DNA of 64,000 bases from Desulfobacula toluolica Tol2. Lineage in GTDB: Bacteria > Desulfobacterota > Desulfobacteria > Desulfobacterales > Desulfobacteraceae. The position numbers were made by a program, and so were the translations under genes. The notes under the pieces are model-generated. The model ran no database searches and was not told the origin of the DNA. It saw only the letters and a list, made by a program, of their open reading frames with translations. The stretch is taken from contig NC_018645.1 in assembly GCF_000307105.1 (NCBI RefSeq), positions 3,730,001 to 3,794,000 on the forward strand. The letters run 5' to 3'. Positions 1-64,000 of this stretch are shown here, piece after piece; within the stretch, counting starts at the first letter, position 1; every line of letters starts with the position of its first letter.

Positions 1-553
1 GGTACTGGTACGCTATCGGTTGTCAAGTCGTATTTAGCCTTACGAGATGGTCCTCGCAAATTCCCACAGAATTCCTCGTGTTCCGCAGTACTTGGGAATA
101 AAATAAGAGAGATCGATCGGTTTCGCTTACAGGACTGTCACCTGCTATGGTCAAGCTTTCCAGCTTGTTCAACTACCAATTGATTTTTTGACTCTCCGAA
201 CCTTCCGAAACAGATTCAAATTATATCCCACGACCCCGTGCATGCAACGCTTTCGGGCTTGACACATACACGGTTTGGGCTGGTTCCCGTTCGCTCGCCG
301 CTACTTGGGAAATCGTTATTACTTTCTTTTCCTGGGGGTACTAAGATGTTTCAGTTCTCCCCGTTACCCTCCTTACACTATGTATTCATGCAAGGATGAC
401 ACAATATTAATCGTGCCGGGTTGCCCCATTCAGAAATCTCCGGATCAAAGGGTGTTTAGCCCCTCCCCGAAGCTTATCGCAGCTTTCCACGTCTTTCTTC
501 TTCACTTGACACCAAGGCATCCACCGTTTGCTCTTAGTAGCTTAGCCACTATT
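1..553 (-). rRNA. rrl: 23S ribosomal RNA, 5' part (cut by window edge)
   Basis: The reverse complement of the segment ending near 553 reads as the conserved 23S 5' region, including the AAACGGTGGATGCCTTGG block. Only the 5' half-kilobase is inside the window; the molecule continues to the left of base 1. It lies downstream of the 16S gene on the same strand, the usual rrn order. The exact 5' end is estimated by eye to within about 10 bases. Small open frames inside this stretch are shadows. Confidence 0.95.
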
Positions 554-854
554 TAATACCACAAATAAGTTTAAACGCTTTGATGCGAACATATTAACTT
601 GCGTTAATATCAGCTCGACTTGATTCAACAATCAAGTTCCGCTGTTTATATAATCAGTTAATAAAGTGTCTTGTAAAACACCTGATTTATTAACTGCGCA
701 TTTTTGATATTTACTACAACAAATTGTCAAAGATCATTGAACGATCACGGCTACTTTATATTCACCGTCTTGATCCCTCAAAATTGGCCAGTGATGTCTC
801 TTAAAGCTATAAGGTATCCTTGTGAGATGCCCTATATATAATTTCTTTCCTTTG
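554..854 (-). other. 16S-23S internal transcribed spacer without tRNA genes
   Basis: About 300 bases separate the 16S 3' end from the 23S 5' end. I looked for the tRNA-Ile and tRNA-Ala signatures (GTAGCTCAG box, TTCGAATCC arm) common in rrn spacers and saw neither on either strand. The spacer is AT-rich and carries a boxA-like site. That no tRNA is present is a direct reading of the sequence; other rrn copies in the genome could differ. Confidence 0.8.
721..736 (-). promoter_or_regulatory. boxA-like antitermination site in the rrn spacer
   Basis: On the minus strand this reads TGATCTTTGACAATTT, close to the bacterial rRNA boxA consensus TGCTCTTTAACAA, which is bound by NusB/NusE to keep polymerase processive. 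A near-identical sequence lies between the promoter and 16S at 2483-2497, the arrangement expected for rRNA antitermination. The role is inferred from family knowledge. Confidence 0.6.
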
Positions 855-2414
<1,560 letters not shown>

Positions 2415-2482
2415 TAATCCTTGATACTTCTAAACTCTTTAAGGTCTTGTTTTAAGACCCGCTTTAAAATTTCTCACTGACC

Positions 2483-2497
2483 AATTTTCAAAGATCA
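2483..2497 (-). promoter_or_regulatory. boxA-like antitermination site in the rrn leader
   Basis: The minus strand reads TGATCTTTGAAAATT between the promoter and the 16S start. It matches the spacer copy at 721-736 in 13 of 15 positions and resembles boxA. Two such sites, one ahead of each rRNA, is the usual antitermination arrangement. Confidence 0.6.
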
Positions 2498-2527
2498 AAA
2501 AAAACTTCCCTCACAAACAACTGAAAC

Positions 2528-2556
2528 AGACTACATGATTCTTTGATTGGTGTCAA
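2528..2556 (-). promoter_or_regulatory. rrn promoter with AT-rich upstream element
   Basis: Reading the minus strand, TTGACA (2556-2551) is followed by exactly 17 bases and TAGTCT (2533-2528). The 35 bases upstream of the -35 box (about 2557-2592) consist mainly of A and T runs, as in an UP element. The 16S gene begins roughly 110 bases downstream after a boxA-like site. The -35 box is a perfect sigma70 match and the -10 a 4/6 match. Decayed IS sequence begins at about 2589, just outside the AT-rich block. Confidence 0.75.
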
Positions 2557-2588
2557 CTATTTTTTTAAAAAAAGCATCTTTTTTTTAG

Positions 2589-2804
2589 AGAATCATTTAA
2601 CATTTACAAACTGTTTTTTTAAAAATACCAAAATCTGTTTGAGATGAGATTATGGGTCGTAACTATGACTATAAATAATTTGTGTAAAAAATTACAACAG
2701 ACTGTCTATTTTTAATGGTTTCACATAGTCTGCCAACAAGCTCTACAGGCAGTTTGTTGTTAATCAAGACCACTTAATGACAACATGCGCATCTATTATA
2801 TATA
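2589..2804 (-). mobile_element. Decayed older IS4-like copy, 3' (C-terminal) remnant
   Basis: This stretch aligns by eye with 2945-3130 of the adjacent transposase gene: shared blocks include AAAAATACC, GATTTCACATAG-like and GGCAGTTTGTTGTT, in the same order with many substitutions and small indels. No frame is open. It corresponds to the C-terminal end of a related transposase. A matching N-terminal and middle remnant lies on the other side of the newer element at 4485-4722, so the two are best read as halves of one older copy split by the newer insertion. Confidence 0.7.
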
Positions 2805-2823
2805 ACTCGATGATCCAGTTTTT
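2805..2823 (+). repeat. Left terminal inverted repeat of the IS
   Basis: Reads ACTCGATGATCCAGTTTTT on the plus strand and is the exact reverse complement of 4466-4484. It defines the left boundary of the element; the preceding three bases are ATA. Confidence 0.85.
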
Positions 2824-2895
2824 AAAAATTGACATAGAATTGCAATGTCAGTTATTATCTCCATATTAACGACAAGCCTTATATTTGAGAGATGG

Positions 2896-4318
2896 TTATG
2901 GTTCATGTCTCCCCCATGGCCTTAGATTCATATGTTTGGTTGAATCGTTTGATTTGACAAAATGCTCTTTTAAAAATACCGAGATTTTTTTAAAGTAAGA
3001 TTCTGGGTTGTCGCTATATATAATTTCTTCAACAAAGGATAAGATGCTGTCAATCTTGATGATTTCACATAGGCTGCCAACAGTCTTTGCGGGCAGTTTG
3101 TTGTTTATTGAGGCCATCTGGTCAGGATGAAGCAGGAGACAGTGATCAACCAGCAGGCTCAAGGTCAAACTTCTGTAAGACCCATCTTCACCCGGTTGTT
3201 TGGTCAGCTTTCCCCATCCTTCATTCTCCTTATGGTCTTGAATAAAAACCTCTACTAACCATCGGAGAGTATAGACTTCTGTTATATCAATATTTTGCCA
3301 TGTTAAATCCGTAGCAACAAGATATCGATATTCCTTTTCTCCTTTATATTTCAACGCAATAACAAATCTTCTTTTGTCGTGGGCACAGACATACATTCTG
3401 GCACAGCTAATATACACTTTAACCTCCTTACCACCGCGTACACATAATGTTTGTTCAACCGGCTGACAATGTTCAAAATATTCTTTCACTGATTTTTTTT
3501 TTATTTTTGATCAAGATGTTTTGATTGTTTCTTAATTGGCTGACTATTTGAGATGTCCCTGTAATTTCTGATGCCTTGTCCATAAAAATGGCATTGCCCT
3601 ATAGGGCATCAGCAACAACTGCTTCTATCTTTATAGCCGGATGTTTTTTTACAAATGTCTCCAGCAGTTCATTGGCAATCATCGTAATGGTAGGGTATGC
3701 TTCGGATCTTGCAGGTTCTTTGGGACGTTCTGATTTTGGGACTCCAGCTTTTTTTAGCCTTTTATCCTCTTTGGACCACTTACTTATCTCAGGATCAGGA
3801 ATATGAAAAGCGTAGCCTATTGGAACCGTTATTTTGGGGGTTATCAAAGTCAAAAACACCAGACCTTGGCCCATGCAAAATCCACCTGTCGATTTGTCTT
3901 TTATTTTATGGACACCAAAGATTTTAGTCGTACATTTGCTGCGTTTTTTGTCTGAATCATCAATACTTATAACCCCTTTCGTAATGCCATAAGTTTGAAA
4001 AACAATACTGAGGCTGAAATGGAATAGATGTTCCCAAGCAATTTTAGAATTCCGAAACATCCAGGAAAGAGCATTCTTTTTATACTGTCCCACACTAATA
4101 CGAGAGAAGGCCGACCAATTAATGCTGTTTGTCAAAATTATTCCGGTAATGCAGAAGCCCAGCCAAAGCTTTTGAGTTCTACTTAACGACATTCCAGGAG
4201 AATGTTGGATTAATGCAGCATTTAATAAATCGGTATAATTCTCAACAAATGGCAACATCTTTTTTATTAACATTTCCGCCTCATCATACATAATCAGTGA
4301 AGCGGTTGCATATATCAA
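2896..4318 (-). pseudogene. IS4-family DDE transposase, broken by a stop and a frameshift
   Basis: Two adjacent open stretches together make one transposase of about 470 residues. The N-terminal part contains the first catalytic Asp in the context GVISIDDSDKK and the second in VVADAL. The C-terminal part has the IS4 signature Y-x2-R-x3-E-x6-K (YTLRWLVEVFIQDHK) carrying the catalytic Glu. The parts are separated by an in-frame TAG at 3599-3601, where relatives usually have Tyr of DALYG, and by a frame change at a run of ten T on the plus strand (3493-3502); losing one base there restores the frame. With two independent lesions it should make no active enzyme. Confidence 0.85.
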
Positions 4319-4465
4319 ATCATCTCTTGTGTTTAAATGATTTTTATTTTATTTTGTCCATTGAGGCTGGCCATCCGATGGGTGAGATACTTCCTGTAAG
4401 GTTGTATTATAACATCGACTTGACCAGCCTTTTCATTTTTAATCTGGATTTACCATTCCAAATAA

Positions 4466-4484
4466 AAAAACTGGATCATCGAGT
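4466..4484 (-). repeat. Right terminal inverted repeat of the IS
   Basis: Exact 19-base reverse complement of 2805-2823. The following bases are ATA, matching the three bases before the left repeat. Confidence 0.85.
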
Positions 4485-4722
4485 ATAAGCATGTTGCCAA
4501 GTCATATCCGAAATAACAAGATACCTATATTTTTTTTCACCTGCACATTTCAATGCAATTATAAATCTTTTTTTCTTGTGGGACATAGATAAAACAGATG
4601 CTCGCAGGCTATTTGGAATGCTTGAATATCCAGGAAAGTGAATTCTTTTTATACTGCCCGCACTGATACGGGAAAAGCTTTCCAGTTGATGCGGTTGGTT
4701 AAAATTATTGAAGTTTTAGGGC
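4485..4722 (-). mobile_element. Decayed older IS4-like copy, middle and N-terminal remnants
   Basis: Bases 4490-4590 align with 3285-3385 of the newer transposase (shared TTGCCA..TC, AACAAGATA, TTTCAATGCAAT-like blocks). Bases 4610-4720 align with 4040-4150 (shared CATCCAGGAAAG, ATTCTTTTTATACTG and TAAAATTATT-like blocks). Between these two blocks about 650 bases of a full-length gene are missing, so the older copy suffered an internal deletion as well as the later insertion. No frame is open. Confidence 0.7.
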
Positions 4723-4751
4723 TTGACAAAAACAATATGAATCAATACTTA
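4723..4751 (+). promoter_or_regulatory. Sigma70-type promoter for the PilZ gene
   Basis: TTGACA at 4723-4728 and TACTTA at 4746-4751 are separated by 17 bases. Transcription would start near 4758, about 48 bases before the PilZ start codon. The -35 box is perfect; the -10 box is weak. The promoter lies at the very end of the old IS remnant. Confidence 0.55.
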
Positions 4752-4756
4752 ATTTT

Positions 4757-4776
4757 ATTGCAATATGCATTGCAAT
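4757..4776 (+). promoter_or_regulatory. Tandem ATTGCAAT palindromes, possible operator
   Basis: ATTGCAAT, itself an 8-bp palindrome, occurs twice (4757-4764 and 4769-4776) with a 4-base gap, overlapping the predicted transcription start of the PilZ gene. The position suggests an operator, but no regulator is identified. Confidence 0.4.
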
Positions 4777-4805
4777 TATTTTATACGCACTTGGAGGAGC
4801 ATTAG

Positions 4806-5468
4806 ATGCGGGAATTGGAAGGGATCTTAGAACTAAACAAATCTCAAGGTTTTTATATTGGTATCGGCACGGAAATTTACCTTGAAATAGAAGGTGTTAC
4901 TTTTTCTGTCACAAGCATCTTTATTGGTTTGCTTAAAGATGAATTCATGATCGTTACCCTTCCTAAAAGATATAAAAGTGTTAAAAACAAATTATTTCCT
5001 ACTAATAAAATGGTTGTTAAATATCTATATGACGGGTCAGTATATGCATTTCAAACCAGCATAATAGAGGTGTTCACCAACCCCATCAGAATGTTAGCCA
5101 TTGAATACCCCAAAGTGGTTCAACAAAGAGAACTAAGGCTTGTTAAACGAAATAAAGTTGTAATTCCCGGCAGAATTGAAGCAAAAAAAACTGAATTTTC
5201 CATGGTTGTGTATGATATTACCAAAAAAGGCTGCAGTTTTAAATACCTTGACCAAAAAAGCCATATTAATTCATTAAGAGGGGGTGATCTTTTAAGAATT
5301 TACTGTCAATTTCCAGGAGTCGCCAAAGAAGTCGGTGTTATGGCAAGTGTTAGAAATATTAGAAGGGATAAGGATATTCTTTCCGTAGGAGTCGAGTTTC
5401 AGAATATTACTAAAACATTTTTAACGTCCTTAAGAAACCTTTTATATTCCATTGAAGACTTCTCTTGA
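4806..5468 (+). CDS. PilZ-domain c-di-GMP-binding protein (YcgR-like)
   Basis: A 220-residue cytoplasmic protein with no signal peptide or membrane segment. An N-terminal YcgR-type beta domain (about residues 10-100) precedes a C-terminal PilZ domain. The PilZ c-di-GMP motif is visible as RLVKR (RxxxR) around residue 110 and a DITKKG motif about 30 residues later, where the usual Ser of DxSxxG is Thr. Proteins of this build brake flagellar rotation or adjust motility when c-di-GMP rises. A strong GGAGGAG ribosome site lies 5 bases before the ATG. It is a single gene with its own promoter; no motility genes are next to it, so the target is unknown. Confidence 0.8.
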   Translation: MRELEGILELNKSQGFYIGIGTEIYLEIEGVTFSVTSIFIGLLKDEFMIVTLPKRYKSVKNKLFPTNKMVVKYLYDGSVYAFQTSIIEVFTNPIRMLAIEYPKVVQQRELRLVKRNKVVIPGRIEAKKTEFSMVVYDITKKGCSFKYLDQKSHINSLRGGDLLRIYCQFPGVAKEVGVMASVRNIRRDKDILSVGVEFQNITKTFLTSLRNLLYSIEDFS

Positions 5469-5876
5469 ATTTGTGTAAACTCTATGAAAGTATTTTGGAA
5501 TATGGGTAATAATTTCAGCATATTTTAAATTTTTTTGTAAAAAAATTGCCAAAATTGAAATAAATTATAGTTATCGTGAATTGAGATAAACAACATAACG
5601 ATAACTTACTCTATGTGTCAGGCATATCACAAAAGAGCAGCGCCCCAATAAAATTGTTTGTTTTTTTTTAAATTGTTTGTTTTTTTTTGCAAAACTAGGG
5701 GTTTTCCCCAATTGATTCTTTGCCTTTGATTTAATATAGTTCTGTCCATTGTATGGAATGTGCAATTTCCAATCATGTAGATAGATATTTGATCATTGTG
5801 TTTTTTCCAAAATTTTATGGTGCAACAAGATTTTTATTGGAATCAGGGGATCCGGTTTTTTAAAAAAACATTTAAA
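5469..5876. other. Intergenic stretch with a small tandem duplication, no gene seen
   Basis: About 400 AT-rich bases. The only clear structure is a tandem duplication of AAATTGTTTGTTTTTTTT around 5651-5688. A 64-codon minus-strand frame covers part of it but has a low-complexity protein sequence and no ribosome site, so I do not call it. Confidence 0.5.
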
Positions 5877-5890
5877 CGAGGATGTCAAAA

Positions 5891-6160
5891 ATGAAAAAAA
5901 CTTCCATTATACTATTGATAAGTCTATTGTTTATCAGTTTCTGTCAACCTGTTTTTGCCGCTTCTGAAAAGATAAATATAAATGAAGCAACCAAAAGTGA
6001 GCTTGTCGTACTCAAATATGTTGGTGATAAAATTGCAGATAGGATTATTGACTATCGCAAAGCACACCCATTTGAAAAGTCTGAGGATATTATGAAGGTA
6101 AAAGGGATAGGTCTAAAAATTTTTGATGCCAATAAGGATCTGATCATAGTAAAAGATTAA
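5891..6160 (+). CDS. ComEA-like secreted helix-hairpin-helix DNA-binding protein
   Basis: An 89-residue protein with an N-terminal signal peptide (MKKTSIILLISLLF... ending near VFA) and one ComEA-type helix-hairpin-helix domain: ININEATKSEL, LKYVGDKIADRIIDYR and MKVKGIGLKIFD give the paired HhH motifs. Such short periplasmic proteins bind double-stranded DNA and help pull it in during natural transformation, though many are of unknown role. An upstream ATG at 5882 lies directly against the ribosome site (CGAGG, 5877-5881); the ATG at 5891 has proper spacing and is preferred. No other competence gene is nearby. Confidence 0.75.
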   Translation: MKKTSIILLISLLFISFCQPVFAASEKININEATKSELVVLKYVGDKIADRIIDYRKAHPFEKSEDIMKVKGIGLKIFDANKDLIIVKD

Positions 6161-6711
6161 TATGGATAAAAATTTAATACGGTTTTAAGGACTTAATAAG
6201 GTTCCCCTGATCTTTAATCTTTCAAAACCCCAATCCACCATCAAAGAAACAAAAACCTCTTTTCGCCTGACAAATCAAGCAGATAGAGTATTTTGTACAA
6301 AAGAAAACCATCATATACGAAGTCAAAATATACTATGGCACAAGGCCCAATGCCTTTCAAGTCTGAAGAAAAAAAACACCAGCGAAATGACAGTTAGAAG
6401 GTTTTCTGAGCTCCTTCAGAATAAATTCATGCTCAAGATATCCACCCCAAATTTATGTAGATATCAAACACCACAGAATAGTTGCGCCCCCAAAATGGCA
6501 TTCCTTGAGTGTTTGATACAAGGAAAAACAAATTCTATTGAAACAGTTGCCTAACTTAAAAAAAAATCCCCAATTTGCTCTGGACAGGTCTATTAAAAGA
6601 TAGACAGTGAATTCGGGAAAAAGCATTTGCTTGATATAGTCTATTTTTGTGTTATTATCTGAATCATCTTGTAGAGTACAGAGTGTTTTTTTTTGTATTA
6701 ATGGATTTTTT
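6161..6711. other. Intergenic stretch, no supported gene
   Basis: One plus-strand frame stays open for over 110 codons between about 6205 and 6555, but it has no ribosome site, no start codon early on and no family resemblance I recognise. It may be a decayed gene. A minus-strand frame overlapping 6453-6830 runs into the next real gene and is rejected. I see no RNA gene or terminator. Confidence 0.4.
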
Positions 6712-6729
6712 GGAAGGGAGACCTTGGAT

Positions 6730-7494
6730 TTGGAAGTTTCTAAAGTATATTCAAAAAGATTATTTGGTGTTATTACCCTGTTGGCTTTATTGATCAGTGC
6801 AGGCATAAATATCGGATTATATTTCGGCATGAGATGGCTGACCCTTAAATTTTCTCAAAATACAGAAAATGAAATTATTACCAAGACTATATCCGAGATT
6901 GTTAATAATGTAGAATTTATATTCCATAATTTTTATTTGTGGGTAATACCGACCGTAATAGGGTTTTTTTTGCTGCTGGGTTGTGTGCTATGGCTCATTT
7001 TAAGAAATTCAGTGTCAAAGGCGTTTAATGGATTTTATATTACAAAGGATGAAATACCCTCTAAAGGAAAATCCAAAAAAGATTTTGTTGATCAGAAGAC
7101 AGCTGTGGAGAGGAAGCAGCGTCTGTTTTTACACAGCCTGTCTGTTCTTCAAAAAGATGGGCGACTTTTGGATTTTTTTGACGAAGATTTAAGCTTATAT
7201 GATGATGAACAAATTGGTGCAGCGGTAAGAAGTATTCAGGAGGACTGTAAAAAGACAATCAAAAAATATATTGATCCAAAGCCGGTAATAGACAATGAAG
7301 AAGGTAGTAAGGTATCTATTGAACCTGGATTTGATATTGATTCAATTAAGTTAGTTGGGAATGTGGCAGGCGACCCTCCCTTTGAAGGGGTGTTAAAACA
7401 TCGTGGATGGAAAGCTGGGAAAAAAGAGATCCCCAAACTTTCAGATATTCAGGATTCAACCATTATTATTCCCGCTGAAGTTGAAATAAAATAA
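6730..7494 (+). CDS. DUF2760 membrane protein
   Basis: About 255 residues. Two membrane segments lie in the first 110 residues (LFGVITLLALLISAGINIGL and a second around LWVIPTVIGFFLLLGCV), followed by a cytoplasmic domain with the conserved DUF2760 stretch: LHSLSVLQKDGRLLDF, LSLYDDEQIGAAVR, DPKPVIDNEEGS and HRGWKAG..IPKL. The family often sits beside Hsp70-type chaperone genes in proteobacteria, but none is present here. A GGAAGGGAG ribosome site at 6712-6720 supports a TTG start at 6730; TTG at 6724 is too close and an ATG further upstream lacks a site. Function unknown. Confidence 0.7.
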   Translation: MEVSKVYSKRLFGVITLLALLISAGINIGLYFGMRWLTLKFSQNTENEIITKTISEIVNNVEFIFHNFYLWVIPTVIGFFLLLGCVLWLILRNSVSKAFNGFYITKDEIPSKGKSKKDFVDQKTAVERKQRLFLHSLSVLQKDGRLLDFFDEDLSLYDDEQIGAAVRSIQEDCKKTIKKYIDPKPVIDNEEGSKVSIEPGFDIDSIKLVGNVAGDPPFEGVLKHRGWKAGKKEIPKLSDIQDSTIIIPAEVEIK

Positions 7495-7639
7495 ACTTAT
7501 TTCATTGTACAGACCGCATCAAAATCAAGCCTTTTAAGCATAACTTTTTTGACAGTTTTTAAATTGATGATGGATCGGATCAACTTCAATTTGCAATATT
7601 TTTCCTAATCCATTAGTAACAGCGTCTCAAAAGGAATGT

Positions 7640-7858
7640 TTGGTTTTCAACGGTGATCAAAAGATGGCTGGAAGAATCCAAAGAAAAAACATGCTGAAAC
7701 CAGGACTTGATTTGAATGAAACAGCACAATTTATTGTTGTGACAATTAGCGGTTGCTCAGCTTTATATGCTTCAACCCATGATCCAAGAATCTGGAACTT
7801 TATATTAGCACAACTTAATTGGTTTATGAATGGACTAAAAAAAACAAGAAAAGATTAA
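7640..7858 (+). pseudogene. TetR-type regulator, C-terminal remnant
   Basis: The 72 residues from a TTG at 7640 resemble the ligand-binding C-terminus of TetR regulators: PGLDLNETAQFIVVTISG followed by two amphipathic helices (LYASTHDPRIWNFILAQLNWFMNGL). The N-terminal helix-turn-helix is missing, and the upstream sequence is closed in this frame within a short distance. No ribosome site precedes it. The next coding remnant begins 4 bases after its stop. I read it as the leftover end of a deleted regulator; an independent small protein is less likely. Confidence 0.45.
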
Positions 7859-7862
7859 AGCC

Positions 7863-8120
7863 ATGAAAACAAACCCGGATTTCATTTCGCCTTGTGGTCT
7901 TTATTAATGCGATGAATTTCCCTGCCAATATATTGATAATTTTTCAATGGCTGTTGGAAAAAAAGTAATTTTACGATCTGTCCCTTATAGACGAAAATTC
8001 GGCACTAAAAAATGGGTTCACGATGAAGAGGCCCGCTATTTTTGTCCTGATTGCGGCAATAAAGTTTTCCGGGGAGTTGTAAAATGCAATCAATGCAAAT
8101 CTAAACTGGATCTGGATTAA
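7863..8120 (+). pseudogene. DUF3795 protein with internal deletion and stop
   Basis: The frame starts MKTNPDFISPCGLY, the typical DUF3795 N-terminus, meets an in-frame TAA, and continues in the same frame as CDEFPCQYIDNFSMAVGKK to a Cys-rich C-terminus (CPDCGNKVFRGVVKCNQCK). In this family about 50-60 residues with further Cys pairs lie between the two parts, so the middle is deleted and the junction creates a stop. Both ends are well preserved, suggesting a recent event. The intact family is a small Cys-rich probable metal-binding protein of unknown function. It is too broken to appear as one open frame. Confidence 0.7.
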
Positions 8121-8137
8121 TACTTTGCATATTGATG

Positions 8138-9964
8138 TTATTTGACAAGAATGGATGATATGACTTCAAAGGGAGCGGTCTGATTTTGAGGATAAGGCAT
8201 CCCCATTGTTGAGTTGCAAATGCCTGTTTCGGATTGTTTTGCCTCTTTTTTCAAACGGGCAATCATATTACCGGCCGCTTCAATTGAACAGGTTCTATCT
8301 ACTCCTCCCGGAAGTTCAAGCACGGCAATACTAACTGTCATCAATGGTATCTGTCTTATTTTATCTTCCCTGTCCCTGGCAACCATGAATCCTTGTTCAA
8401 CAGTTTCACGATCATAAAAACTTTCTGCATTTTTCTTAAACTGGCTGGCCAGCCTCTCCATTTCAAGCAATATATCCTTATTTTCAGAATGTTTTACCCC
8501 AAGAAAAAAATCATCACCGCCCACATGACCGACAAAACGATTTTCAGAAAACCCTGCTTTTTTTAACATATCCGCGAACATTAAAATCATGCGATCACCA
8601 TTTCTAAATCCATACCTGTCATTAAATGGCTTGAAATTATCAAAATCAAAATAAATCAAATGATAGGTAGCTGAAAAATCGGCCAGGGTTTTACTGAAAT
8701 ATTCATGAATCATGGTGTTACCCGGCAATTTAGTCAAAGGATTCTGGTTTCTTGCAAGGGTAAGATTTTTTTCATTGATAATCTTTAACAATGAATTTGT
8801 ACTCAAAATTCCAATATATTTCATATTTTCAACCATAATCAAGCCTTCATTATTGTTGAAGTGCGAATAGGTTTCAATAAGATTTTCAACAGATGAGTGA
8901 ACGTCTGAAATGGGAATTTTTTTAACAAACCTTGAGATATCTTTTCCAAAAGATGGATTTTCCAGAAGCTGCCGTCCGAATTTTGAAAAAATATACTCTT
9001 TAAAAGCAGTCTCCCTTATAATGCCCACAGGCTCATCATGCTGATTTATAACGGGAAAAAAACTGATTTTATCTTCATTCCTGAATTTTTCAAAGATACT
9101 GATGATACTGCAATCCGAATATACCGGTGTTGCATGGGTGATCTGATTTGAAATAAGAGACTGGTCCTTAACCACGCCATTTCGCCGCTCATTTTGGGTT
9201 ATGTGCCCTATTTTCATATACCTTTTTTTTAGTTGATTCAGATCCAGCTGAGGTTTCTGGACAAAATACCCCTGCACCATATCACATCCTATTTCCTTGC
9301 ACAAAAGGTACTCATCAAGAGTTTCAACACCCTCTGCGAGAACAAGGCTGCCCATAAAATGGGCCAGATTTACTATGGTGGACACAACCAGTCTTTTTTT
9401 GGGATCATTTTCCAGATTCTGAATAAAAAACCGGTCGATTTTGATATAATCCGGCTCTGTATAATAAAGAAGCTGCATCCCTGAAAATCCAGTACCACAG
9501 TCATCCACGGCGATTTTATACCCCTGGGAACGATATACATCCAAGATCTTTGAAACATGCTTATTACAGGCAAGCTGATGTTTTTCCGATATTTCAAAAC
9601 ATATATCATCCAGTGAATAACCATACTCTCCAAGCATTTGAGCTGTATTACCCGGGGAATAATCATTTGTGTCAAACAGACGATTGTCAAGATTATAAAA
9701 CAGTTTGATATGACTTTGCCCTTTAAACTTTGCAAATTTGGCAAAGGCCTTTTCACGCAAAAAAAGATCAACCGGGTGAAGCATTTCATGCGTGTAGGCC
9801 TGGTTAAAAACATCATCGATGGATGAAAAACCAGCTTCTTTATGAAACCTTAATAATGCTTCAAATCCAAAGGCATTGCCAGTATGGATATTTACAATAG
9901 GCTGATAGGCAAAATCTATTTTTGATAATCTTTCAATCCATTTTTCATGCTTTAATGTTCTCAT
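8138..9964 (-). CDS. EAL-CBS-GGDEF c-di-GMP signalling protein
   Basis: A 608-residue soluble protein. The N-terminal EAL phosphodiesterase domain (about 1-250) keeps the catalytic landmarks FEALLRF, EISEKHQ, VDDCGTGFSG, IKIDRFFI, AEGVET and VQGYFVQKP. A CBS pair (about 270-400) follows, then a GGDEF domain (about 410-580) with GGDDF, a permitted variant of the active-site loop. The domain order EAL then CBS then GGDEF occurs in known families; the CBS pair probably binds a nucleotide and sets the balance between making and breaking c-di-GMP. It has no membrane segment. It ends 17 bases from the DUF3795 remnant and is divergent from the phn operon. Confidence 0.85.
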   Translation of the reverse strand: MRTLKHEKWIERLSKIDFAYQPIVNIHTGNAFGFEALLRFHKEAGFSSIDDVFNQAYTHEMLHPVDLFLREKAFAKFAKFKGQSHIKLFYNLDNRLFDTNDYSPGNTAQMLGEYGYSLDDICFEISEKHQLACNKHVSKILDVYRSQGYKIAVDDCGTGFSGMQLLYYTEPDYIKIDRFFIQNLENDPKKRLVVSTIVNLAHFMGSLVLAEGVETLDEYLLCKEIGCDMVQGYFVQKPQLDLNQLKKRYMKIGHITQNERRNGVVKDQSLISNQITHATPVYSDCSIISIFEKFRNEDKISFFPVINQHDEPVGIIRETAFKEYIFSKFGRQLLENPSFGKDISRFVKKIPISDVHSSVENLIETYSHFNNNEGLIMVENMKYIGILSTNSLLKIINEKNLTLARNQNPLTKLPGNTMIHEYFSKTLADFSATYHLIYFDFDNFKPFNDRYGFRNGDRMILMFADMLKKAGFSENRFVGHVGGDDFFLGVKHSENKDILLEMERLASQFKKNAESFYDRETVEQGFMVARDREDKIRQIPLMTVSIAVLELPGGVDRTCSIEAAGNMIARLKKEAKQSETGICNSTMGMPYPQNQTAPFEVISSILVK

Positions 9965-9984
9965 ATCGTTACCATATTTTTTTT

Positions 9985-10080
9985 ACATGAAAGAACTTTT
10001 AACATGCTGAAATTAAAGTCTTTCATTATTTGTTGTGGACAAACCAAGATAAAAGACCAAGTTTGTCCGTGGCAGTTATT
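9985..10080 (+). repeat. Double-hairpin intergenic repeat, copy 1 (upstream of phnG)
   Basis: Left arm GAAAGAACTTTTAACATG ... AAAGTCTTTC, then TTGTTGTGGACAAACCAAG ... GTTTGTCCGTGGCAGTTATT. The right half forms an imperfect inverted repeat. The same layout recurs at nine further positions in this window. This copy lies between the EAL-CBS-GGDEF gene and phnG. Confidence 0.7.
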
Positions 10081-10282
10081 ATCGATTAATCTCAACACAA
10101 TTCCTGCCTTCCATTAAAAGTGTTTAACCCTAAACCAGAATTGTAAGAAAAGAATTAGCGGCAAATTAAACTAAGATGAATATTTTTATATTTTAACAAT
10201 AAATTAATAGATTTTTAATCATCTACTTATTGAATAAAGGTTAAATGATGACATCAGAATAAACATAAAAGATTGGAAATTA

Positions 10283-10729
10283 ATGGAAATCAAAAAAACA
10301 ACTCGAAAAAAATGGATGGAACTTTTGGCAACCGCTTCCTTGAAGGATTTAAAAACTGCACAAAAAAATTTAAACGCTGAAATAGACTACGAATATATTG
10401 TAAAGCCTGAAACAGGCATGCTCATGGTACAGGCCAGGGCAGACGGATCACACTCCAGGTTCCATTTAGGCGAAATGAGCGTTTCAAAATGTGTTCTTAA
10501 AGTACAAGAACAATATATCGGATATGCCATGACCGCAGGATCAGATCCGGCACATTCAGAACTGGCAGCACTATTTGATGGTCTGCTGCAGACCCCTGAG
10601 TATCATGATGTCATAAAAACAAACTTAATCAACAAGCTGGCTGAAAAACAGATCAAAAAAGATATAAAACTTGAACAAGAAGTGGCAGAAACACGGGTTG
10701 AATTTTTCACATTAAAAAGAGGGGAATAG
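10283..10729 (+). CDS. phnG: C-P lyase subunit PhnG
   Basis: 148 residues, the family's usual length. PhnG forms the PhnG2H2I2J2 core complex with PhnH, PhnI and PhnJ; with PhnI and ATP it helps attach ribose 5-triphosphate to the phosphonate. Typical stretches are TTRKKWMELLATA at the N-terminus and GSDPAHSELAALFDGLLQ in the second half. It is the first gene of a tight phn run, 12 bases before phnH. A short TTGGAAATTA precedes the ATG. About 200 AT-rich bases upstream may hold the operon promoter, but I could not pick out a convincing Pho box. Confidence 0.9.
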   Translation: MEIKKTTRKKWMELLATASLKDLKTAQKNLNAEIDYEYIVKPETGMLMVQARADGSHSRFHLGEMSVSKCVLKVQEQYIGYAMTAGSDPAHSELAALFDGLLQTPEYHDVIKTNLINKLAEKQIKKDIKLEQEVAETRVEFFTLKRGE

Positions 10730-10741
10730 GTTACAAGTATT

Positions 10742-11320
10742 ATGCTAAAAGGTTTTCAATCAGAAACGTATGACACTCAATATGTTTTTCGAGAATTGCT
10801 TTCTGCTATGGCAAAGCCAGGAATTATCAAAGATATGGAACTTGATATGGCCTGCCCGGGCAATCTTCATATGGCATCCGGAGCAATTTTGCTTGCATTA
10901 CTGGATTTTGAAACCCCATTATGCTCGGATCTTAAAAATACTGATCAAGCAATTCAGTGGATCCGCTTTCACACTGGTGCGCCCATTATCCGCATGCCAA
11001 ACCGATCTTTGTTTGCACTTTACACAAACCTGGAACAACTCAAAGACCCTGCTGAGTTTAACCAGGGGACCATTGAGTCTCCTGATCAATCCACAACCCT
11101 TTTGATTCAAACAAGCGGGCTGGAAAATAATGGCAGGATAAAGCTTACGGGACCGGGCATTCAATGCAAAACCTATCTTAACCTCAAAGGGGTAAAAGAC
11201 ATTTTCCTGCATAAGCGTGCAGATATGATTAATAACTATCCACTGGGAATTGATATGATTTTTATTTACAACAACCGTTTTGTTGCTATTCCGCGCACAA
11301 CAAAACTGGAGATCTTCTGA
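10742..11320 (+). CDS. phnH: C-P lyase subunit PhnH
   Basis: 192 residues. PhnH is a structural subunit of the C-P lyase core with a PLP-transferase-like fold but no known activity of its own. The opening GFQSETYDTQYVFRELLSAMAKPG is characteristic, as is LTGPGIQ in the second half and the ending GIDMIFIYNNRFVAIPRTTKLE. Its TGA overlaps the ATG of phnI by one base, indicating translational coupling. Confidence 0.92.
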   Translation: MLKGFQSETYDTQYVFRELLSAMAKPGIIKDMELDMACPGNLHMASGAILLALLDFETPLCSDLKNTDQAIQWIRFHTGAPIIRMPNRSLFALYTNLEQLKDPAEFNQGTIESPDQSTTLLIQTSGLENNGRIKLTGPGIQCKTYLNLKGVKDIFLHKRADMINNYPLGIDMIFIYNNRFVAIPRTTKLEIF

Positions 11321-12471
11321 TGTATGTTGCAGTAAAGGGAGGCGAAAAAGCTGTCAAACAATCCAGAAAGATGATTGCAAAAAAACGGCGGGGACCGGAC
11401 AGCATTCCACAAATCACCACAGACCAGATAGAAAACCAGATGGGACTTGCTGTTGACAGAGTGATGGCAGAAGGCTCTTTATATGATAAAAAAGCTGCGG
11501 CTACAGCTCTAAGACAGGCCCAGGGAGACACTGTGGAGGCCATCTTTCTGGTCCGGTCATTTCGATCTACTCTTAAACGATTTGGCACATCAAAACCCAT
11601 TGACACGGAAAACATGCAAATTCTTCGCCGCATATCAGGTGTGTTCAAAGATATTCCCGGCGGACAGATTTTAGGTCCCACCTATGATTACACCCATCGG
11701 CTCATTGATTTTAAAACTGATGACAAAAAAGGACAAGAAACCAGGCCGCTGATAAAGGAAACGGCTTCAGATCAGAATAATTATTCCAAACCGCAACATT
11801 ATTCCAAACCATCAAAGCCTTCCGACCCACCACAAAAATTTGCTCGCGTTGTTGATCTGTTAAAGAAACAAGAACTCATGGAAGAAGAGCCTGAAGAACT
11901 AATCGGTGACAAGGTAGAAGACCTTACACGAGAACCACTTAAATTACCTGCTTCCAGAAGTATTCGACTTCAAAACCTTGCCCGGGGAGATGAAGGCTTC
12001 CTGCTGGGATCGGCATACTCGCTGCAAAGAGGATTTGGTCTTGATCGACATCCTTTTTTAGGTGAACTTCGTGTCGGGTATGTAAGTGTAAAATACACAC
12101 CGCCTGAATTGGGATTTGAAATAAATATCGGCAGGATCAAGATTACAGAATGTTTTATGCTGAACCGGTTTGACGGTTCAGAAAATCAATCGCCCGGATT
12201 TAAAAATGGCTACGGGCTTGTTTTTGGCCAGAATGAAAGAAAAGCCATGTCAATGTCTTTACTGGACAGGTCTTTACAATCAAGTGAAATAGACAAAAAC
12301 GTCACATATCCCGGGCAAGATCAGGAATTTATTTTGTCCCACAGCGATAATGTTGAGTCATCCGGATTTGTGCAGCATCTAAAGCTGCCCCATTATGTTG
12401 ATTTCCAATCAGAACTGATCCTGATCCGAAACCTTAAAACAACAATATCCAAAAAGGAGTCCAATCGTTGA
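11320..12471 (+). CDS. phnI: C-P lyase subunit PhnI
   Basis: 383 residues, matching the family. PhnI is the nucleosidase-like subunit that, with PhnG, PhnH and PhnL, displaces adenine from ATP with the phosphonate to give a ribose 1-phosphonate 5-triphosphate. Recognisable segments are MYVAVKGGEKAV at the start, FLVRSFRSTLKRFG and GGQILGPTYDYTHRLIDF. The stop overlaps the TTG start of phnJ. A short proline/serine-rich patch around residues 160-175 (YSKPSKPSDPPQ) looks like a species-specific linker. Confidence 0.93.
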   Translation: MYVAVKGGEKAVKQSRKMIAKKRRGPDSIPQITTDQIENQMGLAVDRVMAEGSLYDKKAAATALRQAQGDTVEAIFLVRSFRSTLKRFGTSKPIDTENMQILRRISGVFKDIPGGQILGPTYDYTHRLIDFKTDDKKGQETRPLIKETASDQNNYSKPQHYSKPSKPSDPPQKFARVVDLLKKQELMEEEPEELIGDKVEDLTREPLKLPASRSIRLQNLARGDEGFLLGSAYSLQRGFGLDRHPFLGELRVGYVSVKYTPPELGFEINIGRIKITECFMLNRFDGSENQSPGFKNGYGLVFGQNERKAMSMSLLDRSLQSSEIDKNVTYPGQDQEFILSHSDNVESSGFVQHLKLPHYVDFQSELILIRNLKTTISKKESNR

Positions 12472-13307
12472 GTCATCAATATAATTTTGCTTATCTGGAT
12501 GAACAATCAAAAAAAATGATCCGGCGTATAATGTTAAAAGCCGTTGCCATACCAGGGTTTCAAGTGCCTTTCGGTGGAAGGGAAATGCCGCTGCCCTACG
12601 GATGGGGAACAGGAGGAATCCAGCTGACCGCCTCACTTTTGGGAAAAAATGACACCCTCAAAGTCATTGATCAGGGATCAGATGATACTGTGAATGCCAT
12701 CAGCATTAAAGATTTTTTTAAAACCACCGCCAACATAACCATTACGGAAAAAACCGAAGAAGCAACACTTATTCAAACCCGGCACAGAATCCCGGAAACA
12801 CCACTAAAGGAAGGTCAAATAATGATTTTCCAGGTGCCGATTCCGGAACCGCTGCAATTTATCGAACCCAAACACACACAAACAGTAAAAATGCATGCGT
12901 ATCAAGAATACGGCACCATGTATGTTAAATTATACGAAGATATAGCAAAATATAATAAAATTGCCACGGCTTTTGATTATCCTGTACAGGTAAATCACCG
13001 GTATATAATGAGTCCGTCCCCCATTCCAAAATATGACACTCCAAAACTGCATCAATCTCCGGCCATGCATTTTTTTGGTGCGGGCAGGGAAAAACGCATT
13101 TATGCCGTACCGCCTTATACAGATGTAAAAACCCTTGATTTTGAAGATTATCCCTTTGAGTTGGAAACATGGCAGGAACCATGTGCCATTTGTGGTTCAA
13201 AAAATAGTTTTTTAGATGAAATAATCATGGATGACAACGGCAAAAAACTTTTTATATGCTCGGATACCGAATACTGCCAAAGAGTATCAAAAGGAAAGGA
13301 ATCATGA
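12468..13307 (+). CDS. phnJ: Carbon-phosphorus lyase PhnJ (radical SAM-type catalytic subunit)
   Basis: 279 residues. PhnJ breaks the C-P bond of ribose 1-phosphonate 5-phosphate by radical chemistry with S-adenosylmethionine and a 4Fe-4S cluster, releasing an alkane such as methane from methylphosphonate. The C-terminal cluster motif is intact: Cys-x2-Cys-x21-Cys-x5-Cys, starting at EPCAICG and ending at TEYC. The glycine-rich segment LPYGWGTGGIQ near residue 45 is also kept. The start is a TTG overlapping the phnI stop, with GGAG 8 bases upstream. The gene overlaps phnK by 4 bases (ATGA). Confidence 0.95.
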   Translation: MSHQYNFAYLDEQSKKMIRRIMLKAVAIPGFQVPFGGREMPLPYGWGTGGIQLTASLLGKNDTLKVIDQGSDDTVNAISIKDFFKTTANITITEKTEEATLIQTRHRIPETPLKEGQIMIFQVPIPEPLQFIEPKHTQTVKMHAYQEYGTMYVKLYEDIAKYNKIATAFDYPVQVNHRYIMSPSPIPKYDTPKLHQSPAMHFFGAGREKRIYAVPPYTDVKTLDFEDYPFELETWQEPCAICGSKNSFLDEIIMDDNGKKLFICSDTEYCQRVSKGKES

Positions 13308-14095
13308 CAACCATGCCTTCAAAAAATATTTTACCATTACTGAAAGTGAAAAATCTTTCTAAATTTTTCGGCAAACGTGTTGGATGTTATGACATCAATT
13401 TTGAACTCTCAAAAGGTGAAGTCATAGGTATTGTAGGAGAATCAGGATCAGGCAAATCAACTTTGCTCAACTGTATTGCAGGCAAGATGCCTCCGACAAA
13501 TGGAGCTGTATTTTTCAATTCTTCTCATGGAATTATTGACCTTTGCCAGTCTGATGAAGCCTTGTTAAGAAAAATTTCAAGAACCCAGACAGGCTTTGTT
13601 ACACAAAATTCCAGGGACGGTCTTCGAATGGGCATCAGTGCAGGGGGAAACATAGGTGAACGACTCATGGCAAACGGTATGAGAAATTATAAACAGATCA
13701 GAAATATTGCCCTTGAATGGCTTAAAAAAGTTGAAATCGACCCTGAAAGGATTGATGACACACCTGAAACATTTTCCGGCGGCATGAGGCAACGTTTGCA
13801 GATCGCTGCAAATCTTGTCACGGAACCCAAAATAATGCTCATGGATGAACCCACATCAGGCCTGGATGTCTCTGTACAGGCAAGACTTATAGATGTGTTG
13901 CGCAAACTTGTTACCCGGCTTAACCTGTCCATGGTTCTGGTCACACATGATCTGGCAGTGGCAAGATTGATGTGCCACAGGCTGTTTGTCATGAAAAACG
14001 GAAAAATTATTGAATCAGGTTTAAGTGACCAGATTCTCGATGATCCGAGAAAGCCCTACACCCAACTGCTGGTCTCATCTGTATTAACCCCCTGA
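13304..14095 (+). CDS. phnK: C-P lyase ATP-binding protein PhnK
   Basis: About 263 residues from the ATG at 13304, chosen because it overlaps the phnJ stop and follows AAGGAAAGG; a longer in-frame start lies inside phnJ and is rejected. ABC ATPase motifs: Walker A GESGSGKS, signature FSGGMRQR, Walker B IMLMDEPTSGLD and the switch His in VTHDLAVARL. PhnK docks on PhnJ of the core complex as an ATPase dimer and is not a transporter subunit. The following 138-base gap holds a copy of the window's intergenic repeat. Confidence 0.92.
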   Translation: MTTMPSKNILPLLKVKNLSKFFGKRVGCYDINFELSKGEVIGIVGESGSGKSTLLNCIAGKMPPTNGAVFFNSSHGIIDLCQSDEALLRKISRTQTGFVTQNSRDGLRMGISAGGNIGERLMANGMRNYKQIRNIALEWLKKVEIDPERIDDTPETFSGGMRQRLQIAANLVTEPKIMLMDEPTSGLDVSVQARLIDVLRKLVTRLNLSMVLVTHDLAVARLMCHRLFVMKNGKIIESGLSDQILDDPRKPYTQLLVSSVLTP

Positions 14096-14116
14096 AAATC
14101 ATCAGGCTTGATTAAA

Positions 14117-14182
14117 AGAACTGCTGCGGACAGATCTGCTCTTCTTTCAACTTGGTTTGCCCCACAACTGATCATGAAAACC
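14117..14182 (-). repeat. Double-hairpin intergenic repeat, copy 2 (between phnK and phnL)
   Basis: Read on the minus strand it contains AGTTGTGGGGCAAACCAAG and, further on, AGCAGATCTGTCC-GCAGCAGTT, matching the right half of the consensus in the same order. The left hairpin arm is degraded. It interrupts an otherwise tight operon. Confidence 0.55.
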
Positions 14183-14233
14183 GCAATTTTATTTGCAAAG
14201 AGTTGAACAAAAAACACTGATTTAAACAAACAA

Positions 14234-14953
14234 ATGAAAAGGACACTATTATTGGAATGGGCACTTAAATTAATCGATATTGGAAAAGATTTTGTTTTTC
14301 ACCATCAGCATGGAACAAGACTGGTTGTGCTGGACAACTTTTCCATGGACTTTTTCCCGGGGGAAACTGCAATTCTTTCAGGCCCGTCAGGGTCAGGAAA
14401 AAGCACTCTTCTTAGAATGATTTATGCCGGTTACAAAACAGGCAAAGGCAAAATTTTAATAAAGCATAATAATCAACAGGTGGATATTGCAGCTGCTTCT
14501 CCATCCATTATTTACAGCATACGGCAAAACACCATAGGATATGTAAGCCAGTTTTTAAGAATAGTCCCAAGGGTATCTGCCTTAGATACCGTCATAGAAC
14601 CCCTCATTGCCAGAAATATCAGTGAATCCATTGCCCGAAAAACAGGAAAGCAGATGCTGGACAGGCTAAATATTCCACAAAATCTCTGGCACCTTTCCGC
14701 CGCTACTTTTTCAGGTGGAGAACAGCAGCGGATCAATATTGCCAGAGGTTTTATTGCACCCTACCCCATCTTGCTACTGGATGAGCCAACTGCATCTTTA
14801 GATGCAAGAAACCGTCAAGTGGTAATTGAATTGATTCAAGAAGCCATTGGCAACAGCACTTGTGTTCTTGCCATTTTTCACGACAAGTCTGATCAAAAAA
14901 CCATTGCAGACCGGATTATTGATATGTCTGCAAAGTCTTTTCAGGAGATTTAA
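14234..14953 (+). CDS. phnL: C-P lyase ATP-binding protein PhnL
   Basis: 239 residues. The ABC ATPase landmarks are Walker A SGPSGSGKS, signature FSGGEQQR, Walker B ILLLDEPTASLD and the HDK switch region. PhnL is required for C-P lyase action and, with PhnK, forms the double ATPase layer on the core complex. The start at 14234 lacks a strong ribosome site; no better in-frame start is close. It ends 5 bases before phnM. Confidence 0.9.
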   Translation: MKRTLLLEWALKLIDIGKDFVFHHQHGTRLVVLDNFSMDFFPGETAILSGPSGSGKSTLLRMIYAGYKTGKGKILIKHNNQQVDIAAASPSIIYSIRQNTIGYVSQFLRIVPRVSALDTVIEPLIARNISESIARKTGKQMLDRLNIPQNLWHLSAATFSGGEQQRINIARGFIAPYPILLLDEPTASLDARNRQVVIELIQEAIGNSTCVLAIFHDKSDQKTIADRIIDMSAKSFQEI

Positions 14954-14958
14954 AAGAA

Positions 14959-16116
14959 ATGAACAATAAACGACTTATTACCAATGGTCCTTTATTTGAC
15001 GGATTTAATTTGTATGACCAGGGATCAGTTTTAATTGAAGGCCAGAAGATAGCAGGAGTTTTTAACGGAGCTGTCTGTATTGACGATGCAACCGATATTG
15101 ATGCCCAAGGAGACCTGATCATGCCGGGACTCGTGGATCTGCATTCAGACAGTCTTGAACGAAGCATTGAAAAGCGAAAAGGAGTCTTTTTTGACATTGA
15201 CTTTGCCCTTTTAAACCTTGACCGACAGCTTGCAGCCTGCGGTATAACAACTTTTTGCCATGCCATAAGCTTTGCCGATGATGAACTGGGGTTAAGATCC
15301 CCCAAAGAAGCTCGAAATTGTGTACAAAAAATCAAAAACTTTAATAAATCCGAACAGTCACTGGTCAAGCACAACACACATATCCGCTATGAAGTTGGAT
15401 CACAAAAAAGCTTTCACATAATAAAAGAGCTGTTAAACCAAGGCATGATTGATATCATGTCCGTCATGGATCATACACCGGGCCAGGGTCAGTTCAGATC
15501 CATGGAATCTTATATCAAATTCCACACCACCGAATATTATCTTTCCCAACATGAAATTCTTGAAAAGGCAGCTGAAAAACAGGCTGAAAATCAAAAATCA
15601 TGGCAAATGGTGACAGAACTTATAAATATGGTCAATGCAGCCGGTATTCCAATCTTAAGCCATGATGATGATACTCGGCAAAAAATTGATCTGATAAAAA
15701 AATTAGGTATCAGTGCAAGTGAATTCCCTGTTACATTGGAGGCTGCAACCCTGGCATACAAATCCGGAATGGACATTTTCATGGGCGCTCCAAACCTGAT
15801 CCGCAATCAATCCACAAACGGCAACCTGAAAGCCTCGGATGTTCTCAAGCACGGATTTTGCACAGGGCTTGTATCAGACTATTATCCTGAATCCCTGTTT
15901 CAGGCCGCATTTATTGCATCAAATTTCACAACCAGCCGGGAGAAAGCTCTTCAAACAGTCACCTCTGGGCCGGGAAGTTTCTTGAAACCCACAAAAAATG
16001 TAGGCGTTCTTGAAAAAGGTTCGGATGCAGACATCATTATTGTCAACCAAGATCATTCATGGGCACACATTACCCGGTCGTTTGTCAGAGGAAAAAGCAT
16101 TTTTCAAATCCAGTGA
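14959..16116 (+). CDS. phnM: Ribose 1-phosphonate 5-triphosphate diphosphatase PhnM
   Basis: 385 residues, an amidohydrolase-superfamily enzyme that removes pyrophosphate from ribose 1-phosphonate 5-triphosphate to make the PhnJ substrate. Metal-binding landmarks are visible: GLVDLHSDSLE (HxD-type site), VMDHTPGQGQF, LSHDDDT and LVSDYYP late in the sequence. AGGAGATTT lies upstream of the ATG, overlapping the end of phnL. It ends 25 bases before the phnC start. Confidence 0.93.
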   Translation: MNNKRLITNGPLFDGFNLYDQGSVLIEGQKIAGVFNGAVCIDDATDIDAQGDLIMPGLVDLHSDSLERSIEKRKGVFFDIDFALLNLDRQLAACGITTFCHAISFADDELGLRSPKEARNCVQKIKNFNKSEQSLVKHNTHIRYEVGSQKSFHIIKELLNQGMIDIMSVMDHTPGQGQFRSMESYIKFHTTEYYLSQHEILEKAAEKQAENQKSWQMVTELINMVNAAGIPILSHDDDTRQKIDLIKKLGISASEFPVTLEAATLAYKSGMDIFMGAPNLIRNQSTNGNLKASDVLKHGFCTGLVSDYYPESLFQAAFIASNFTTSREKALQTVTSGPGSFLKPTKNVGVLEKGSDADIIIVNQDHSWAHITRSFVRGKSIFQIQ

Positions 16117-16141
16117 TACTAATTTTTTTAAAGGAATAACA

Positions 16142-16960
16142 ATGGAACAAGAATCCCAGCCTGTTTTACAAGTAAACAATCTTACAAAAATTTATCCCGG
16201 CAATATAAAAGCAGTTAACGATGTATCTTTCCAGGTAAAAAAAGGAGAGATGGTGGCTGTTTTAGGCCCTTCCGGTGCAGGCAAATCCACCCTGCTTCGG
16301 TGCATGAACCGTTTGATCAATAAAAATACCGGGCAAGTTCTGGTCAATGGAAAAGATATCACTCAATGCAGAGGCCAGGCATTAAGGCGGCTTAGAAGTG
16401 ATGTTGGTATGATATTCCAGCAATTCAACCTTATCCCGAGATTAACGGTATTTGAAAATGTTCTGGCCGGACGTCTTAGTCATACAAGCAATCCTTTCTG
16501 GTGTACTGCATCAATTTTCCGGTTTTTCAATGAAACAAACAAACAAAAAGCCTTTGATGCATTAAAACGGGTTGGAATTGAACACCTTGCACCCAAAAGG
16601 TCGGACAGTCTTTCAGGAGGGCAGCAGCAAAGAGTAGCCATTGCAAGAACACTTGCCCAGGAACCTGAAGTGATTCTTGCGGACGAACCCGTTGCCAGCC
16701 TTGACCCGGCCAGTTCGCAAAGGGTTTTAGGCATTTTAAAGCAGATCAGTGAATCCAAAAATATTCCGGTCATTGTCAATCTTCATCAGGTTGACCTTGC
16801 CCGGCAATTTGCCACACGGATTATTGGTATTCAGGAAGGAAATCTTATGTTCAATGGACAAGTGGATGATTTCAGCCTGGACATTGCAAGAACCATTTAC
16901 GGCACCCAGTTTGAATCAGCGGTTTGTACCAATGAACTAAAACAGGTTGCAGCAGCTTAG
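16142..16960 (+). CDS. phnC: Phosphonate ABC transporter ATP-binding protein PhnC
   Basis: 272 residues from the ATG at 16142 (AAAGGAATAACA before it); an earlier in-frame start lies inside phnM. Motifs: Walker A GPSGAGKST, Q-loop MIFQQFNL, signature LSGGQQQR, Walker B VILADEPVASLD and switch NLHQVD. The last, with His, Gln and Asp, is typical of PhnC. It powers uptake of phosphonates through PhnE with PhnD as the binding protein. Placing the transporter after the lyase genes reverses the E. coli order. Confidence 0.92.
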   Translation: MEQESQPVLQVNNLTKIYPGNIKAVNDVSFQVKKGEMVAVLGPSGAGKSTLLRCMNRLINKNTGQVLVNGKDITQCRGQALRRLRSDVGMIFQQFNLIPRLTVFENVLAGRLSHTSNPFWCTASIFRFFNETNKQKAFDALKRVGIEHLAPKRSDSLSGGQQQRVAIARTLAQEPEVILADEPVASLDPASSQRVLGILKQISESKNIPVIVNLHQVDLARQFATRIIGIQEGNLMFNGQVDDFSLDIARTIYGTQFESAVCTNELKQVAAA

Positions 16961-16991
16961 TAATTTATCAATTATTTTAAGGAGAAAAACC

Positions 16992-17879
16992 ATGAAAAGC
17001 ATTTTAAAAATTATTATTACCGTATTTTTTTTTACTCTGATTGCAGGCGGAAACGGACTTGCCAGCCAAAACTGGCCTGATAAAATCAAGCTTGGGTTAA
17101 TACCAACTGAAGGAGGTGCGGACATAAAAACGCGTTTCAAGCCACTGATTGATCATCTTGAAAACTGCCTGGGCCTGAAAGTAGAACCATTTTCAGCGTC
17201 CGATTATGCCGGCATCATAACTGCCATGGCCCATAAGCACATTGATTTTGCATACTTTGGACCTAAAAGCTATGTTGAAGCATCAGCACGCGCCAATGCC
17301 CAGGCCCTTGCATTAGAGCTAAATAAAAATGGGGCCAAAGGCTACTATGGTGTGATCATAACAAATAAAAAATCAAATATCACAACCATGGACCAGGCCA
17401 CAGACAAAACCAAAACCTTTGCGTTTACAGACCCCAATTCAACCTCCGGCTGCCTTGTTCCAAGCGTTCTTTTCTATAGAGACCTTGAAACACCGCCTGA
17501 AAAACTTTTCAGGGAAGTCTCTTTTTCAGGTTCTCATGGTGCCAGTATTCTGGCTGTTAAAAACAATAAAATTCAGGTTGCAGCCACCAACAACATTGAT
17601 CTGGACCGAATGACGGAAAAAGGGGCGGTTTCCCAAGATGATTTTAATATTATCTGGAAGTCCGAACTGATCCCAGGTTCCCCCATGTGCGGAAGAAAAG
17701 ATCTGCCGGAAAGCTTGAAAGCCGCATTTACAGGTGCTTTAATGTCATTTAATTTTAATAAAAGCGGGCTTGACAAACTCCAGACAGGCGGCTATGCCCC
17801 TGTGGATGATACAACCTATGATGTTGTCCGCTATATGAAACGTCTGAAAGCCAAACTTCAGGAAAAGAAAGGCAATTAA
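16992..17879 (+). CDS. phnD: Phosphonate-binding periplasmic protein PhnD
   Basis: 295 residues from the ATG at 16992, preceded by AAGGAGAAAAACC. A signal peptide (MKSILKIIITVFFFTLIAGGNGLAS) precedes the mature protein. The family features are KLGLIPTEGG, YAGIITAMAHKHIDFAYFGP and TDPNSTSGCLVPSV, which form the phosphonate pocket. It ends 1 base before phnE. The frame is open further upstream into phnC, but that part is not a signal sequence. Confidence 0.93.
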   Translation: MKSILKIIITVFFFTLIAGGNGLASQNWPDKIKLGLIPTEGGADIKTRFKPLIDHLENCLGLKVEPFSASDYAGIITAMAHKHIDFAYFGPKSYVEASARANAQALALELNKNGAKGYYGVIITNKKSNITTMDQATDKTKTFAFTDPNSTSGCLVPSVLFYRDLETPPEKLFREVSFSGSHGASILAVKNNKIQVAATNNIDLDRMTEKGAVSQDDFNIIWKSELIPGSPMCGRKDLPESLKAAFTGALMSFNFNKSGLDKLQTGGYAPVDDTTYDVVRYMKRLKAKLQEKKGN

Positions 17880-17880
17880 C

Positions 17881-19449
17881 ATGACAAAAGGATACAGAAT
17901 ATGGGTTGCCATTGCTGGATCAATGCTTGTGGCAGGTTTTTTTTTGCCCTGGCTGGGTAAGACACCTTTTTTTTTCTCAGGTCTTTTTTTTGCCACGCTC
18001 GGACATGCCTTTTTATTTATTCTCCCCATATCAGGAATTGCAGCCGTTGTGCCGGTTCTGATAAACAAAAGACCAAGGCCGTATCAAATTCTTTATCCTG
18101 GTATGGCAGGAATCCTGATTTTGGAGATATTGATATCCGTCTTGATATTCAAGGATTCAGGGGTACTAATGATAAGCTTATCATCTCCGGCCATGGAGAT
18201 CATAAAACTGAACATGGATACGAGCATGATTTTTTTCCATCCTCTCAAAGACCTGGGGCCGGGATTGATTCTAAATTTTGCCGGTATCTGTATCCTTTGC
18301 CTGCTACCTTTTTTTTATAAAAACCAATACCAGACAATTGAAAAAAATCAGAATTTTTACAGACACATTATTCAGGAACCTGCTGTCAGCATTGAATATA
18401 AACGTTTTGGCATGATACTGTCTTTGTTTACCGTTCTTATCATCACCTATGCATGGTGCGATGTCAGTCCGACAAAACTCTGGGAAAACAGGGGCAATGC
18501 CAAAGAGTATCTGTTTGGCAGGCAATTATCCCAAAGTGATATGGAATACATAAACAACCAGGAAAAACGTGCCCTGGAAATTGAGGCTGCAGGCCTGGCA
18601 AGAGAATTCATGTCCAATAAATACCGGGATGTTGTATTTTCACAACAGCCGAATGCTGAACAAAAAGCAAAAGAAAGAGATGCTGTTAAACAAAAACTGC
18701 TTGCACAAATGGAGGAACAAGAAAAACAACTCATTAAAAACGAGGCCAGAAAAAACGCATTAATTGACAAGCGTGGGGGATATTTTCCGCCTGAAACATC
18801 TTTGCCCAAAATAAGGGGTTATATCATTGCTTTGATTGAAACAGTTGCCATTGCAATATGGGGAACATTGCTGGCAGTTATCTGTGCCATTCCGATCTCT
18901 TTTTTTGCAGCCAAAAACACACTGAAATTAATCATTTCATCAGAAGATCTCAAATCCAGATCAATACGCAGCAGCATCACCTTTTTTGTCCGGCGGTTTC
19001 TGGATTCATGCCGGGGATTCAACGAATTTGTCATGGCCCTTATTTTTGTCGCCGTTATAGGACTTGGGCCCTATGCCGGTATTCTGGCACTATGGATTCA
19101 TACATTTGGAATTTTAGGAAAAGTCTTTTCCGAACAGATTGAAGCAATTGAATCCGGTCAGGTGGAAGCCCTCACATCTACGGGAGCCGGTGCTTTCCAG
19201 ATCATTGCATTTTCCGTTATGCCACAGATCATGCCGGTTTTAGTCTCTTATACCCTGCTAAGATTTGAATCCAATGTTCGAAGTGCTGCTATTCTGGGAT
19301 TTGTCGGTGCAGGAGGCATTGGATTTTTGATTTTTGATAAGCTGAACGGTTATTTATTCAGAGAAGTTTGCACCATGATGATCATCATTATTATGACGGT
19401 TGGGATTATTGACCATTTTTGCGGAAAAATCAGAATGAAATTCATATAA
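17881..19449 (+). CDS. phnE: Phosphonate ABC transporter permease PhnE, extended form
   Basis: 522 residues, about twice the E. coli protein. The C-terminal 210 residues are a standard permease domain with the EAA-type loop (EALTSTGAGAFQIIAFSVMPQIMP) and GFVGAGGIGF. The N-terminal half adds about five hydrophobic segments, then a charged coiled coil of roughly 60 residues (around 235-300, rich in K/E/Q) before the permease core. The stop codon lies at the edge of an intergenic repeat. Whether the extension is cytoplasmic and what it contacts is not known. Confidence 0.88.
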   Translation: MTKGYRIWVAIAGSMLVAGFFLPWLGKTPFFFSGLFFATLGHAFLFILPISGIAAVVPVLINKRPRPYQILYPGMAGILILEILISVLIFKDSGVLMISLSSPAMEIIKLNMDTSMIFFHPLKDLGPGLILNFAGICILCLLPFFYKNQYQTIEKNQNFYRHIIQEPAVSIEYKRFGMILSLFTVLIITYAWCDVSPTKLWENRGNAKEYLFGRQLSQSDMEYINNQEKRALEIEAAGLAREFMSNKYRDVVFSQQPNAEQKAKERDAVKQKLLAQMEEQEKQLIKNEARKNALIDKRGGYFPPETSLPKIRGYIIALIETVAIAIWGTLLAVICAIPISFFAAKNTLKLIISSEDLKSRSIRSSITFFVRRFLDSCRGFNEFVMALIFVAVIGLGPYAGILALWIHTFGILGKVFSEQIEAIESGQVEALTSTGAGAFQIIAFSVMPQIMPVLVSYTLLRFESNVRSAAILGFVGAGGIGFLIFDKLNGYLFREVCTMMIIIIMTVGIIDHFCGKIRMKFI

Positions 19450-19546
19450 CTGCCACGGGCAGACCTGGTCTTTCGCTCAGATTTGCCCACAAAAAAACAT
19501 GAAAGTCACTATTTGGATTTTTGAAGACTTTCATATAAAAAAAAAG
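19444..19546 (-). repeat. Double-hairpin intergenic repeat, copy 3 (after phnE)
   Basis: On the minus strand: GAAAGTCTTCAAAAATCC ... GTGACTTTC (left hairpin), then TGTGGGCAAATC ... GACCAGGTCTGCCCGTGGCAGTTAT (right hairpin). The left arm is nearly identical to the copy at 57876-57960. It overlaps the phnE stop codon and fills nearly all of the gap to the next gene. Confidence 0.75.
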
Positions 19547-19556
19547 GAACCTTTTT

Positions 19557-20474
19557 ATGAACCGGATCGGCTCAAAAATTGATGAAGTGAGAATTGACGG
19601 CTGTATGGATAAATTTCAAACAGACCTTGAAGAGATAAAAACAATGGGGATTCATGCGATAGAACTGCCTGTTCACGGGCTTGATGCAATCATAAACGGA
19701 AAGCTTCACCAAAGGCGGGTACAAGAGATATTGGGAATTTTAAAAGAGTTTGACTTTCAATATTCTGTTCACGCCCCCAATCCATTGAACCTTATGGACA
19801 AAGAAAATCCTGATCTCCATTCAGATGTTCTGCTGGCATCTCTTGAATTTGCACAACAAGCTGGTGCTACCGTTGTTGTTGTTCATCCGGGTCGATTCAT
19901 ACCCGAAGAATGGTTTGGCCTTTCTTCTGTACCAAGCATTTCGCAAAAACAAAAAAATGATCTTCTTGAGCAAGAAGCTTTGCTGCTGCAGACCATTGCA
20001 GATCAATACCCTGATATCATCATTGCCATGGAAAATGCACGGCCCTATCTGAATCAAAGCCCTTATACTTATGCTGAATTTATCCTGGATTTAAAACATC
20101 AAGTTCTGTGCATCAACAAAGAAAATGTAAAAATCAATCTTGATTTGGGGCATCTTTACATGACCTCCACATTCTACAACTATGACCCTGTAAAAGCCGT
20201 CTTAAACATCAAGGATTTAATCGCACACACCCATATCCATGATAACTTTGGAGGTGTGGTAAACCATTATGAAAAACAGCAGACCCATCAGATTCCTTTT
20301 GGCAAAGGAGACTCCCACATGCCGGTTGGTTGGGGAAAAATTCCCATTGCACATATTATGGAAATAATTTTACCGGAATACAAAGGCTTATTGATGATGG
20401 AACTGCGCAGCCGATATTTTAACCATATAAAAGAATCAGCAGAAAATCTATCTGCAATGCTTGAACACATCTGA
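19557..20474 (+). CDS. Xylose-isomerase-like TIM-barrel protein at the end of the phn operon
   Basis: 305 residues of the AP-endonuclease-2 / sugar-phosphate isomerase superfamily. Expected metal ligands are visible: VVVHPGR, MENARPY, INLDLGHL, HTHIHDN and MMELRS. The gene follows phnE on the same strand after one repeat copy and starts with AAAAAGGAACCTTTTT before the ATG. No phnP, phnN or phnO is seen in this cluster, so this enzyme could handle the ribose phosphate product of C-P cleavage. That is inference from position; the fold also includes isomerases, epimerases and endonucleases. Confidence 0.7.
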   Translation: MNRIGSKIDEVRIDGCMDKFQTDLEEIKTMGIHAIELPVHGLDAIINGKLHQRRVQEILGILKEFDFQYSVHAPNPLNLMDKENPDLHSDVLLASLEFAQQAGATVVVVHPGRFIPEEWFGLSSVPSISQKQKNDLLEQEALLLQTIADQYPDIIIAMENARPYLNQSPYTYAEFILDLKHQVLCINKENVKINLDLGHLYMTSTFYNYDPVKAVLNIKDLIAHTHIHDNFGGVVNHYEKQQTHQIPFGKGDSHMPVGWGKIPIAHIMEIILPEYKGLLMMELRSRYFNHIKESAENLSAMLEHI

Positions 20475-20521
20475 AATATTTTTCACAGTGTGTTCAAGCT
20501 TAATTAGGCAGACGTTTTTTT
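20460..20521 (+). terminator. Hairpin with downstream T-run after the TIM-barrel gene
   Basis: CTTGAACACA at 20460-20469 pairs with TGTGTTCAAG at 20489-20498 (10 bp, 19-base loop), overlapping the stop codon. A T8 run follows at about 20514-20521, separated from the stem by some 15 bases. It may end phn transcription or serve the convergent chemoreceptor gene; the gap between stem and T-run makes it non-standard. Confidence 0.4.
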
Positions 20522-20532
20522 TGTATCAAAAA

Positions 20533-22434
20533 CTATGATTGAGTTATCATATTGTTGAAACCAAGGGAAAAATCTTTAAACTCGTCCTTTGCATCAAAGG
20601 TTATAACCTGATCGGCACTTACTTCATTTTGCCGGTTTACAAGCGCCTTTTTTTGTTCTAATGATGATTTTATGTGTTTTTGAGAGTTTGCCGCCATCGC
20701 CTTATCCTGCCCCGGCATATTTTTTCCCGAAATCAGCAGAGCAAGATCGTTCATATATTCTCTCAAATGTTCAGCCTGGGCATTCATTTGTTCGGCTGCA
20801 AAAGCAGATTCATCAGCATCAGTGGCAGTCTGCTGAACCACCTTGTCTATATCAAAAATTGCCGCGGTTACCTGTTCAATACCATGGGATTGCTCATGGG
20901 AGGCTTCTGAAATCTCAACAACCAATTGCCCAACCTTGTCTGTACTTTTAGCAACGTCATTAAAAGAATCACAGGTTTTTAAAACAAGGGCTGAGCCGGC
21001 ATCAACCTTTTTTATTGTATCCTCGATCAAATCTGCCGTATCTTTTGCAGCACCGGCAGCTCTCATGGCAAGATTCCTGACCTCATCTGCAACAACTGCA
21101 AAACCGACTCCGGCCTCTCCTGCCCGGGCAGCTTCAACCGCAGCATTCAGGGCAAGAAGATTTGTCTGGAAAGCAATTTCATCAATAGTTTTAATGATTT
21201 TAGAAGTTTTGTTACTGGACTTTGAAATATCATCCATGGAATGGGTAAGCTGATCCATAGAGTAATTTGCCGCTGCAACCACTTTATTGGCCTCTTTCAT
21301 CAAGTGATCGGCATGGCTTGAATTTTCAGCAGTCTTTTTTGTCATAGAAGACATCTCTTCAATTGACGAAGAAGTTTCTTCTATGGAGGCCGCCTGTTGT
21401 GATGCCCCCAAAGCAAGGGACCGGCTGGTGGAAGACACCTGGCTCGAAGCAGACGCCACCTGCCTTGCCCCTTCTCCCATTCCCTTGATGATTCTATTAA
21501 TCGGATTGACAACTGACCTTGTAATCAAAAACATTATGCCGCCAATAATGATCACACAGGCAATTCCCATAATGATATTCATATTGCGAATCTGTGTGAC
21601 GGGAGCAAAGACTTCAGACTTGTTTGCAGTAGACGCCACAATCCAACGCATGGTTGCTTCTTCTGTAAATGCCGCTATTTTATCAATACCGTCATAGGCA
21701 TAATGTATCAGACCGCTTCTTTTTTCCATCATATGATAGCCAAAATCATATCGGCGAACATTAAATGTTAAAATTTTTGATTTGTCAGGATGGGCTATCA
21801 CGTTTCCGGCATTGTCAATGATATATGTATACCTGAGGCCCTCAACCTGTTCTGAATCAACAAATGTTTTGATAAAATGGTTCAAATCAACAGCTTCAAA
21901 CAAAACACCGGCTATTATATTGTTTTGCTTTACAGGAGAAGCAATGCAAAAAATCGGTTTCCCTGATATTTTACTTTTTATGACTCCTGAAACCGATACG
22001 TTTCCGGACATGGATTGCTTAAAATAATTTCGATCCGAAACATTCATGGTTCCGATATGTCTGGAATCAGAGGAGGCAATAATTTCGCCTTGGTTATCTG
22101 CCAAAGCAATGAGTTCAAAAAATGCATTATTTTCTATGATCTTTTTCAAACGAAGGCTTGCTGTTTTATGCTCCCCCCCATGGCGTAAAGATTCATATGC
22201 TGCATTTTGAAATATATCTTCCCTGCTGAAATTAACCGCATCATTTTTCCGCTCCATTATCCAACTGCTCAATTGCTTTGAGATTGAATCAGACACATAC
22301 CCCAGTTGATCGGATATGGCATTTTCAAGGGCCTTGCTTGATTTCAAGTATGACATAAAAAATATTGCAGCCAAACAAACAATAACTGCCGCCAAAGTAG
22401 GAACTAAAAATTTATTTTTCAAGCTGAATTTCAT
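20533..22434 (-). CDS. Methyl-accepting chemotaxis protein with dCache sensor
   Basis: 633 residues. A first membrane helix (about 10-28) and a second (about 283-305) bracket a periplasmic double-Cache domain with RDYF-like (SDRNYFKQ) and HPDKSK landmarks, typical of small-molecule sensors. A short HAMP-like linker leads to a signalling domain with the conserved hairpin tip [21 protein letters not shown] and [13 protein letters not shown]. No C-terminal CheR-tethering pentapeptide is seen. The ligand is unknown. The gene is convergent with the phn operon and upstream of nothing obviously chemotactic. Confidence 0.9.
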
Positions 22435-22470
22435 TGGTATTTTCCTTATGGTTCCAGGTAAAAATCAAGG

Positions 22471-22884
22471 CTAAAAAACCTTTTGCGGGATCATTTCAAT
22501 TTGTTCTAGTGCCTGAACTGAAAGATTTGTAAACGGTAATGCTTCAAGCCGCCTCAAACCGATTTTATCGCCGGTGATCTGGCAGTACCCGAAACTGCCG
22601 TCTTCAATTCTTCTTAAAGCTGCATCAATTTGTTTGACCAGACTGGTATTGCGTTCCTGAACCCAAAGCTGCTGTTCAATATCAACCAATGAATTACTGC
22701 GGTCAAGAATGTCAGGGTGGGCAGATCCCGTTGTTTTGATTTGCCTTTTAGTCTGGTGTATTTTTTCAATCAGTTCCATTTTAAGCCAGCTTAACTTGTT
22801 TTTAAAATAGACCAACTGGTTTTCATTCATATAAGATTCATTGCTTAAACAATAATGAATATCCATGGTTTTTGTTGTTTCCAT
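22471..22884 (-). CDS. DksA/TraR-family protein lacking most zinc cysteines
   Basis: 137 residues with the DksA layout: a long coiled coil with a DILDRSN tip (compare DxxDxA, which inserts into the RNA polymerase secondary channel) and a C-terminal globular part. The zinc finger normally needs four cysteines; here only the first of CxxC remains (GYCQIT) and the second pair is replaced (NLSVQA). This resembles zinc-independent DksA2 paralogs. AAGGAG precedes the ATG. It would modulate transcription with ppGpp if functional; that is inference. Confidence 0.75.
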   Translation of the reverse strand: METTKTMDIHYCLSNESYMNENQLVYFKNKLSWLKMELIEKIHQTKRQIKTTGSAHPDILDRSNSLVDIEQQLWVQERNTSLVKQIDAALRRIEDGSFGYCQITGDKIGLRRLEALPFTNLSVQALEQIEMIPQKVF

Positions 22885-22919
22885 GATTTTTTTCTCCTTA
22901 CATTGTATGATTTAACGTT

Positions 22920-23942
22920 TTAATTCCAGGTTTTGCTGATCAATTGTTTTGTATCCGACCAATTTCCATTCAATACCCATTGGGAAATCCGACCGGCCAC
23001 GTTGGGATACTCTCTTTTTATTTTTGAAGATTGGCTCAGCCATAGGTTCAATTTATTTTTGTCCAATGAGCTCATAACCATTCCTGAATTTAAGATTTCC
23101 AGAGCCATGGCATTGGACACCTGTTCAAACTGACCTTTCAAAGGCTTTACCAATATTTTTTTACCCAGAAAAATAGCTTCGGCAGGCAGTTCAAATCCTG
23201 CGTTGCAGATCACCCCCGAGCATGTTGCAAGATCGTCATAAAATGTTGTTTTGGAAAACGGATGCCAACTGATGTTATCTTCTTTAATTTTAGGCATTTT
23301 TCTGGTACCTCCATATACGGCAAATTCAAATTTTGAAAACGGCTTTAAAAATGCCCGGACATGATCTTTGTCCTCAAAAGGCAAGTAGACAAGAATAAGC
23401 TTTTCATCCGTTACGTTGGACGCTTTAAAACAGGTTGGAATAACAGGAGGGACTATGGGCTGATTAAAATGGTGCCAGTGCATACCAATTGTATAATCAG
23501 CCGGTGCAAAATGTTTAATAATCATATGGGCGATAAAATTGGACCGATCCATGGGAACATCATGTAAGAAAGCATATTGATGGGCTATGCCGATACTGGG
23601 AATTTTATTTTTTTTGGCAATCATTGACGCGACAGGTTCAAAATCAGTTATGACAAGATCATAGCCTGATGCATCAAATGACAGAACATCTCTTGCAAAC
23701 TGACCTACAGACAAGTTTTTTGCCGTATGAAAAATCTGGATACCTCCCTTTTTAATGGAAAAGGTAAACCCCTTATAAAATCCCACAGGACTGATAATTG
23801 ATGGATCATAAAATTTATCTTTGCCACAGCCGCTGAAGATAACATCCACTATGACACTTTTTTTTTGTAATTCATCAATGATCTGAGTTGCCCGGGTCAT
23901 GTGACCATTGCCCGTACCTTGTATGCCGTATAAGATTTTCAT
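22920..23942 (-). CDS. MJ1255-type glycosyltransferase
   Basis: 340 residues with a GT-B fold related to MurG/UGT enzymes. The start MKILYGIQGTGNGHMTRA has the glycine-rich GNGHxxRA motif; LATCSGVICNAGFELPAEAIFLGKK forms the C-terminal nucleotide-sugar site. It lies 12 bases after the PHP-glycosyltransferase gene, so the two are probably co-transcribed and act on the same glycan or glycolipid. The acceptor is unknown. It is likely cytoplasmic and membrane-associated. Confidence 0.75.
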   Translation of the reverse strand: MKILYGIQGTGNGHMTRATQIIDELQKKSVIVDVIFSGCGKDKFYDPSIISPVGFYKGFTFSIKKGGIQIFHTAKNLSVGQFARDVLSFDASGYDLVITDFEPVASMIAKKNKIPSIGIAHQYAFLHDVPMDRSNFIAHMIIKHFAPADYTIGMHWHHFNQPIVPPVIPTCFKASNVTDEKLILVYLPFEDKDHVRAFLKPFSKFEFAVYGGTRKMPKIKEDNISWHPFSKTTFYDDLATCSGVICNAGFELPAEAIFLGKKILVKPLKGQFEQVSNAMALEILNSGMVMSSLDKNKLNLWLSQSSKIKREYPNVAGRISQWVLNGNWSDTKQLISKTWN

Positions 23943-23954
23943 ATCAAACCGGCC

Positions 23955-26438
23955 TCAGGCTACATTTTTTTTTAAAATCCGTTCTGATTTCAAACAAACC
24001 AAATCATTTTCCAGGGCAATATCCGGTCTGGGACTGACTGGGCTGGAAATGGCTGATTTCATTTTTTTTGTGCCGCCCAAAATATCATTTAAAGCCTCAT
24101 CCCAGCTGTATTGAGTTTTTATTCGATCCTGACAGGCTGCTCTCATCATAGCAAAATCGTTTGGACACTCAGATTTCATGGTGTGAACGGAACAAATTTG
24201 CTCCACCCATGCATCTGCATCAGAAAGACTCAAAACTTTTCCTGTTACGCCGTTGTCTATAATTTCCCTGGGACCGCCCACATCCGTTACAAGAGCAAAA
24301 AGACCTTTGGCCTGGGCTTCTAAAATGACCATCCCAAAGGTATCCGTGGTGCTTGGAAAAACAAAAATATCCGATATTTCATAGTATTGCTGAAGTTCTT
24401 TGTTTTCCACATACCCTTTCAAATGAATTCTATCAAAAGGTTGGCAAAGTGATTTGAAAAATTCAAAATCAGGGCCATTGCCGCACAAAACAAGATTTAA
24501 ATCAGGAATTTTTTCACATGCTTTTTGATAAGTATCAATCAAAAACTCAAGGTTTTTATCTTTACTGACTCTGCCGGCCCACATCAATATTGTACCGCTT
24601 TTAATGCCTTTTTCTTTTTTAAAGGCTTTTTTCCAGGATAAAGACGGCTTAAAATCTTCAACAGTAAACCCGCGTTTAAAAATACTCATTTTATCCATTG
24701 CATAATTTTGTTGTGACAAGATTTTAATATACTCGTTTGTCGGCACTTTTATCCGGTTTGAAAAAGAATAAAACCGGTTGATGCAAACCTGGATCAATCC
24801 GACCAGGGCTTCATCTTCAAAAAGATACTCTGCCTGGGCGGCAAAATCGGTATGGTAAATTGAAACACAGTCGATTCCCAGAAGCCCGGCCATAATCATG
24901 CCTAATATGCCAACCGGCCCGGGTGTTGAAACAATGATTTGATCCGGCCTATACTGATAAATCATTTCCATGGAAGCCAGAAGAGATGGAAAATTCAAAG
25001 AACAGGATGCATAAAATTCAGGTGTAACGCTATATATGCACGGCAGGTACATGATATTGGATTCATTTGATTTGTCCGGCCCATGCTTTTTGGAAACACA
25101 GGTTACAAAACTAACATTGAGATCTCTTTTTACAATCTGTTCTCTAAAGTTGTTCAAAGTGACTGACACACCGTTGAGATCATTTATCGTATCTGAAAAC
25201 CATAAAACCTTTTTATCAGATAATGTATCGTTTCCATTGCATTTTTTTTTTAATGAAAGAATCATATCCCTGTCCTGCGACAGGTGACGCAAAGATGAGA
25301 AAAAAGGAAAACTTACAAACAAAGCAGGAAGGGCAGACATTAAGTTTTTAAATAATTTTCCAATATCGCCTTTGGAAAAATCATTTACAAATGATTCCAG
25401 CAGCATTTTGAAAAATTCGTCCAGCAATTGTCCCATGCTGTGATAGATACTTTCTATTTTGGTTTCCATATCCAAATGTTTATTATGGGACCAATTGTGC
25501 AAATCTTCAAAAAATTTTAAAATAATTTTATCTTTTATTTGTTTGCCCTTTTTGATTTTTCTTAACGTGATCCATTTTTTCAAACGGCTTTGCCGGTCTT
25601 CAAATACAACGTCATTAAAAAAAGACATTATCCCGCCGGGAGAGTTTTTCCGCCCATTAGAAGAATAATCACAAAAAATTTTATAAATTGAAAAGGCAAA
25701 AGATTTATAATCATTGCACCTGCCCTTGAAATATGTTTTTTTGTCTTTAATCTGTGCAATAAAATGTTTTTTTGACACAGCACCATTGCTGACTGTGGCT
25801 GTCAGGCCTATAAACAGTCCTGCATGGTCATCTGAACCACCGGTAAATCCTTTTATCCACGGAGTATCACTAATGGGTTTTATCTTGTGCTTTTCAGACA
25901 AATCCTTAATCATATCCTGGGTTAAATTTTCTAAAACGCCCTTCCATATTTCATTATAATGTCTGTTTCTGGCACCATTTAACCCTTCAAAAACATCAAA
26001 CAAAAGAATCAATTTTTCAAGAATCTCAATACTCAATTTTTGATTAACATTATAAAATCCATGAGCAACAGAGTAAGCAATATCCTGAGCCTTTAAATAA
26101 TCTCTAAAAAAATAAATATTATGGCGTATCGCCTCTATATTTAAAAATTCCTCTGGTGTGATATCAAATACAAGAACATGAATTTTACAATTATTTTCCG
26201 GAAAATATGTCGTAACTTCCACGCTTAAAAAAGTATCATCCGGATATTTTTGGATCAGCTCAAGTCCGCCCTCAATGGTGTTATGATCCGTTACTGTAAC
26301 AAAATCCATTTTGTTTTGTTTTGCAATTTTATACAAAGTGTCAATATCAGTATAAGATTCTCGTGCGTTTACTTTTTTTAAAAACCATTCCGAAGGTCTT
26401 TTCGATGCTTTTGAATGGACATGAAGATCTGCTATCAT
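23955..26438 (-). CDS. PHP phosphoesterase - GT4 glycosyltransferase fusion
   Basis: 827 residues in two enzymes. Residues 1-250 are a PHP domain: MIADLHVHSKASKRP, FVTVTDHNTIEGG, and GGSDDHAG supply the metal His/Asp residues. A middle region of about 150 residues without a recognised domain is followed from about 400 by a GT-B type 4 glycosyltransferase: DLNGVSVTLNNF, the donor-site segment MWAGRVSKDKNLEFLI and EAQAKGLFALVTDVGGPREII. GGAGGAAAA precedes the ATG. The partner gene follows immediately. Such fusions could make a glycosyl-phosphate and remove a phosphate in one polypeptide; substrate unknown. Confidence 0.8.
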   Translation of the reverse strand: MIADLHVHSKASKRPSEWFLKKVNARESYTDIDTLYKIAKQNKMDFVTVTDHNTIEGGLELIQKYPDDTFLSVEVTTYFPENNCKIHVLVFDITPEEFLNIEAIRHNIYFFRDYLKAQDIAYSVAHGFYNVNQKLSIEILEKLILLFDVFEGLNGARNRHYNEIWKGVLENLTQDMIKDLSEKHKIKPISDTPWIKGFTGGSDDHAGLFIGLTATVSNGAVSKKHFIAQIKDKKTYFKGRCNDYKSFAFSIYKIFCDYSSNGRKNSPGGIMSFFNDVVFEDRQSRLKKWITLRKIKKGKQIKDKIILKFFEDLHNWSHNKHLDMETKIESIYHSMGQLLDEFFKMLLESFVNDFSKGDIGKLFKNLMSALPALFVSFPFFSSLRHLSQDRDMILSLKKKCNGNDTLSDKKVLWFSDTINDLNGVSVTLNNFREQIVKRDLNVSFVTCVSKKHGPDKSNESNIMYLPCIYSVTPEFYASCSLNFPSLLASMEMIYQYRPDQIIVSTPGPVGILGMIMAGLLGIDCVSIYHTDFAAQAEYLFEDEALVGLIQVCINRFYSFSNRIKVPTNEYIKILSQQNYAMDKMSIFKRGFTVEDFKPSLSWKKAFKKEKGIKSGTILMWAGRVSKDKNLEFLIDTYQKACEKIPDLNLVLCGNGPDFEFFKSLCQPFDRIHLKGYVENKELQQYYEISDIFVFPSTTDTFGMVILEAQAKGLFALVTDVGGPREIIDNGVTGKVLSLSDADAWVEQICSVHTMKSECPNDFAMMRAACQDRIKTQYSWDEALNDILGGTKKMKSAISSPVSPRPDIALENDLVCLKSERILKKNVA

Positions 26439-26699
26439 TTTTCCTCCTGAAGCCGCAATTTATTAAATTCAACTACTTTTAAAAAAAACATATGAGAATT
26501 GAATTAAGAAATCATTTTAAATTGATAAAACCTGGAATAAACTATTGTTCTTCCTTTTTTCTTACTTTATAAATTATGTCTTGTGATTGAATTGTTCGTA
26601 AGTTTTTAACCAAACAGGATTATACCATTGAAGCTGACTTGAATACCCTGACCGGGAAATCAGGTGAGAATAGAAAAGGTATTATTATAGACAAAAAAA

Positions 26700-29018
26700 A
26701 TGAAAGACAAAAAACATAGTGAATTGCAATCAGGTCTGATTTTCTTTTGCTGTTTTATCGCTATGCTGATATGGGGGTTGACCTTAAACCAGCTTCATAA
26801 AAGTAAAAATTTTCTTTTACATAACCTGAAACGGGAACAAAACAACATAATCGGTATACTTACAGAAAATATGTTTCAGGCTTTGGAGCAAAAGAGGCCC
26901 ATTGAACTGCTCGCCCAGAAATGGTTTTCCGATCACCAGCAAAAATCCTTGAACGATATTACCAACTTTATTAACGGAGAACGTACCTTCAACAGAGTCG
27001 TTCTTTATAGACTATCAGGAGAAACGTTTTATCAATCCTCACCCCTTCAGCTCCCCCCAGAAAATCAGGAGCATATCAAGTACCATATTAATGAGATGGC
27101 GATTAATCATAAAGCAATGATCCTTAATTGCCAGATTGATTCCATGAAAACTTCCTGGCAAATGCCAATATTATTTCCACTGAAACAAGGAAAAAACATA
27201 CAAGGAGCAATGCTTCTTGAGTTGGATATCGGATATATTCTTAATCTTTTCCGGGATATTGATATAGGCAAAAAAGGAAACATTACCATCTTCAACAAGC
27301 AGTGCAAAAAGCTTATTCGCTTTGAAAACGGTGGCCTGATCATTGAAAGCTCATTGTCTGAAAAACCGACGGTTGCTTACATGCAAAACGTTTCCGGCTC
27401 AAAAATTTTACAATTTCCCGGTCAGGAAGAATACTGTTTATCCTACAAACATGTCAGGAACTATCCTTTCATTATTACCGTCAGCCAGGAATTGAAAGAA
27501 TTTTTTTCAAGTTTTTATCAAAATACAAAACAACAGATTTGGAGCCTTTCGATTCTCACATGTTTCTGTTTTATCGGCCTTTGGCTTTTATGCAAAATGA
27601 TAAACAAAAAGCAGCAATATCTGATTGAGCTGAAGGCTTCCAATGCAAAAAACAATGAGCTGATCGTACAACTGGAGCAAAAACATCAGACTGCCGTTAA
27701 CGAAGCATCTTTCGACCCTTTAACAGGTCTTTATAACAGGCGTCTGTTTATTTCCCTGGCAAAAAAAAACCTGGCCCTGGGCAAGCGTAACTCGTTTGTT
27801 TATGCCATCCTTTTCATTGATCTGGATAGATTTAAATCCATAAATGACACCCTGGGACATCTCATCGGGGATTTGCTGCTTAAGGCAGTTGCAGAACGTC
27901 TGGTCGATTGCACACGCAAATCGGATATTGTTGCCCGTTTTGGAGGAGATGAGTTTGTTGTCATGCTGGCCAATCTGGAAACAGAACAAAACATTTCTCC
28001 TATTGCCGAAAAAATTATCACTGTTGTTTCAGAACCCTTTAAAAATATTGACGGACACCTGGTTACAACCAGTCCAAGCATTGGTATCTCCATATTCCCC
28101 AGCGACGGTGAAGATATAGAATCCCTGCTTGAAAATGCAGATGCTGCCATGTACAACTCAAAACGTTCCGGGCGAGGACTCTACAGTTTCTTTGATACAA
28201 GTCTCAACACCGTTTCCATCCAGGATCTTGGACTGGAACAGCGCATGCCGTCGGCCATTGCCAATAATGAATTTATACTGCACTATCAGCCGATCATAAG
28301 GCTTACAGACTTCCGTGTTGTTGGGCTGGAAGCCTTGATCCGCTGGCAGCACCCTGATTATCATCTTGTATACCCATCCGACTTTATCAAAACCGCAGAA
28401 GATACCGATTTAATTACAACACTTGACAACTGGGTACTTGAGGCTGCCTGTCAACAGATAGTCAAATGGCGTTCCGCAGGGTTGAAAGTTGTGCCGGTGG
28501 CTGTGAATGTTTCTCCCGTACTGCTGAAAAGCAAAAAATATCCCGATCTTTTTTTCGAAACCCTCAGCCGCAATCAGCTATTACCGGAAAATATTACTAT
28601 CGAAGTCACACGAACTGCCTTTATTGAGGGAAAAAACAACGTCATTGAAAACCTGGAAATCTTTTTATCCAAAGGCGTAAGAATTTCACTGGATAACTTT
28701 GGCAACGGCAATGGCAACGGGATTTCCAATCTAAATCGTATCAGCTCACTTCCCATAAGAACCCTTAAAATAGACCGCCGTTTTATTCAGAAAATTCGAA
28801 ATAATTTCAATGACAACTCCATTATTTTATCAACAATTGTTCTTGCAAAAAAGCTTAATTTGACTGTTGTTGCTACAGGGATAGAAACCCATGAGCAGCT
28901 TGTCAATCTTAAAGTTGCAGGTTGCGATCAGGTGCAAGGCTATTTTTTCAGCCGTCCGGTTCCTGAAAGACAAATCCGTGAATTCCTCATCTCACCATTA
29001 AGGAGTATACCAGCATGA
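26700..29018 (+). CDS. Membrane GGDEF-EAL protein paired with a PhnD-like binding protein
   Basis: 772 residues. One N-terminal helix (about 10-28), a periplasmic sensor region to about 280, a second helix (LSILTCFCFIGLWLLC), then a GGDEF domain with intact RFGGDEF and an EAL domain with EALIRW. The EAL domain's usual DDFGTG loop is SLDNFGNGNG, losing the second Asp, so phosphodiesterase activity may be weak. Other EAL landmarks (TLKIDRRF, VQGYFFSRP) remain. Its stop overlaps the start of a phosphonate-type binding protein gene, implying that the periplasmic protein feeds the sensor. No clear ribosome site precedes the ATG. Confidence 0.82.
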   Translation: MKDKKHSELQSGLIFFCCFIAMLIWGLTLNQLHKSKNFLLHNLKREQNNIIGILTENMFQALEQKRPIELLAQKWFSDHQQKSLNDITNFINGERTFNRVVLYRLSGETFYQSSPLQLPPENQEHIKYHINEMAINHKAMILNCQIDSMKTSWQMPILFPLKQGKNIQGAMLLELDIGYILNLFRDIDIGKKGNITIFNKQCKKLIRFENGGLIIESSLSEKPTVAYMQNVSGSKILQFPGQEEYCLSYKHVRNYPFIITVSQELKEFFSSFYQNTKQQIWSLSILTCFCFIGLWLLCKMINKKQQYLIELKASNAKNNELIVQLEQKHQTAVNEASFDPLTGLYNRRLFISLAKKNLALGKRNSFVYAILFIDLDRFKSINDTLGHLIGDLLLKAVAERLVDCTRKSDIVARFGGDEFVVMLANLETEQNISPIAEKIITVVSEPFKNIDGHLVTTSPSIGISIFPSDGEDIESLLENADAAMYNSKRSGRGLYSFFDTSLNTVSIQDLGLEQRMPSAIANNEFILHYQPIIRLTDFRVVGLEALIRWQHPDYHLVYPSDFIKTAEDTDLITTLDNWVLEAACQQIVKWRSAGLKVVPVAVNVSPVLLKSKKYPDLFFETLSRNQLLPENITIEVTRTAFIEGKNNVIENLEIFLSKGVRISLDNFGNGNGNGISNLNRISSLPIRTLKIDRRFIQKIRNNFNDNSIILSTIVLAKKLNLTVVATGIETHEQLVNLKVAGCDQVQGYFFSRPVPERQIREFLISPLRSIPA

Positions 29019-29923
29019 AAAACTTTTTTATTATATTCTTAATCTTTTTTGGTTTATTATTTTTTCATAAAACTTCCCCTGCTTTTGAGTCATCTGATGC
29101 TGATAACACAACCAAAACACCTCTATCTTTTTCATTGATTCCCAAAAAAAACATAGATCAGCAAATATCAAATCTGGCTCCCCTGTTTCAATTGTTGGAA
29201 GAAAAACTTTACAGACCAATTAAAATCATCCGTCCCCATTCCTACCAAGCCGTTATAGAGGGTATTCTTTCACATACCATTGATTTTGCGATTTTAGGAC
29301 CGGCATCATATGCCAAGGCAAGAGCAAGGGATAACCGTGTGGATGCCTTTGCCTCCTTTACCACTAAAAAAGGTTTTACAACCCCACAGGGAAGCTATTA
29401 CCATTCTATTCTTTTTACGCTTAGACATACGGGATGTGACACTATTGAAAAACTGAAAGGGAAAAAAATCGCCCTAACTGACCCGGCAAGCACCTCTGGT
29501 GCCATAATTCCGAATATGGTATTTTCCAAGCATATTGGACAGCCGCTGCAAACCTTCTTCGGTACACATGTTTACACAGGTTCTCATGACCGCTCCATCA
29601 AGGCAATTGCAAACGGATTTGTTGACGCAGCTTTTGTTGCGTCTGTCCGAATAGATGAAGCTGTTCAAAAAAAGCTTATACCCCCCGATCAAATTGTAAT
29701 TCTGTGGCGTTCCAACCCAATTCATTATGATCCTTTTGTATTTGGCGGCAGCGTCAATGAGCCATTAAGGACTCAACTCAAAAACATTATACTGTCGTCA
29801 GCATCACCTCAACTGGAGCAGATGTTAAATAACATGCAACTGACCGGAATTGAGAAAGTCTGCAATGAAGATTATCAGGCCATCCATGATATCATTGCCG
29901 TACAGACACAAAAAAACAAATAA
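29015..29923 (+). CDS. PhnD-like periplasmic phosphate/phosphonate-binding protein
   Basis: 302 residues with a signal peptide (FFIIFLIFFGLLFFHKTSPAF). Family features: FSLIPKKNID, HSYQAVIEGILSHTIDFAILGP and LTDPASTSGAIIPNMVF, parallel to PhnD at 16992. No permease or ATPase gene is adjacent; it overlaps the GGDEF-EAL gene by 4 bases after AAGGAG. It is therefore more likely the ligand-sensing partner of that signalling protein than a transporter component. The ligand could be phosphate, phosphite, a phosphonate or another oxyanion. Confidence 0.82.
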   Translation: MKNFFIIFLIFFGLLFFHKTSPAFESSDADNTTKTPLSFSLIPKKNIDQQISNLAPLFQLLEEKLYRPIKIIRPHSYQAVIEGILSHTIDFAILGPASYAKARARDNRVDAFASFTTKKGFTTPQGSYYHSILFTLRHTGCDTIEKLKGKKIALTDPASTSGAIIPNMVFSKHIGQPLQTFFGTHVYTGSHDRSIKAIANGFVDAAFVASVRIDEAVQKKLIPPDQIVILWRSNPIHYDPFVFGGSVNEPLRTQLKNIILSSASPQLEQMLNNMQLTGIEKVCNEDYQAIHDIIAVQTQKNK

Positions 29924-30115
29924 CCGATTACCTGTGACCGGCAGCGGTGTTCAGATCTTAATTTTCCTCATAGAATCCAAAACAAACATTAAGACAATTC
30001 AAACCTGACATTAATCCTATCCTCATTTTTTATCAATATAGTAACATCGGGAGTGCTGGCAAATAACAAATTTGATAAAACTGCATGCAAATTAGGAGAA
30101 CAATAAGGAAAGGTT

Positions 30116-31666
30116 ATGCACATCAATCAATGCACTGATGAAACAGATGAACTATATGAAATAGATGAAGGCAACATAATTCCGTTGGAGCAGCTTGAAC
30201 AAATTAGAGAATACTTGTTTTTAAGTACAAATCAATTATCAGAATCAGTCTGCCAAAAATCAGAGTTCAAACAAATTGTATTAAAGCAAAAACAATCTGA
30301 AGATCAATTAATATTGTATAAAGATCATCTTGAAGAACAGATAGTTGAATTAAAAAAGGCCAATCAAATCCTTAAAAAAGAAATTGATCATGCAAACAAA
30401 ATAGAACAAGAATTAAAAAAAAGAATGAGAACCGAGATTAAAGAAAAAAAAACACTTGAAAGCGAATGTCGGGAAATGGAATCAATGCTGCGGCAATCGC
30501 AAAAGATGGAGGCCATTGGTACGCTTGCAGGTGGTATTGCCCATGATTTTAATAATATCTTATTTCCAGTCATTGGGTTTGCCCAGATGATTGATCAAGA
30601 CCTGCCCCATGACAACCCCATGAAAAGTCAAATCAAAGGAATTTTAAACGGAGCATGCCGTGCAAAAGAGCTTGTCCAACAAATTTTAACATTCAGCAGG
30701 CAGACAGACAAAGAATATCACCCCCTCAAAGTACAATTAATTATAAAAGAACTTTTAAAATTTTCAAGGGCCACCCTGCCTGCCAGCATCAAAATTTTCA
30801 CGGATATCCCCAATGATGTGGGTATGGTAATGGCAGATCCGACCCAGGTTCATCAAATTGTAATGAATTTGATCACCAACGCTTTGCATGCAATGGAAGA
30901 AAAAGGCGGAGAGCTGACGGTTAAACTCAGAGAAGTTGATTTAAAAAAAAATGCGGTTCCTTCACCGGATCTTGCACCTGGTTCATACATTTGCCTTGAA
31001 GTAACCGACACGGGTATCGGGATGGATGAAATCACAGTAAAAAGAATTTTTGAACCTTATTTTACAACCAAGGAAGAAGGCAAGGGAACAGGTTTGGGGC
31101 TTGCCTTGATCCACGGCATTGTAAAAGATTATCACGGGAAAATTATGGTTTACAGCTCTCCTGATAAAGGAACCTCTTTTTTTATTTATTTACCCTGCAT
31201 TAAAAGCCCCAAAAAACAAACAGCTCACCGTATTCAATCAAACTACAAACCCAATGGTAATGAACATATTCTTATCGTTGATGATGAAATCAATATCACC
31301 ATCATGTTTAAAAACATATTGACCTATTTTGGTTATCAGGTCAGTTCTTACAGCAACAGCATTGAAGCCCTTGAGGCATTTCGCAATTCTCCTGAAATAT
31401 ATGACATGGTGATAACGGATATGACCATGCCCAATCTTGCAGGAGAAAAACTGATCATGGAAATAAAAAAAATACAGCCCGCTATTCCCATAATATTATG
31501 TACTGGATTCAGCAAAAAAACAGCAACCAGCAGGACGATTGATTTTAAACCGGATAAAATCCTTATGAAACCGGTATTACAAGACGAACTGTTAACAAGC
31601 ATCAGGGAAATTTTTGACAGCAGGACAGGCATGGCTATGAAGCATATTCAAAATCATGTATTATGA
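30116..31666 (+). CDS. Hybrid histidine kinase with C-terminal receiver
   Basis: 516 residues, soluble. A coiled coil (about 60-125) precedes the dimerisation/phosphoacceptor helix with GTLAGGIAHDFNNIL, whose His is the phosphorylation site. The ATPase domain shows the N box NLITNALHAM, VTDTGIGMDE and GKGTGLGLAL. The receiver domain at the C-terminus keeps IVDDE, VITDMTMPNL (phosphoacceptor Asp) and LMKPV. There is no output domain and no adjacent response regulator. GGAAAGG lies before the ATG. The signal is unknown. Confidence 0.88.
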   Translation: MHINQCTDETDELYEIDEGNIIPLEQLEQIREYLFLSTNQLSESVCQKSEFKQIVLKQKQSEDQLILYKDHLEEQIVELKKANQILKKEIDHANKIEQELKKRMRTEIKEKKTLESECREMESMLRQSQKMEAIGTLAGGIAHDFNNILFPVIGFAQMIDQDLPHDNPMKSQIKGILNGACRAKELVQQILTFSRQTDKEYHPLKVQLIIKELLKFSRATLPASIKIFTDIPNDVGMVMADPTQVHQIVMNLITNALHAMEEKGGELTVKLREVDLKKNAVPSPDLAPGSYICLEVTDTGIGMDEITVKRIFEPYFTTKEEGKGTGLGLALIHGIVKDYHGKIMVYSSPDKGTSFFIYLPCIKSPKKQTAHRIQSNYKPNGNEHILIVDDEINITIMFKNILTYFGYQVSSYSNSIEALEAFRNSPEIYDMVITDMTMPNLAGEKLIMEIKKIQPAIPIILCTGFSKKTATSRTIDFKPDKILMKPVLQDELLTSIREIFDSRTGMAMKHIQNHVL

Positions 31667-31739
31667 ACACCGTGTATTATGAATTTAAATATATTTTGCA
31701 TTCAAAATCAAAAATAGTGATCAAAAATCGCACTTGGGA

Positions 31740-33050
31740 TTACTGGGATTTCCTGTTTTCCAACAAACAAACATTCGGAACCAGCTCAAGGGTTCTTTTT
31801 TTTGCAGGAAAAAAGATGGTAACAACAGTGCCATTTCCAGGCTTGCTTGACACATCAATGTAACCGCCAAGCTCCTTTACTGTTCCCCATACAACAGCCA
31901 TACCCAAACCTTGACCGTCCCTGTCTATTTTTTTGTTTGTATAAAAAGGCTCAAATATTTTATCCATATCGTCTTTGGAAATACCAGGGCCATTATCAGA
32001 AACAGACAATCCCACATATTCACCCTGACGGACCGAATCATCCCCCGGCAAAGAGTTTAAATGGCTCAATTTGTGATAACGGTTATCAAAACATTGATTA
32101 AATGTTTTAATAATAATCTTGCCCGGTCCTTCAATAGCTTCTGCTGAATTATTTACAAGGTTTACAATTAATTTGTTTAAATGAGTACAAGAGCCTTCAA
32201 TCACCATAAGTTGAGGTTCGAGTTCGTTTTTGATTCTGATTAAGGGAAATTCAAGCTTGAGCCTGAAAAATTCAGGCGAATAAATACATTGCCAGACAAT
32301 GCTGTTCAAATTCAGCATATCCTTATTTACTCTACCTCTTCTGGAAAACGTCAACAGATCCTGAACCACGGCAGCAGCTCTTTCTCCAGAGGCTTGTATG
32401 ATTTTCAGAGGTTTGATCAAATTGTTGTTTTCCGGCAGCTCCATCATCATCAGCTCAGGATAATTTATAATGCCGGACAATATATTATTCAAATCATGAG
32501 CAACACCACCGGCAAGCCGACCGATGGCTTCCATTTTTGATGCTTTTAATCCCTGGATGGCCTTTTTTTTGTCAGTGTCTTCCCGCTCCAGCATAGTTGC
32601 ATACCGCTCCAGGATATTGGTGCGTTCTCGTTGGGATTTAACCAGGAAATTTAAAATGGTTTTTACAGAGATAATACCGTTAAGATGTCCGTTTTTAACA
32701 ACGATAATATGGTCATAAATCCTATTGCTTTCTCTTTTCATGGCTTTGGATGCCACATCCTCAATGCTTTCATCATGGCAGACAATCATTGGGGATTTGT
32801 CCATTATGGCGCAAACCGGCTTGTTGATAAACAAGGAAAAGCCATATCTTTGACTTAAACAAAAATTCATATGTATATTCATCACAAGCCCCAGGATTTT
32901 TGATCCCTGGACGACAACCACAGCATTTACAGGTTTGTTTTTATCAAAAAATTCTTTTACGCTGCTGACCGGATCATCTTGCAACACTGTATATGCTTTT
33001 TTACTGATATAACTTATCCTATTCATTGAATCTGCTGTGAAAGTTTTCAT
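31740..33050 (-). CDS. CBS-domain histidine kinase
   Basis: 436 residues. A pair of CBS motifs (about 15-150; VVVVQGSKILGLVMN and IIVVKNGHLNGIISVKTIL) is followed by a coiled coil and a kinase core: IGRLAGGVAHDLNNILSG with the phosphoacceptor His, NLVNNSAEA, SVSDNGPGIS and GQGLGMAVVWG. CBS pairs bind adenosine nucleotides or related ligands, suggesting a kinase that reads energy state. It is convergent with the hybrid kinase and lies upstream of nothing on its strand except phoU and pst further back; a link to phosphate control is possible but unproven. Confidence 0.85.
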   Translation of the reverse strand: MKTFTADSMNRISYISKKAYTVLQDDPVSSVKEFFDKNKPVNAVVVVQGSKILGLVMNIHMNFCLSQRYGFSLFINKPVCAIMDKSPMIVCHDESIEDVASKAMKRESNRIYDHIIVVKNGHLNGIISVKTILNFLVKSQRERTNILERYATMLEREDTDKKKAIQGLKASKMEAIGRLAGGVAHDLNNILSGIINYPELMMMELPENNNLIKPLKIIQASGERAAAVVQDLLTFSRRGRVNKDMLNLNSIVWQCIYSPEFFRLKLEFPLIRIKNELEPQLMVIEGSCTHLNKLIVNLVNNSAEAIEGPGKIIIKTFNQCFDNRYHKLSHLNSLPGDDSVRQGEYVGLSVSDNGPGISKDDMDKIFEPFYTNKKIDRDGQGLGMAVVWGTVKELGGYIDVSSKPGNGTVVTIFFPAKKRTLELVPNVCLLENRKSQ

Positions 33051-33162
33051 CTTAATTCCTGCACCACAATAGAGATTTTTGATTATATAATTTAATCATC
33101 TATTATTATTTCTCACATTAATATTTGGCTTTTATTATAAAATGCCTAAAAATTTGTTTAAA

Positions 33163-33198
33163 ATAACTGCCACAGAACAGATTTGCTCTTGCATCGCC
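33163..33198 (-). repeat. Double-hairpin intergenic repeat, copy 4 (downstream of phoU), partial
   Basis: Contains ATAACTGCCACAGAACAGA followed by TTTGCTCTT, matching copy 2 (CAGATCTGCTCTT) and the consensus right end. The rest of the unit is not recognisable. Confidence 0.45.
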
Positions 33199-33344
33199 TT
33201 TATTTATAAGCCTTTAATCTATTACCGGCTCATGACGACAAAGAAAAAGAGTGCTTGATCACAACAGATGATATCAGAAGGGGTCGTGGTTAAAACTGGT
33301 TTATGAACAGGTTGGCATTATGGGCACAGGATGCCAAAAAAAAT

Positions 33345-34016
33345 TTATTCTTCAAGCTGGTCGATATAGTTTTGACCTGTTACGACATAGTATATATTTT
33401 CCGCGATATTTGTAATATGATCCCCAATTCTTTCAAAACATCTTCCCATAAAAATCAGCTGGGTACAGTCGTTGATGGCTGTGGTTTCATACTGCATCTG
33501 CTCTTGAAGCATTGTCATCATTTCGGAAAAATAACCGTCAATTTCATCGTCTTTTTGCCATACGGCAACAGCTTGTTTAATGTTCAAACTCAAAAAGGCG
33601 TCAATGGCATCATGAAGCATTATTTTACAGGTTTGTGCCATTTTCATGATGAGATCTGAGGCGTCTGATAAAGGTTTTTCAGACAAATTAGCAATGCGTT
33701 TGGCAATATTGGCAGTATAATCACCGATCCGCTCAAGTTCCGAAGCAATTTTCATGGCAGACAAAATTTGTCGCAAATCCACTGCCAGGGGATGGCGTTT
33801 GGCAAGGAACCGGACCGCATTATCTTCAATCTCTCTTTGAAAACGGTTGATATGGCTGTCGCCTTTAATAATATTTTGTGCAAGTTCGGCATCCATATGA
33901 ACAAACGCCTGTGTAGCCCCATTAATCTGATCTTCACAGCTTTTTGCCATCAATGTGATCTTATCTCTGAGACTTTTGATTTCCTTGTCAAATGATTTTA
34001 CGATATGCTCTTGCAT
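33345..34016 (-). CDS. phoU: Phosphate transport regulator PhoU
   Basis: 223 residues with two three-helix PhoU repeats; metal-binding-like motifs ELERIGDYTANIAKR and CFERIGDHITNIAE mark each repeat. PhoU couples the Pst transporter to the PhoR sensor and represses the Pho response when phosphate is ample. GAGGAAATAGT precedes the ATG. It is the last gene of the pst run, 14 bases after pstB. No phoB or phoR is in the window. Confidence 0.93.
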   Translation of the reverse strand: MQEHIVKSFDKEIKSLRDKITLMAKSCEDQINGATQAFVHMDAELAQNIIKGDSHINRFQREIEDNAVRFLAKRHPLAVDLRQILSAMKIASELERIGDYTANIAKRIANLSEKPLSDASDLIMKMAQTCKIMLHDAIDAFLSLNIKQAVAVWQKDDEIDGYFSEMMTMLQEQMQYETTAINDCTQLIFMGRCFERIGDHITNIAENIYYVVTGQNYIDQLEE

Positions 34017-34030
34017 ACTATTTCCTCAAA

Positions 34031-35008
34031 TTATCCAAATCGTCCTGTAATATAATCCTGGGTCAATTGATGTAGCGGATTTAAAAAAATCTGTTCTGTG
34101 GGACCGATTTCAATCAAATCACCAAGATGAAAGTAAGCAGTCCTCTGGGATACCCTGGATGCCTGCTGCATGGAATGGGTTACAATGGCAATGGAATACT
34201 CTTGTCTGAGTTCATCTATCAAATCTTCTATAATGGCAGTGGCAATGGGGTCCAGCGCGGAGCAGGGTTCATCCATCAATATGACTTCAGGACCCACGGC
34301 AATGGTGCGTGCAATGCACAACCGCTGCTGCTGCCCCCCTGACAACCCGGTGCCGGGCTGATCCAGTCTGTCTTTTACTTCTTCCCAGAGCCCGGCCCGT
34401 TTCAAGGATGTTTCAACCAGTTCATCAGACTGAGCCTTGTTCTGGACAAGGCCATGGATTCTAGGGCCATAGGCAACGTTATCATAAATTGACTTGGGAA
34501 AAGGATTGGGTTTTTGAAACACCATTCCAACCTGTGCCCTTAAAGGCACCACATCAACTTGTTTATCATAAATATTTTTACCGTCAAGAAGGATTTTGCC
34601 ATCTACGCGACACCCTTCAATGGTATCATTCATCCGGTTCAAACTTCTTAAAAAAGTGGACTTACCGCACCCTGAAGGCCCGATCATTGCAATAACTTCA
34701 TTACAGCCAATATCAAGGGAAATATTATTAATTGCTTTTTTTTCACCATCATTATAATACACATCAATATTTTCACACCGCATCCTCGGATTTTCCACGG
34801 TTGCTTCTCCAACAGTCCGTCGATCATCCTTTGGTACAAGTCCGGATTTCATCTTTTTCACCTTTTCCACCTTTTTCACCTGAGGGTTCCCGGGCATGAT
34901 TTTATCCATCGCTTCATCATCTGAAATAATCTGTGTGACCATGATCTGTTTGTTTTGTTCAGTCTGTTCAGTCTGTGCAATCTCAATCTGTGCAATCTGT
35001 GTTTCCAT
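34031..35008 (-). CDS. pstB: Phosphate ABC transporter ATP-binding protein PstB
   Basis: 325 residues, about 70 longer than usual. The core from about residue 75 is standard: Walker [20 protein letters not shown], signature LSGGQQQR, Walker [13 protein letters not shown] and switch VTHSMQQA. The N-terminal extension is polar and repetitive (runs of Q, E and T, then K-rich). An internal ATG at the beginning of the core ([10 protein letters not shown]) is an alternative start, but I see no convincing ribosome site for it, and AAGG precedes the long start. Confidence 0.92.
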
Positions 35009-35102
35009 TAAGCCTTATTCTCTTTATTTTGTAACATGTTTAAAGGTTTAAATACCGGACGCATATTTATTTCAAGCATCCGGTATTTTTTATATTCACA
35101 GA

Positions 35103-36158
35103 CTATAAATCGTCTATTGACAACGGTGTTAAATTTGCAACCGCATTTGAATATTTTTTTCTTTCAGCTTCAGGCATGGGAATCAGTCCTTTGTCTGTCA
35201 AATACCCTTCATCACCCCAGGCTTTTTCACTTGTAAATTCCTTGAGATATTCACTGATTCCAGGAATTTTATCCACATGGGCTTTTTTTACATAAAAGAA
35301 TAAAGGACGCGACACAGGATAAGACCCGTCTGCAATGGCATTAAATGTCGGTTGAACACCATCAATAAAAGACCCTTGAATCTTGTCCGTATTCTGGTCA
35401 AGAAAACTGAAACCAAAAATCCCCAAAGCATTGGGATTAGAGTCAAGTTTTTGAACGATAAGGTTATCGTTTTCACCGGCTTCAATATATGCACCGTCTT
35501 CACGAACAGTATGGCAGACAGATTTATATTTTTTCTTGTCCGTCTTTTTCATTGCCTTGATAAAACCAAACTTTTTTGCTCCGCCTTCCATGGCAAGCTC
35601 AACAAATGCATCCCTTGTTCCTGATGTTGGAGGCGGTCCTAAAACTTCAATTTTTGTATTGGGAAGAGAAGAGTTAACATCATTCCAGGTTTTGTATGGA
35701 TTAGCAATCAATGTGTCACTTCCGTCAGGATTGGGAACTTGCTCTGCAAGGGCAAGAAAAAGATCTTTACGGGTTAATTTTAATGCACCTGCTTTTTTAG
35801 AATTGGCAACCACGATGCCGTCATAACCGATCTTGACCTCAATAATAGCAGCAACACCATTTTTACTGGCTTTTTCAAATTCAGATTTTTTAATTCTTCT
35901 GGACGAATTGGTAATATCCGGGTGCTGAACGCCGACACCTGCTCCAAACAATTTGTGTCCGCCGCCTGAACCTGTGGATTCAATTTTAGGTGTCTTGTAC
36001 TTGGTGGATTTGCCAAATTTTTCAGCAACAACAGTTGCAAACGGATAAACCGTTGAAGAGCCGACAATCGAAATATAATCTCTTGAAGAACCGGCCCACA
36101 CATTACTGATACTAATAACAAACAAGAGGGATAGAGCGGTGAATAACGTTTTTTTCAT
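35103..36158 (-). CDS. pstS: Phosphate-binding periplasmic protein PstS
   Basis: 351 residues from the ATG at 36158. An ATG two codons earlier touches the AGGAG ribosome site and is rejected. Signal peptide MKKTLFTALSLLFVISISNVWA, then the phosphate-site segments VGSSTVYPFA, STGSGGGH and PPTSGTRDAFVE. The gene follows a repeat-bearing gap after pstA and is 95 bases upstream of pstB. Placing pstS after the permease genes is unusual; it is normally first. Confidence 0.92.
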   Translation of the reverse strand: MKKTLFTALSLLFVISISNVWAGSSRDYISIVGSSTVYPFATVVAEKFGKSTKYKTPKIESTGSGGGHKLFGAGVGVQHPDITNSSRRIKKSEFEKASKNGVAAIIEVKIGYDGIVVANSKKAGALKLTRKDLFLALAEQVPNPDGSDTLIANPYKTWNDVNSSLPNTKIEVLGPPPTSGTRDAFVELAMEGGAKKFGFIKAMKKTDKKKYKSVCHTVREDGAYIEAGENDNLIVQKLDSNPNALGIFGFSFLDQNTDKIQGSFIDGVQPTFNAIADGSYPVSRPLFFYVKKAHVDKIPGISEYLKEFTSEKAWGDEGYLTDKGLIPMPEAERKKYSNAVANLTPLSIDDL

Positions 36159-36202
36159 TTTCATCTCCTAACTGTTCTTAAATGTTCTGGTTGTTTTTTT
36201 AT

Positions 36203-36290
36203 AAAAGTCTTGAAAATTAATACAGAGACTTTCAATCTTTGTTGTGGGCAAACCAAGATGAAATATCAGGGTCTGCCCGTGGCAGTTATT
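36203..36290 (+). repeat. Double-hairpin intergenic repeat, copy 5 (between pstA and pstS)
   Basis: Left hairpin AAAAGTCTTGAAAATT ... AGAGACTTTC, then TTTGTTGTGGGCAAACCAAG ... GGGTCTGCCCGTGGCAGTTATT. It is nearly identical to the copy at 47216-47306, with only scattered differences. It lies inside the pst run, opposite to the direction of transcription. Confidence 0.78.
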
Positions 36291-36307
36291 TAAACTTAAA
36301 ATCAAAT

Positions 36308-37714
36308 TTACCATCGTCTTTCAAATTTCTTTCTCAAAACAACTGCCAATGAATTCATGGTAATCAAAAACAACAGCAAAACCATGATTGCAGCAGAAGT
36401 TCTTTCTAAAAATGCTCTTTCCGGACTGTCAGCCCATAAAAAGATCTGTACCGGTAAAACAGTTGAAGGATCTGTAACTCCCCCCGGAATATCCACAATA
36501 AATGCAACCATGCCGATCATGAGAAGCGGTGCGGTTTCACCAAGGGCCTGAGCCATGCCGATGATGGTTCCGGTCAGCATGCCCGGCAATGCCAGTGGCA
36601 AAACATGATGTGTTATCATCTGAGTTTTTGAAGCGCCCACACCCAAAGCTGCTTCTCGTATGGATGGAGGTACGGATTTCAAAGATGCCCTGCCGGCAAT
36701 AATAATTGTTGGCAAAGTCATCAAGGTCAGAACAAACCCGCCCACCAGGGGTGCAGACCGTGGCAAACCAAAGAAATTAAGAAAAACCGCCAGTCCCAGC
36801 AATCCGAAAACAATGGAAGGTACGGCGGCAAGATTGTTGATATTCACTTCAATCAGGTCTGTCCAGCGGTTTGTAGGTGCAAACTCTTCCAAGTAAACAG
36901 CAGATGCAACACCAATGGGAAAAGACAGCACCAAGGTGATCAAAAGGGTAAAAAAAGATCCTGTTGCAGCCCCGCAAATACCTGCCAGTTCAGGTTCTCT
37001 TGAGTCTCCTGCCGTGAAAAATGTCGTATTAAACTGCTTTCTTATCCTGCCTTGTTGTTCAAATGCATCAATCCAGGATATCTGATTATCTTTCAAACGA
37101 CGATCAACCTCCGGCCCATCCCTTTTAATATGCCCCTTAAAAAACATATCCACATCATCATCCGCCGGAACCCATACACGCAAGGTTTTGCCGATTATAT
37201 CAGGATTTTCTTTGACAAGATCCTGCAAATCATATGATGCGCCTGAGCTGACCAGACCATAAAGTTTTTTCTTGTCTTGCCGGGATGTCACTTCAGGAAA
37301 AGCGCTTCTAAGGGATGCCTTGACCATCCCATGGAAATCTGATGCCGCCAAATTATTGTTATCAATATATTCCGGATCAATAAAGACTTCTATCTCAATA
37401 AAAGTCTGTTGAAACGCCGTATACCCATTGGCAAAGATACTGACAAAAAGCAATGCAAGACAGATCAAACTCAGAACAATGGCCGACAGACCATACAGTT
37501 TAAAACGCTTTTCTTTGTTATATCGTTTGCTCAGGCCCTTCTGGACAATATCAATCGACCGTACTGACTCACCTGACTGTGCTGACTTATTTGACCGTAC
37601 CAATCCAATTGAATCATTGGACACACTTGAATCATTTGAATCATTGTATCCAGTTGACACTTTGGATCTGGACACTTTGGATCTGGACTCTTTGGATCTG
37701 TTTTTTTTATTCAT
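36308..37714 (-). CDS. pstA: Phosphate ABC transporter permease PstA, extended form
   Basis: 468 residues from the ATG at 37714, which has GGGAGCAGT upstream and overlaps the pstC stop by 8 bases; a slightly longer start lacks a site. The C-terminal 280 residues are a normal permease with an EAALGVGASKTQMITHHVLPLALPG loop (part of the EAA motif). The first 80 residues are a hydrophilic Ser/Lys/Asn-rich tail with a repeated five-residue unit (SRSKV), then one helix and a periplasmic insert of about 140 residues before the permease core. Confidence 0.88.
   Translation of the reverse strand: MNKKNRSKESRSKVSRSKVSTGYNDSNDSSVSNDSIGLVRSNKSAQSGESVRSIDIVQKGLSKRYNKEKRFKLYGLSAIVLSLICLALLFVSIFANGYTAFQQTFIEIEVFIDPEYIDNNNLAASDFHGMVKASLRSAFPEVTSRQDKKKLYGLVSSGASYDLQDLVKENPDIIGKTLRVWVPADDDVDMFFKGHIKRDGPEVDRRLKDNQISWIDAFEQQGRIRKQFNTTFFTAGDSREPELAGICGAATGSFFTLLITLVLSFPIGVASAVYLEEFAPTNRWTDLIEVNINNLAAVPSIVFGLLGLAVFLNFFGLPRSAPLVGGFVLTLMTLPTIIIAGRASLKSVPPSIREAALGVGASKTQMITHHVLPLALPGMLTGTIIGMAQALGETAPLLMIGMVAFIVDIPGGVTDPSTVLPVQIFLWADSPERAFLERTSAAIMVLLLFLITMNSLAVVLRKKFERRW
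37656..37700 (-). repeat. Three 15-bp tandem repeats in the 5' end of pstA
   Basis: The plus strand reads GACACTTTGGATCTG twice (37656-37670, 37671-37685) and GACTCTTTGGATCTG once (37686-37700). On the coding strand each unit adds five residues of a Ser/Arg/Lys tail, so copy-number changes keep the frame. Confidence 0.75.
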
Positions 37715-39095
37715 ACTGCTCCCTGTATTTTCGAACCACAATCAATGCAATGACATTTAAAATCAGAGTTGTTACAAACAGCATCAAGCCCAAAGCAAAT
37801 GCAGCAAGAGTTTTAGGGCTGTCAAATTCCTGATCACCAACCAGAAGCGTTACAATTTGCACAGTAACCGTTGTAACGGTTTTCAATGGATTCATCGTTA
37901 AATTGGCGGACAAACCCGCTGCCATCACAACAATCATGGTCTCGCCAATGGCTCTGGAAACAGCCAGAAGAACACCGCCGACAATTCCTGGAAGGGCTGC
38001 AGGCAAAATAACCTGCCGGATGGTTTCCGACTGTGTGGAACCAAGCCCGTATGCACCGTCCCTCAATGACTGTGGAACAGCATTGATCACGTCATCTGAA
38101 AGTGATGAAACAAAGGGAATGATCATAACCCCCATGACAAGGCCTGCTGCCAAGGCACTTTCACTTGATACATCAAGCCCTGCAGCAGCACCGGCATTTC
38201 GAATGGCGGGCGCCACCACCAGAGCGGCGAAAAAACCATATACAACAGTGGGTATACCTGCCAGTATTTCCAATAAAGGCTTTGCCACTGCCCTGAATTT
38301 TTTATTTGCATATTCCGACAGATAAATCGCAGACATAAGCCCTACAGGTACGGCAACAAACATGGCAATAGCCGAAATTAAAAGCGTGCCTGCAAAAACC
38401 GGTATGGCACCAAAAGCACCGGATGATCCCACCTGATCCGAACGGATCGCCATCTGGGGACTCCATTCCAGTCCAAACAAAAATTGCGTAATGGGAATTA
38501 TTTTAAAAAACCGGATGGCCTCATAAAGAACAGACAAAACAATACCAATGGTGGTAAAAATCGCAATGGTTGAGCAGGCGATCAAAACCCATTTAAGAAC
38601 CTTTTCCACATGATTTCTGGCTCTTAACTCAGGGGTAATTAATTTTTGAACGTATACAAGCCCTGCAATGGCAATGACAATGGCAATAACGGTGAGTGCA
38701 GCATGACTGACAAATTGCAGATGCTGATAATGTTCCGAAGCCTTTTGAATGGCGGGATTGACTTCTATTGAAACAATATTCCCGTTTACCAGGTTTTTGA
38801 TATCGTTCATGGTCAAAGTTAATTGGTCTTTGGGAAGCGATTTTATTTCAACAGGCAAATGAGACAGAACCATTTGTGCGATTAAAGTCGGTTCAAATGC
38901 CAGCCAGAATGAAAAAACCAGCACAGCCGGAATACCACACCAAAGCGCTGTTAAAGCACCATAATATCCCGGCCTGGAATGCAAAAATTTTGGCCCGCCG
39001 CTTTCTTTCACAACGAAAAAAGAGCGTTTTTTACCCAGATAATAGCCTATCATTGAAAGCAGCAATAATGTTATCAGCAAATGTAACGGTGTCAA
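37707..39095 (-). CDS. pstC: Phosphate ABC transporter permease PstC, extended form
   Basis: About 462 residues. The TTG at 39095 has AAAGAGG five bases upstream and begins MTPLHLLITLLLL; a TTG at 39125 in the same frame is an alternative. The C-terminal 290 residues form the permease domain with the loop RDGAYGLGSTQSETIRQVILPAALPG. Extra N-terminal helices and a periplasmic insert of about 100 residues make it longer than the E. coli protein. First gene of the pst run; no clear Pho box could be identified upstream. Confidence 0.88.
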   Translation of the reverse strand: MTPLHLLITLLLLSMIGYYLGKKRSFFVVKESGGPKFLHSRPGYYGALTALWCGIPAVLVFSFWLAFEPTLIAQMVLSHLPVEIKSLPKDQLTLTMNDIKNLVNGNIVSIEVNPAIQKASEHYQHLQFVSHAALTVIAIVIAIAGLVYVQKLITPELRARNHVEKVLKWVLIACSTIAIFTTIGIVLSVLYEAIRFFKIIPITQFLFGLEWSPQMAIRSDQVGSSGAFGAIPVFAGTLLISAIAMFVAVPVGLMSAIYLSEYANKKFRAVAKPLLEILAGIPTVVYGFFAALVVAPAIRNAGAAAGLDVSSESALAAGLVMGVMIIPFVSSLSDDVINAVPQSLRDGAYGLGSTQSETIRQVILPAALPGIVGGVLLAVSRAIGETMIVVMAAGLSANLTMNPLKTVTTVTVQIVTLLVGDQEFDSPKTLAAFALGLMLFVTTLILNVIALIVVRKYREQYE

Positions 39096-39311
39096 AACAA
39101 CCTCTTTTAATTTGTTTAAAATCAAAACTTACTCTGCAAAGATAACTTAAATTTATTAGTTGATTTTTAATAAACGGTTAGAAGATGATTAGAAAAAATA
39201 AAAAAGCATAATAGAATCCTGGGCCGGGCCGGATGATCATTTACGGCAGCTAATAATTGTAGAGAGGCATTCTCTATGCTTCCAGATTGAAATAATTTCT
39301 TTTTTATCGTA

Positions 39312-39330
39312 TGTGAACATTTGTGAACAT
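39312..39330 (+). promoter_or_regulatory. Direct repeat TGTGAACAT, possible operator
   Basis: TGTGAACAT occurs at 39312-39320 and again at 39322-39330, one helical turn apart, in the gap between divergent pstC and the PH-domain gene. Two direct repeats with about 10-11 bp spacing are the layout bound by OmpR/PhoB-class response regulators. The sequence is not a close match to the E. coli Pho box, so the regulator is unknown. Confidence 0.4.
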
Positions 39331-39392
39331 TATTTTTACTGTTATCTTAAATTAAACGCAAATGATAAATCAAATATTTGAAGGGACTTGAA

Positions 39393-39770
39393 ATGGGTAT
39401 TTTAAACGGTTTATTAGGCAATGCAACCGAAGTTAAAGTGGAGGATCTACAAAAAGAACTAAACCCGATATTGGCTGATGGGGAATCTATAGAAATGGCC
39501 TATAAAGTACTGAGAGATATGTACGTTTTCACAAACAAAAGATTATTGCTTATTGATAAACAGGGGCTTACAGGGAAAAAGGTCGATTATCACACTATCC
39601 CTTATAAATCGATATCACATTTTGCAGTAGAGACAGCCGGGCATTTTGATATGGATGCAGAATTAAAAATTTGGATATCAAGCTCAAAAGATCCCATTAT
39701 AAAAACATTGAAAAAGGGTACGGATGTTGTTGGAATTCAAAAAGCAATGGCCAATTTTATGTTCAATTAA
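39393..39770 (+). CDS. Bacterial PH-domain protein (YvbH-like)
   Basis: 125 residues from the ATG at 39393, which has GAAGGGAC upstream; a TTG five codons earlier overlaps the site. The protein is a single bacterial PH domain: MYVFTNKRLLLIDKQGLTGKKVDYHTIPYKSI is the typical central stretch, with a C-terminal helix (VVGIQKAMANFMF). Members may bind lipids or proteins at the membrane but have no settled function. It is a single gene with its own upstream region. Confidence 0.75.
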   Translation: MGILNGLLGNATEVKVEDLQKELNPILADGESIEMAYKVLRDMYVFTNKRLLLIDKQGLTGKKVDYHTIPYKSISHFAVETAGHFDMDAELKIWISSSKDPIIKTLKKGTDVVGIQKAMANFMFN

Positions 39771-40136
39771 TATCAGGGATTGCAAAAAGGACTCTGCAAA
39801 ATAAAGCCGTTTAATAAAAGGAATTTTATTAGAAGAAAAAGAACCCTATATGTAAGCCCCTTTAATGGTAAACTCATGGGGCACATGAGTATGAATCCGA
39901 TTTAAAATGATCGTATAAGGATTTTGTCAGGGCGTATCAGCCCCATGCGGTAGGAGCCAGGACGGAATCTTGCGAGCTAAAAGGTTAAAAATATTTTTTT
40001 GGGGTTGTGGGAATGATCTTTTTTGTTAAAATTTTTAAGTCTGGAATAATCAAGGTAAAACTTGCCCGGTGTCACCTATATGTCACATGGAACAAAAAAA
40101 GGTTTTCAGTATTTGCTTAAAAACCCTTGATATCAG
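39771..40136. other. Intergenic stretch beside tRNA-Arg, nothing firmly identified
   Basis: About 365 bases. A GC-richer patch at roughly 39925-39980 contrasts with its AT-rich surroundings and could be a remnant of a foreign element or an RNA, but I recognise neither. A hairpin GCCCC...GGGGC lies near 39857-39882. No integrase or clear attachment repeat is seen. Confidence 0.35.
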
Positions 40137-40213
40137 TGGCACGCCCGGAGGGATTCGAACCCCCGACCTATGGATTCGAAGTCCAGCGCTCTATCCAGCT
40201 GAGCTACGGGCGC
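40137..40213 (-). tRNA. tRNA-Arg (anticodon UCG)
   Basis: The minus strand gives a complete cloverleaf: acceptor GCGCCCG pairing with CGGGCGT, D-arm TAGCTCAGCTGGATAGAGC, anticodon loop CTTCGAA with anticodon TCG, T-arm GGGGGTTCGAATCCC and an encoded CCA end (plus strand TGG at 40137-40139). It reads CGA/CGN arginine codons. Confidence 0.95.
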
Positions 40214-40294
40214 ACAGGTTTGTGAAGTCGATATTAGATAGCACAATGAAATTTATTGTGCAATGGTATACTTGCTTTTTATATAAAAGAAATT

Positions 40295-40705
40295 CTAACC
40301 TTTTGGAATAATAATTTTTTCATTTTTGGCAGCCCTTTTTTTTTGCATTTCATGGAATTTATTTTTCTCATGATTAATTTTTTTTATCACCATAAACGAT
40401 GCATCCAGTTGATCAGATGATTTAATCTGTGGATTCTCAAAAACCAATTCAATTCTTTTTAAATCCTTTGATATGATTTCATATTTTTTGTTTTGCAAAT
40501 CGCTACGAATATTTTTAATAAAATGCTGAAATACCGTTTTGTTGTTTAAAAATTTATCATGGCTGATCATATAATTGATTTCAGGCAATACAACCCCAAA
40601 ACCAAGCAGAAAAACCAAAAGAAAAACGATACGCAACCAAATTTGTTTTGCAACAATTAATCCAATTATTGTTACGGCTAAAAATAGCAGGATCAATAAG
40701 TTCAT
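40295..40705 (-). CDS. Small membrane protein of unknown function
   Basis: 136 residues. The N-terminal 45 residues form one or two membrane helices ([17 protein letters not shown], then [15 protein letters not shown]), followed by a charged cytoplasmic or periplasmic part with predicted helices. I do not recognise a family. It lies 9 bases after the dead dehydrogenase on the same strand and may have been co-transcribed with it. GGGAAAGG lies about 16 bases upstream, further than ideal. Confidence 0.5.
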
Positions 40706-40713
40706 AATCTTTA

Positions 40714-41432
40714 TTACGCCTTTCCCATCTGGTTTACAGGTGTTTTACCGTTTGCAATAAAATTGATATTTTTTGCTACCAATTTTGCGATTCCCTGCAT
40801 GGAAACATCTGTTGCACCACCGATATGGGGTGTTGCCATGACATTGTATTGAAACATATCATCTTCAGGGTCAGGGGGTTCTTCCCAGAAGACATCAAGA
40901 CCTGCACCTGCAATAACTTTTGATTTTAAGGCCGATTTTAAAGCCTTGTAATCCACAAGGCCTCCCCTGGATACATTGATAAGAAATACCCCCGGTTTCA
41001 TTATTTTAAATGTGTCATGATTGATGAAAGCCCCATGGGGCCTCCCATGATTCGATTTTTCAAGCTGTCTTTCATCATTTCAGTATTTCGTGATAACCCT
41101 ATCATTAAATAGATAGCAAGTTCTGCAACAGAATCGGCATTTCCTGAGACATCAGTGGGAACATTTGCAACAAAAATTCCACGTTTGCGGGCAGCATTAA
41201 TATCCACCAGTTCAAGGCCTGCACCGCATTGCTGGATCAGTTGAAGTTTGTCGGCTGTTTTAAGTGTCTCCTCGGTCACTCTTGACATTGTTGGAATTAA
41301 AACATCAATACCGGACAAATCTGTAATTTCAAAACGACCCTCTGCAATAAACTCATGACCAGGCAATATTTTTTTCACTCGGTTCAAAAAACCACCCCAT
41401 GCATCTTCAGACGCTGCAAACAATATTTTCAA
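40714..41432 (-). pseudogene. D-isomer 2-hydroxyacid dehydrogenase, broken by internal deletion
   Basis: Starting at a TTG with AGGAGG upstream, the first 140 codons give a typical catalytic domain (LQLIQQCGAGLELVDINAAR, NADSVAELAIYLMIG). The frame then shifts and resumes as NHDTFKIMKPGVFLINVSRGGLVDYKAL with GAGLDVFWEEPP and the catalytic His in ATPHIGG. The whole nucleotide-binding GxGxxG section, about 100 residues, is missing at the junction near GGPMGLS. An enzyme without it cannot bind NAD, so this is a dead gene caused by one deletion. It is divergent from the dimethylmalate-type cluster. Confidence 0.82.
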
Positions 41433-41580
41433 TCAATGCCTCCTGTATTATTCAATGATGCCCCTTTTGAATTATAACCTCATCAATTATTTTAAAAAAT
41501 CTATCTTGCCACAATCTGGAAATATAAACGAGCAATAGGTCTTATACAAGAATTCTTTAATCCTTTGATTTTAATTTTGC

Positions 41581-41690
41581 ATAACTGCCACGGCCAGACT
41601 TAGTATTTCATTCAAAATTTGCCCGTAATAAAAATTAAAAATCTCTGTATAGTTGTTTTAAGGATAGTTTTTTTAAGGCTTTCATATAAA
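41581..41690 (-). repeat. Double-hairpin intergenic repeat, copy 6 (upstream of the XRE-cupin gene)
   Basis: Contains ATAACTGCCACGGCCAGAC, then TTTGCCCGTAATAA, and ends with GGCTTTCATATAAA, the same order as the other reversed copies. The left arm is longer and more diverged. It occupies much of the gap between the dead dehydrogenase and the regulator. Confidence 0.6.
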
Positions 41691-41730
41691 CAAATTGACT
41701 TTCGTTTGCTCACAGTGTACAAAAATTTTC

Positions 41731-42327
41731 ATGAAAGATGTAGAACAAGAAACAAAAAAAATGGAAGATGCTATTGCCAAGCGGATTAGAGAGCTTCGCA
41801 AGGACAGGGGATGGACTTTGGGAAAACTTGCTGAAATTACAGGCTTGTCCAAAAGTTACCTGTCCCAGATAGAAAATCATGAAAAAACTCCTACAATCGG
41901 GACGTTAACCAAAATTGCTTATGCTTTGGGGGAGAATGTACAATCTTTTTGGAATCTTGAAAAAGATGATGATGAAGAAAAAATGACCATGGTTCGTTCT
42001 TCCGAAAGACGCCCCATTATCCATCCGGGTGCAACCAGTGGTTATTCTTATGAATCCATAAGTTTTAAAAAACCGGATAGAATTATGGACGGCTATATTG
42101 TTACCTTGGAGCCGGGTATGACCAAAGAGCCCATGATACATGAGGGCCAGGAGATGGTTTATATGCTGGAAGGACGCAAGGAATTCATATATGACGGCAA
42201 ATCCTTTATAGCTCAAAAAGGTGATTGTCTTTATTTTGATTCCGACCGGCCTCATCTGGGACGAAGCCTTGACGATAAGCCTGCACGCATGCTGGTTGTG
42301 TTTGTCAACCCCCGCAGGCAGGATTAA
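41731..42327 (+). CDS. XRE-family regulator with C-terminal cupin
   Basis: About 198 residues from the ATG at 41731; ribosome sites are weak for every candidate start and the ATG at 41761 is also possible. The HTH domain IAKRIRELRKDRGWTLGKLAE ... LSKSYLSQIENHEKTPT is followed by a cupin (about 115-190; GMTKEPMIHEGQEMVYMLEGRKEF, GDCLYFDSDRPH) that senses a small molecule. It lies directly upstream of, and in the same direction as, the dimethylmalate-type genes and is the likely local regulator of that cluster. Confidence 0.85.
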   Translation: MKDVEQETKKMEDAIAKRIRELRKDRGWTLGKLAEITGLSKSYLSQIENHEKTPTIGTLTKIAYALGENVQSFWNLEKDDDEEKMTMVRSSERRPIIHPGATSGYSYESISFKKPDRIMDGYIVTLEPGMTKEPMIHEGQEMVYMLEGRKEFIYDGKSFIAQKGDCLYFDSDRPHLGRSLDDKPARMLVVFVNPRRQD

Positions 42328-42338
42328 CAAAAAACATA

Positions 42339-42371
42339 CCTGTTTTGTTCACTATCAGCAAACAGAACGGG
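42339..42371 (+). promoter_or_regulatory. Eleven-base-pair hairpin upstream of the lyase gene
   Basis: CCTGTTTTGTT at 42339-42349 pairs with AACAGAACGGG at 42361-42371 (11 pairs including two G-U, 11-base loop), 28 bases before the lyase start. No T-run follows, so it is not a standard terminator; it could be an operator for the adjacent regulator or a processing site. Confidence 0.35.
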
Positions 42372-42399
42372 TAAAAACGATCACGAGGGCCAAAAAAAC

Positions 42400-43263
42400 A
42401 TGAAAAAAACGACTCAACTGAAAAATTTAATTCTTGACAATGAAATCTTAGTAATGCCCGGAGCCCATGATGTACTCACTGCAAAAGTTATTCAGGATGT
42501 TGGATTTAAAGCAGTTACTCTTGGGGGATATGCAAGTACGGCAGCATTGCTTGGAAGGCCGGACGGTTCATTTTTAACCCTGACGGAGATGGCTGATTAT
42601 ATCGGGAATATGGCAGATGCCGTTGATATACCGCTTCTTGCCGATGGTGATACCGGTCACGGCGGTGTACTCAATGTCCAGAGAACCGTAAAAAAACTGG
42701 AGATGCTCGGGGCGGCAGGCATGTTTATTGAAGATCAGCTTTTTCCCAAACGATGCGGCCATATGGAAGGCAAGCAAGTTGTTGAAAAAGAAGAAATGAT
42801 TGCCAAAATCAAAGCCGCACTTGACGTCAGAAAAGATGATGATTTCATCATGATGGCCAGAACAGATGCCCTGGCGGTTCATGGACTTGACGATGCCATT
42901 GAAAGGGTTAACCTTTACCGTGAAGCCGGTGCAGACATGGTTTTTATTGAAGCCCCCACTACAAAAGAAGAAATGATCCGTATCAACCGGGAAGTGGATG
43001 CCCCTACCCTGGCCAATAATATCGAAGGAGGCAAAACTCCTCTGTTGTCGGCAAAAGAACTTGAAGAAATCGGATATAATGTAGTGGTTTTTCCGGTGGC
43101 ATCAACCTATGCCATAAAAAAAGCAGTTACCGGCCTTATGACTGAGATCAAGAACACCGGAAGTTCCAAAGGCTTTCTGGATAATATGGTGACCTTTGAT
43201 GAGTTTAATAAATTCATGGGCCTTGAAGAAATGCGCGAGCTGGAGCTGAGTTTTTACAAATAA
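42400..43263 (+). CDS. Isocitrate lyase/PEP mutase-family lyase, probable 2,3-dimethylmalate lyase
   Basis: 287 residues. The family's Mg2+-binding and catalytic parts are clear: LLADGDTGHGG, FIEDQLFPKRCGHMEGK (catalytic Cys in the KRCGH loop of true lyases, not of PEP mutases) and MMARTDALAVHGLDDAIER. The enzyme would split a 2-hydroxy-dicarboxylate into pyruvate and a short acid. With a methylitaconate-isomerase-like gene and an aconitase-type pair next to it, dimethylmalate (giving propionate and pyruvate) is the best guess; 2-methylisocitrate is the alternative. A CGAGGG site lies upstream. Confidence 0.75.
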   Translation: MKKTTQLKNLILDNEILVMPGAHDVLTAKVIQDVGFKAVTLGGYASTAALLGRPDGSFLTLTEMADYIGNMADAVDIPLLADGDTGHGGVLNVQRTVKKLEMLGAAGMFIEDQLFPKRCGHMEGKQVVEKEEMIAKIKAALDVRKDDDFIMMARTDALAVHGLDDAIERVNLYREAGADMVFIEAPTTKEEMIRINREVDAPTLANNIEGGKTPLLSAKELEEIGYNVVVFPVASTYAIKKAVTGLMTEIKNTGSSKGFLDNMVTFDEFNKFMGLEEMRELELSFYK

Positions 43264-43295
43264 TTGTCAACCCTGATTCTTAAGAGAGCATACTC

Positions 43296-44408
43296 ATGAA
43301 CAAATTACAATGTGTCATCATGCGGGGCGGTACAAGCAAAGGTGTTTTTTTTCATGCAAATGAGTTGCCCCTGGATATTGAAAAAAGAACCCAAACAATT
43401 CTTCGGGTTATGGGAAGTCCTGATAAACGGCAGGTTGACGGATTGGGCGGGGCTGATATTTTAAGTTCCAAATCAGTCATCATAGGCCCGTCAAGCCGTC
43501 CTGATGCAGATATAGATTATATATTCGGCCAAGTGGGAATTACAAATGCTACAGTGGATTTTAATACTCTTTGTGGCAATCTTACGGCTGCTGTTGCACC
43601 ATTTGCAATTGATGAAGGGCTTGTCAAGTGCGTTGAACCCTATACGAATGTGAGAATATGGTGCCCCACAGTAGAGCGTTATCTGGGAGCCACCGTGGAA
43701 GTAAATAACGGAAAGGCCGTTTACCACGGGGATTATAAAATGGATGGCGTGCCTGGCACGGGTTCTAAAATTCCCATTGACTTTTCAGATACGGCAGGTT
43801 TGATAACAGGCAGTTTGCTTCCAACAGGTAATCTCACTGACGTAATATCTGTGGAAGGGGCAGGTGATATCGAAGTCTCTGTTGTTGATGTTTCAACGGT
43901 TGTGGCATTTGTACGGGGAAAAGATCTGGGCCTTGACGGCAGTGAAACCCCTGAAATACACGACAGCAATAAAGATCTGATCAACAGGATGGAGGCCATA
44001 AGGCTCAAGGTTGCCCAATTAACGGATCTTGCCGGAAGAAGCCCGCTTTTACCCATGCTGGCTGTTGTGCGCTCACCCATGGATTATAAAAATTATGTGT
44101 CTGGTGACGATGTTTTTGCTCAAGATTTTGATATTATGGCCAAGGTCTATGCTGCGGGCATGATGCATAAGGCATACCCTGTTACAGGTGCCATTGCAAC
44201 AGGTACGGCAGCTAAAATTCCCGGCACCATTGCCCATGAATGTGTCCCGGCAGGCAAGGCAACAAATGATGAAGTTGTCATTGGTCATTTCTCCGGCCTG
44301 CTTCCCATGAGGGTGGGCGGACAATTTAAAGAGAATGGCTTTGAACTGGAAACTGCCGAAATTTTTCGTACTGCACGCCGTATTATGGAAGGCAGCGTTT
44401 ATATATAA
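43296..44408 (+). CDS. PrpF-family isomerase, probable methylitaconate delta-isomerase
   Basis: 370 residues of the PrpF / 4-oxalomesaconate tautomerase / methylitaconate isomerase family. The diaminopimelate-epimerase-like double barrel is marked by MRGGTSKGVFF at the start, FNTLCGNLTAAVAPFA and later KIPGTIAHECVPAGK. These enzymes move a C=C bond next to a carboxylate without cofactor. GAGAG precedes the ATG, 32 bases after the lyase. Its company (lyase plus hydratase pair) fits methylitaconate to dimethylmaleate; aconitate isomerisation with AcnD is less likely because no methylcitrate synthase is here. Confidence 0.78.
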   Translation: MNKLQCVIMRGGTSKGVFFHANELPLDIEKRTQTILRVMGSPDKRQVDGLGGADILSSKSVIIGPSSRPDADIDYIFGQVGITNATVDFNTLCGNLTAAVAPFAIDEGLVKCVEPYTNVRIWCPTVERYLGATVEVNNGKAVYHGDYKMDGVPGTGSKIPIDFSDTAGLITGSLLPTGNLTDVISVEGAGDIEVSVVDVSTVVAFVRGKDLGLDGSETPEIHDSNKDLINRMEAIRLKVAQLTDLAGRSPLLPMLAVVRSPMDYKNYVSGDDVFAQDFDIMAKVYAAGMMHKAYPVTGAIATGTAAKIPGTIAHECVPAGKATNDEVVIGHFSGLLPMRVGGQFKENGFELETAEIFRTARRIMEGSVYI

Positions 44409-44428
44409 AAAAAGCCGGAGAAAATTAA

Positions 44429-45694
44429 ATGAATATTTCAGAAAAAATATTAGCCGCTCATTCCGGCCAAAAACGGGTCAGTCCCGGAGAATTTGTTAAT
44501 GTAAAAGTGGATATGGTTATGGCCCACGACCTCACTGCAACCATGGCGCTTAAACAGTTTGAAAAGATGGGGGCAAAGGCGGTTTTTGATAAAACAAAAG
44601 TCGTGATTGTGCCGGATCATTTCGTGCCTGCAAAAGACATTGCTGCAGCAGAAATCAATAAAAATCTGCGAAGCTTTGCCCGCAGCCAGGGCATCCAATA
44701 TTTTGAATGCGGCCAGGAAAGCGGAATTGAACATGTGATACTGCCGGAAAAAGGCCTGGTATTACCGGGTGAACTGGTGGTGGGAGCAGATTCTCACACC
44801 TGCACATACGGGGCATTGGGATCATTTTCAACAGGAATGGGCTCAACAGATATTGCTGTTGCCATGACCACCGGAGAAATCTGGTTTAAAGTGCCGCCCA
44901 CCATTAAATTTGTTTATACAGGCACTCCCGGCAGATGGATCAGTGGCAAGGATTTGATCCTCTATACTATCGGGCAGATCGGTGTGGATGGTGCCATATA
45001 CTCGGTAATGGAGTTTACCGGACCGGTTGTTGACAATCTTACTATGGATGATCGCTTTACAATGTCCAATATGGCCATTGAAGCCGGTGCAAAAGCAGGT
45101 CTTTTCGGTGTGGATGAAAAAACCATTGAATATGTTGAAAAAAGAGCAAAGCACCCCTATGAAGTTTATGCGTCAGACCCGGACGCTGAATATGAAAAAA
45201 TTATCACATATGATGTTACCGATATGGAGCCTCAAATATCCATGCCTCATTCGCCTGAAAACACGGTTCCGGTGAGCAAGGCATCGGGAACTAAAATAGA
45301 CCAGGCCGTCATAGGAAGCTGCACAAACGGCAGACTCAGTGACCTTGCCAATGCAGCGGCAATATTCGAGGGCCGTCATGTTCATCCTTCTATTCGATGC
45401 ATTGTTGTTCCAGGCTCCCAGGAAGTATATCTTGCCGCCCTTAAACAAGGATATATCGAAACATTCATCAAAGCGGGAGTTGCCGTAAGCACTCCCACCT
45501 GCGGGCCTTGTCTGGGGGGACACACCGGAGTGCTGGCATCGGGCGAGCATTGCATATCCACCACAAACCGTAACTTCATCGGCAGAATGGGAAGTCCGGA
45601 AGCCAATATTTATCTGGCCGGACCAGCGGTGGCTGCTGCAAGTGCCGTGGCCGGAGAAATTATAGATCCCGAGGAGGTGATGAAACATGATTAA
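44429..45694 (+). CDS. Aconitase-family hydratase large subunit, probable dimethylmaleate hydratase
   Basis: 421 residues, the length of LeuC-type large subunits in archaea and anaerobes. The 4Fe-4S ligands are in VIGSCTNGRL and CGPCLGGHTG; DSHTCTYGALG is the family signature. It hydrates a double bond in a dicarboxylate together with the small subunit, whose gene overlaps its end by 8 bases. Isopropylmalate dehydratase is the closest alternative, but no other leucine genes are nearby. GGAGAAAATTAA lies before the ATG. Confidence 0.8.
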   Translation: MNISEKILAAHSGQKRVSPGEFVNVKVDMVMAHDLTATMALKQFEKMGAKAVFDKTKVVIVPDHFVPAKDIAAAEINKNLRSFARSQGIQYFECGQESGIEHVILPEKGLVLPGELVVGADSHTCTYGALGSFSTGMGSTDIAVAMTTGEIWFKVPPTIKFVYTGTPGRWISGKDLILYTIGQIGVDGAIYSVMEFTGPVVDNLTMDDRFTMSNMAIEAGAKAGLFGVDEKTIEYVEKRAKHPYEVYASDPDAEYEKIITYDVTDMEPQISMPHSPENTVPVSKASGTKIDQAVIGSCTNGRLSDLANAAAIFEGRHVHPSIRCIVVPGSQEVYLAALKQGYIETFIKAGVAVSTPTCGPCLGGHTGVLASGEHCISTTNRNFIGRMGSPEANIYLAGPAVAAASAVAGEIIDPEEVMKHD

Positions 45695-46184
45695 AGGTCT
45701 GTTGCATAAATACGGAGCAAACATTGATACGGATGTAATCATTCCTGCAAAATATGCCAATTTACCCACTCCTGAGGATCTTGGCAAGCATTGCCTTGAA
45801 AATCTTGATGATCAGTTTGTCCAAAATGTAAAACCAGGTGACATATTGATGGCGTCCACCAATTTCGGATGCGGGTCATCGCGTGAGCAAGCTCCATGGT
45901 CCATTAAAGGAGCTGGTGTTTCATGTATTATTGCTAAAAGTTTTGCCAGAATTTTTTTCCGCAATGCCATAAACATTGCCCTTCCACTTATGGAATGTCC
46001 CGAGGCTGTAGATGGGTCTGAAAGCGGGGATGTGCTGAAAATTGATCTCAGTGCCGGCATTATTGAAAACATTACCCGTGAAAAAGTGTTCAAAGCTACA
46101 CCTTATCCTGATTTTATCAGTGAATTGATCAATGCGGGCGGACTTGTTTCATATACTAAAAAAAGAATTTGTTCCGGAGATTGA
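45687..46184 (+). CDS. Aconitase-family hydratase small subunit
   Basis: 165 residues, LeuD-type swivelling domain with the conserved MASTNFGCGSSREQAPWSIK substrate loop and AKSFARIFFRNAINIALPL. It pairs with the preceding large subunit; the overlap and GGAGGTG site indicate coupled translation. An intrinsic terminator follows 17 bases after the stop, so this is the last gene of the unit. Confidence 0.85.
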   Translation: MIKGLLHKYGANIDTDVIIPAKYANLPTPEDLGKHCLENLDDQFVQNVKPGDILMASTNFGCGSSREQAPWSIKGAGVSCIIAKSFARIFFRNAINIALPLMECPEAVDGSESGDVLKIDLSAGIIENITREKVFKATPYPDFISELINAGGLVSYTKKRICSGD

Positions 46185-46200
46185 CCCTCTTCATTTATAA

Positions 46201-46233
46201 GTATTCCCGCGCTTTGCGTGGGAATACCTTTTT
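46201..46233 (+). terminator. Intrinsic terminator after the hydratase genes
   Basis: GTATTCCCGCG (46201-46211) pairs with CGTGGGAATAC (46217-46227) over 11 pairs including one G-U, with a 5-base loop CTTTG, followed by CTTTTT. A strong rho-independent terminator directly after the last gene of the dimethylmalate-type operon. Confidence 0.85.
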
Positions 46234-46312
46234 GATCAGCTTGAGCTGCTTGTGCTTTTCCTTTGAGCTTGGACCACCTCGAACATATTTAAGGTATCCG
46301 GGTTGCCTGCTG

Positions 46313-46735
46313 CTAATAATTTTTCAACATCTTTGCCTTATCATCAATGAGTTCGAGCATAACATTGTTCATTTTTTTCGGATGAACAAATGCAAATTCA
46401 CAATCCCTGAACGGACGGGCACCGCCGATAAAAGGATAATCTTTCTGTTTCAGTTCATCCATGGACTCACGGGTATTGTCAACGTTAAAGCTTATCAGCA
46501 TGACGCCTTCGCCTTTTTTTTCGATAAATCTGGCAACATCCCCATCAGGAGTTGTTGATTCCATCAACTCAAACCCCACTTCCCCCACCCAGTATCTTGC
46601 AACCTTGATTTTTTCAGGTTCATCTATGTACTCATCATCCGGCCCGGATTTACCCAGTACAGGCTCCCATATTTTACGAGCTTCATCTATGTTTTTAACC
46701 GCAATACAGATGTGATCGACTTTATTTACTTTCAT
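46313..46735 (-). CDS. mce: Methylmalonyl-CoA epimerase
   Basis: 140 residues from the ATG at 46735, fixed by AGGGAGGTAAAA just upstream; a longer frame has no site. A vicinal-oxygen-chelate fold of two repeats: VDHICIAVKNIDEARK at the start, FELMESTTPDGDVARFIEKKGEG and GGARPF...CEFAFVHPKKMNNVMLEL carry the metal His/Glu residues. It interconverts the (R) and (S) forms of methylmalonyl-CoA in propionate metabolism. It is convergent with the hydratase genes; the lyase cluster would release propionate, giving a metabolic link. Confidence 0.9.
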   Translation of the reverse strand: MKVNKVDHICIAVKNIDEARKIWEPVLGKSGPDDEYIDEPEKIKVARYWVGEVGFELMESTTPDGDVARFIEKKGEGVMLISFNVDNTRESMDELKQKDYPFIGGARPFRDCEFAFVHPKKMNNVMLELIDDKAKMLKNY

Positions 46736-46830
46736 TTTTACCTCCCTTTTTGCCGTTATGGTAAAATGCTGACGTATCAGTGTACCGGATAACAGAAGGT
46801 CCGGTAACAAATAAGTATGGATATTTTGTT

Positions 46831-46964
46831 ATGTGATTTTGTGGGCAAATCTTAAATAAAACACCAGGTCTGCCCGTAGCAGCTATATAAAAGAACTTCT
46901 AACGTGTTGAAATAAAATCTCTTGCATTTTTTGTGGTGGCAGATCAATTTGCCATGGCCGTTAT
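46831..46964 (+). repeat. Double-hairpin intergenic repeat, copies 7 and 8 in tandem
   Basis: Bases 46832-46887 carry the right half (TTTTGTGGGCAAATC ... CAGGTCTGCCCGTAGCAGCTAT). Bases 46887-46964 are a second unit with the left arm AAAGAACTTCTAACGTG, as in copy 1, and a worn right half (GGCAGATCAATTTGCCATGG). The two are head to tail. Confidence 0.65.
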
Positions 46965-47215
46965 TCAAAATAATAACGAGCTTGATCATAACATAAACCG
47001 GGCTCAATTGGTTCAGCAAATGTAACGGGTTGCAGACATTATAATCAAGCCCAAAACAACTAATCAAATAACAGGCAATCGCTACCAGAAGAATACAGGC
47101 ATGGCAATCTTTTGTTTGGAGAGTCACATTTGATTACTGGATTTTGATAATGATATTTTTATTGTAACCTTTCATGCCTTACCCCGTTATATAGACAGAA
47201 GATCATGTTTTTTTT

Positions 47216-47306
47216 TACAAGAAAGTCTTGAAAACTCACACATAGACTTTCAATCTTTGTTGTGGACAAACCAAGGTGAAATACCGGGTCTGCCCGTGGC
47301 AGTTAT
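47216..47306 (+). repeat. Double-hairpin intergenic repeat, copy 9 (upstream of the Gly-rich protein gene)
   Basis: GAAAGTCTTGAAAACTC ... ATAGACTTTC, then TTTGTTGTGGACAAACCAAG ... GGGTCTGCCCGTGGCAGTTAT. It ends against the ribosome site (AAGGAGG) of the following gene, so it must be part of that gene's 5' untranslated region if transcription starts upstream. Confidence 0.78.
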
Positions 47307-47317
47307 AAGGAGGAAGT

Positions 47318-48202
47318 ATGAAAAAAGTTATTTTAATTGTTTTTGTTTTGTTTTATCTTGTATCATCCGCATTGACTGAGGAATCACAGATGCTTTCACA
47401 ACAAGCCATGGAAAGCGTTCAGCAGCAGGTCCGTGAGATGAGTAACCTTGGCATACCAGAAGCCCAGGCCCGGGAAATGCTGACATTGATGATTCAAAAC
47501 CGCTTCCGGGAACAGAGCCGAATTCACGTTCAACAGGTGGTCATGGATACTGCCAGGGCAGGATTGCCTACTGAACCGGTAATGAGCAAAGCAATTGAAG
47601 GCATGGCCAAGCAGGCCAAGGAACAACAAATCATCTCGGCCATGAAAGCTGTGCAAAGTCGCTATGCATATGCAAACCAATTTGCAAAATCATTGTCCGA
47701 TGATAAAAAAAATATTAATGCCATTACCCAAGCACTTGCTGACAGTCTGGCAGCCGGAATGAATACCAAGGATCTGGAAACAGTTAGAACCCAGTTGCAG
47801 GTTCGCACTCAGTCTCGTCAACAAACGAAAAACAAGGCGGATAACGACCAGTTAGCCATGCAAACCATGCTGACCGTTCGTACCATGTCACGATTGGGTG
47901 TCCGGACTTCTGATGTATCCGATATTCTGTGCCAGTCGCTGCAGAATCAATACTCCCATCAGGAAATCAAGCAATTGCGCAGCCAAATCGCTCAGCAGAC
48001 ACATCAGGCATCATCCCGGCAGGTTGCCCGTCAACATGCCAAATCAATTGGCAAAGGCGGTAAAAGTGACAATGATAGCAGTGGCGGTAGCAGTAATGGT
48101 GGTAGTGGCGGTAGCAGTAATGGCGGTAGTGGCGGTAGTGGCGGTAGTGGCGGCGGTGGCAATGGTGGCGGTGGTAAAGGCGGCGGCGGTAATGGCAGAT
48201 AA
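47318..48202 (+). CDS. Secreted protein with Gly/Ser-rich tail, unknown function
   Basis: 294 residues. Signal peptide (VILIVFVLFYLVSSALT), then a Gln/Arg-rich helical region (about 25-240) with loosely repeated motifs such as LGIPEAQAREMLTLMI, AGLPTEPVMSKAI, AGMNTKDLETVR and LGVRTSDVSDILCQ that look like four copies of one unit of about 50 residues. The last 45 residues are almost only Gly, Ser and Asn. AAGGAGG precedes the ATG. I do not recognise the family. It is followed by a terminator and a broken sigma-factor gene. Confidence 0.7.
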   Translation: MKKVILIVFVLFYLVSSALTEESQMLSQQAMESVQQQVREMSNLGIPEAQAREMLTLMIQNRFREQSRIHVQQVVMDTARAGLPTEPVMSKAIEGMAKQAKEQQIISAMKAVQSRYAYANQFAKSLSDDKKNINAITQALADSLAAGMNTKDLETVRTQLQVRTQSRQQTKNKADNDQLAMQTMLTVRTMSRLGVRTSDVSDILCQSLQNQYSHQEIKQLRSQIAQQTHQASSRQVARQHAKSIGKGGKSDNDSSGGSSNGGSGGSSNGGSGGSGGSGGGGNGGGGKGGGGNGR

Positions 48203-48241
48203 TCCTGATTTTCTTTAGGAGTATAAACCTTGAACCCATCT

Positions 48242-48285
48242 TGCCTGGCTTGCCCATGATGGAGGGGTGAGCCAGGCACATTTTT
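48242..48285 (+). terminator. Intrinsic terminator after the Gly-rich protein gene
   Basis: TGCCTGGCT (48242-48250) pairs perfectly with AGCCAGGCA (48270-48278), followed by CATTTTT. It ends the unit before the sigma-factor fragment. Confidence 0.75.
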
Positions 48286-48301
48286 AAATTTAAAGGAAAA
48301 A

Positions 48302-48529
48302 GTGGATTCATACGACAGTTTTTACAGGAAAAATAAAGACAGAGTATTTTCCTACCTGCTCCGCCTGACCGGGGACTACCATAGATCCTTTGATTTCATG
48401 CAGGAAAGCTTCACCCGGTACTTTTCCAGGTATCGCTGCAAGAACAATAATTGTGCCTTGCTCTACACCATTGCCCGTAATGCAGCCCTGGATTCGATCA
48501 GGAAACGCCGGGAGGAAACAATTATTTAA
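48302..48529 (+). pseudogene. ECF sigma factor, region 2 only (truncated)
   Basis: 75 codons from a GTG with AAAGGAAAAA upstream. The sequence matches sigma70 region 2 of ECF factors: YRKNKDRVFSYLLRLTGDYHRSFDFMQESFTRYF and LLYTIARNAALDSIRKRR. Region 4, needed for -35 recognition, is absent; the frame ends six codons after region 2. The next fragment begins 5 bases later and looks like the end of a membrane protein, so one deletion probably removed region 4 together with the start of the neighbour. Confidence 0.7.
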
Positions 48530-48534
48530 AGTCC

Positions 48535-48870
48535 TTGGGATTCACGGCTGCCGGATTTTGTGCAGCCGTGCTGATATTTTTTAGCCTTTTTCAGTCTCCG
48601 GGGCCCCACTCCTTTAGCAATCGGTTCGTTCTTTTCGAGCCTGCCGCAGACCAGGTGGAATTGACCGGATCTTTCATAGGGTGGCAGCGGATTTCCATGA
48701 AAAAAATCGGCAACAGCGGTTACTGGGAGCTCAATCTTCCGGTTGTTTCCGGAGAACACAGATACGCCTATATCCTGAACAATGACAGCCAGATTGCCGA
48801 CCCTACCCTGCCTGCAAGGGAAAAGGACGATTTTGGTTCGGAAAACTGCATTTTCGAACCTCTTTTATAA
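48535..48870 (+). pseudogene. Membrane-anchored CBM48-like protein, N-terminus missing
   Basis: 111 residues from a TTG: one membrane helix (FTAAGFCAAVLIFFSLF) and then a glycogen-binding (CBM48/AMPK-beta-like) fold: VLFEPAADQVELTGSFIGWQ ... GYWELNLPVVSGEHRYAYILNN. In intact loci of this type a cytoplasmic part, often an anti-sigma region, precedes the helix. Its absence and the position right after a truncated sigma factor suggest loss by deletion. It could still be expressed as a short membrane protein. Confidence 0.6.
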
Positions 48871-48884
48871 TATTTGTAACAGTA

Positions 48885-49073
48885 TTATTTATACTTTTTC
48901 ATATTATACTTTTCAGCCAGTTTGAGTCGTTCCTGGTCTGGAAGAGATTTCATATATTTTTTCCAGCCAGGGCACCAGCCTGCATGCCATTTCCATATCC
49001 TGCCTAAAAATGATTTTGGATTGTTGTCATATTTTGATCTAAAACTACAGTTACCGCAATTGTGTGTGGTCAT
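48885..49073 (-). CDS. Small Cys/Trp-rich protein
   Basis: 62 residues with AAAGGAAGAAAGT right before the ATG. It has a CGNC pair near the N-terminus and an aromatic HAGWCPGWKKYMKSLP stretch, which looks like a small metal-binding or redox protein. I do not recognise a named family. It is 12 bases downstream of the DUF3047 gene on the same strand and probably co-transcribed with it. Confidence 0.55.
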   Translation of the reverse strand: MTTHNCGNCSFRSKYDNNPKSFLGRIWKWHAGWCPGWKKYMKSLPDQERLKLAEKYNMKKYK

Positions 49074-49085
49074 ACTTTCTTCCTT

Positions 49086-49751
49086 TCATCTGGTTGAAAA
49101 ATAGATATCTCCGTAATATGCCGTCACCGTTTTTTTTGTATTATCCGTATCGCTCATCAGCACGACGGCATCAATAAATCGGATCTTTTTGCCAAAGTAT
49201 TTTTTAAAATCTTCATGTATATTTCTTTTTTCCGCATGCCATACCGATACCGGAGCTTGAGATGATTGCAGAGCAACCATCACGGCATTTTTTTTAGCAA
49301 AAGCATTGGGCCAGACGTCTCCTTTTAAAGAATTTTTAGCCCATACATAATTCATGGCACGGGTATTCCAAACAGCAATACCGCCGGAAACTACTACATA
49401 AATCCGGGCAGCATAATCATCACCGGATTTTTGTTTTTCATCAAAAGTGCCTGCCAGCCGGTTTTCAATTCGCCATCGCCAGTTCAATACCGGAAATTTT
49501 TCAAGATCGACCCGGATCTTTTTTATCAGCCCTGAGGCAGAGTTTTGACTGCCGGCCTTCAATACCATGTTGCCGTCAACCATGACAAGCGAGTAAGTGG
49601 TTTCGTTAACAAACTTTTTAGATTCCCACCCTTCAAGTGTCTGTTGGGAAAACGCGCCCACAAGAATATTGTCCTTTTCATCTGCATGAACATGCAGATT
49701 TGAAAGGATGCATAATCCTAAAATAAAAATAAGTATCCGGCATTTTTTCAT
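49086..49751 (-). CDS. DUF3047 secreted protein
   Basis: 221 residues. A signal peptide (ILIFILGLCILSNLHVHA) precedes a beta-rich domain with the DUF3047 hallmarks LNWRWRIENRLAGTFDEKQKS, DDYAARIYVVVSGG, NYVWAKN and RFIDAVVLMSDTDNT. The domain is jelly-roll-like and its function is unknown; it is probably periplasmic. It is preceded by a normal gap and followed by the small Cys-rich gene. Confidence 0.75.
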   Translation of the reverse strand: MKKCRILIFILGLCILSNLHVHADEKDNILVGAFSQQTLEGWESKKFVNETTYSLVMVDGNMVLKAGSQNSASGLIKKIRVDLEKFPVLNWRWRIENRLAGTFDEKQKSGDDYAARIYVVVSGGIAVWNTRAMNYVWAKNSLKGDVWPNAFAKKNAVMVALQSSQAPVSVWHAEKRNIHEDFKKYFGKKIRFIDAVVLMSDTDNTKKTVTAYYGDIYFSTR

Positions 49752-49908
49752 TTTTGTGGCCTTTCATATTATATATGGTGATTATGAACTGTTTTTAATC
49801 TGAATTCAAGAAAAGCACTCTTGTCATTATAAAATAAATTCTTATCTTTTACCTTATTATTTTGGTATGATGGCGTTAAGAATTGATCATTTTTTTTGGA
49901 GGGATGCA

Positions 49909-50301
49909 ATGAGGATAGCCTTTCCTGTTAAGGAAAATAACGGACTGGAAAGTATCGTGGATGAACATTTTGGTGTTGCTGAAAATTTTTTAATTGTTGA
50001 CATGGAAACCCGGGAAATTGAGCTTAAAAAAAATCAAAAGCTTTCAGCTGAAGGCTCCAGATGTAAAACCGGCCTGTTTGAAAAAAAAGACAATGTGGAT
50101 GCGGTTGTAACCAAATGCATGGGGGATGGGTCTCAAAGGAACCTTGCGTCATCAGGCATTAAGGTTTATCAGGCTGTAGAAGATACCATACTCAAAAACC
50201 TGGACCTTCTTGAAAAAGATGAACTCAAGCCGTTCCATATATTTGATTTTTGCCAGACAAAAAAGAATAAAAAGGAAGGCGGCTGCGGACACCATCATTA
50301 G
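49909..50301 (+). CDS. NifX/NafY-like Fe-Mo cofactor-binding family protein
   Basis: 130 residues from the ATG at 49909, which follows TTGGAGGGATGCA; a longer frame lacks a site. The dinitrogenase Fe-Mo-cofactor-biosynthesis fold is seen in MRIAFPVKENNGLESIVDEHFGVAENFLIVD and VVTKCMGDGSQRNL. The C-terminus GGCGHHH is a likely metal site. Small stand-alone members are common in anaerobes without nitrogenase and may carry iron-sulfur or molybdenum species. The next gene starts 12 bases later. Confidence 0.75.
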   Translation: MRIAFPVKENNGLESIVDEHFGVAENFLIVDMETREIELKKNQKLSAEGSRCKTGLFEKKDNVDAVVTKCMGDGSQRNLASSGIKVYQAVEDTILKNLDLLEKDELKPFHIFDFCQTKKNKKEGGCGHHH

Positions 50302-50313
50302 GAACAAACCAAA

Positions 50314-50871
50314 TTGAAATCTATATTGAGCCTGATAGGCAAATTATTATATCGGTTCATGGGATGGACCTATGATGAACTGCCGGGTTATTGGACCGGC
50401 AAATGTGTTGTGATCGGCTTTCCTCATACAGCGAACATGGATACAGTCCGGGCATTGACCTATATTAGAATTGCAAAGATCAATGCCCGGCTTCTGGTTA
50501 AAGCGGAGTGGTTTTTTTTCCCCATGTCCATTATCCTTAAAAGCCTTGGCGGTATGCCGATAAAAAGGGATAAAACCCATGGATTTGTTAAAACCGTAGT
50601 CAGGGAATTTAATAAAAGAGAAAAACTTATCCTGGCAATGGTGCCGGAAGGCACAAGAAAAAATGTAGCATCCATAAAAACAGGTTTCTGGTATATTGCA
50701 AAAGGGGCTAATGTGCCTATTCTCTGCTGGTATCTTGATAATCAGGCAAAAAAAACCCGCTGGATCGGTAAAATCAACCCTGGAAAAACCCTGGAAGGTG
50801 ATTTGCTGAAAATTCAAGAATTATATCAAAATGTTGGATTTTCAATTCCTTTGAATAATCTTGTTTTATAA
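50314..50871 (+). CDS. Acyltransferase of the PlsC-like family
   Basis: 185 residues from a TTG with AGGAAC upstream. The catalytic HxxxxD motif is present as HTANMD, followed by ILKSLGGMPIKRDK and the acceptor-site PEGTR (VPEGTRKNV). The enzyme is likely a membrane-associated phospholipid acyltransferase, as PlsC converts lysophosphatidate to phosphatidate, but the sequence is short and belongs to a divergent bacterial branch. It follows the NifX-like gene closely. Confidence 0.75.
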   Translation: MKSILSLIGKLLYRFMGWTYDELPGYWTGKCVVIGFPHTANMDTVRALTYIRIAKINARLLVKAEWFFFPMSIILKSLGGMPIKRDKTHGFVKTVVREFNKREKLILAMVPEGTRKNVASIKTGFWYIAKGANVPILCWYLDNQAKKTRWIGKINPGKTLEGDLLKIQELYQNVGFSIPLNNLVL

Positions 50872-50938
50872 CTGTATTATAACCATCGTGTTGACGTAAC
50901 CCCAGTTTATGTAACCTATTGAAAAACAAATAAAATTA

Positions 50939-50967
50939 TTGACATATAAAGGCTCGTTCTTTACACT
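50939..50967 (+). promoter_or_regulatory. Sigma70-type promoter for the split glutamate synthase
   Basis: TTGACA at 50939-50944 and TACACT at 50962-50967 with a 17-base spacer. Transcription would begin near 50974, leaving an untranslated leader of about 80 bases before the first gene. The leader carries short A/T palindromes but no clear terminator. Confidence 0.6.
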
Positions 50968-51056
50968 GAAGTCTTTGAAAGATTTACCTTAAAGTACTTT
51001 TTTTAAAAAAATCAAGCCAATGCTTTGATATTTTAAAGACAAGGAGAGTAGATATA

Positions 51057-52187
51057 ATGTGTCGTCTGTTTGCACTTACCAGCAAGGATCCTGTGAGTCC
51101 CATGCTTGCCGTCAAAGCCCTTGATGTGATGAAAGAGGGTCATGACGGATCTGGCGTGGGATTGCTGCTTCAGGATCTGGGTGGCCCTTTTGAAGAGATG
51201 AAAGATGCACCGATTTTATCCGGTATATTCAGCGAAGAAGGTATCCGGCGTCTGGATCTTTTCATGATGGACCAGGGGTTTCTTACCAAATATAAGATTT
51301 CTTTAAAGGTTCCCAAAAAACCGGTTAAGGGCATTCCCAAGCGAGATCTTTACCTGATCAGAGCCTACGAACTGCCCGAAGACTGGGACAATCTCGAACC
51401 GGATGAAATTTCCAGACGGCTGATGATGATCCTGTTGAAAATCCGTGAAATGGGTGAAGAAAAAAAAGATATGATGGTCTTCTCCTTTTGGCCGGATACC
51501 ATAATGATCAAGGAGATCGGTGATCCCATGCAGTTGGCCGAACATCTGGGCCTGGATAGAAAAGAACTCAATGCCAGAATTATTATGGCCCAGGGCCGTC
51601 AAAATACAAATTATGCAATCAATCTTTATGCCTGCCACCCGTTTTTTATCAATGGCTACTGCACCATGACAAATGGAGAAAATACAGCTTTTATTCCTAT
51701 CAAAGATTTTTTGTCATCAAGGAAATTTCCAGGTTATATGGGGTATCATTCCGATTCCGAGGTGTTTGCTCATATCCTTCACTATTCAATGGTTGGCCTT
51801 GAACTGGGAATTGATGCTTATAAACATGTGATTACCCCTTTACAGGAAGATGATCTTCAGCAACACCCGGACGCCCTGTTCCTTTCACACTTGAAACGAA
51901 CCTGCAGGCCACTTATTATTGATGGTCCCAATTGTGTTATCGGGACCCTGCCGGACCATTCCATGTTCATGGTTCAGGACAGAAAAAAACTTCGCCCCGG
52001 TGTGGTGGGTGGAAAACCCGGTCTGTTTGGACTTTCCTCTGAAATCTGCGGTCTTGATGCCGTGATCCCGGATAGGGATAAATCAAAAGATATACAACCC
52101 ATGCACATTGATACAGCAATTGTCAGCCCTGACCGCCAGGAGGTAAGCATATGTCGTCAAACAGAAGCCTTGAACCTTCCTCTTTAA
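51057..52187 (+). CDS. Glutamate synthase, glutaminase (class II amidotransferase) subunit
   Basis: 376 residues equal to the N-terminal domain of GltB. The nucleophile is Cys2 (MCRLFAL), exposed after Met removal; HDGSGVG and TNYAINLYACHPF are further landmarks. It releases ammonia from glutamine for the FMN subunit encoded next. GGAGAGTAGATATA precedes the ATG. The next gene starts inside its last 37 bases. A separate glutaminase subunit is the archaeal/anaerobe form of the enzyme. Confidence 0.88.
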   Translation: MCRLFALTSKDPVSPMLAVKALDVMKEGHDGSGVGLLLQDLGGPFEEMKDAPILSGIFSEEGIRRLDLFMMDQGFLTKYKISLKVPKKPVKGIPKRDLYLIRAYELPEDWDNLEPDEISRRLMMILLKIREMGEEKKDMMVFSFWPDTIMIKEIGDPMQLAEHLGLDRKELNARIIMAQGRQNTNYAINLYACHPFFINGYCTMTNGENTAFIPIKDFLSSRKFPGYMGYHSDSEVFAHILHYSMVGLELGIDAYKHVITPLQEDDLQQHPDALFLSHLKRTCRPLIIDGPNCVIGTLPDHSMFMVQDRKKLRPGVVGGKPGLFGLSSEICGLDAVIPDRDKSKDIQPMHIDTAIVSPDRQEVSICRQTEALNLPL

Positions 52188-53785
52188 GCCTGAATGATCT
52201 GCCCTGGCAGATCCGGTACAGCAACGACCGGTGTACCCTGTGTGGGCAGTGTACTGCGGTATGTCCCGTCAAGGCTATTGAACTGAATGTGTTTCAAAAA
52301 CGAATCATTAAAACCTCGATTCAAAAAGATAAAGACCATTCCAACCAGTATGACACTTTTTACGGTATTCGCCAGACAACCCGGGTGGAAAATGCCTGTA
52401 TAGGATGCGCCATGTGTACCATGGCCTGTCCAAATGATGCCATTGCCCCGGTGAAAAACCCAGGACTGGACAGGCTCAAGTTTCATGTTAACCAACAAGG
52501 TGTCCCCAGAAGACGCGGAGGCCGAAGAAATTCGTCCCAATCCGTACTGGACAGGATCAAGTTCACCCGTATCTCCATGCTCACCGACCCTGCCCTTGAT
52601 GCGGGCCGCCATGAGTTTGAAATGAGAACTCTTCTGGGGCGGGTACTTTCCCCCAGGGAAAACATGAAGCGGTTGAGGGAAAACGGATGGATTCCGCCGG
52701 TCAGAGAAATTTATCCTTTGATCATCGGCGGCATGTCCTTTGGCGCTCTTTCTCCCACCATGTGGGAGGGTCTCCAAATGGGGGTTGCCTACCTGAACGA
52801 GGAACTTGGCATGCCGGTCCGGATCTGCACAGGGGAAGGAGGATGCCCGCCAAGGCTGCTGCGATCCAGGTTTTTAAAATATGTGATTCTCCAGATTGCA
52901 TCCGGATATTTTGGATGGGATGAGATTATTCATGCCATTCCCCACATGAAAGAAGACCCCTGTGCCATTGAGATCAAATACGGCCAGGGAGCCAAGCCAG
53001 GGGACGGGGGGCTGTTGATGTGGCATAAAGTCAATAAGCTCATTGCCGCCATTCGCGGGGTGCCCCAGGGCGTAAGCCTGCCAAGCCCGCCAACCCATCA
53101 GACCCAGTATTCCATAGAAGAATCTGTGGCAAAAATGATTTTGTCCATGTCCATGGCATGGGGATTCAGGGTGCCGGTTTATCCGAAAATTTCCGCATCT
53201 TCGACATCCCTTGCCGTATTGAACAACCTGACCCGGAACGACTATGCCTCAGGGCTTGCCATTGACGGTGAAGACGGTGGGACCGGTGCTGCGTATACGG
53301 TTTCCATGGATCATATGGGCCATCCTATTGCTTCTTGTATCCGGGACAATTATCTGAACCTGACCAAAATCGGAAAGCAAAATGAAATTCCCATCTTTGC
53401 CGGTGGAGGTATTGGAAAAAACGGAAACCTTGCAGCCAATGCAGCTGCATTGATAATGCTGGGGGCAAGTGGAGTTCAGATAGGAAAATATGTGATGCAG
53501 GCGGCTGCCGGTTGCGTTGGAACCGAAGAAGACCGATGCAATGTGTGCAATGTTGGAATTTGCCCCAAAGGCATCACTTCCCAGGACCCAAGGCTTTACA
53601 GAAGGCTTGATCCTGAAGACGTGGCAGAAAGAATCGTCGATCTTTTTGTCTGCTTTGATACCGAGCTTAAAAAGATCGTTGCCCCGCTTGGGCGTTCAAC
53701 ATCGTTGCCCATCGGGATGTCGGATGCCCTTGGAATTGATGATCATGCGGCAGCTCAACGCCTCAATATAAAGTATGTGGTCTAA
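52151..53785 (+). CDS. Glutamate synthase, FMN/synthase subunit with two 4Fe-4S sites
   Basis: 544 residues. Two ferredoxin motifs at the N-terminus (CTLCGQCTAVCP and CIGCAMCTMACP) precede the FMN-binding TIM barrel with CTGEGGCPPRLL, KYGQGAKPGDGG, DGEDGGTGAAY and GGGIGKNG, and the cluster Cys motif near CNVCNVGICP. It aminates 2-oxoglutarate to glutamate with ammonia from the amidotransferase. The ferredoxin pair suggests ferredoxin-level electron input. GGAGGTAAGCAT precedes the ATG. Confidence 0.92.
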   Translation: MSSNRSLEPSSLSLNDLPWQIRYSNDRCTLCGQCTAVCPVKAIELNVFQKRIIKTSIQKDKDHSNQYDTFYGIRQTTRVENACIGCAMCTMACPNDAIAPVKNPGLDRLKFHVNQQGVPRRRGGRRNSSQSVLDRIKFTRISMLTDPALDAGRHEFEMRTLLGRVLSPRENMKRLRENGWIPPVREIYPLIIGGMSFGALSPTMWEGLQMGVAYLNEELGMPVRICTGEGGCPPRLLRSRFLKYVILQIASGYFGWDEIIHAIPHMKEDPCAIEIKYGQGAKPGDGGLLMWHKVNKLIAAIRGVPQGVSLPSPPTHQTQYSIEESVAKMILSMSMAWGFRVPVYPKISASSTSLAVLNNLTRNDYASGLAIDGEDGGTGAAYTVSMDHMGHPIASCIRDNYLNLTKIGKQNEIPIFAGGGIGKNGNLAANAAALIMLGASGVQIGKYVMQAAAGCVGTEEDRCNVCNVGICPKGITSQDPRLYRRLDPEDVAERIVDLFVCFDTELKKIVAPLGRSTSLPIGMSDALGIDDHAAAQRLNIKYVV

Positions 53786-53798
53786 GGATGTGTGATTT

Positions 53799-56129
53799 AT
53801 GAAAAAAGATGCATTTATTAAATTATCCGGCAAAAAAGATGAAAAAAGAATTCCTTCCAGGGTTTTGGAAGAGATCATTCATCAGCATATTAAAAACGGC
53901 CGCAGAAATATTGAAGTTGAAGGATACGGCCAACATGGTATCGGCGGAAGGCTCTGGGATGGGGGAAGCGATAATATCCACATTCGTATTACGGGTCAGT
54001 CCGGCCAGAGAACAGGATCTATGGGCAATGCAAACACCCGGATTGAAGTCATGGGACCGGCTTCTGACGATGTTGGCTGGCTCAATGCAGGTGCTGAAAT
54101 CATTGTCCACGGACATGCTTCCAATGGCGTGATGAACGGAGCTGCCCAGGGCAAAGTCTATATCGGCGGTTCCATTGGTGCCCGTGGCATGACCATGACC
54201 AAAAGAAACCCGAGATTTGAACCGCCCGAACTCTGGGTACTGGGTTCGGCAGGCGATTATTTTGGTGAATTCATGGCAGGTGGTATTGCCGTTATCTGCG
54301 GTTACAATGCAGATCCACAGGATCAAATTTTAGGGTACAGGCCCCTTGTGGGTATGGTTGGGGGCAAAGTTTTTGTCCGGGGCAGTGTAAATGGCTTTTC
54401 ACAAAAAGATGCCAAACTATCCACCTTGTCGGATGAACAGTGGCAATGGCTGGTGATCAACCTGGATGCTTTCTTGAAAAAAATCAATAAAAGCGATCTG
54501 TTAAAATCATATTCAGAACGTTCCCAATGGCAGCTTATTGAAGCAAAATCCGCCAGGGAAAAAGCTCAGGTACCTGAAAAGCCATCCATGTCATGGTTCA
54601 GGGAACAGGTGTGGGACAAGGAACTGGGCAAAGGCGGCCTTATCGGCGATCTTCAGGAAACTGAAAAAGGAACCATTCCCTTAATTACCCGGGGGGATTT
54701 AAGACGATACATTCCGGTATGGGAACAGGGAAAATATATGGCGCCATGTCAGGCTGCCTGCCCCACAGGTATTCCGGTTCAGCAAAGATGGAATATGGTC
54801 CGGCTGGACAATATTGACGAGGCCGTCAGCATGGGTCTTGAATACACTCCGTTCCCGTCAACCGTCTGCGGATATCTTTGCCCCAGCCCATGTATGGCCT
54901 CCTGCACAAGGCATCAGAATTATTTGTCTCCAATTGATGTACGGCTTTTGGGAAAGGCCGGGGAAAACGTCAAATTGCCGACACCCGCTAAAAAAAGCAA
55001 AAAAAAGATTGCCGTTATCGGTGCAGGCCCGGGCGGCATTTCAGCTGCATGGCAACTAACTTTAAAGGGGCATACAGCAACATTATTTGATACAAGCGAT
55101 ACCATTGGCGGGAAAATTTCTTCTATTATTCCCGGTTCAAGACTCCCCCAAGAGACCCTTGCAACAGAACTTGCCAGGGTTAAAAAAATGGTTCCCGACA
55201 TAAAATTAAACCAGACCATAGACAGCAAAAAATTTTCAAAAATCAAATATGACTATGACTTCACCATTGTCGCTACGGGCGCTAAAAAACCAAGATCTCT
55301 GCCGATTAAAGGCATTGAACAAGCCGTGTTTGCCAATGATTTTCTTGCAAGTGCCAAACAAGACAAGGCTGCACCCGGAAAAAAAGTGGTCATCATTGGT
55401 GCCGGAAATGTGGGGTGTGATGTGGCAACCGAAGCCCATCGCCTGGGGGCCGAAGAAATCACCTTGATTGACGTTCAAAAGCCTGCTGCGTTTGGCAAGG
55501 AAAAAGAGGATGCAAAGGCAATAGGTGCTGTTTTCAAGTGGCCCTGCTTTACTCAAAAAATTACGTCAAAAGGCCTGTTCATCCAGGATGGTGAGTTTTT
55601 AAAGGCAGATACTGTGGTAATCTCCATCGGGGATGTTCCGGATCTTGATTTTCTTGATGATACCATTAAAATTGAAAACGGATTTGTTACAGTTGATGAA
55701 TTCAACCAGACCTCCGACCCCAGAATATTTGCCATTGGAGATATTGTAGGGCCCGGTTTGATAACGGATGCCATTGGGGCAGGAAAAAGAGTTGCCCGTA
55801 ACATCGACCGGATCATCAGCGGAAAAAGTCCGAATCATGGAGATCGTTTGCCCCGGGTGGACAAGCAACGGATCAGTCTTGAATATTATAACCCCAGAAC
55901 TATTGCCGACAATTTGAGTGATTGCGGTACGGATTGTGCCTCCTGCGGAAATTGCAGGGATTGCGGAATCTGCGTGGCAATCTGTCCTGAAGCTGCCATT
56001 AAAAGAATTGAAACAGACAACGGTGCATTTGAATATACAGTGGATGCAAATCTTTGTATTGGCTGCGGTTTCTGCAAAGGAGCCTGTCCGTGCGGGATAT
56101 GGGATTTAATCCCCAATTCTGCCCTGTAA
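53799..56129 (+). CDS. Glutamate synthase GXGXG domain fused to GltD-like oxidoreductase and ferredoxin
   Basis: 776 residues in three parts. Residues 1-250 are the GXGXG beta-helix of the GltB C-terminus (GQHGIGGRLWDGG, GNANTRIEVMGPASDDVGW). Residues 300-680 are the GltD-like small subunit with the cysteine cluster CQAACPTGIP and CGYLCPSPC, an FAD motif VIGAGPGGISAAW and a pyridine-nucleotide motif VIIGAGNVGCDVA. The C-terminal 80 residues carry two ferredoxin motifs (CGICVAICPEAA, CIGCGFCKGACP). It passes electrons from NAD(P)H to the synthase. Joining GXGXG to the small subunit is unusual. Confidence 0.9.
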   Translation: MKKDAFIKLSGKKDEKRIPSRVLEEIIHQHIKNGRRNIEVEGYGQHGIGGRLWDGGSDNIHIRITGQSGQRTGSMGNANTRIEVMGPASDDVGWLNAGAEIIVHGHASNGVMNGAAQGKVYIGGSIGARGMTMTKRNPRFEPPELWVLGSAGDYFGEFMAGGIAVICGYNADPQDQILGYRPLVGMVGGKVFVRGSVNGFSQKDAKLSTLSDEQWQWLVINLDAFLKKINKSDLLKSYSERSQWQLIEAKSAREKAQVPEKPSMSWFREQVWDKELGKGGLIGDLQETEKGTIPLITRGDLRRYIPVWEQGKYMAPCQAACPTGIPVQQRWNMVRLDNIDEAVSMGLEYTPFPSTVCGYLCPSPCMASCTRHQNYLSPIDVRLLGKAGENVKLPTPAKKSKKKIAVIGAGPGGISAAWQLTLKGHTATLFDTSDTIGGKISSIIPGSRLPQETLATELARVKKMVPDIKLNQTIDSKKFSKIKYDYDFTIVATGAKKPRSLPIKGIEQAVFANDFLASAKQDKAAPGKKVVIIGAGNVGCDVATEAHRLGAEEITLIDVQKPAAFGKEKEDAKAIGAVFKWPCFTQKITSKGLFIQDGEFLKADTVVISIGDVPDLDFLDDTIKIENGFVTVDEFNQTSDPRIFAIGDIVGPGLITDAIGAGKRVARNIDRIISGKSPNHGDRLPRVDKQRISLEYYNPRTIADNLSDCGTDCASCGNCRDCGICVAICPEAAIKRIETDNGAFEYTVDANLCIGCGFCKGACPCGIWDLIPNSAL

Positions 56130-56196
56130 AAAAACAAAATGAATTATTTTTCCGATTGAAAATGAATTGTGATTTTTGATTATCATAGAGGATATT

Positions 56197-56925
56197 ATGG
56201 AAAAACCGGAACAGACATATGACGACTACATAAAGGCTTTGACCGATATCAGTCGTGCCATTACATCGGATCTGTTTATCGAAGACCTTTTAAAACTGAT
56301 TGTTATGGTAACCGCAAAGGTTACCGGAGTTGAGATCTGTTCTTTATGGATTGTCAACGAAGATGAAAAACCACCGAAAATTCGCCTCAAGGCCACCCAG
56401 TCCATTTCACCGGAGTATATCAAGGATAGGGCTTTGAACCTGGATGAAGGTGTTGTGGGGTATGTGGCGACACACAAAAAACCATTGGTTTTGAATGATG
56501 TGTTGGAAAGCGACCGGTTCAAAGAAAAAGAGATGGCTAAAAAACTGGGCCTTGTCTCAATGGTTGGTATCCCTTTGATAACAAAAGATGAAAAAGTCAT
56601 TGGGGTCTTAAACTGTTTTACAGCAACTCCCCATGAATTTTCCGAAACGGAAATAAATCTTTTAAGTGTGGTTGCCAATCAATCGGCTGTTGCCATTGTC
56701 AATACGGAACTGATGGTAAAAACCCGTGTTATCCAGGAGGAACTGGAAGCCCGCAAAAAAATTGAACAAGCCAAGGAGGTTCTCATGCATAATCGAAAGA
56801 TGACCGGGGATGAAGCCTATGGGTGGATAAGAAAGCGAAGCATGGATTCAAGAAAATCCATCCGTGAAGTGGCCGAAGCTGTGATTCTCTCCAATGAGAT
56901 TTTTAATAATGAGTCGTCCTCTTAA
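56197..56925 (+). CDS. GAF-ANTAR transcription antiterminator
   Basis: About 242 residues from the ATG at 56197, which follows AGAGGATATT. A GAF domain (about 15-170; SLWIVNEDEKPPKIRLKATQSI, VGIPLITKDEKVIGVLNCF) leads through a helix into a C-terminal ANTAR domain (KKIEQAKEVLMHNRKMTGDEAYGWIRKRSMDSRKSIREVAEAVI) that binds paired RNA hairpins and prevents termination. It follows the glutamate synthase genes and lies before a promoter whose leader contains a terminator. Nitrogen-related genes are common targets of ANTAR proteins. Confidence 0.85.
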   Translation: MEKPEQTYDDYIKALTDISRAITSDLFIEDLLKLIVMVTAKVTGVEICSLWIVNEDEKPPKIRLKATQSISPEYIKDRALNLDEGVVGYVATHKKPLVLNDVLESDRFKEKEMAKKLGLVSMVGIPLITKDEKVIGVLNCFTATPHEFSETEINLLSVVANQSAVAIVNTELMVKTRVIQEELEARKKIEQAKEVLMHNRKMTGDEAYGWIRKRSMDSRKSIREVAEAVILSNEIFNNESSS

Positions 56926-57300
56926 CTGTTTTCAAAAAATGTTTATTTTGCCTGTTGATATCCCATTGAAACGCCACTCACAATATATGCCCCCGGATAA
57001 ACAGTTCTTCAAAAACCGTAACAATCAATTAGGCAATTCCCACATATGCAAAATAGGGTATCCCCATATGGTAGCAGCAGATCCCTGTTGGCAATTTTTT
57101 TGAGTTTCGTTTTTTTTAATTGCTTGAATAAAGACGATATACAATCAAATAGCAAAAAACAATTCGTAATAATAGAAAAAAGTTGCAATTCAATCAAAAA
57201 ACGCAGAACAATTGTGCTGTGAGTGATATACTTCAGGAATGATTCTGCCAGTCAGTGTGCATTTGGACATCCCATACAAATTTTATTTTTTTTCAAACCC
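56926..57300. other. Intergenic stretch, no gene seen
   Basis: About 375 AT-rich bases between the GAF-ANTAR stop and the next promoter. No terminator stem, RNA gene or coding frame with a ribosome site is apparent; the small frames here are low-complexity. Confidence 0.5.
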
Positions 57301-57329
57301 TTGACATTTTAAACAATAGCATTTAAGCT
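57301..57329 (+). promoter_or_regulatory. Sigma70-type promoter of the mvhD-metV-metF operon
   Basis: TTGACA at 57301-57306 and TAAGCT at 57324-57329 with a 17-base spacer. Transcription would start near 57336, about 110 bases upstream of the first gene, leaving a leader that includes a terminator-like hairpin. Confidence 0.6.
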
Positions 57330-57346
57330 AACTAATCTGGCTAAAT

Positions 57347-57422
57347 ACAAAGGCGTATTAGCGAAGTTAAAAGAAAACAAAGGCGTTTTCCCAAATTATA
57401 ACCTGGGCAAATGCCTTTTTTT
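57347..57422 (+). terminator. Leader terminator/attenuator upstream of the mvhD-like gene
   Basis: GGCGTTTTCCCA (57382-57393) pairs with TGGGCAAATGCC (57404-57415), one mismatch and a 10-base loop, followed by T7 (57416-57422). It sits 22 bases before the first start codon of the operon and about 45 bases after the predicted transcript start, so it acts on the operon's own leader. The block ACAAAGGCGT occurs twice (57347-57356 and 57377-57386). The second lies in the terminator stem, and the first could pair with the same 3' strand, giving a possible competing fold. Confidence 0.65.
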
Positions 57423-57444
57423 ATTTTGATTTTGGGAAGAAAAA

Positions 57445-57849
57445 ATGAAAATTCATAGCACACCAAAAATTACGCTGTTTCACTGTTTACACTCTTTTGA
57501 AGAAACCGCTTCACTGTTGGACGGTTGTGAAATTAAAACCGTTAAAATGGCCTGCTCCTCAATGACAAAGGATATCCATCTTTTAAAGGCATTTGAAGCA
57601 GGAGCGGATGCCGTTCTGGTACTGGTTTGCCCTGAAAAAGGCTGCCGGTATGCCCAGGGCAGCATACGGGCAAAAAAACGGGTTGAGTATGTAAAAGCCA
57701 TTTTAGATGATATTGGAATGGATGGAAGACGATTGAACATATTCAACACAACCTCAAGCGACAGCGATTCAATTAAAGATATTATCCGAAAAACGGTATT
57801 GGAGCTTGACACGATCGGCCCGAATCCCGCTTTAAATTATCCAAATTAA
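57445..57849 (+). CDS. MvhD-like hydrogenase iron-sulfur (delta) subunit
   Basis: 134 residues of the MvhD/FlpD family, small 2Fe-2S proteins that pass electrons to heterodisulfide-reductase-type flavoproteins. Landmarks: VKMACSSMTKDIHLLKAFEAGADAVLVLVCPEKGCRYAQG and RVEYVKAILDDIG. No HdrA gene is in the window; in acetogens an MvhD works with HdrABC and MetVF. GGGAAG precedes the ATG. A repeat copy separates it from metV. Confidence 0.82.
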   Translation: MKIHSTPKITLFHCLHSFEETASLLDGCEIKTVKMACSSMTKDIHLLKAFEAGADAVLVLVCPEKGCRYAQGSIRAKKRVEYVKAILDDIGMDGRRLNIFNTTSSDSDSIKDIIRKTVLELDTIGPNPALNYPN

Positions 57850-57875
57850 TTCATCATCCCATAGATGCTGTTCTA

Positions 57876-57960
57876 ATAACGGCAATGGCAGATTGACCTG
57901 CCACAAGCAACATTGAAAGTAACTGTTTGGATTTTTGAAGACTTTCATATAAAAAAAAAT
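57876..57960 (-). repeat. Double-hairpin intergenic repeat, copy 10 (between mvhD-like and metV)
   Basis: ATAACGGCAATGGCAGATT, CATTGAAAGTAACTG and TTGGATTTTTGAAGACTTTC followed by ATATAAAAAAAAA. The left arm is almost identical to copy 3 at 19444-19546, the middle is shortened. A spurious protein start inside it would add the same residues as at copy 3. Confidence 0.7.
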
Positions 57961-58017
57961 ACCATCCGCATGGATGTTATGTGCCAAACCTGTCCCCCAA
58001 AAAAAGTGGAGTATAAA

Positions 58018-58686
58018 ATGATAACCGGTAGTCAAAAACCCATTAATGAGATTGTTCAACTTACAGAACCCTATAAAAAAATTTTAATCCTTGGTTGCGG
58101 CACCTGTGTAAAAACATGCTTTGCAGGTGGTGAAGACGAAGTGGCTGTTCTTGCATCCGCTCTAAGGCTTGCGTTCAAGAAAATGGCCAAATCCATTGAA
58201 ATAGAAGAACTGACCATTGAGCGCCAGTGTGAAAATGAGTTTATACAATGTGCATCATCCGGGGTTGGCAAAAATGATGCCGTCCTTTCCCTTGCCTGTG
58301 GTGCAGGTGTTCAGGCCCTGGCAAAGCGGTTTGCAAAAGCAGTGGTGTTGCCGGGTGTAAATACCACCTTTATCGGTATCCAGGAAAGCCCGGGTATTTT
58401 TACCGAAGAATGCTCCGGTTGCGGGAACTGCGGCCTTGCTCTCTTCGGAGGTGTTTGTCCGGTCACCAGATGCGCTAAAAAATTACTCAACGGACCCTGC
58501 GGCGGCTCCCAAAACGGTGTTTGTGAAGTCGATCCAAATACTCCATGTGCCTGGCACCTGATTATTGAACGGCTGACAACTTTGGGGCAACTTTCCAATC
58601 TGAAAAACTATATCCCTCCAAAAAGCTGGAATACCAGTCTTTCCGGCGGACCCAGAAAATTGATCAGGGAGGATCATATCATATGA
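58018..58686 (+). CDS. metV: Methylene-tetrahydrofolate reductase partner protein MetV
   Basis: About 222 residues from the ATG at 58018, with GTGGAGTATAAA upstream; an earlier in-frame ATG lies inside a repeat copy and is rejected. The Cys-rich MTHFR C-terminal domain is clear: LGCGTCVKTCFAGG, CSGCGNCGLALFGGVCPVTRC and LLNGPCGGSQNGVCEVDPNTPCAW, which bind zinc and iron-sulfur clusters. MetV and MetF form the reductase of anaerobes that reduces methylene-THF, or oxidises methyl-THF in sulfate reducers. The gene overlaps metF by 4 bases. Confidence 0.9.
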   Translation: MITGSQKPINEIVQLTEPYKKILILGCGTCVKTCFAGGEDEVAVLASALRLAFKKMAKSIEIEELTIERQCENEFIQCASSGVGKNDAVLSLACGAGVQALAKRFAKAVVLPGVNTTFIGIQESPGIFTEECSGCGNCGLALFGGVCPVTRCAKKLLNGPCGGSQNGVCEVDPNTPCAWHLIIERLTTLGQLSNLKNYIPPKSWNTSLSGGPRKLIREDHII

Positions 58687-59591
58687 AAATTTACAGCCAG
58701 CTTCATGAAAAACTTTCCAGGGGTGAATTTGCAATAACAGGCGAATGCGGCCCTCCAAGAGGGGCTAACAAAGAGGTTATTGATAAAAAAATCAAGCTGC
58801 TCAAGGGCTTTGTGGATGCGGTAAACGTCACAGACAACCAAACTGCCATTGTCAGGATGTCAAGTATTGCGGCTTCCGCCCACCTGGTTGCCGCAGGCCT
58901 GGAACCGGTGATGCAGATGGTGGTCAGGGACCGCAACAGAATTGCCATTCAATCGGATATCATGGGAGCCTATTCTCTTGGTATCAAAAATATTTTATGT
59001 TTGTCTGGAGATCACCAGAAATTCGGCAGCCAGCCGGAGGCCAGAAATGTGTTTGACATCGACTCTGTCAATCTCATCCGAACCGTTCGCAACATGCGGG
59101 ATACAGGCAAGGACATGAGCGGGTTTGATCTGGATGTGGCTCCTCAGATGTTTATCGGCGCTGCAGCCAATCCTTTTGCCGACCCCTTTGAATACCGTGT
59201 AATACGGCTGGGCAAAAAGTTTGATGCCGGGGCGGATTTTGTTCAGACCCAGTGCATCTATAATATGGGCCGGTTCAAGGAATGGATCAGGCTGGCCAAT
59301 GAGGAAGGCCTGACACAAAAGGGGTATATCCTCGGTGGCGTCACTCCGTTAAGATCCGCTGGCATGGCCCGGTATATGAACAAAAAAGTTGCCGGTATGG
59401 ATGTACCTGAAGAGATCATCAAACGAATGGACGGTGTTGAAAAAAAGTGCCAGGCAGACGAAGGCATTAAAATCTGCCTTGAAACCATTCAAGCTCTCAA
59501 GGAACTTACCGGGGTACACGGGGTTCATATTATGGCCATTGAATGGGAAGACGCTGTTGCCAGGATTGTGGAACAGGCCGGTTTGAACTAA
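58683..59591 (+). CDS. metF: Methylene-tetrahydrofolate reductase MetF
   Basis: 302 residues, the normal TIM-barrel flavoprotein. Landmarks are AITGECGPPRGA (catalytic Glu in the EFxPP-like position), NVTDNQTAIVRMSS, LCLSGDHQKFG, AAANPFADP, ADFVQTQCIYNM and YILGGVTPL. GGAGGATCATATC precedes the ATG. Together with MetV and the MvhD-like protein it belongs to the methyl branch of the Wood-Ljungdahl pathway. The next gene follows after 19 bases. Confidence 0.95.
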   Translation: MKIYSQLHEKLSRGEFAITGECGPPRGANKEVIDKKIKLLKGFVDAVNVTDNQTAIVRMSSIAASAHLVAAGLEPVMQMVVRDRNRIAIQSDIMGAYSLGIKNILCLSGDHQKFGSQPEARNVFDIDSVNLIRTVRNMRDTGKDMSGFDLDVAPQMFIGAAANPFADPFEYRVIRLGKKFDAGADFVQTQCIYNMGRFKEWIRLANEEGLTQKGYILGGVTPLRSAGMARYMNKKVAGMDVPEEIIKRMDGVEKKCQADEGIKICLETIQALKELTGVHGVHIMAIEWEDAVARIVEQAGLN

Positions 59592-59610
59592 AACAAAAGG
59601 ATGTCAGCAT

Positions 59611-61029
59611 ATGCCTCAAAAATATAATATCCATACAACGCCTGCATTGCCCAGATTTTATCCCGTGGGTAAATATGCCACCATAGAATTCAGGGAAGAG
59701 TGTGCCGGAAGCTGCAAAGAGTGTGTGAAAAAAAAATGTGTGTATGACATTTTCAAGGAAAATTACCTTCATATGAGCAAAATGGAGGAGCCTGAATATC
59801 TGTACACCTGCAATTCATGTTTCAGGTGCATCCAGGAATGCACCAAGGGAATTTTTTCCCGTGTGGTCAATCCTGAATACCGGGAGATCGGCGATGAGTA
59901 TTGGACACCCGATATTCTTCACCGCACCTGGTATCAGGCCCATACCGGCAGCATTCCCGTATCGGGTGCCGGATACAGGGGACCTTTTGTGGGAAAGGGC
60001 TTTGACTCCATGTGGACGGACATGTCCGAGATTGTGCGGCCCACACGGGACGGCATCCATGGCCGTGAATATATCAATACCTGCATAGAGCTTTCAAGAC
60101 GGCCGGAAAGGCTTGGCTTTAATACGGATGGGTCTCTTGCAGTCGATGTAAAGCCTATCCTTGAGATCCCGCTGCCCATCGTGTTCCAGCAGCCTGATTT
60201 TGGCGTATTAAGCAAGGATGTATGTGTTTCCATGCTCAAAGCAGCCCAGACTATTGGAACAAAAATGTTTGTTCCGGCAGCAGATGTGAGTGAAGATCTC
60301 ATGTCGTTTGTATCCACCATTATTCCTGTGGTCACAAAGAAAAATTTTCAAGATTATTCAAAACTTATGGCACTTGCCGACATGGTTGAAATTGAATACG
60401 AACCGGGTATTGAAAAAACAATCTCTGCTTTAAAGTCTACAAATGAAACCCTTTGTATCAGTATAGGCCTGCCCTTGAGGGCTGATTCTGATTATGCCCA
60501 AATTTGTGCCGACCTTTCTAAAACAGACATCGACACCCTCCATGTTTATGCCGATGCAAACGGCAGGGAATTTAAGTCAGAAAATCCGCGATTTATCAAG
60601 GATATGTTAAGAGATATTCACCTGGCATTGATTGATGCCGCTACACGGCAGCAGATCAACATCCTTGCCTCGGGCGGGATAGGAATGGCCGAACATGTGA
60701 ACAAGACCATCATCTGCGGGGCAGACGGGGTTGTTATTGATCTTCCCCTGCTCATTGCCATGGAATGCCGGCTGTGCGGCCGTTGCAAAAAGGAGTTGCC
60801 CTGTCCTGTTGAAATGGAAACCATTGATCCGGCATACGGCAGCAATAGGATCGTAAATCTCATGGGGGCCTGGCGAAACCAGATGCTTGAAATGATGGGT
60901 GCCATGGGATTAAGGGAAGCCAGAAGACTTCGAGGTGAAGTCGGCCGTTCCATGTGGTTTGAAGATCTTGAACAAGAAAGTTTTGCGCCGATTTTTGGTG
61001 AACGCAAAGTATCTATAGACGTGGGATAA
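59611..61029 (+). CDS. Iron-sulfur glutamate-synthase-like FMN protein, degenerate active site
   Basis: 472 residues. The N-terminus has two Cys clusters (CAGSCKECVKKKC and CNSCFRCIQEC). The rest aligns with the FMN barrel of glutamate synthase: NILASGGIGMAEHVNKTIICGADGVVID, CRLCGRCKKELPCPVE near the C-terminus and a terminal LMGAWRNQMLEMMGAMGLREARRLRGE. It lacks the GEGG and QGAKPG motifs found in the two neighbouring synthase subunits, so it may bind flavin without the synthase reaction. It is 4 bases before the next gene. Confidence 0.72.
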   Translation: MPQKYNIHTTPALPRFYPVGKYATIEFREECAGSCKECVKKKCVYDIFKENYLHMSKMEEPEYLYTCNSCFRCIQECTKGIFSRVVNPEYREIGDEYWTPDILHRTWYQAHTGSIPVSGAGYRGPFVGKGFDSMWTDMSEIVRPTRDGIHGREYINTCIELSRRPERLGFNTDGSLAVDVKPILEIPLPIVFQQPDFGVLSKDVCVSMLKAAQTIGTKMFVPAADVSEDLMSFVSTIIPVVTKKNFQDYSKLMALADMVEIEYEPGIEKTISALKSTNETLCISIGLPLRADSDYAQICADLSKTDIDTLHVYADANGREFKSENPRFIKDMLRDIHLALIDAATRQQINILASGGIGMAEHVNKTIICGADGVVIDLPLLIAMECRLCGRCKKELPCPVEMETIDPAYGSNRIVNLMGAWRNQMLEMMGAMGLREARRLRGEVGRSMWFEDLEQESFAPIFGERKVSIDVG

Positions 61030-61032
61030 GTT

Positions 61033-62601
61033 ATGAGCCAATTAAAACATCAATTAAAACAACAACCAAGAAATCCATTGCCCGAAACCAGGGAGACTCC
61101 TTCACGGTTTCGCAATACCATTGGAAAATATATCATCAAACGAAATTCAAACTGTGTCTCCTGTGGAAAATGTGCGCAAATCTGTCTTTTTGGCGTTCAT
61201 ATCATGCCGGACAATCATGCTTCTCCTTTCAGGCCGGTTGAACACAAGTGCATCGGATTTGACTGCAAAAACACAGACCACTACTGCATTGAACACTGCC
61301 CGGAAGACGCACTGGTCATGAAAAAAAATCCTCTTCTGGACACCATGGGCGATTACCGATGGACTCCCGACATGCTGCTGGGCCATTTTGCCATGGCGGA
61401 AACCGGCAAACCTCCTCATGTGGATCTGGAATATAATCTGGGCAATTCCGGCGGCGGATTTGACAAGATGCGGTTTATTAAACCTGACCCGGATTTTGCC
61501 ATTGAAATCAGTGATGAGGAAATAGACACCAGTATTGACCTGAATAAAACAGGAGACGGCCGACCCCTGAAAACCATTTCCATGCCCTGTTACGGCGGCG
61601 GCATGTCTTATGGCTCCACAGCTTTGTCCGTGATTGTCGGACGGGCAAGGGCTGCCAAAAAGCTCAATTCCCTTACCTGTACCGGTGAAGGGGGATATCC
61701 GCCCCAATTTCTTCCCTACAAAGAACATGTGATCACCCAGGTTGCCACCGGCCTTTTCGGGGTCAGAGAAGAAACCATACAAAATTGCCCTATTATGGAA
61801 TTCAAGTATGCCCAGGGAGCAAAACCAGGTCTTGGCGGTCATCTTTTGGGAGAAAAAGTCACCCAGGCCGTTGCTGAAATGAGAGAAACCGTTGTGGGCA
61901 GCTCTCTTTTTTCACCGTTTCCGTTTCATTCCGTATATTCTGTTGAAGATCATAAAAAGCATGTGGACTGGATGAAAGAGATCAACCACAATGTGCTGTG
62001 TTCCATAAAGGTGTCCACCCCCACGGATGTGGACATGGTGGCCATAGGGGCCTATTATGCCGGTGCCCATATCATTCATATTGACGGCAGTTACGGCGGC
62101 ACTGGTGCGGCTCCTGACATTGCCAAAAAGAACATTGCCATGCCCATTGAATATGCCATTCCAAAGGTTCACCGTTTTCTTGAGGCTGAAGGTGCCAGGG
62201 ACAAAATCACCCTGATCGCCAGCGGCGGCATACGGAACGGGCTTGATGTGGCAAAAGCCATTGCCCTGGGTGCTGACGGGTGTGTTATTGGAACAGCTGA
62301 TCTTGTGGCGGTTGAGTGTGTCAGGTGTGGAAATTGTGAAAGCGGCCGGGGATGTGCCCGTGGGATCGCAACCACAGACCCGGAACTGGGATACATGATT
62401 GATGAAGATTATGTGGAACAGAGGCTGGTCAACATGTACATGGCCTGGCGCAAACAGTGGTGCGATATTTTAAGGTCTTTTGGCTTGAAAAGCATCAGGG
62501 AACTGCGGGGCCGGTCAGATCTTCTGGTACACCTGGATTATCTGGATGAACAGGAAAGAAAAAAATACCAGCCTGCACCCGGTTACAAAATGGTTTTATA
62601 A
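61033..62601 (+). CDS. Glutamate-synthase-family FMN protein (second set)
   Basis: 522 residues. A 4Fe-4S region near the N-terminus (CVSCGKCAQICLFG and C..C motifs around HYCIEHCPEDA) precedes an FMN synthase barrel with LTCTGEGGYPPQFL, KYAQGAKPGLGGHLLGEKV, GSYGGTGAAPD, LIASGGIRNGLDVAKAIALGADG and CVRCGNCESGRGCARG. All core motifs are kept. It shares its C-terminal MYMAWRKQWCDILRSFGLKSIRELRGR with the preceding gene. It forms a set with that gene and the amidotransferase-like gene after it, beside metF rather than a GltD gene. Confidence 0.85.
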   Translation: MSQLKHQLKQQPRNPLPETRETPSRFRNTIGKYIIKRNSNCVSCGKCAQICLFGVHIMPDNHASPFRPVEHKCIGFDCKNTDHYCIEHCPEDALVMKKNPLLDTMGDYRWTPDMLLGHFAMAETGKPPHVDLEYNLGNSGGGFDKMRFIKPDPDFAIEISDEEIDTSIDLNKTGDGRPLKTISMPCYGGGMSYGSTALSVIVGRARAAKKLNSLTCTGEGGYPPQFLPYKEHVITQVATGLFGVREETIQNCPIMEFKYAQGAKPGLGGHLLGEKVTQAVAEMRETVVGSSLFSPFPFHSVYSVEDHKKHVDWMKEINHNVLCSIKVSTPTDVDMVAIGAYYAGAHIIHIDGSYGGTGAAPDIAKKNIAMPIEYAIPKVHRFLEAEGARDKITLIASGGIRNGLDVAKAIALGADGCVIGTADLVAVECVRCGNCESGRGCARGIATTDPELGYMIDEDYVEQRLVNMYMAWRKQWCDILRSFGLKSIRELRGRSDLLVHLDYLDEQERKKYQPAPGYKMVL

Positions 62602-62606
62602 TTTTG

Positions 62607-62650
62607 GTTAACGGTTAGCTGTTAACGGTTAGCAATTAACGGTTAACAAT
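62607..62650 (+). repeat. Short tandem repeat between FMN protein and amidotransferase genes
   Basis: Three near-identical units of about 14 bases (GTTAACGGTTAGC, GTTAACGGTTAGC, TTAACGGTTAACAA). The downstream ribosome site (AAGGAA) lies just after it, so copy number would change the distance between the genes. Confidence 0.7.
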
Positions 62651-62664
62651 AAGGAATTTTGATA

Positions 62665-64000
62665 ATGACAAACATCAACAAGAATAAAATCATAAACAAT
62701 ATACTGGCTTCAAGGGGCAGACTTCCCCACATTAAGACACCTGTGAACAAATGCGATGAAGAGGGCGGCTGCGGCGTGACAGGATTTATGGCCTCCATTC
62801 CCGTTGCAGGAAAACATATTTACGAACCCTCGGTTCAAATGCATAACCGGGGTAACGGCAAGGGCGGCGGCATTGCTGCGGTGGGATTGAGTGCCGGCGA
62901 TCTTGGGGTTCCGCAGGATGTGCTGGAAGACCATTACCTTTTGCAGGTGGCATACCTGGATGATACAGCCATTGCCCAGGTGGAGGCCACCAATATCACG
63001 CCCTTTTTTGACGTCTACTCATCTGAAAAAATACCGACGATTGATGATTACACCAGTATCGGTCTGGAGGTCAAGCCGCCGGATGTATGGCGCTATTTTG
63101 TAAGGGTCAGGCCTGCCGTGCTTGAAAAATTTATCCAGGCCAATCATTTTTATGACATGGACAAAAGAAAGGCGGAAGACGAATTTGTCTTCCAGAACTC
63201 CAACCGGCTGAACCAGGTTTATTATGCCTCACTTGGGGAAAAACAGGCTTTTGTCCTGTCCCATGCCAGGAACGTGATGATCCTCAAAGTAGTGGGTTAT
63301 GCCGAACAGGCCACTCAATATTATTGCCTGGACAATTTCAGGGCCCATGGCTGGATTGCCCACCAGCGGTATCCCACACGGGGGCGCTTGTGGCATCCGG
63401 GCGGGGCACATCCGTTTTCCGGCATGCATGAAGCCCTGGTACACAATGGTGATTTTGCCAATTATCATGCTGTCAGCGAGTACTTGAACCAGTACAATAT
63501 CTATCCCCAGTTCCTGACAGACACGGAGACTGCTGTGCTGCTGCTGGATTTGTACAACCGGGTGTTTGAGTATCCACTGGAATATATCATCGAGGCATTG
63601 GCACCGACCACGGAGTATGATTTTGACTGCCTCTCTCCTGAAAAGCAGAAGGTTTACCGTTATATCCAGTCCCAGCACATGACCGGCTCCCCTGACGGTC
63701 CCTGGTTTTTCATCATTGCCAGAAATGACCCGTACAAGGATCTGATGCAATTGATCGGTATCACGGATACGGCCATGCTCAGGCCCCAGGTCTTTGCCCT
63801 CCAGGAACGCGACGATGTCCAGATCGGTCTTGTCTGCTCTGAAAAACAGGCCATTGATGCCACCTTGCAAAGCATTGCAGCCGAAGACAGCCGATTTTGC
63901 CCCATTGCCGACAAATACTGGAATGCCAGGGGCGGCAGCTCAACAGATGGCGGTGCCTTTACCTTTACCATCAAGGATTCGGGAAAAGGCGACGGCTCAA
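62665..64000 (+). CDS. Class II glutamine amidotransferase-like protein of the second glutamate-synthase set (cut by window end)
   Basis: At least 445 residues, open to the window edge. The probable nucleophile Cys lies in EGGCGVTGFMASI at residue about 36, so a propeptide of some 35 residues would have to be removed. Further landmarks are HNRGNGKGGGIAAVG, AHGWIAHQRYPTRGRLWHPGGAHPF and the oxyanion-hole LVHNGDFANY. AAGGAATTTTGATA precedes the ATG. Unlike the 376-residue amidotransferase at 51057 it is longer and continues; the rest might hold the GXGXG domain. Confidence 0.78.
   Translation, partial: MTNINKNKIINNILASRGRLPHIKTPVNKCDEEGGCGVTGFMASIPVAGKHIYEPSVQMHNRGNGKGGGIAAVGLSAGDLGVPQDVLEDHYLLQVAYLDDTAIAQVEATNITPFFDVYSSEKIPTIDDYTSIGLEVKPPDVWRYFVRVRPAVLEKFIQANHFYDMDKRKAEDEFVFQNSNRLNQVYYASLGEKQAFVLSHARNVMILKVVGYAEQATQYYCLDNFRAHGWIAHQRYPTRGRLWHPGGAHPFSGMHEALVHNGDFANYHAVSEYLNQYNIYPQFLTDTETAVLLLDLYNRVFEYPLEYIIEALAPTTEYDFDCLSPEKQKVYRYIQSQHMTGSPDGPWFFIIARNDPYKDLMQLIGITDTAMLRPQVFALQERDDVQIGLVCSEKQAIDATLQSIAAEDSRFCPIADKYWNARGGSSTDGGAFTFTIKDSGKGDGS

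Follow-up and report, generated by a model that had tools for sequence, protein, structure and literature searches.

A glutamate synthase-type operon with MvhD, MetV and MetF in Desulfobacula toluolica Tol2, possibly supplied from methyl-THF

Gene content and leader of the operon

The 64,000-nucleotide stretch of the Desulfobacula toluolica Tol2 genome considered here (the window) contains an operon of the order mvhD-metV-metF-FMN1-FMN2-GAT (Table 1). Pfam matches place MvhD, MetV, MetF, FMN1 and FMN2 where an earlier note on this DNA, made from the letters alone, had put them. The open frame of metV begins at TTG 57913, and the 222-residue version is typical among relatives; metV and metF overlap by 4 bases. 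An ordinary split glutamate synthase that includes GltD (51057-56129) lies 1.3 kb upstream of the operon, also as the note had it. The GltD-type protein of the window is part of this upstream set, and a tblastn search with it detected no GltD at the operon in the 20 kb from window position 57001. The note had further proposed reading the GAT gene to its end; in the genome it encodes 868 residues counted from TTG 62659, with a GXGXG domain (PF01493, 49.1 bits, cut-off 32.5).

Table 1. Positions in the window of the operon genes, the leader elements and the adjacent regulator gene
Feature	Position	Strand	Remarks
GAF-ANTAR regulator gene	56176..56925	+	Pfam GAF_2 5.2e-21, ANTAR 2.7e-19; next gene upstream of the operon
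ANTAR-type hairpin P1	57344..57359	+	hexaloop AAAGGC, A at 1, G at 4
ANTAR-type hairpin P2	57373..57390	+	hexaloop AAAGGC
Intrinsic terminator stem	57379..57418	+	shares P2 loop and 3' arm; followed by T run
MvhD-like Fe-S protein	57445..57849	+	Pfam FlpD 6.5e-22
MetV	58018..58686	+	Pfam DUF5981 8.1e-36; 222 aa from ATG 58018
MetF, methylene-THF reductase	58683..59591	+	Pfam MTHFR 5.1e-39
FMN1	59611..61029	+	PF01645 weak, 53 bits, second half of profile only
FMN2, probable catalytic FMN/Fe-S subunit	61033..62601	+	PF01645 290 bits, Pfam 3.3e-86
GAT, class II glutamine amidotransferase + GXGXG	62665..64000, then past the window to G000:C1:3795265	+	

The leader carries two hexaloop hairpins with A at loop position 1 and G at position 4, the second overlapping a terminator that ends about 20 nt upstream of mvhD. 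Neither strand of the window has another strict tandem pair of this kind, and none arose in 10 mononucleotide shuffles (one strand). Across 13 loci all six pairs of the P2 stem are invariant; no compensatory change was seen in the ANTAR stems, which hardly vary, so that covariation could not be shown. No Rfam family was reported at 50000-64000. Scans gave 27 promoters against 19.0 +/- 4.8 in shuffles and 11 terminators against 11.7, and neither figure is informative. ANTAR-type sites also occur in the leaders of Desulfobacula-type loci, and here the site adjoins the GAF-ANTAR gene. Most of the ANTAR leaders described belong to nitrogen genes, those of glutamate synthesis included, and the available part of that account notes the same paired A1/G4 hexaloops, the same overlap of P2 with the terminator and a nearby ANTAR gene (PMC3369931). 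No difference from the present leader was noted, and the operon is a further candidate target. The GAF-ANTAR protein is the probable antiterminator of the operon, which in Desulfobacula it would turn on in the manner described for other nitrogen genes; leader and regulator gene together point to nitrogen control.

Catalytic core and the glutamate supply of carriers

The motif patterns described in the note hold among the relatives of FMN1 and FMN2. In FMN2 relatives, cut-off ones included, GEGG is present in 145/152 and QGAKPG in 144/152; both motifs and 12 Cys residues are conserved at about 100% among 139 relatives, and FMN2 matches solved glutamate synthases in the PDB (1ea0/2vdc, 6e-50). 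The nucleophilic Cys of GAT is residue 36 if translation starts at ATG 62665 (residue 38 from TTG 62659), and the proposed 35-residue propeptide is therefore right; that of the Azospirillum enzyme, from the numbering offset between 6s6s and 1ea0, has 36 residues. Cys38 and the amidotransferase motifs are conserved at about 100% among 115 relatives. By sequence the amidotransferase half is near threshold (GATase_6, 27.2 bits, cut-off 27) and a sequence search of the PDB gave no amidotransferase match for GAT, yet an AF2 model of a close relative (pLDDT 72) yielded four PDB matches at E <= 0.001, all of them glutamate synthases.

FMN1 has three four-Cys sites, probably Fe-S sites, and neither GEGG nor QGAKPG, each motif being found in 0/148 unfused relatives. 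It is homologous to FMN2 along its full length (hhalign probability 100, E 4e-65) and by this comparison is a degenerate duplicate of it. These counts derive from a conservation set of 157 loci, five of them in both of its locus sets, with 152 distinct FMN1 proteins; one locus set was the best 80 of 256. FMN1 and FMN2 are fused in 9/157 loci, and alignment of a natural fusion places the FMN1 rows onto the FMN2 half. When FMN1 is folded alone (pLDDT 77), residues 117-150, which hold most of a near-invariant motif, are modelled at low confidence and are a possible contact segment. PHROGs gave no match for FMN1 or MvhD.

The set thus has all three parts of a glutamate synthase: a class II amidotransferase with its Cys behind a propeptide, an FMN/Fe-S synthase domain with GEGG and QGAKPG, and a GXGXG domain. 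It differs from GltBD and the ferredoxin-dependent type in how it is split, with the amidotransferase fused to GXGXG and the FMN subunit separate, in its additional degenerate FMN subunit, and in having MvhD/MetVF at the locus in place of a co-encoded GltD. A four-Cys site of the FMN subunits aligns with three Cys of the Azospirillum enzyme. In N-methylglutamate synthase of the MgsABC type the amidotransferase, GXGXG and FMN subunits are all separate, unlike the fused GAT found here.

Given the split synthase upstream, the note had judged the set unnecessary for ordinary glutamate synthesis, a view that proves mostly wrong across the carriers. In 43/54 high-quality carriers examined, no full-length glutamate synthase domain was found apart from that of the set; of these 43 carriers, 10 also lack a GDH-family match above 30 bits. 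A full-length synthase is present in 54/58 genomes of the phylum without an FMN1 orthologue, and the contrast with carriers in full-length synthases elsewhere in the genome is strong (Fisher p 5e-16, kinship not corrected). The 54 carriers are a subset of 77, from which at least G001, G047, G108 and G191, also passing the rounded quality figures, were left out; the 58 non-carriers were hand-picked from 220 genomes without the orthologue, and G045, G081, G007 and G237 have a fused relative. On these counts a role as a spare synthase was rejected, and FMN1-FMN2-GAT is very likely a genuine glutamate synthase.

The upstream redox module across loci

FMN1 orthologues occur in 77/297 Desulfobacterota genomes, and records bearing the names of other phyla have them too. 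Upstream neighbours were counted within 3.5 kb in the 57 of 77 loci having 3 kb of upstream sequence. MvhD is found in 52/57 and MetF in 36/57; the 21 loci without MetF have MvhD only (10), MvhD and MetV (6) or none of the three (5). In all 52 MvhD loci, MvhD, MetV or MetF lies less than 500 nt from FMN1, and FMN2 follows FMN1 in 69/69 loci with at least 2 kb there. This association exceeds chance by far. The neighbourhood survey suggested in the note therefore bears out a conserved unit, though MetF is common in it rather than constant and was rejected as a fixed component. The gene glnA lies upstream in 16/57 loci, and carAB is likewise among the neighbours in some.

The operon MvhD has Cys 14, 37, 62 and 67 conserved at 98-100% in 129 relatives and keeps 4/6 Cys/Sec positions of the three Hdr-linked MvhDs of the genome. 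Among 111 MetF relatives E21 is retained in 109, D110 in 96 and Q190 in 108. A tree drawn from 36 of the 117 module MetFs shows at least three label changes, with the genome's own Hdr-type MetFs interleaved with module MetFs; a single clade was rejected, and different MetF lineages fill the same slot.

As the note had stated, no HdrA partner is present at this locus (tblastn, 20 kb from window position 57001), but the same genome has three other MvhD-MetV-MetF loci, each with HdrA-like matches alongside. The synthase-like genes stand where these sister loci have HdrA-like neighbours, which makes the electron-transfer role that the note had suggested likely. In some other lineages HdrC-HdrB-HdrA follow GAT, in several accompanied by NuoE/NuoF-like domains or by a GltD insert; among 46 loci with 8.5 kb downstream, HdrA, HdrB and HdrC occur in three each and HdrL in four. 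Hdr matches lie upstream in L126, L132 and L178. In four of the five loci without MvhD an FAD-oxidase/Fe-S protein is encoded upstream instead, and at L199, beside glnA, this protein, FMN1-like, FMN2-like and amidotransferase parts form one protein of 2528 aa, in which no Hdr-type flavoprotein was found. The upstream redox module thus appears exchangeable, consisting of MvhD, MvhD-MetVF or the FAD-oxidase/Fe-S protein.

Known systems offer partial parallels. The type IV (Hdr-type) reductase MetVF-MvhD-HdrCBA of Moorella and Sporomusa, in the available parts of its descriptions, likewise has MvhD, MetV and MetF co-encoded, whereas the present operon lacks HdrCBA, which occurs in some distant loci, and adds a glutamate synthase and a divergent MvhD (PMC8760232, PMC9430772). 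HdrL, an HdrA/GltD-type fusion beside mvhD in Desulfobacterium autotrophicum, is a prior link between MvhD/Hdr and a glutamate synthase-type domain; unlike the set here, it is not described with an amidotransferase or FMN synthase domain in the available part of PMC2702500. A putative F420H2-dependent synthase, FGltS, also places a synthase beside an unusual electron-input protein by gene neighbourhood, the input there being an F420H2 dehydrogenase-type subunit and here MvhD/MetVF with FMN1 (PMC3448663, in the part available).

A possible electron route and competing readings

We infer the complex, its electron path, their direction and the regulation from homology, motifs, synteny, fusions, complementary distribution and leader anatomy. 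FMN1, FMN2 and GAT would act as one enzyme converting glutamine, 2-oxoglutarate and two electrons to two glutamate, with GAT releasing ammonia from glutamine and FMN2 performing the reductive synthesis. FMN1 would stand in for GltD, and its role with MvhD as the electron entry is probable. A functional coupling of MetVF to the synthase is somewhat less secure, though favoured. MetF would then oxidise methyl-THF to methylene-THF as the electron source, and electrons would pass from MetV and MvhD to FMN1 and on to FMN2; flow from methyl-THF to glutamate has a little under an even chance of being the true direction. The glutamate synthase couple lies at roughly -70 mV. At -200 mV for the methylene/methyl-THF couple (PMC8760232, available part), methyl-THF should thus be able to reduce a glutamate synthase. 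In Sporomusa ovata, the accessible text of PMC9430772 reports that tagged MvhD bound MetF in pull-downs and that MetVF oxidised methyl-THF with methyl viologen.

Methyl-THF cannot be the general donor, since MetF is missing in 21/57 loci; elsewhere the slot would be filled by the FAD-oxidase/Fe-S protein or by MvhD in the absence of MetF, in the latter case perhaps together with an Hdr encoded next to it or at another locus. Free or unlinked GltD, or ferredoxin, may also serve. The acetyl-CoA synthase gene is present in 45/54 carriers (44 strong) and 34/58 non-carriers (p 0.007, kinship not corrected), and a tight tie to it was rejected; the gene is missing from eight carriers whose locus includes MetF (G038, G074, G089, G135, G208, G252, G286, G288), so that a supply of methyl-THF is not always evident. 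The preferred reading, a synthase that receives its electrons from MvhD-MetVF by way of FMN1, with methyl-THF as a possible source, stands on the whole at even odds; the fuller proposal of a methyl-THF-driven, multi-subunit enzyme, belonging to a modular family with an exchangeable donor slot, is tentative.

Glutamate synthase is a main nitrogen entry point into cells, and in this form, found in many lineages, its electron source appears different and exchangeable. Characterised enzymes draw electrons from NADH, NADPH or ferredoxin, with F420H2 proposed, in the part of PMC3448663 available. No description of the set was found in the open-access literature, to which the search was confined. The findings suggest an undescribed way for anaerobes to power nitrogen assimilation. 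If the methyl-THF link is true, one-carbon oxidation and nitrogen assimilation would be joined in one enzyme, and energy-limited anaerobes would assimilate ammonia at a lower cost in NAD(P)H and ferredoxin. The practice of taking MvhD-MetVF clusters for bifurcating reductases of the Hdr type, as in the available part of PMC6085437, would then need correction.

Co-transcription alone is one alternative: the synthase would be of an ordinary kind, dependent on ferredoxin or on an unlinked GltD, MetVF-MvhD would be ordinary too, and the two would share regulation, without a direct electron link, since both serve amino-acid synthesis. The gathering of biosynthetic genes such as glnA and carAB, the ferredoxin-like Cys motifs of the FMN subunits and the loci without MetF agree with this, but the most constant neighbour is MvhD, for which no independent biosynthetic role is known, another redox protein takes its slot and is fused to the synthase at L199, and FMN1 has no place in the standard enzyme. 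We consider this reading unlikely. Much less probable still is a product other than glutamate, made by an enzyme linked to C1 metabolism that uses ammonia or methylamine, for example one resembling N-methylglutamate synthase. Some glutamate synthase-like enzymes do use other substrates, and the association with MetVF would fit, yet the invariant FMN2 motifs, the glnA neighbours and the carriers with no other full-length synthase found, of which 10 lack a strong GDH match as well, argue for glutamate.

In a further reading, the set would be joined through MvhD to a flavoprotein of the HdrABC or HdrL kind that oxidises NAD(P)H. MetF and the glutamate synthase would both be acceptors of high potential, and the energy released in reducing them would drive the reduction of ferredoxin; electrons would flow to MetF, reducing methylene-THF, and not from it. 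MvhD partners HdrA in known complexes (PMC2702500, PMC9430772, available parts). The three sister loci with HdrA-like matches and the Hdr genes that follow GAT in several lineages also speak for this reading, as does G125, where no MTHFR was found besides the module MetF, which must serve ordinary needs there too. Against this bifurcating arrangement, which we hold to be improbable, stand the few loci with Hdr downstream, the reduced Cys/Sec complement of the operon MvhD and the FAD-oxidase fusion without an Hdr-type flavoprotein. A second synthase occurs in 5/7 carriers whose Hdr matches lie downstream of GAT, against 6/47 of the others (hand tally; p 0.0025), and that subtype may therefore differ.

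The FMN1-FMN2-GAT core

By those features that can be tested in sequence, the core of the operon mvhD-metV-metF-FMN1-FMN2-GAT is a glutamate synthase, read here as one with a different, modular electron input. FMN2, the catalytic FMN/Fe-S subunit, scores 290 bits against the Pfam synthase domain and 6e-50 against solved synthases, with GEGG, QGAKPG, and a set of twelve Cys kept almost without exception by its 139 relatives. GAT (868 aa counted from TTG 62659) joins an amidotransferase half to a GXGXG half; across 115 relatives, variation at its nucleophile Cys38 and in the amidotransferase motifs is close to nil. The amidotransferase half is weak by sequence alone (27.2 bits vs a cut-off of 27), and the sole match in PDB sequence searches, formylmethanofuran dehydrogenase subunit C, arises via the GXGXG half. 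For a close relative of GAT, the structural model is of moderate confidence (mean pLDDT 72); its PDB matches at E ≤ 0.001 number four, and every one is a glutamate synthase.

FMN1, which is glutamate-synthase-like, is a degenerate duplicate of FMN2. Profile comparison aligns the two over almost the full length (probability 100, E 4e-65, 26% identity), and the FMN1 profile reaches PDB glutamate synthases at 5e-12; a single-sequence search of the PDB gives no match. The predicted fold best matches glycolate oxidases, which are FMN-dependent enzymes, with glutamate synthases lower in the ranking. Conservation was assessed over 157 loci (152 distinct FMN1 proteins), comprising 77 from Desulfobacterota and 80 from a genome-collection scan. 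GEGG and QGAKPG are both missing from all 148 unfused relatives, three four-Cys sites are retained in 97-100% of 155 relatives, and the motif WTDMSEIVRPTRDGIHGREYI is letter-identical in 153 of the 157 loci; residues 117-150, holding most of this motif, are of low confidence in a model of FMN1 alone. FMN1 and FMN2 are fused into a single protein in nine of the 157.

The genome is a single contig of 5,197,905 bases, and the window spans its bases 3,730,001-3,794,000. The end of metV overlaps the start of metF by 4 bases; the later gaps are 19 (metF-FMN1), 3 (FMN1-FMN2), and 57 bases (FMN2-GAT; 63 with the ATG start of GAT). No description of this six-gene set was found in the open-access literature searched. 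The nearest described systems found are a putative F420H2-dependent glutamate synthase (PMC3448663), Hdr-type methylene-THF reductase (PMC9430772, PMC8760232), and HdrL (PMC2702500); one survey groups co-localised MetF-MetV-MvhD with assumed HdrABC (PMC6085437).

Features of the operon, its leader, and related loci (window positions unless a locus is named)
Feature	Position	Strand	Remark
GAF-ANTAR gene		+	between the upstream ordinary synthase set and the operon
GAF-ANTAR gene plus leader	56176-57444	+	
Hexaloop hairpin P1	57344-57359	+	
Hexaloop hairpin P2	57373-57390	+	shares bases with terminator
mvhD	57445-57849	+	
metV	58018-58686	+	
metF	58683-59591	+	
FMN1	59611-61029	+	
FMN2	61033-62601	+	
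GAT	ATG 62665 or TTG 62659	+	continues beyond window end
HdrC-HdrB-HdrA(-NuoE)-NuoF or HdrA with GltD insert	L095:8101-11863 / L101:13602-17383		directly downstream of GAT

Neighboring genes and the proposed electron entry

FMN1 orthologues, at a cut of our choosing (E about 1e-70 or better), occur in 77 of 297 Desulfobacterota genomes; a looser tally at 1e-10 gives 132 genomes but also counts FMN2-like hits and a fused form that is less closely related. The nearest relatives of the locus, several Desulfobacula MAGs among them, show 79-85% protein identity. Surroundings were taken for all 77 loci. In 57 of them 3 kb or more of upstream sequence was available, and a search of these within 3.5 kb yielded MvhD in 52, MetV in 39, MetF in 36, and glnA in 16. 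MvhD, MetV, and MetF occur together in 33, MvhD with MetV in six, MvhD with MetF in three, MvhD alone in ten, and none of the three in five; the nearest of them lies within 500 nt of FMN1 in all 52 MvhD-bearing loci. FMN2 follows FMN1 in 69/69 loci with 2 kb downstream, and GAT in 63/64 with 5 kb. Among the best 80 of 256 loci in the genome-collection scan, five shared with the Desulfobacterota set, 48 have 3 kb upstream (MvhD 47, MetV 41, MetF 44). Titles among these best 80 include Omnitrophota, Planctomycetota, Armatimonadetes, Poribacteria, Hydrogenedentota, Sumerlaeota, and Latescibacterota, in records that are mostly MAGs, so that individual phylum names may reflect binning errors; direct sampling of the phylum of one Planctomycetota record (L108) found the set rare (7/294 at E 1e-40).

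The proposed electron entry of this glutamate synthase appears to be exchangeable. Four of the five MvhD-less loci (L180-L183) carry directly upstream a FAD-oxidase/Fe-S protein of ~616 aa; the fifth, L154, has neither. The protein was also detected in L114, L168, L208, L209, and L199-L201. The upstream redox gene probably belongs to the enzyme, the strongest evidence being a fusion at L199:1966-9552 (minus strand), where one 2528-aa frame contains FAD-oxidase, Fe-S, FMN1-like, FMN2-like, amidotransferase, and GXGXG parts, with glnA just upstream; matching frames of 2531 and 2539 aa occur in the genomes behind L200 and L201. The lactate/pyruvate couple, near -190 mV, is a possible couple for the FAD-oxidase form. 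A further subtype has HdrC, HdrB, then HdrA or HdrL 3' of GAT, and a hand tally finds a second synthase in 5/7 carriers of this type vs 6/47 others (p 0.0025). GltD-type tblastn matches are few in the set of loci searched: the ordinary upstream set of Desulfobacula-type loci (L036, L039, L042, L049), HdrA/HdrL-type genes (L100, L101, L113), and one gene in L106.

In six loci (L133, L138, L140, L146, L148, L149) FMN1 is immediately preceded by MvhD and MetV but no MetF, and glnA is near in all six; MetV may be an adaptor without its usual partner there. An old-yellow-enzyme-type FMN oxidoreductase gene (L005:8496-9617) lies 230 bases 3' of GAT, just past the window end, and is absent from the families recurring in related loci in the neighbor comparison.

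Electron direction and other glutamate synthases

Three other loci in the same genome (L116-L118) contain, in this order, HdrA-like matches, MvhD, MetV, and MetF; in the operon from 57445 onward the synthase adjoins MvhD-MetVF where those loci have the HdrA-like matches. MetFs encoded with FMN1-FMN2-GAT are not monophyletic in the MetF tree, which forces three or more label changes, and the genome's Hdr-type MetFs are interleaved with them, which we read as repeated recruitment or exchange. Of 111 MetFs, E21 is conserved in 109, D110 in 96, and Q190 in 108, residues that we take to match the catalytic ones. The genome holds 11 MTHFR-family and 16 FlpD matches, several of the latter with an in-frame TGA (possible selenocysteine).

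The glutamate synthesis couple lies at an estimated -70 mV, roughly. With the methylene/methyl-THF couple given as -200 mV (PMC8760232), electrons in a direct link between the two would run from methyl-THF towards glutamate. In Sporomusa, one report has MetF pulled down by tagged MvhD and MetVF working in both directions with viologen (PMC9430772). Against methyl-THF as donor, MetF is missing in 21 of 57 loci. The gene for acetyl-CoA synthase, which can provide methyl-THF, shows no more than moderate enrichment (45/54 carriers vs 34/58 non-carriers), which likewise speaks against the link; eight carriers lack this gene although MetF is present in their locus. That no MTHFR besides the locus-encoded MetF was found in genome G125 also counts against this direction.

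The earlier note held the set to be unneeded for ordinary glutamate synthesis, given a split synthase 1.3 kb upstream. This fits Desulfobacula, where the upstream set is the ordinary one with GltD, and fails for most carriers examined: of 54 among the 77 that satisfy quality limits of 90% completeness and 5% contamination, 43 gave no second full-length synthase domain (>150 bits) and 11 did. Ten of the 43 lack any glutamate dehydrogenase-family match above 30 bits. A full-length synthase is present in 54/58 Desulfobacterota genomes hand-picked for having no FMN1 orthologue (Fisher p 5e-16, kinship not corrected); four of the 58 carry the giant fusion, and in G161 a frame of 1067 aa gives a weak FMN1-like match. 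No full-length domain was found in the Desulfobacterota genomes G072, G186, G010, and G014. Among 15 distant carriers, for which completeness is not given, eight lack a second synthase.

An ANTAR-type leader

ANTAR targets are mostly nitrogen genes, including those of glutamate synthesis (PMC3369931). P1-P2 is the only strict tandem hexaloop pair on either strand of the 64-kb window, and ten mononucleotide shuffles (one strand) gave none; the terminator sharing bases with P2 ends ~20 nt before mvhD. Rfam reported no family at the leader, and covariation support is absent because the stems hardly vary. A strict scan finds a hexaloop pair upstream of FMN1 in 11/157 loci, and the P2 hairpin sequence is present in all 13 listed Desulfobacula-type loci. 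The GAF-ANTAR gene and the dual-hexaloop leader with overlapping terminator are conserved in loci of this type.
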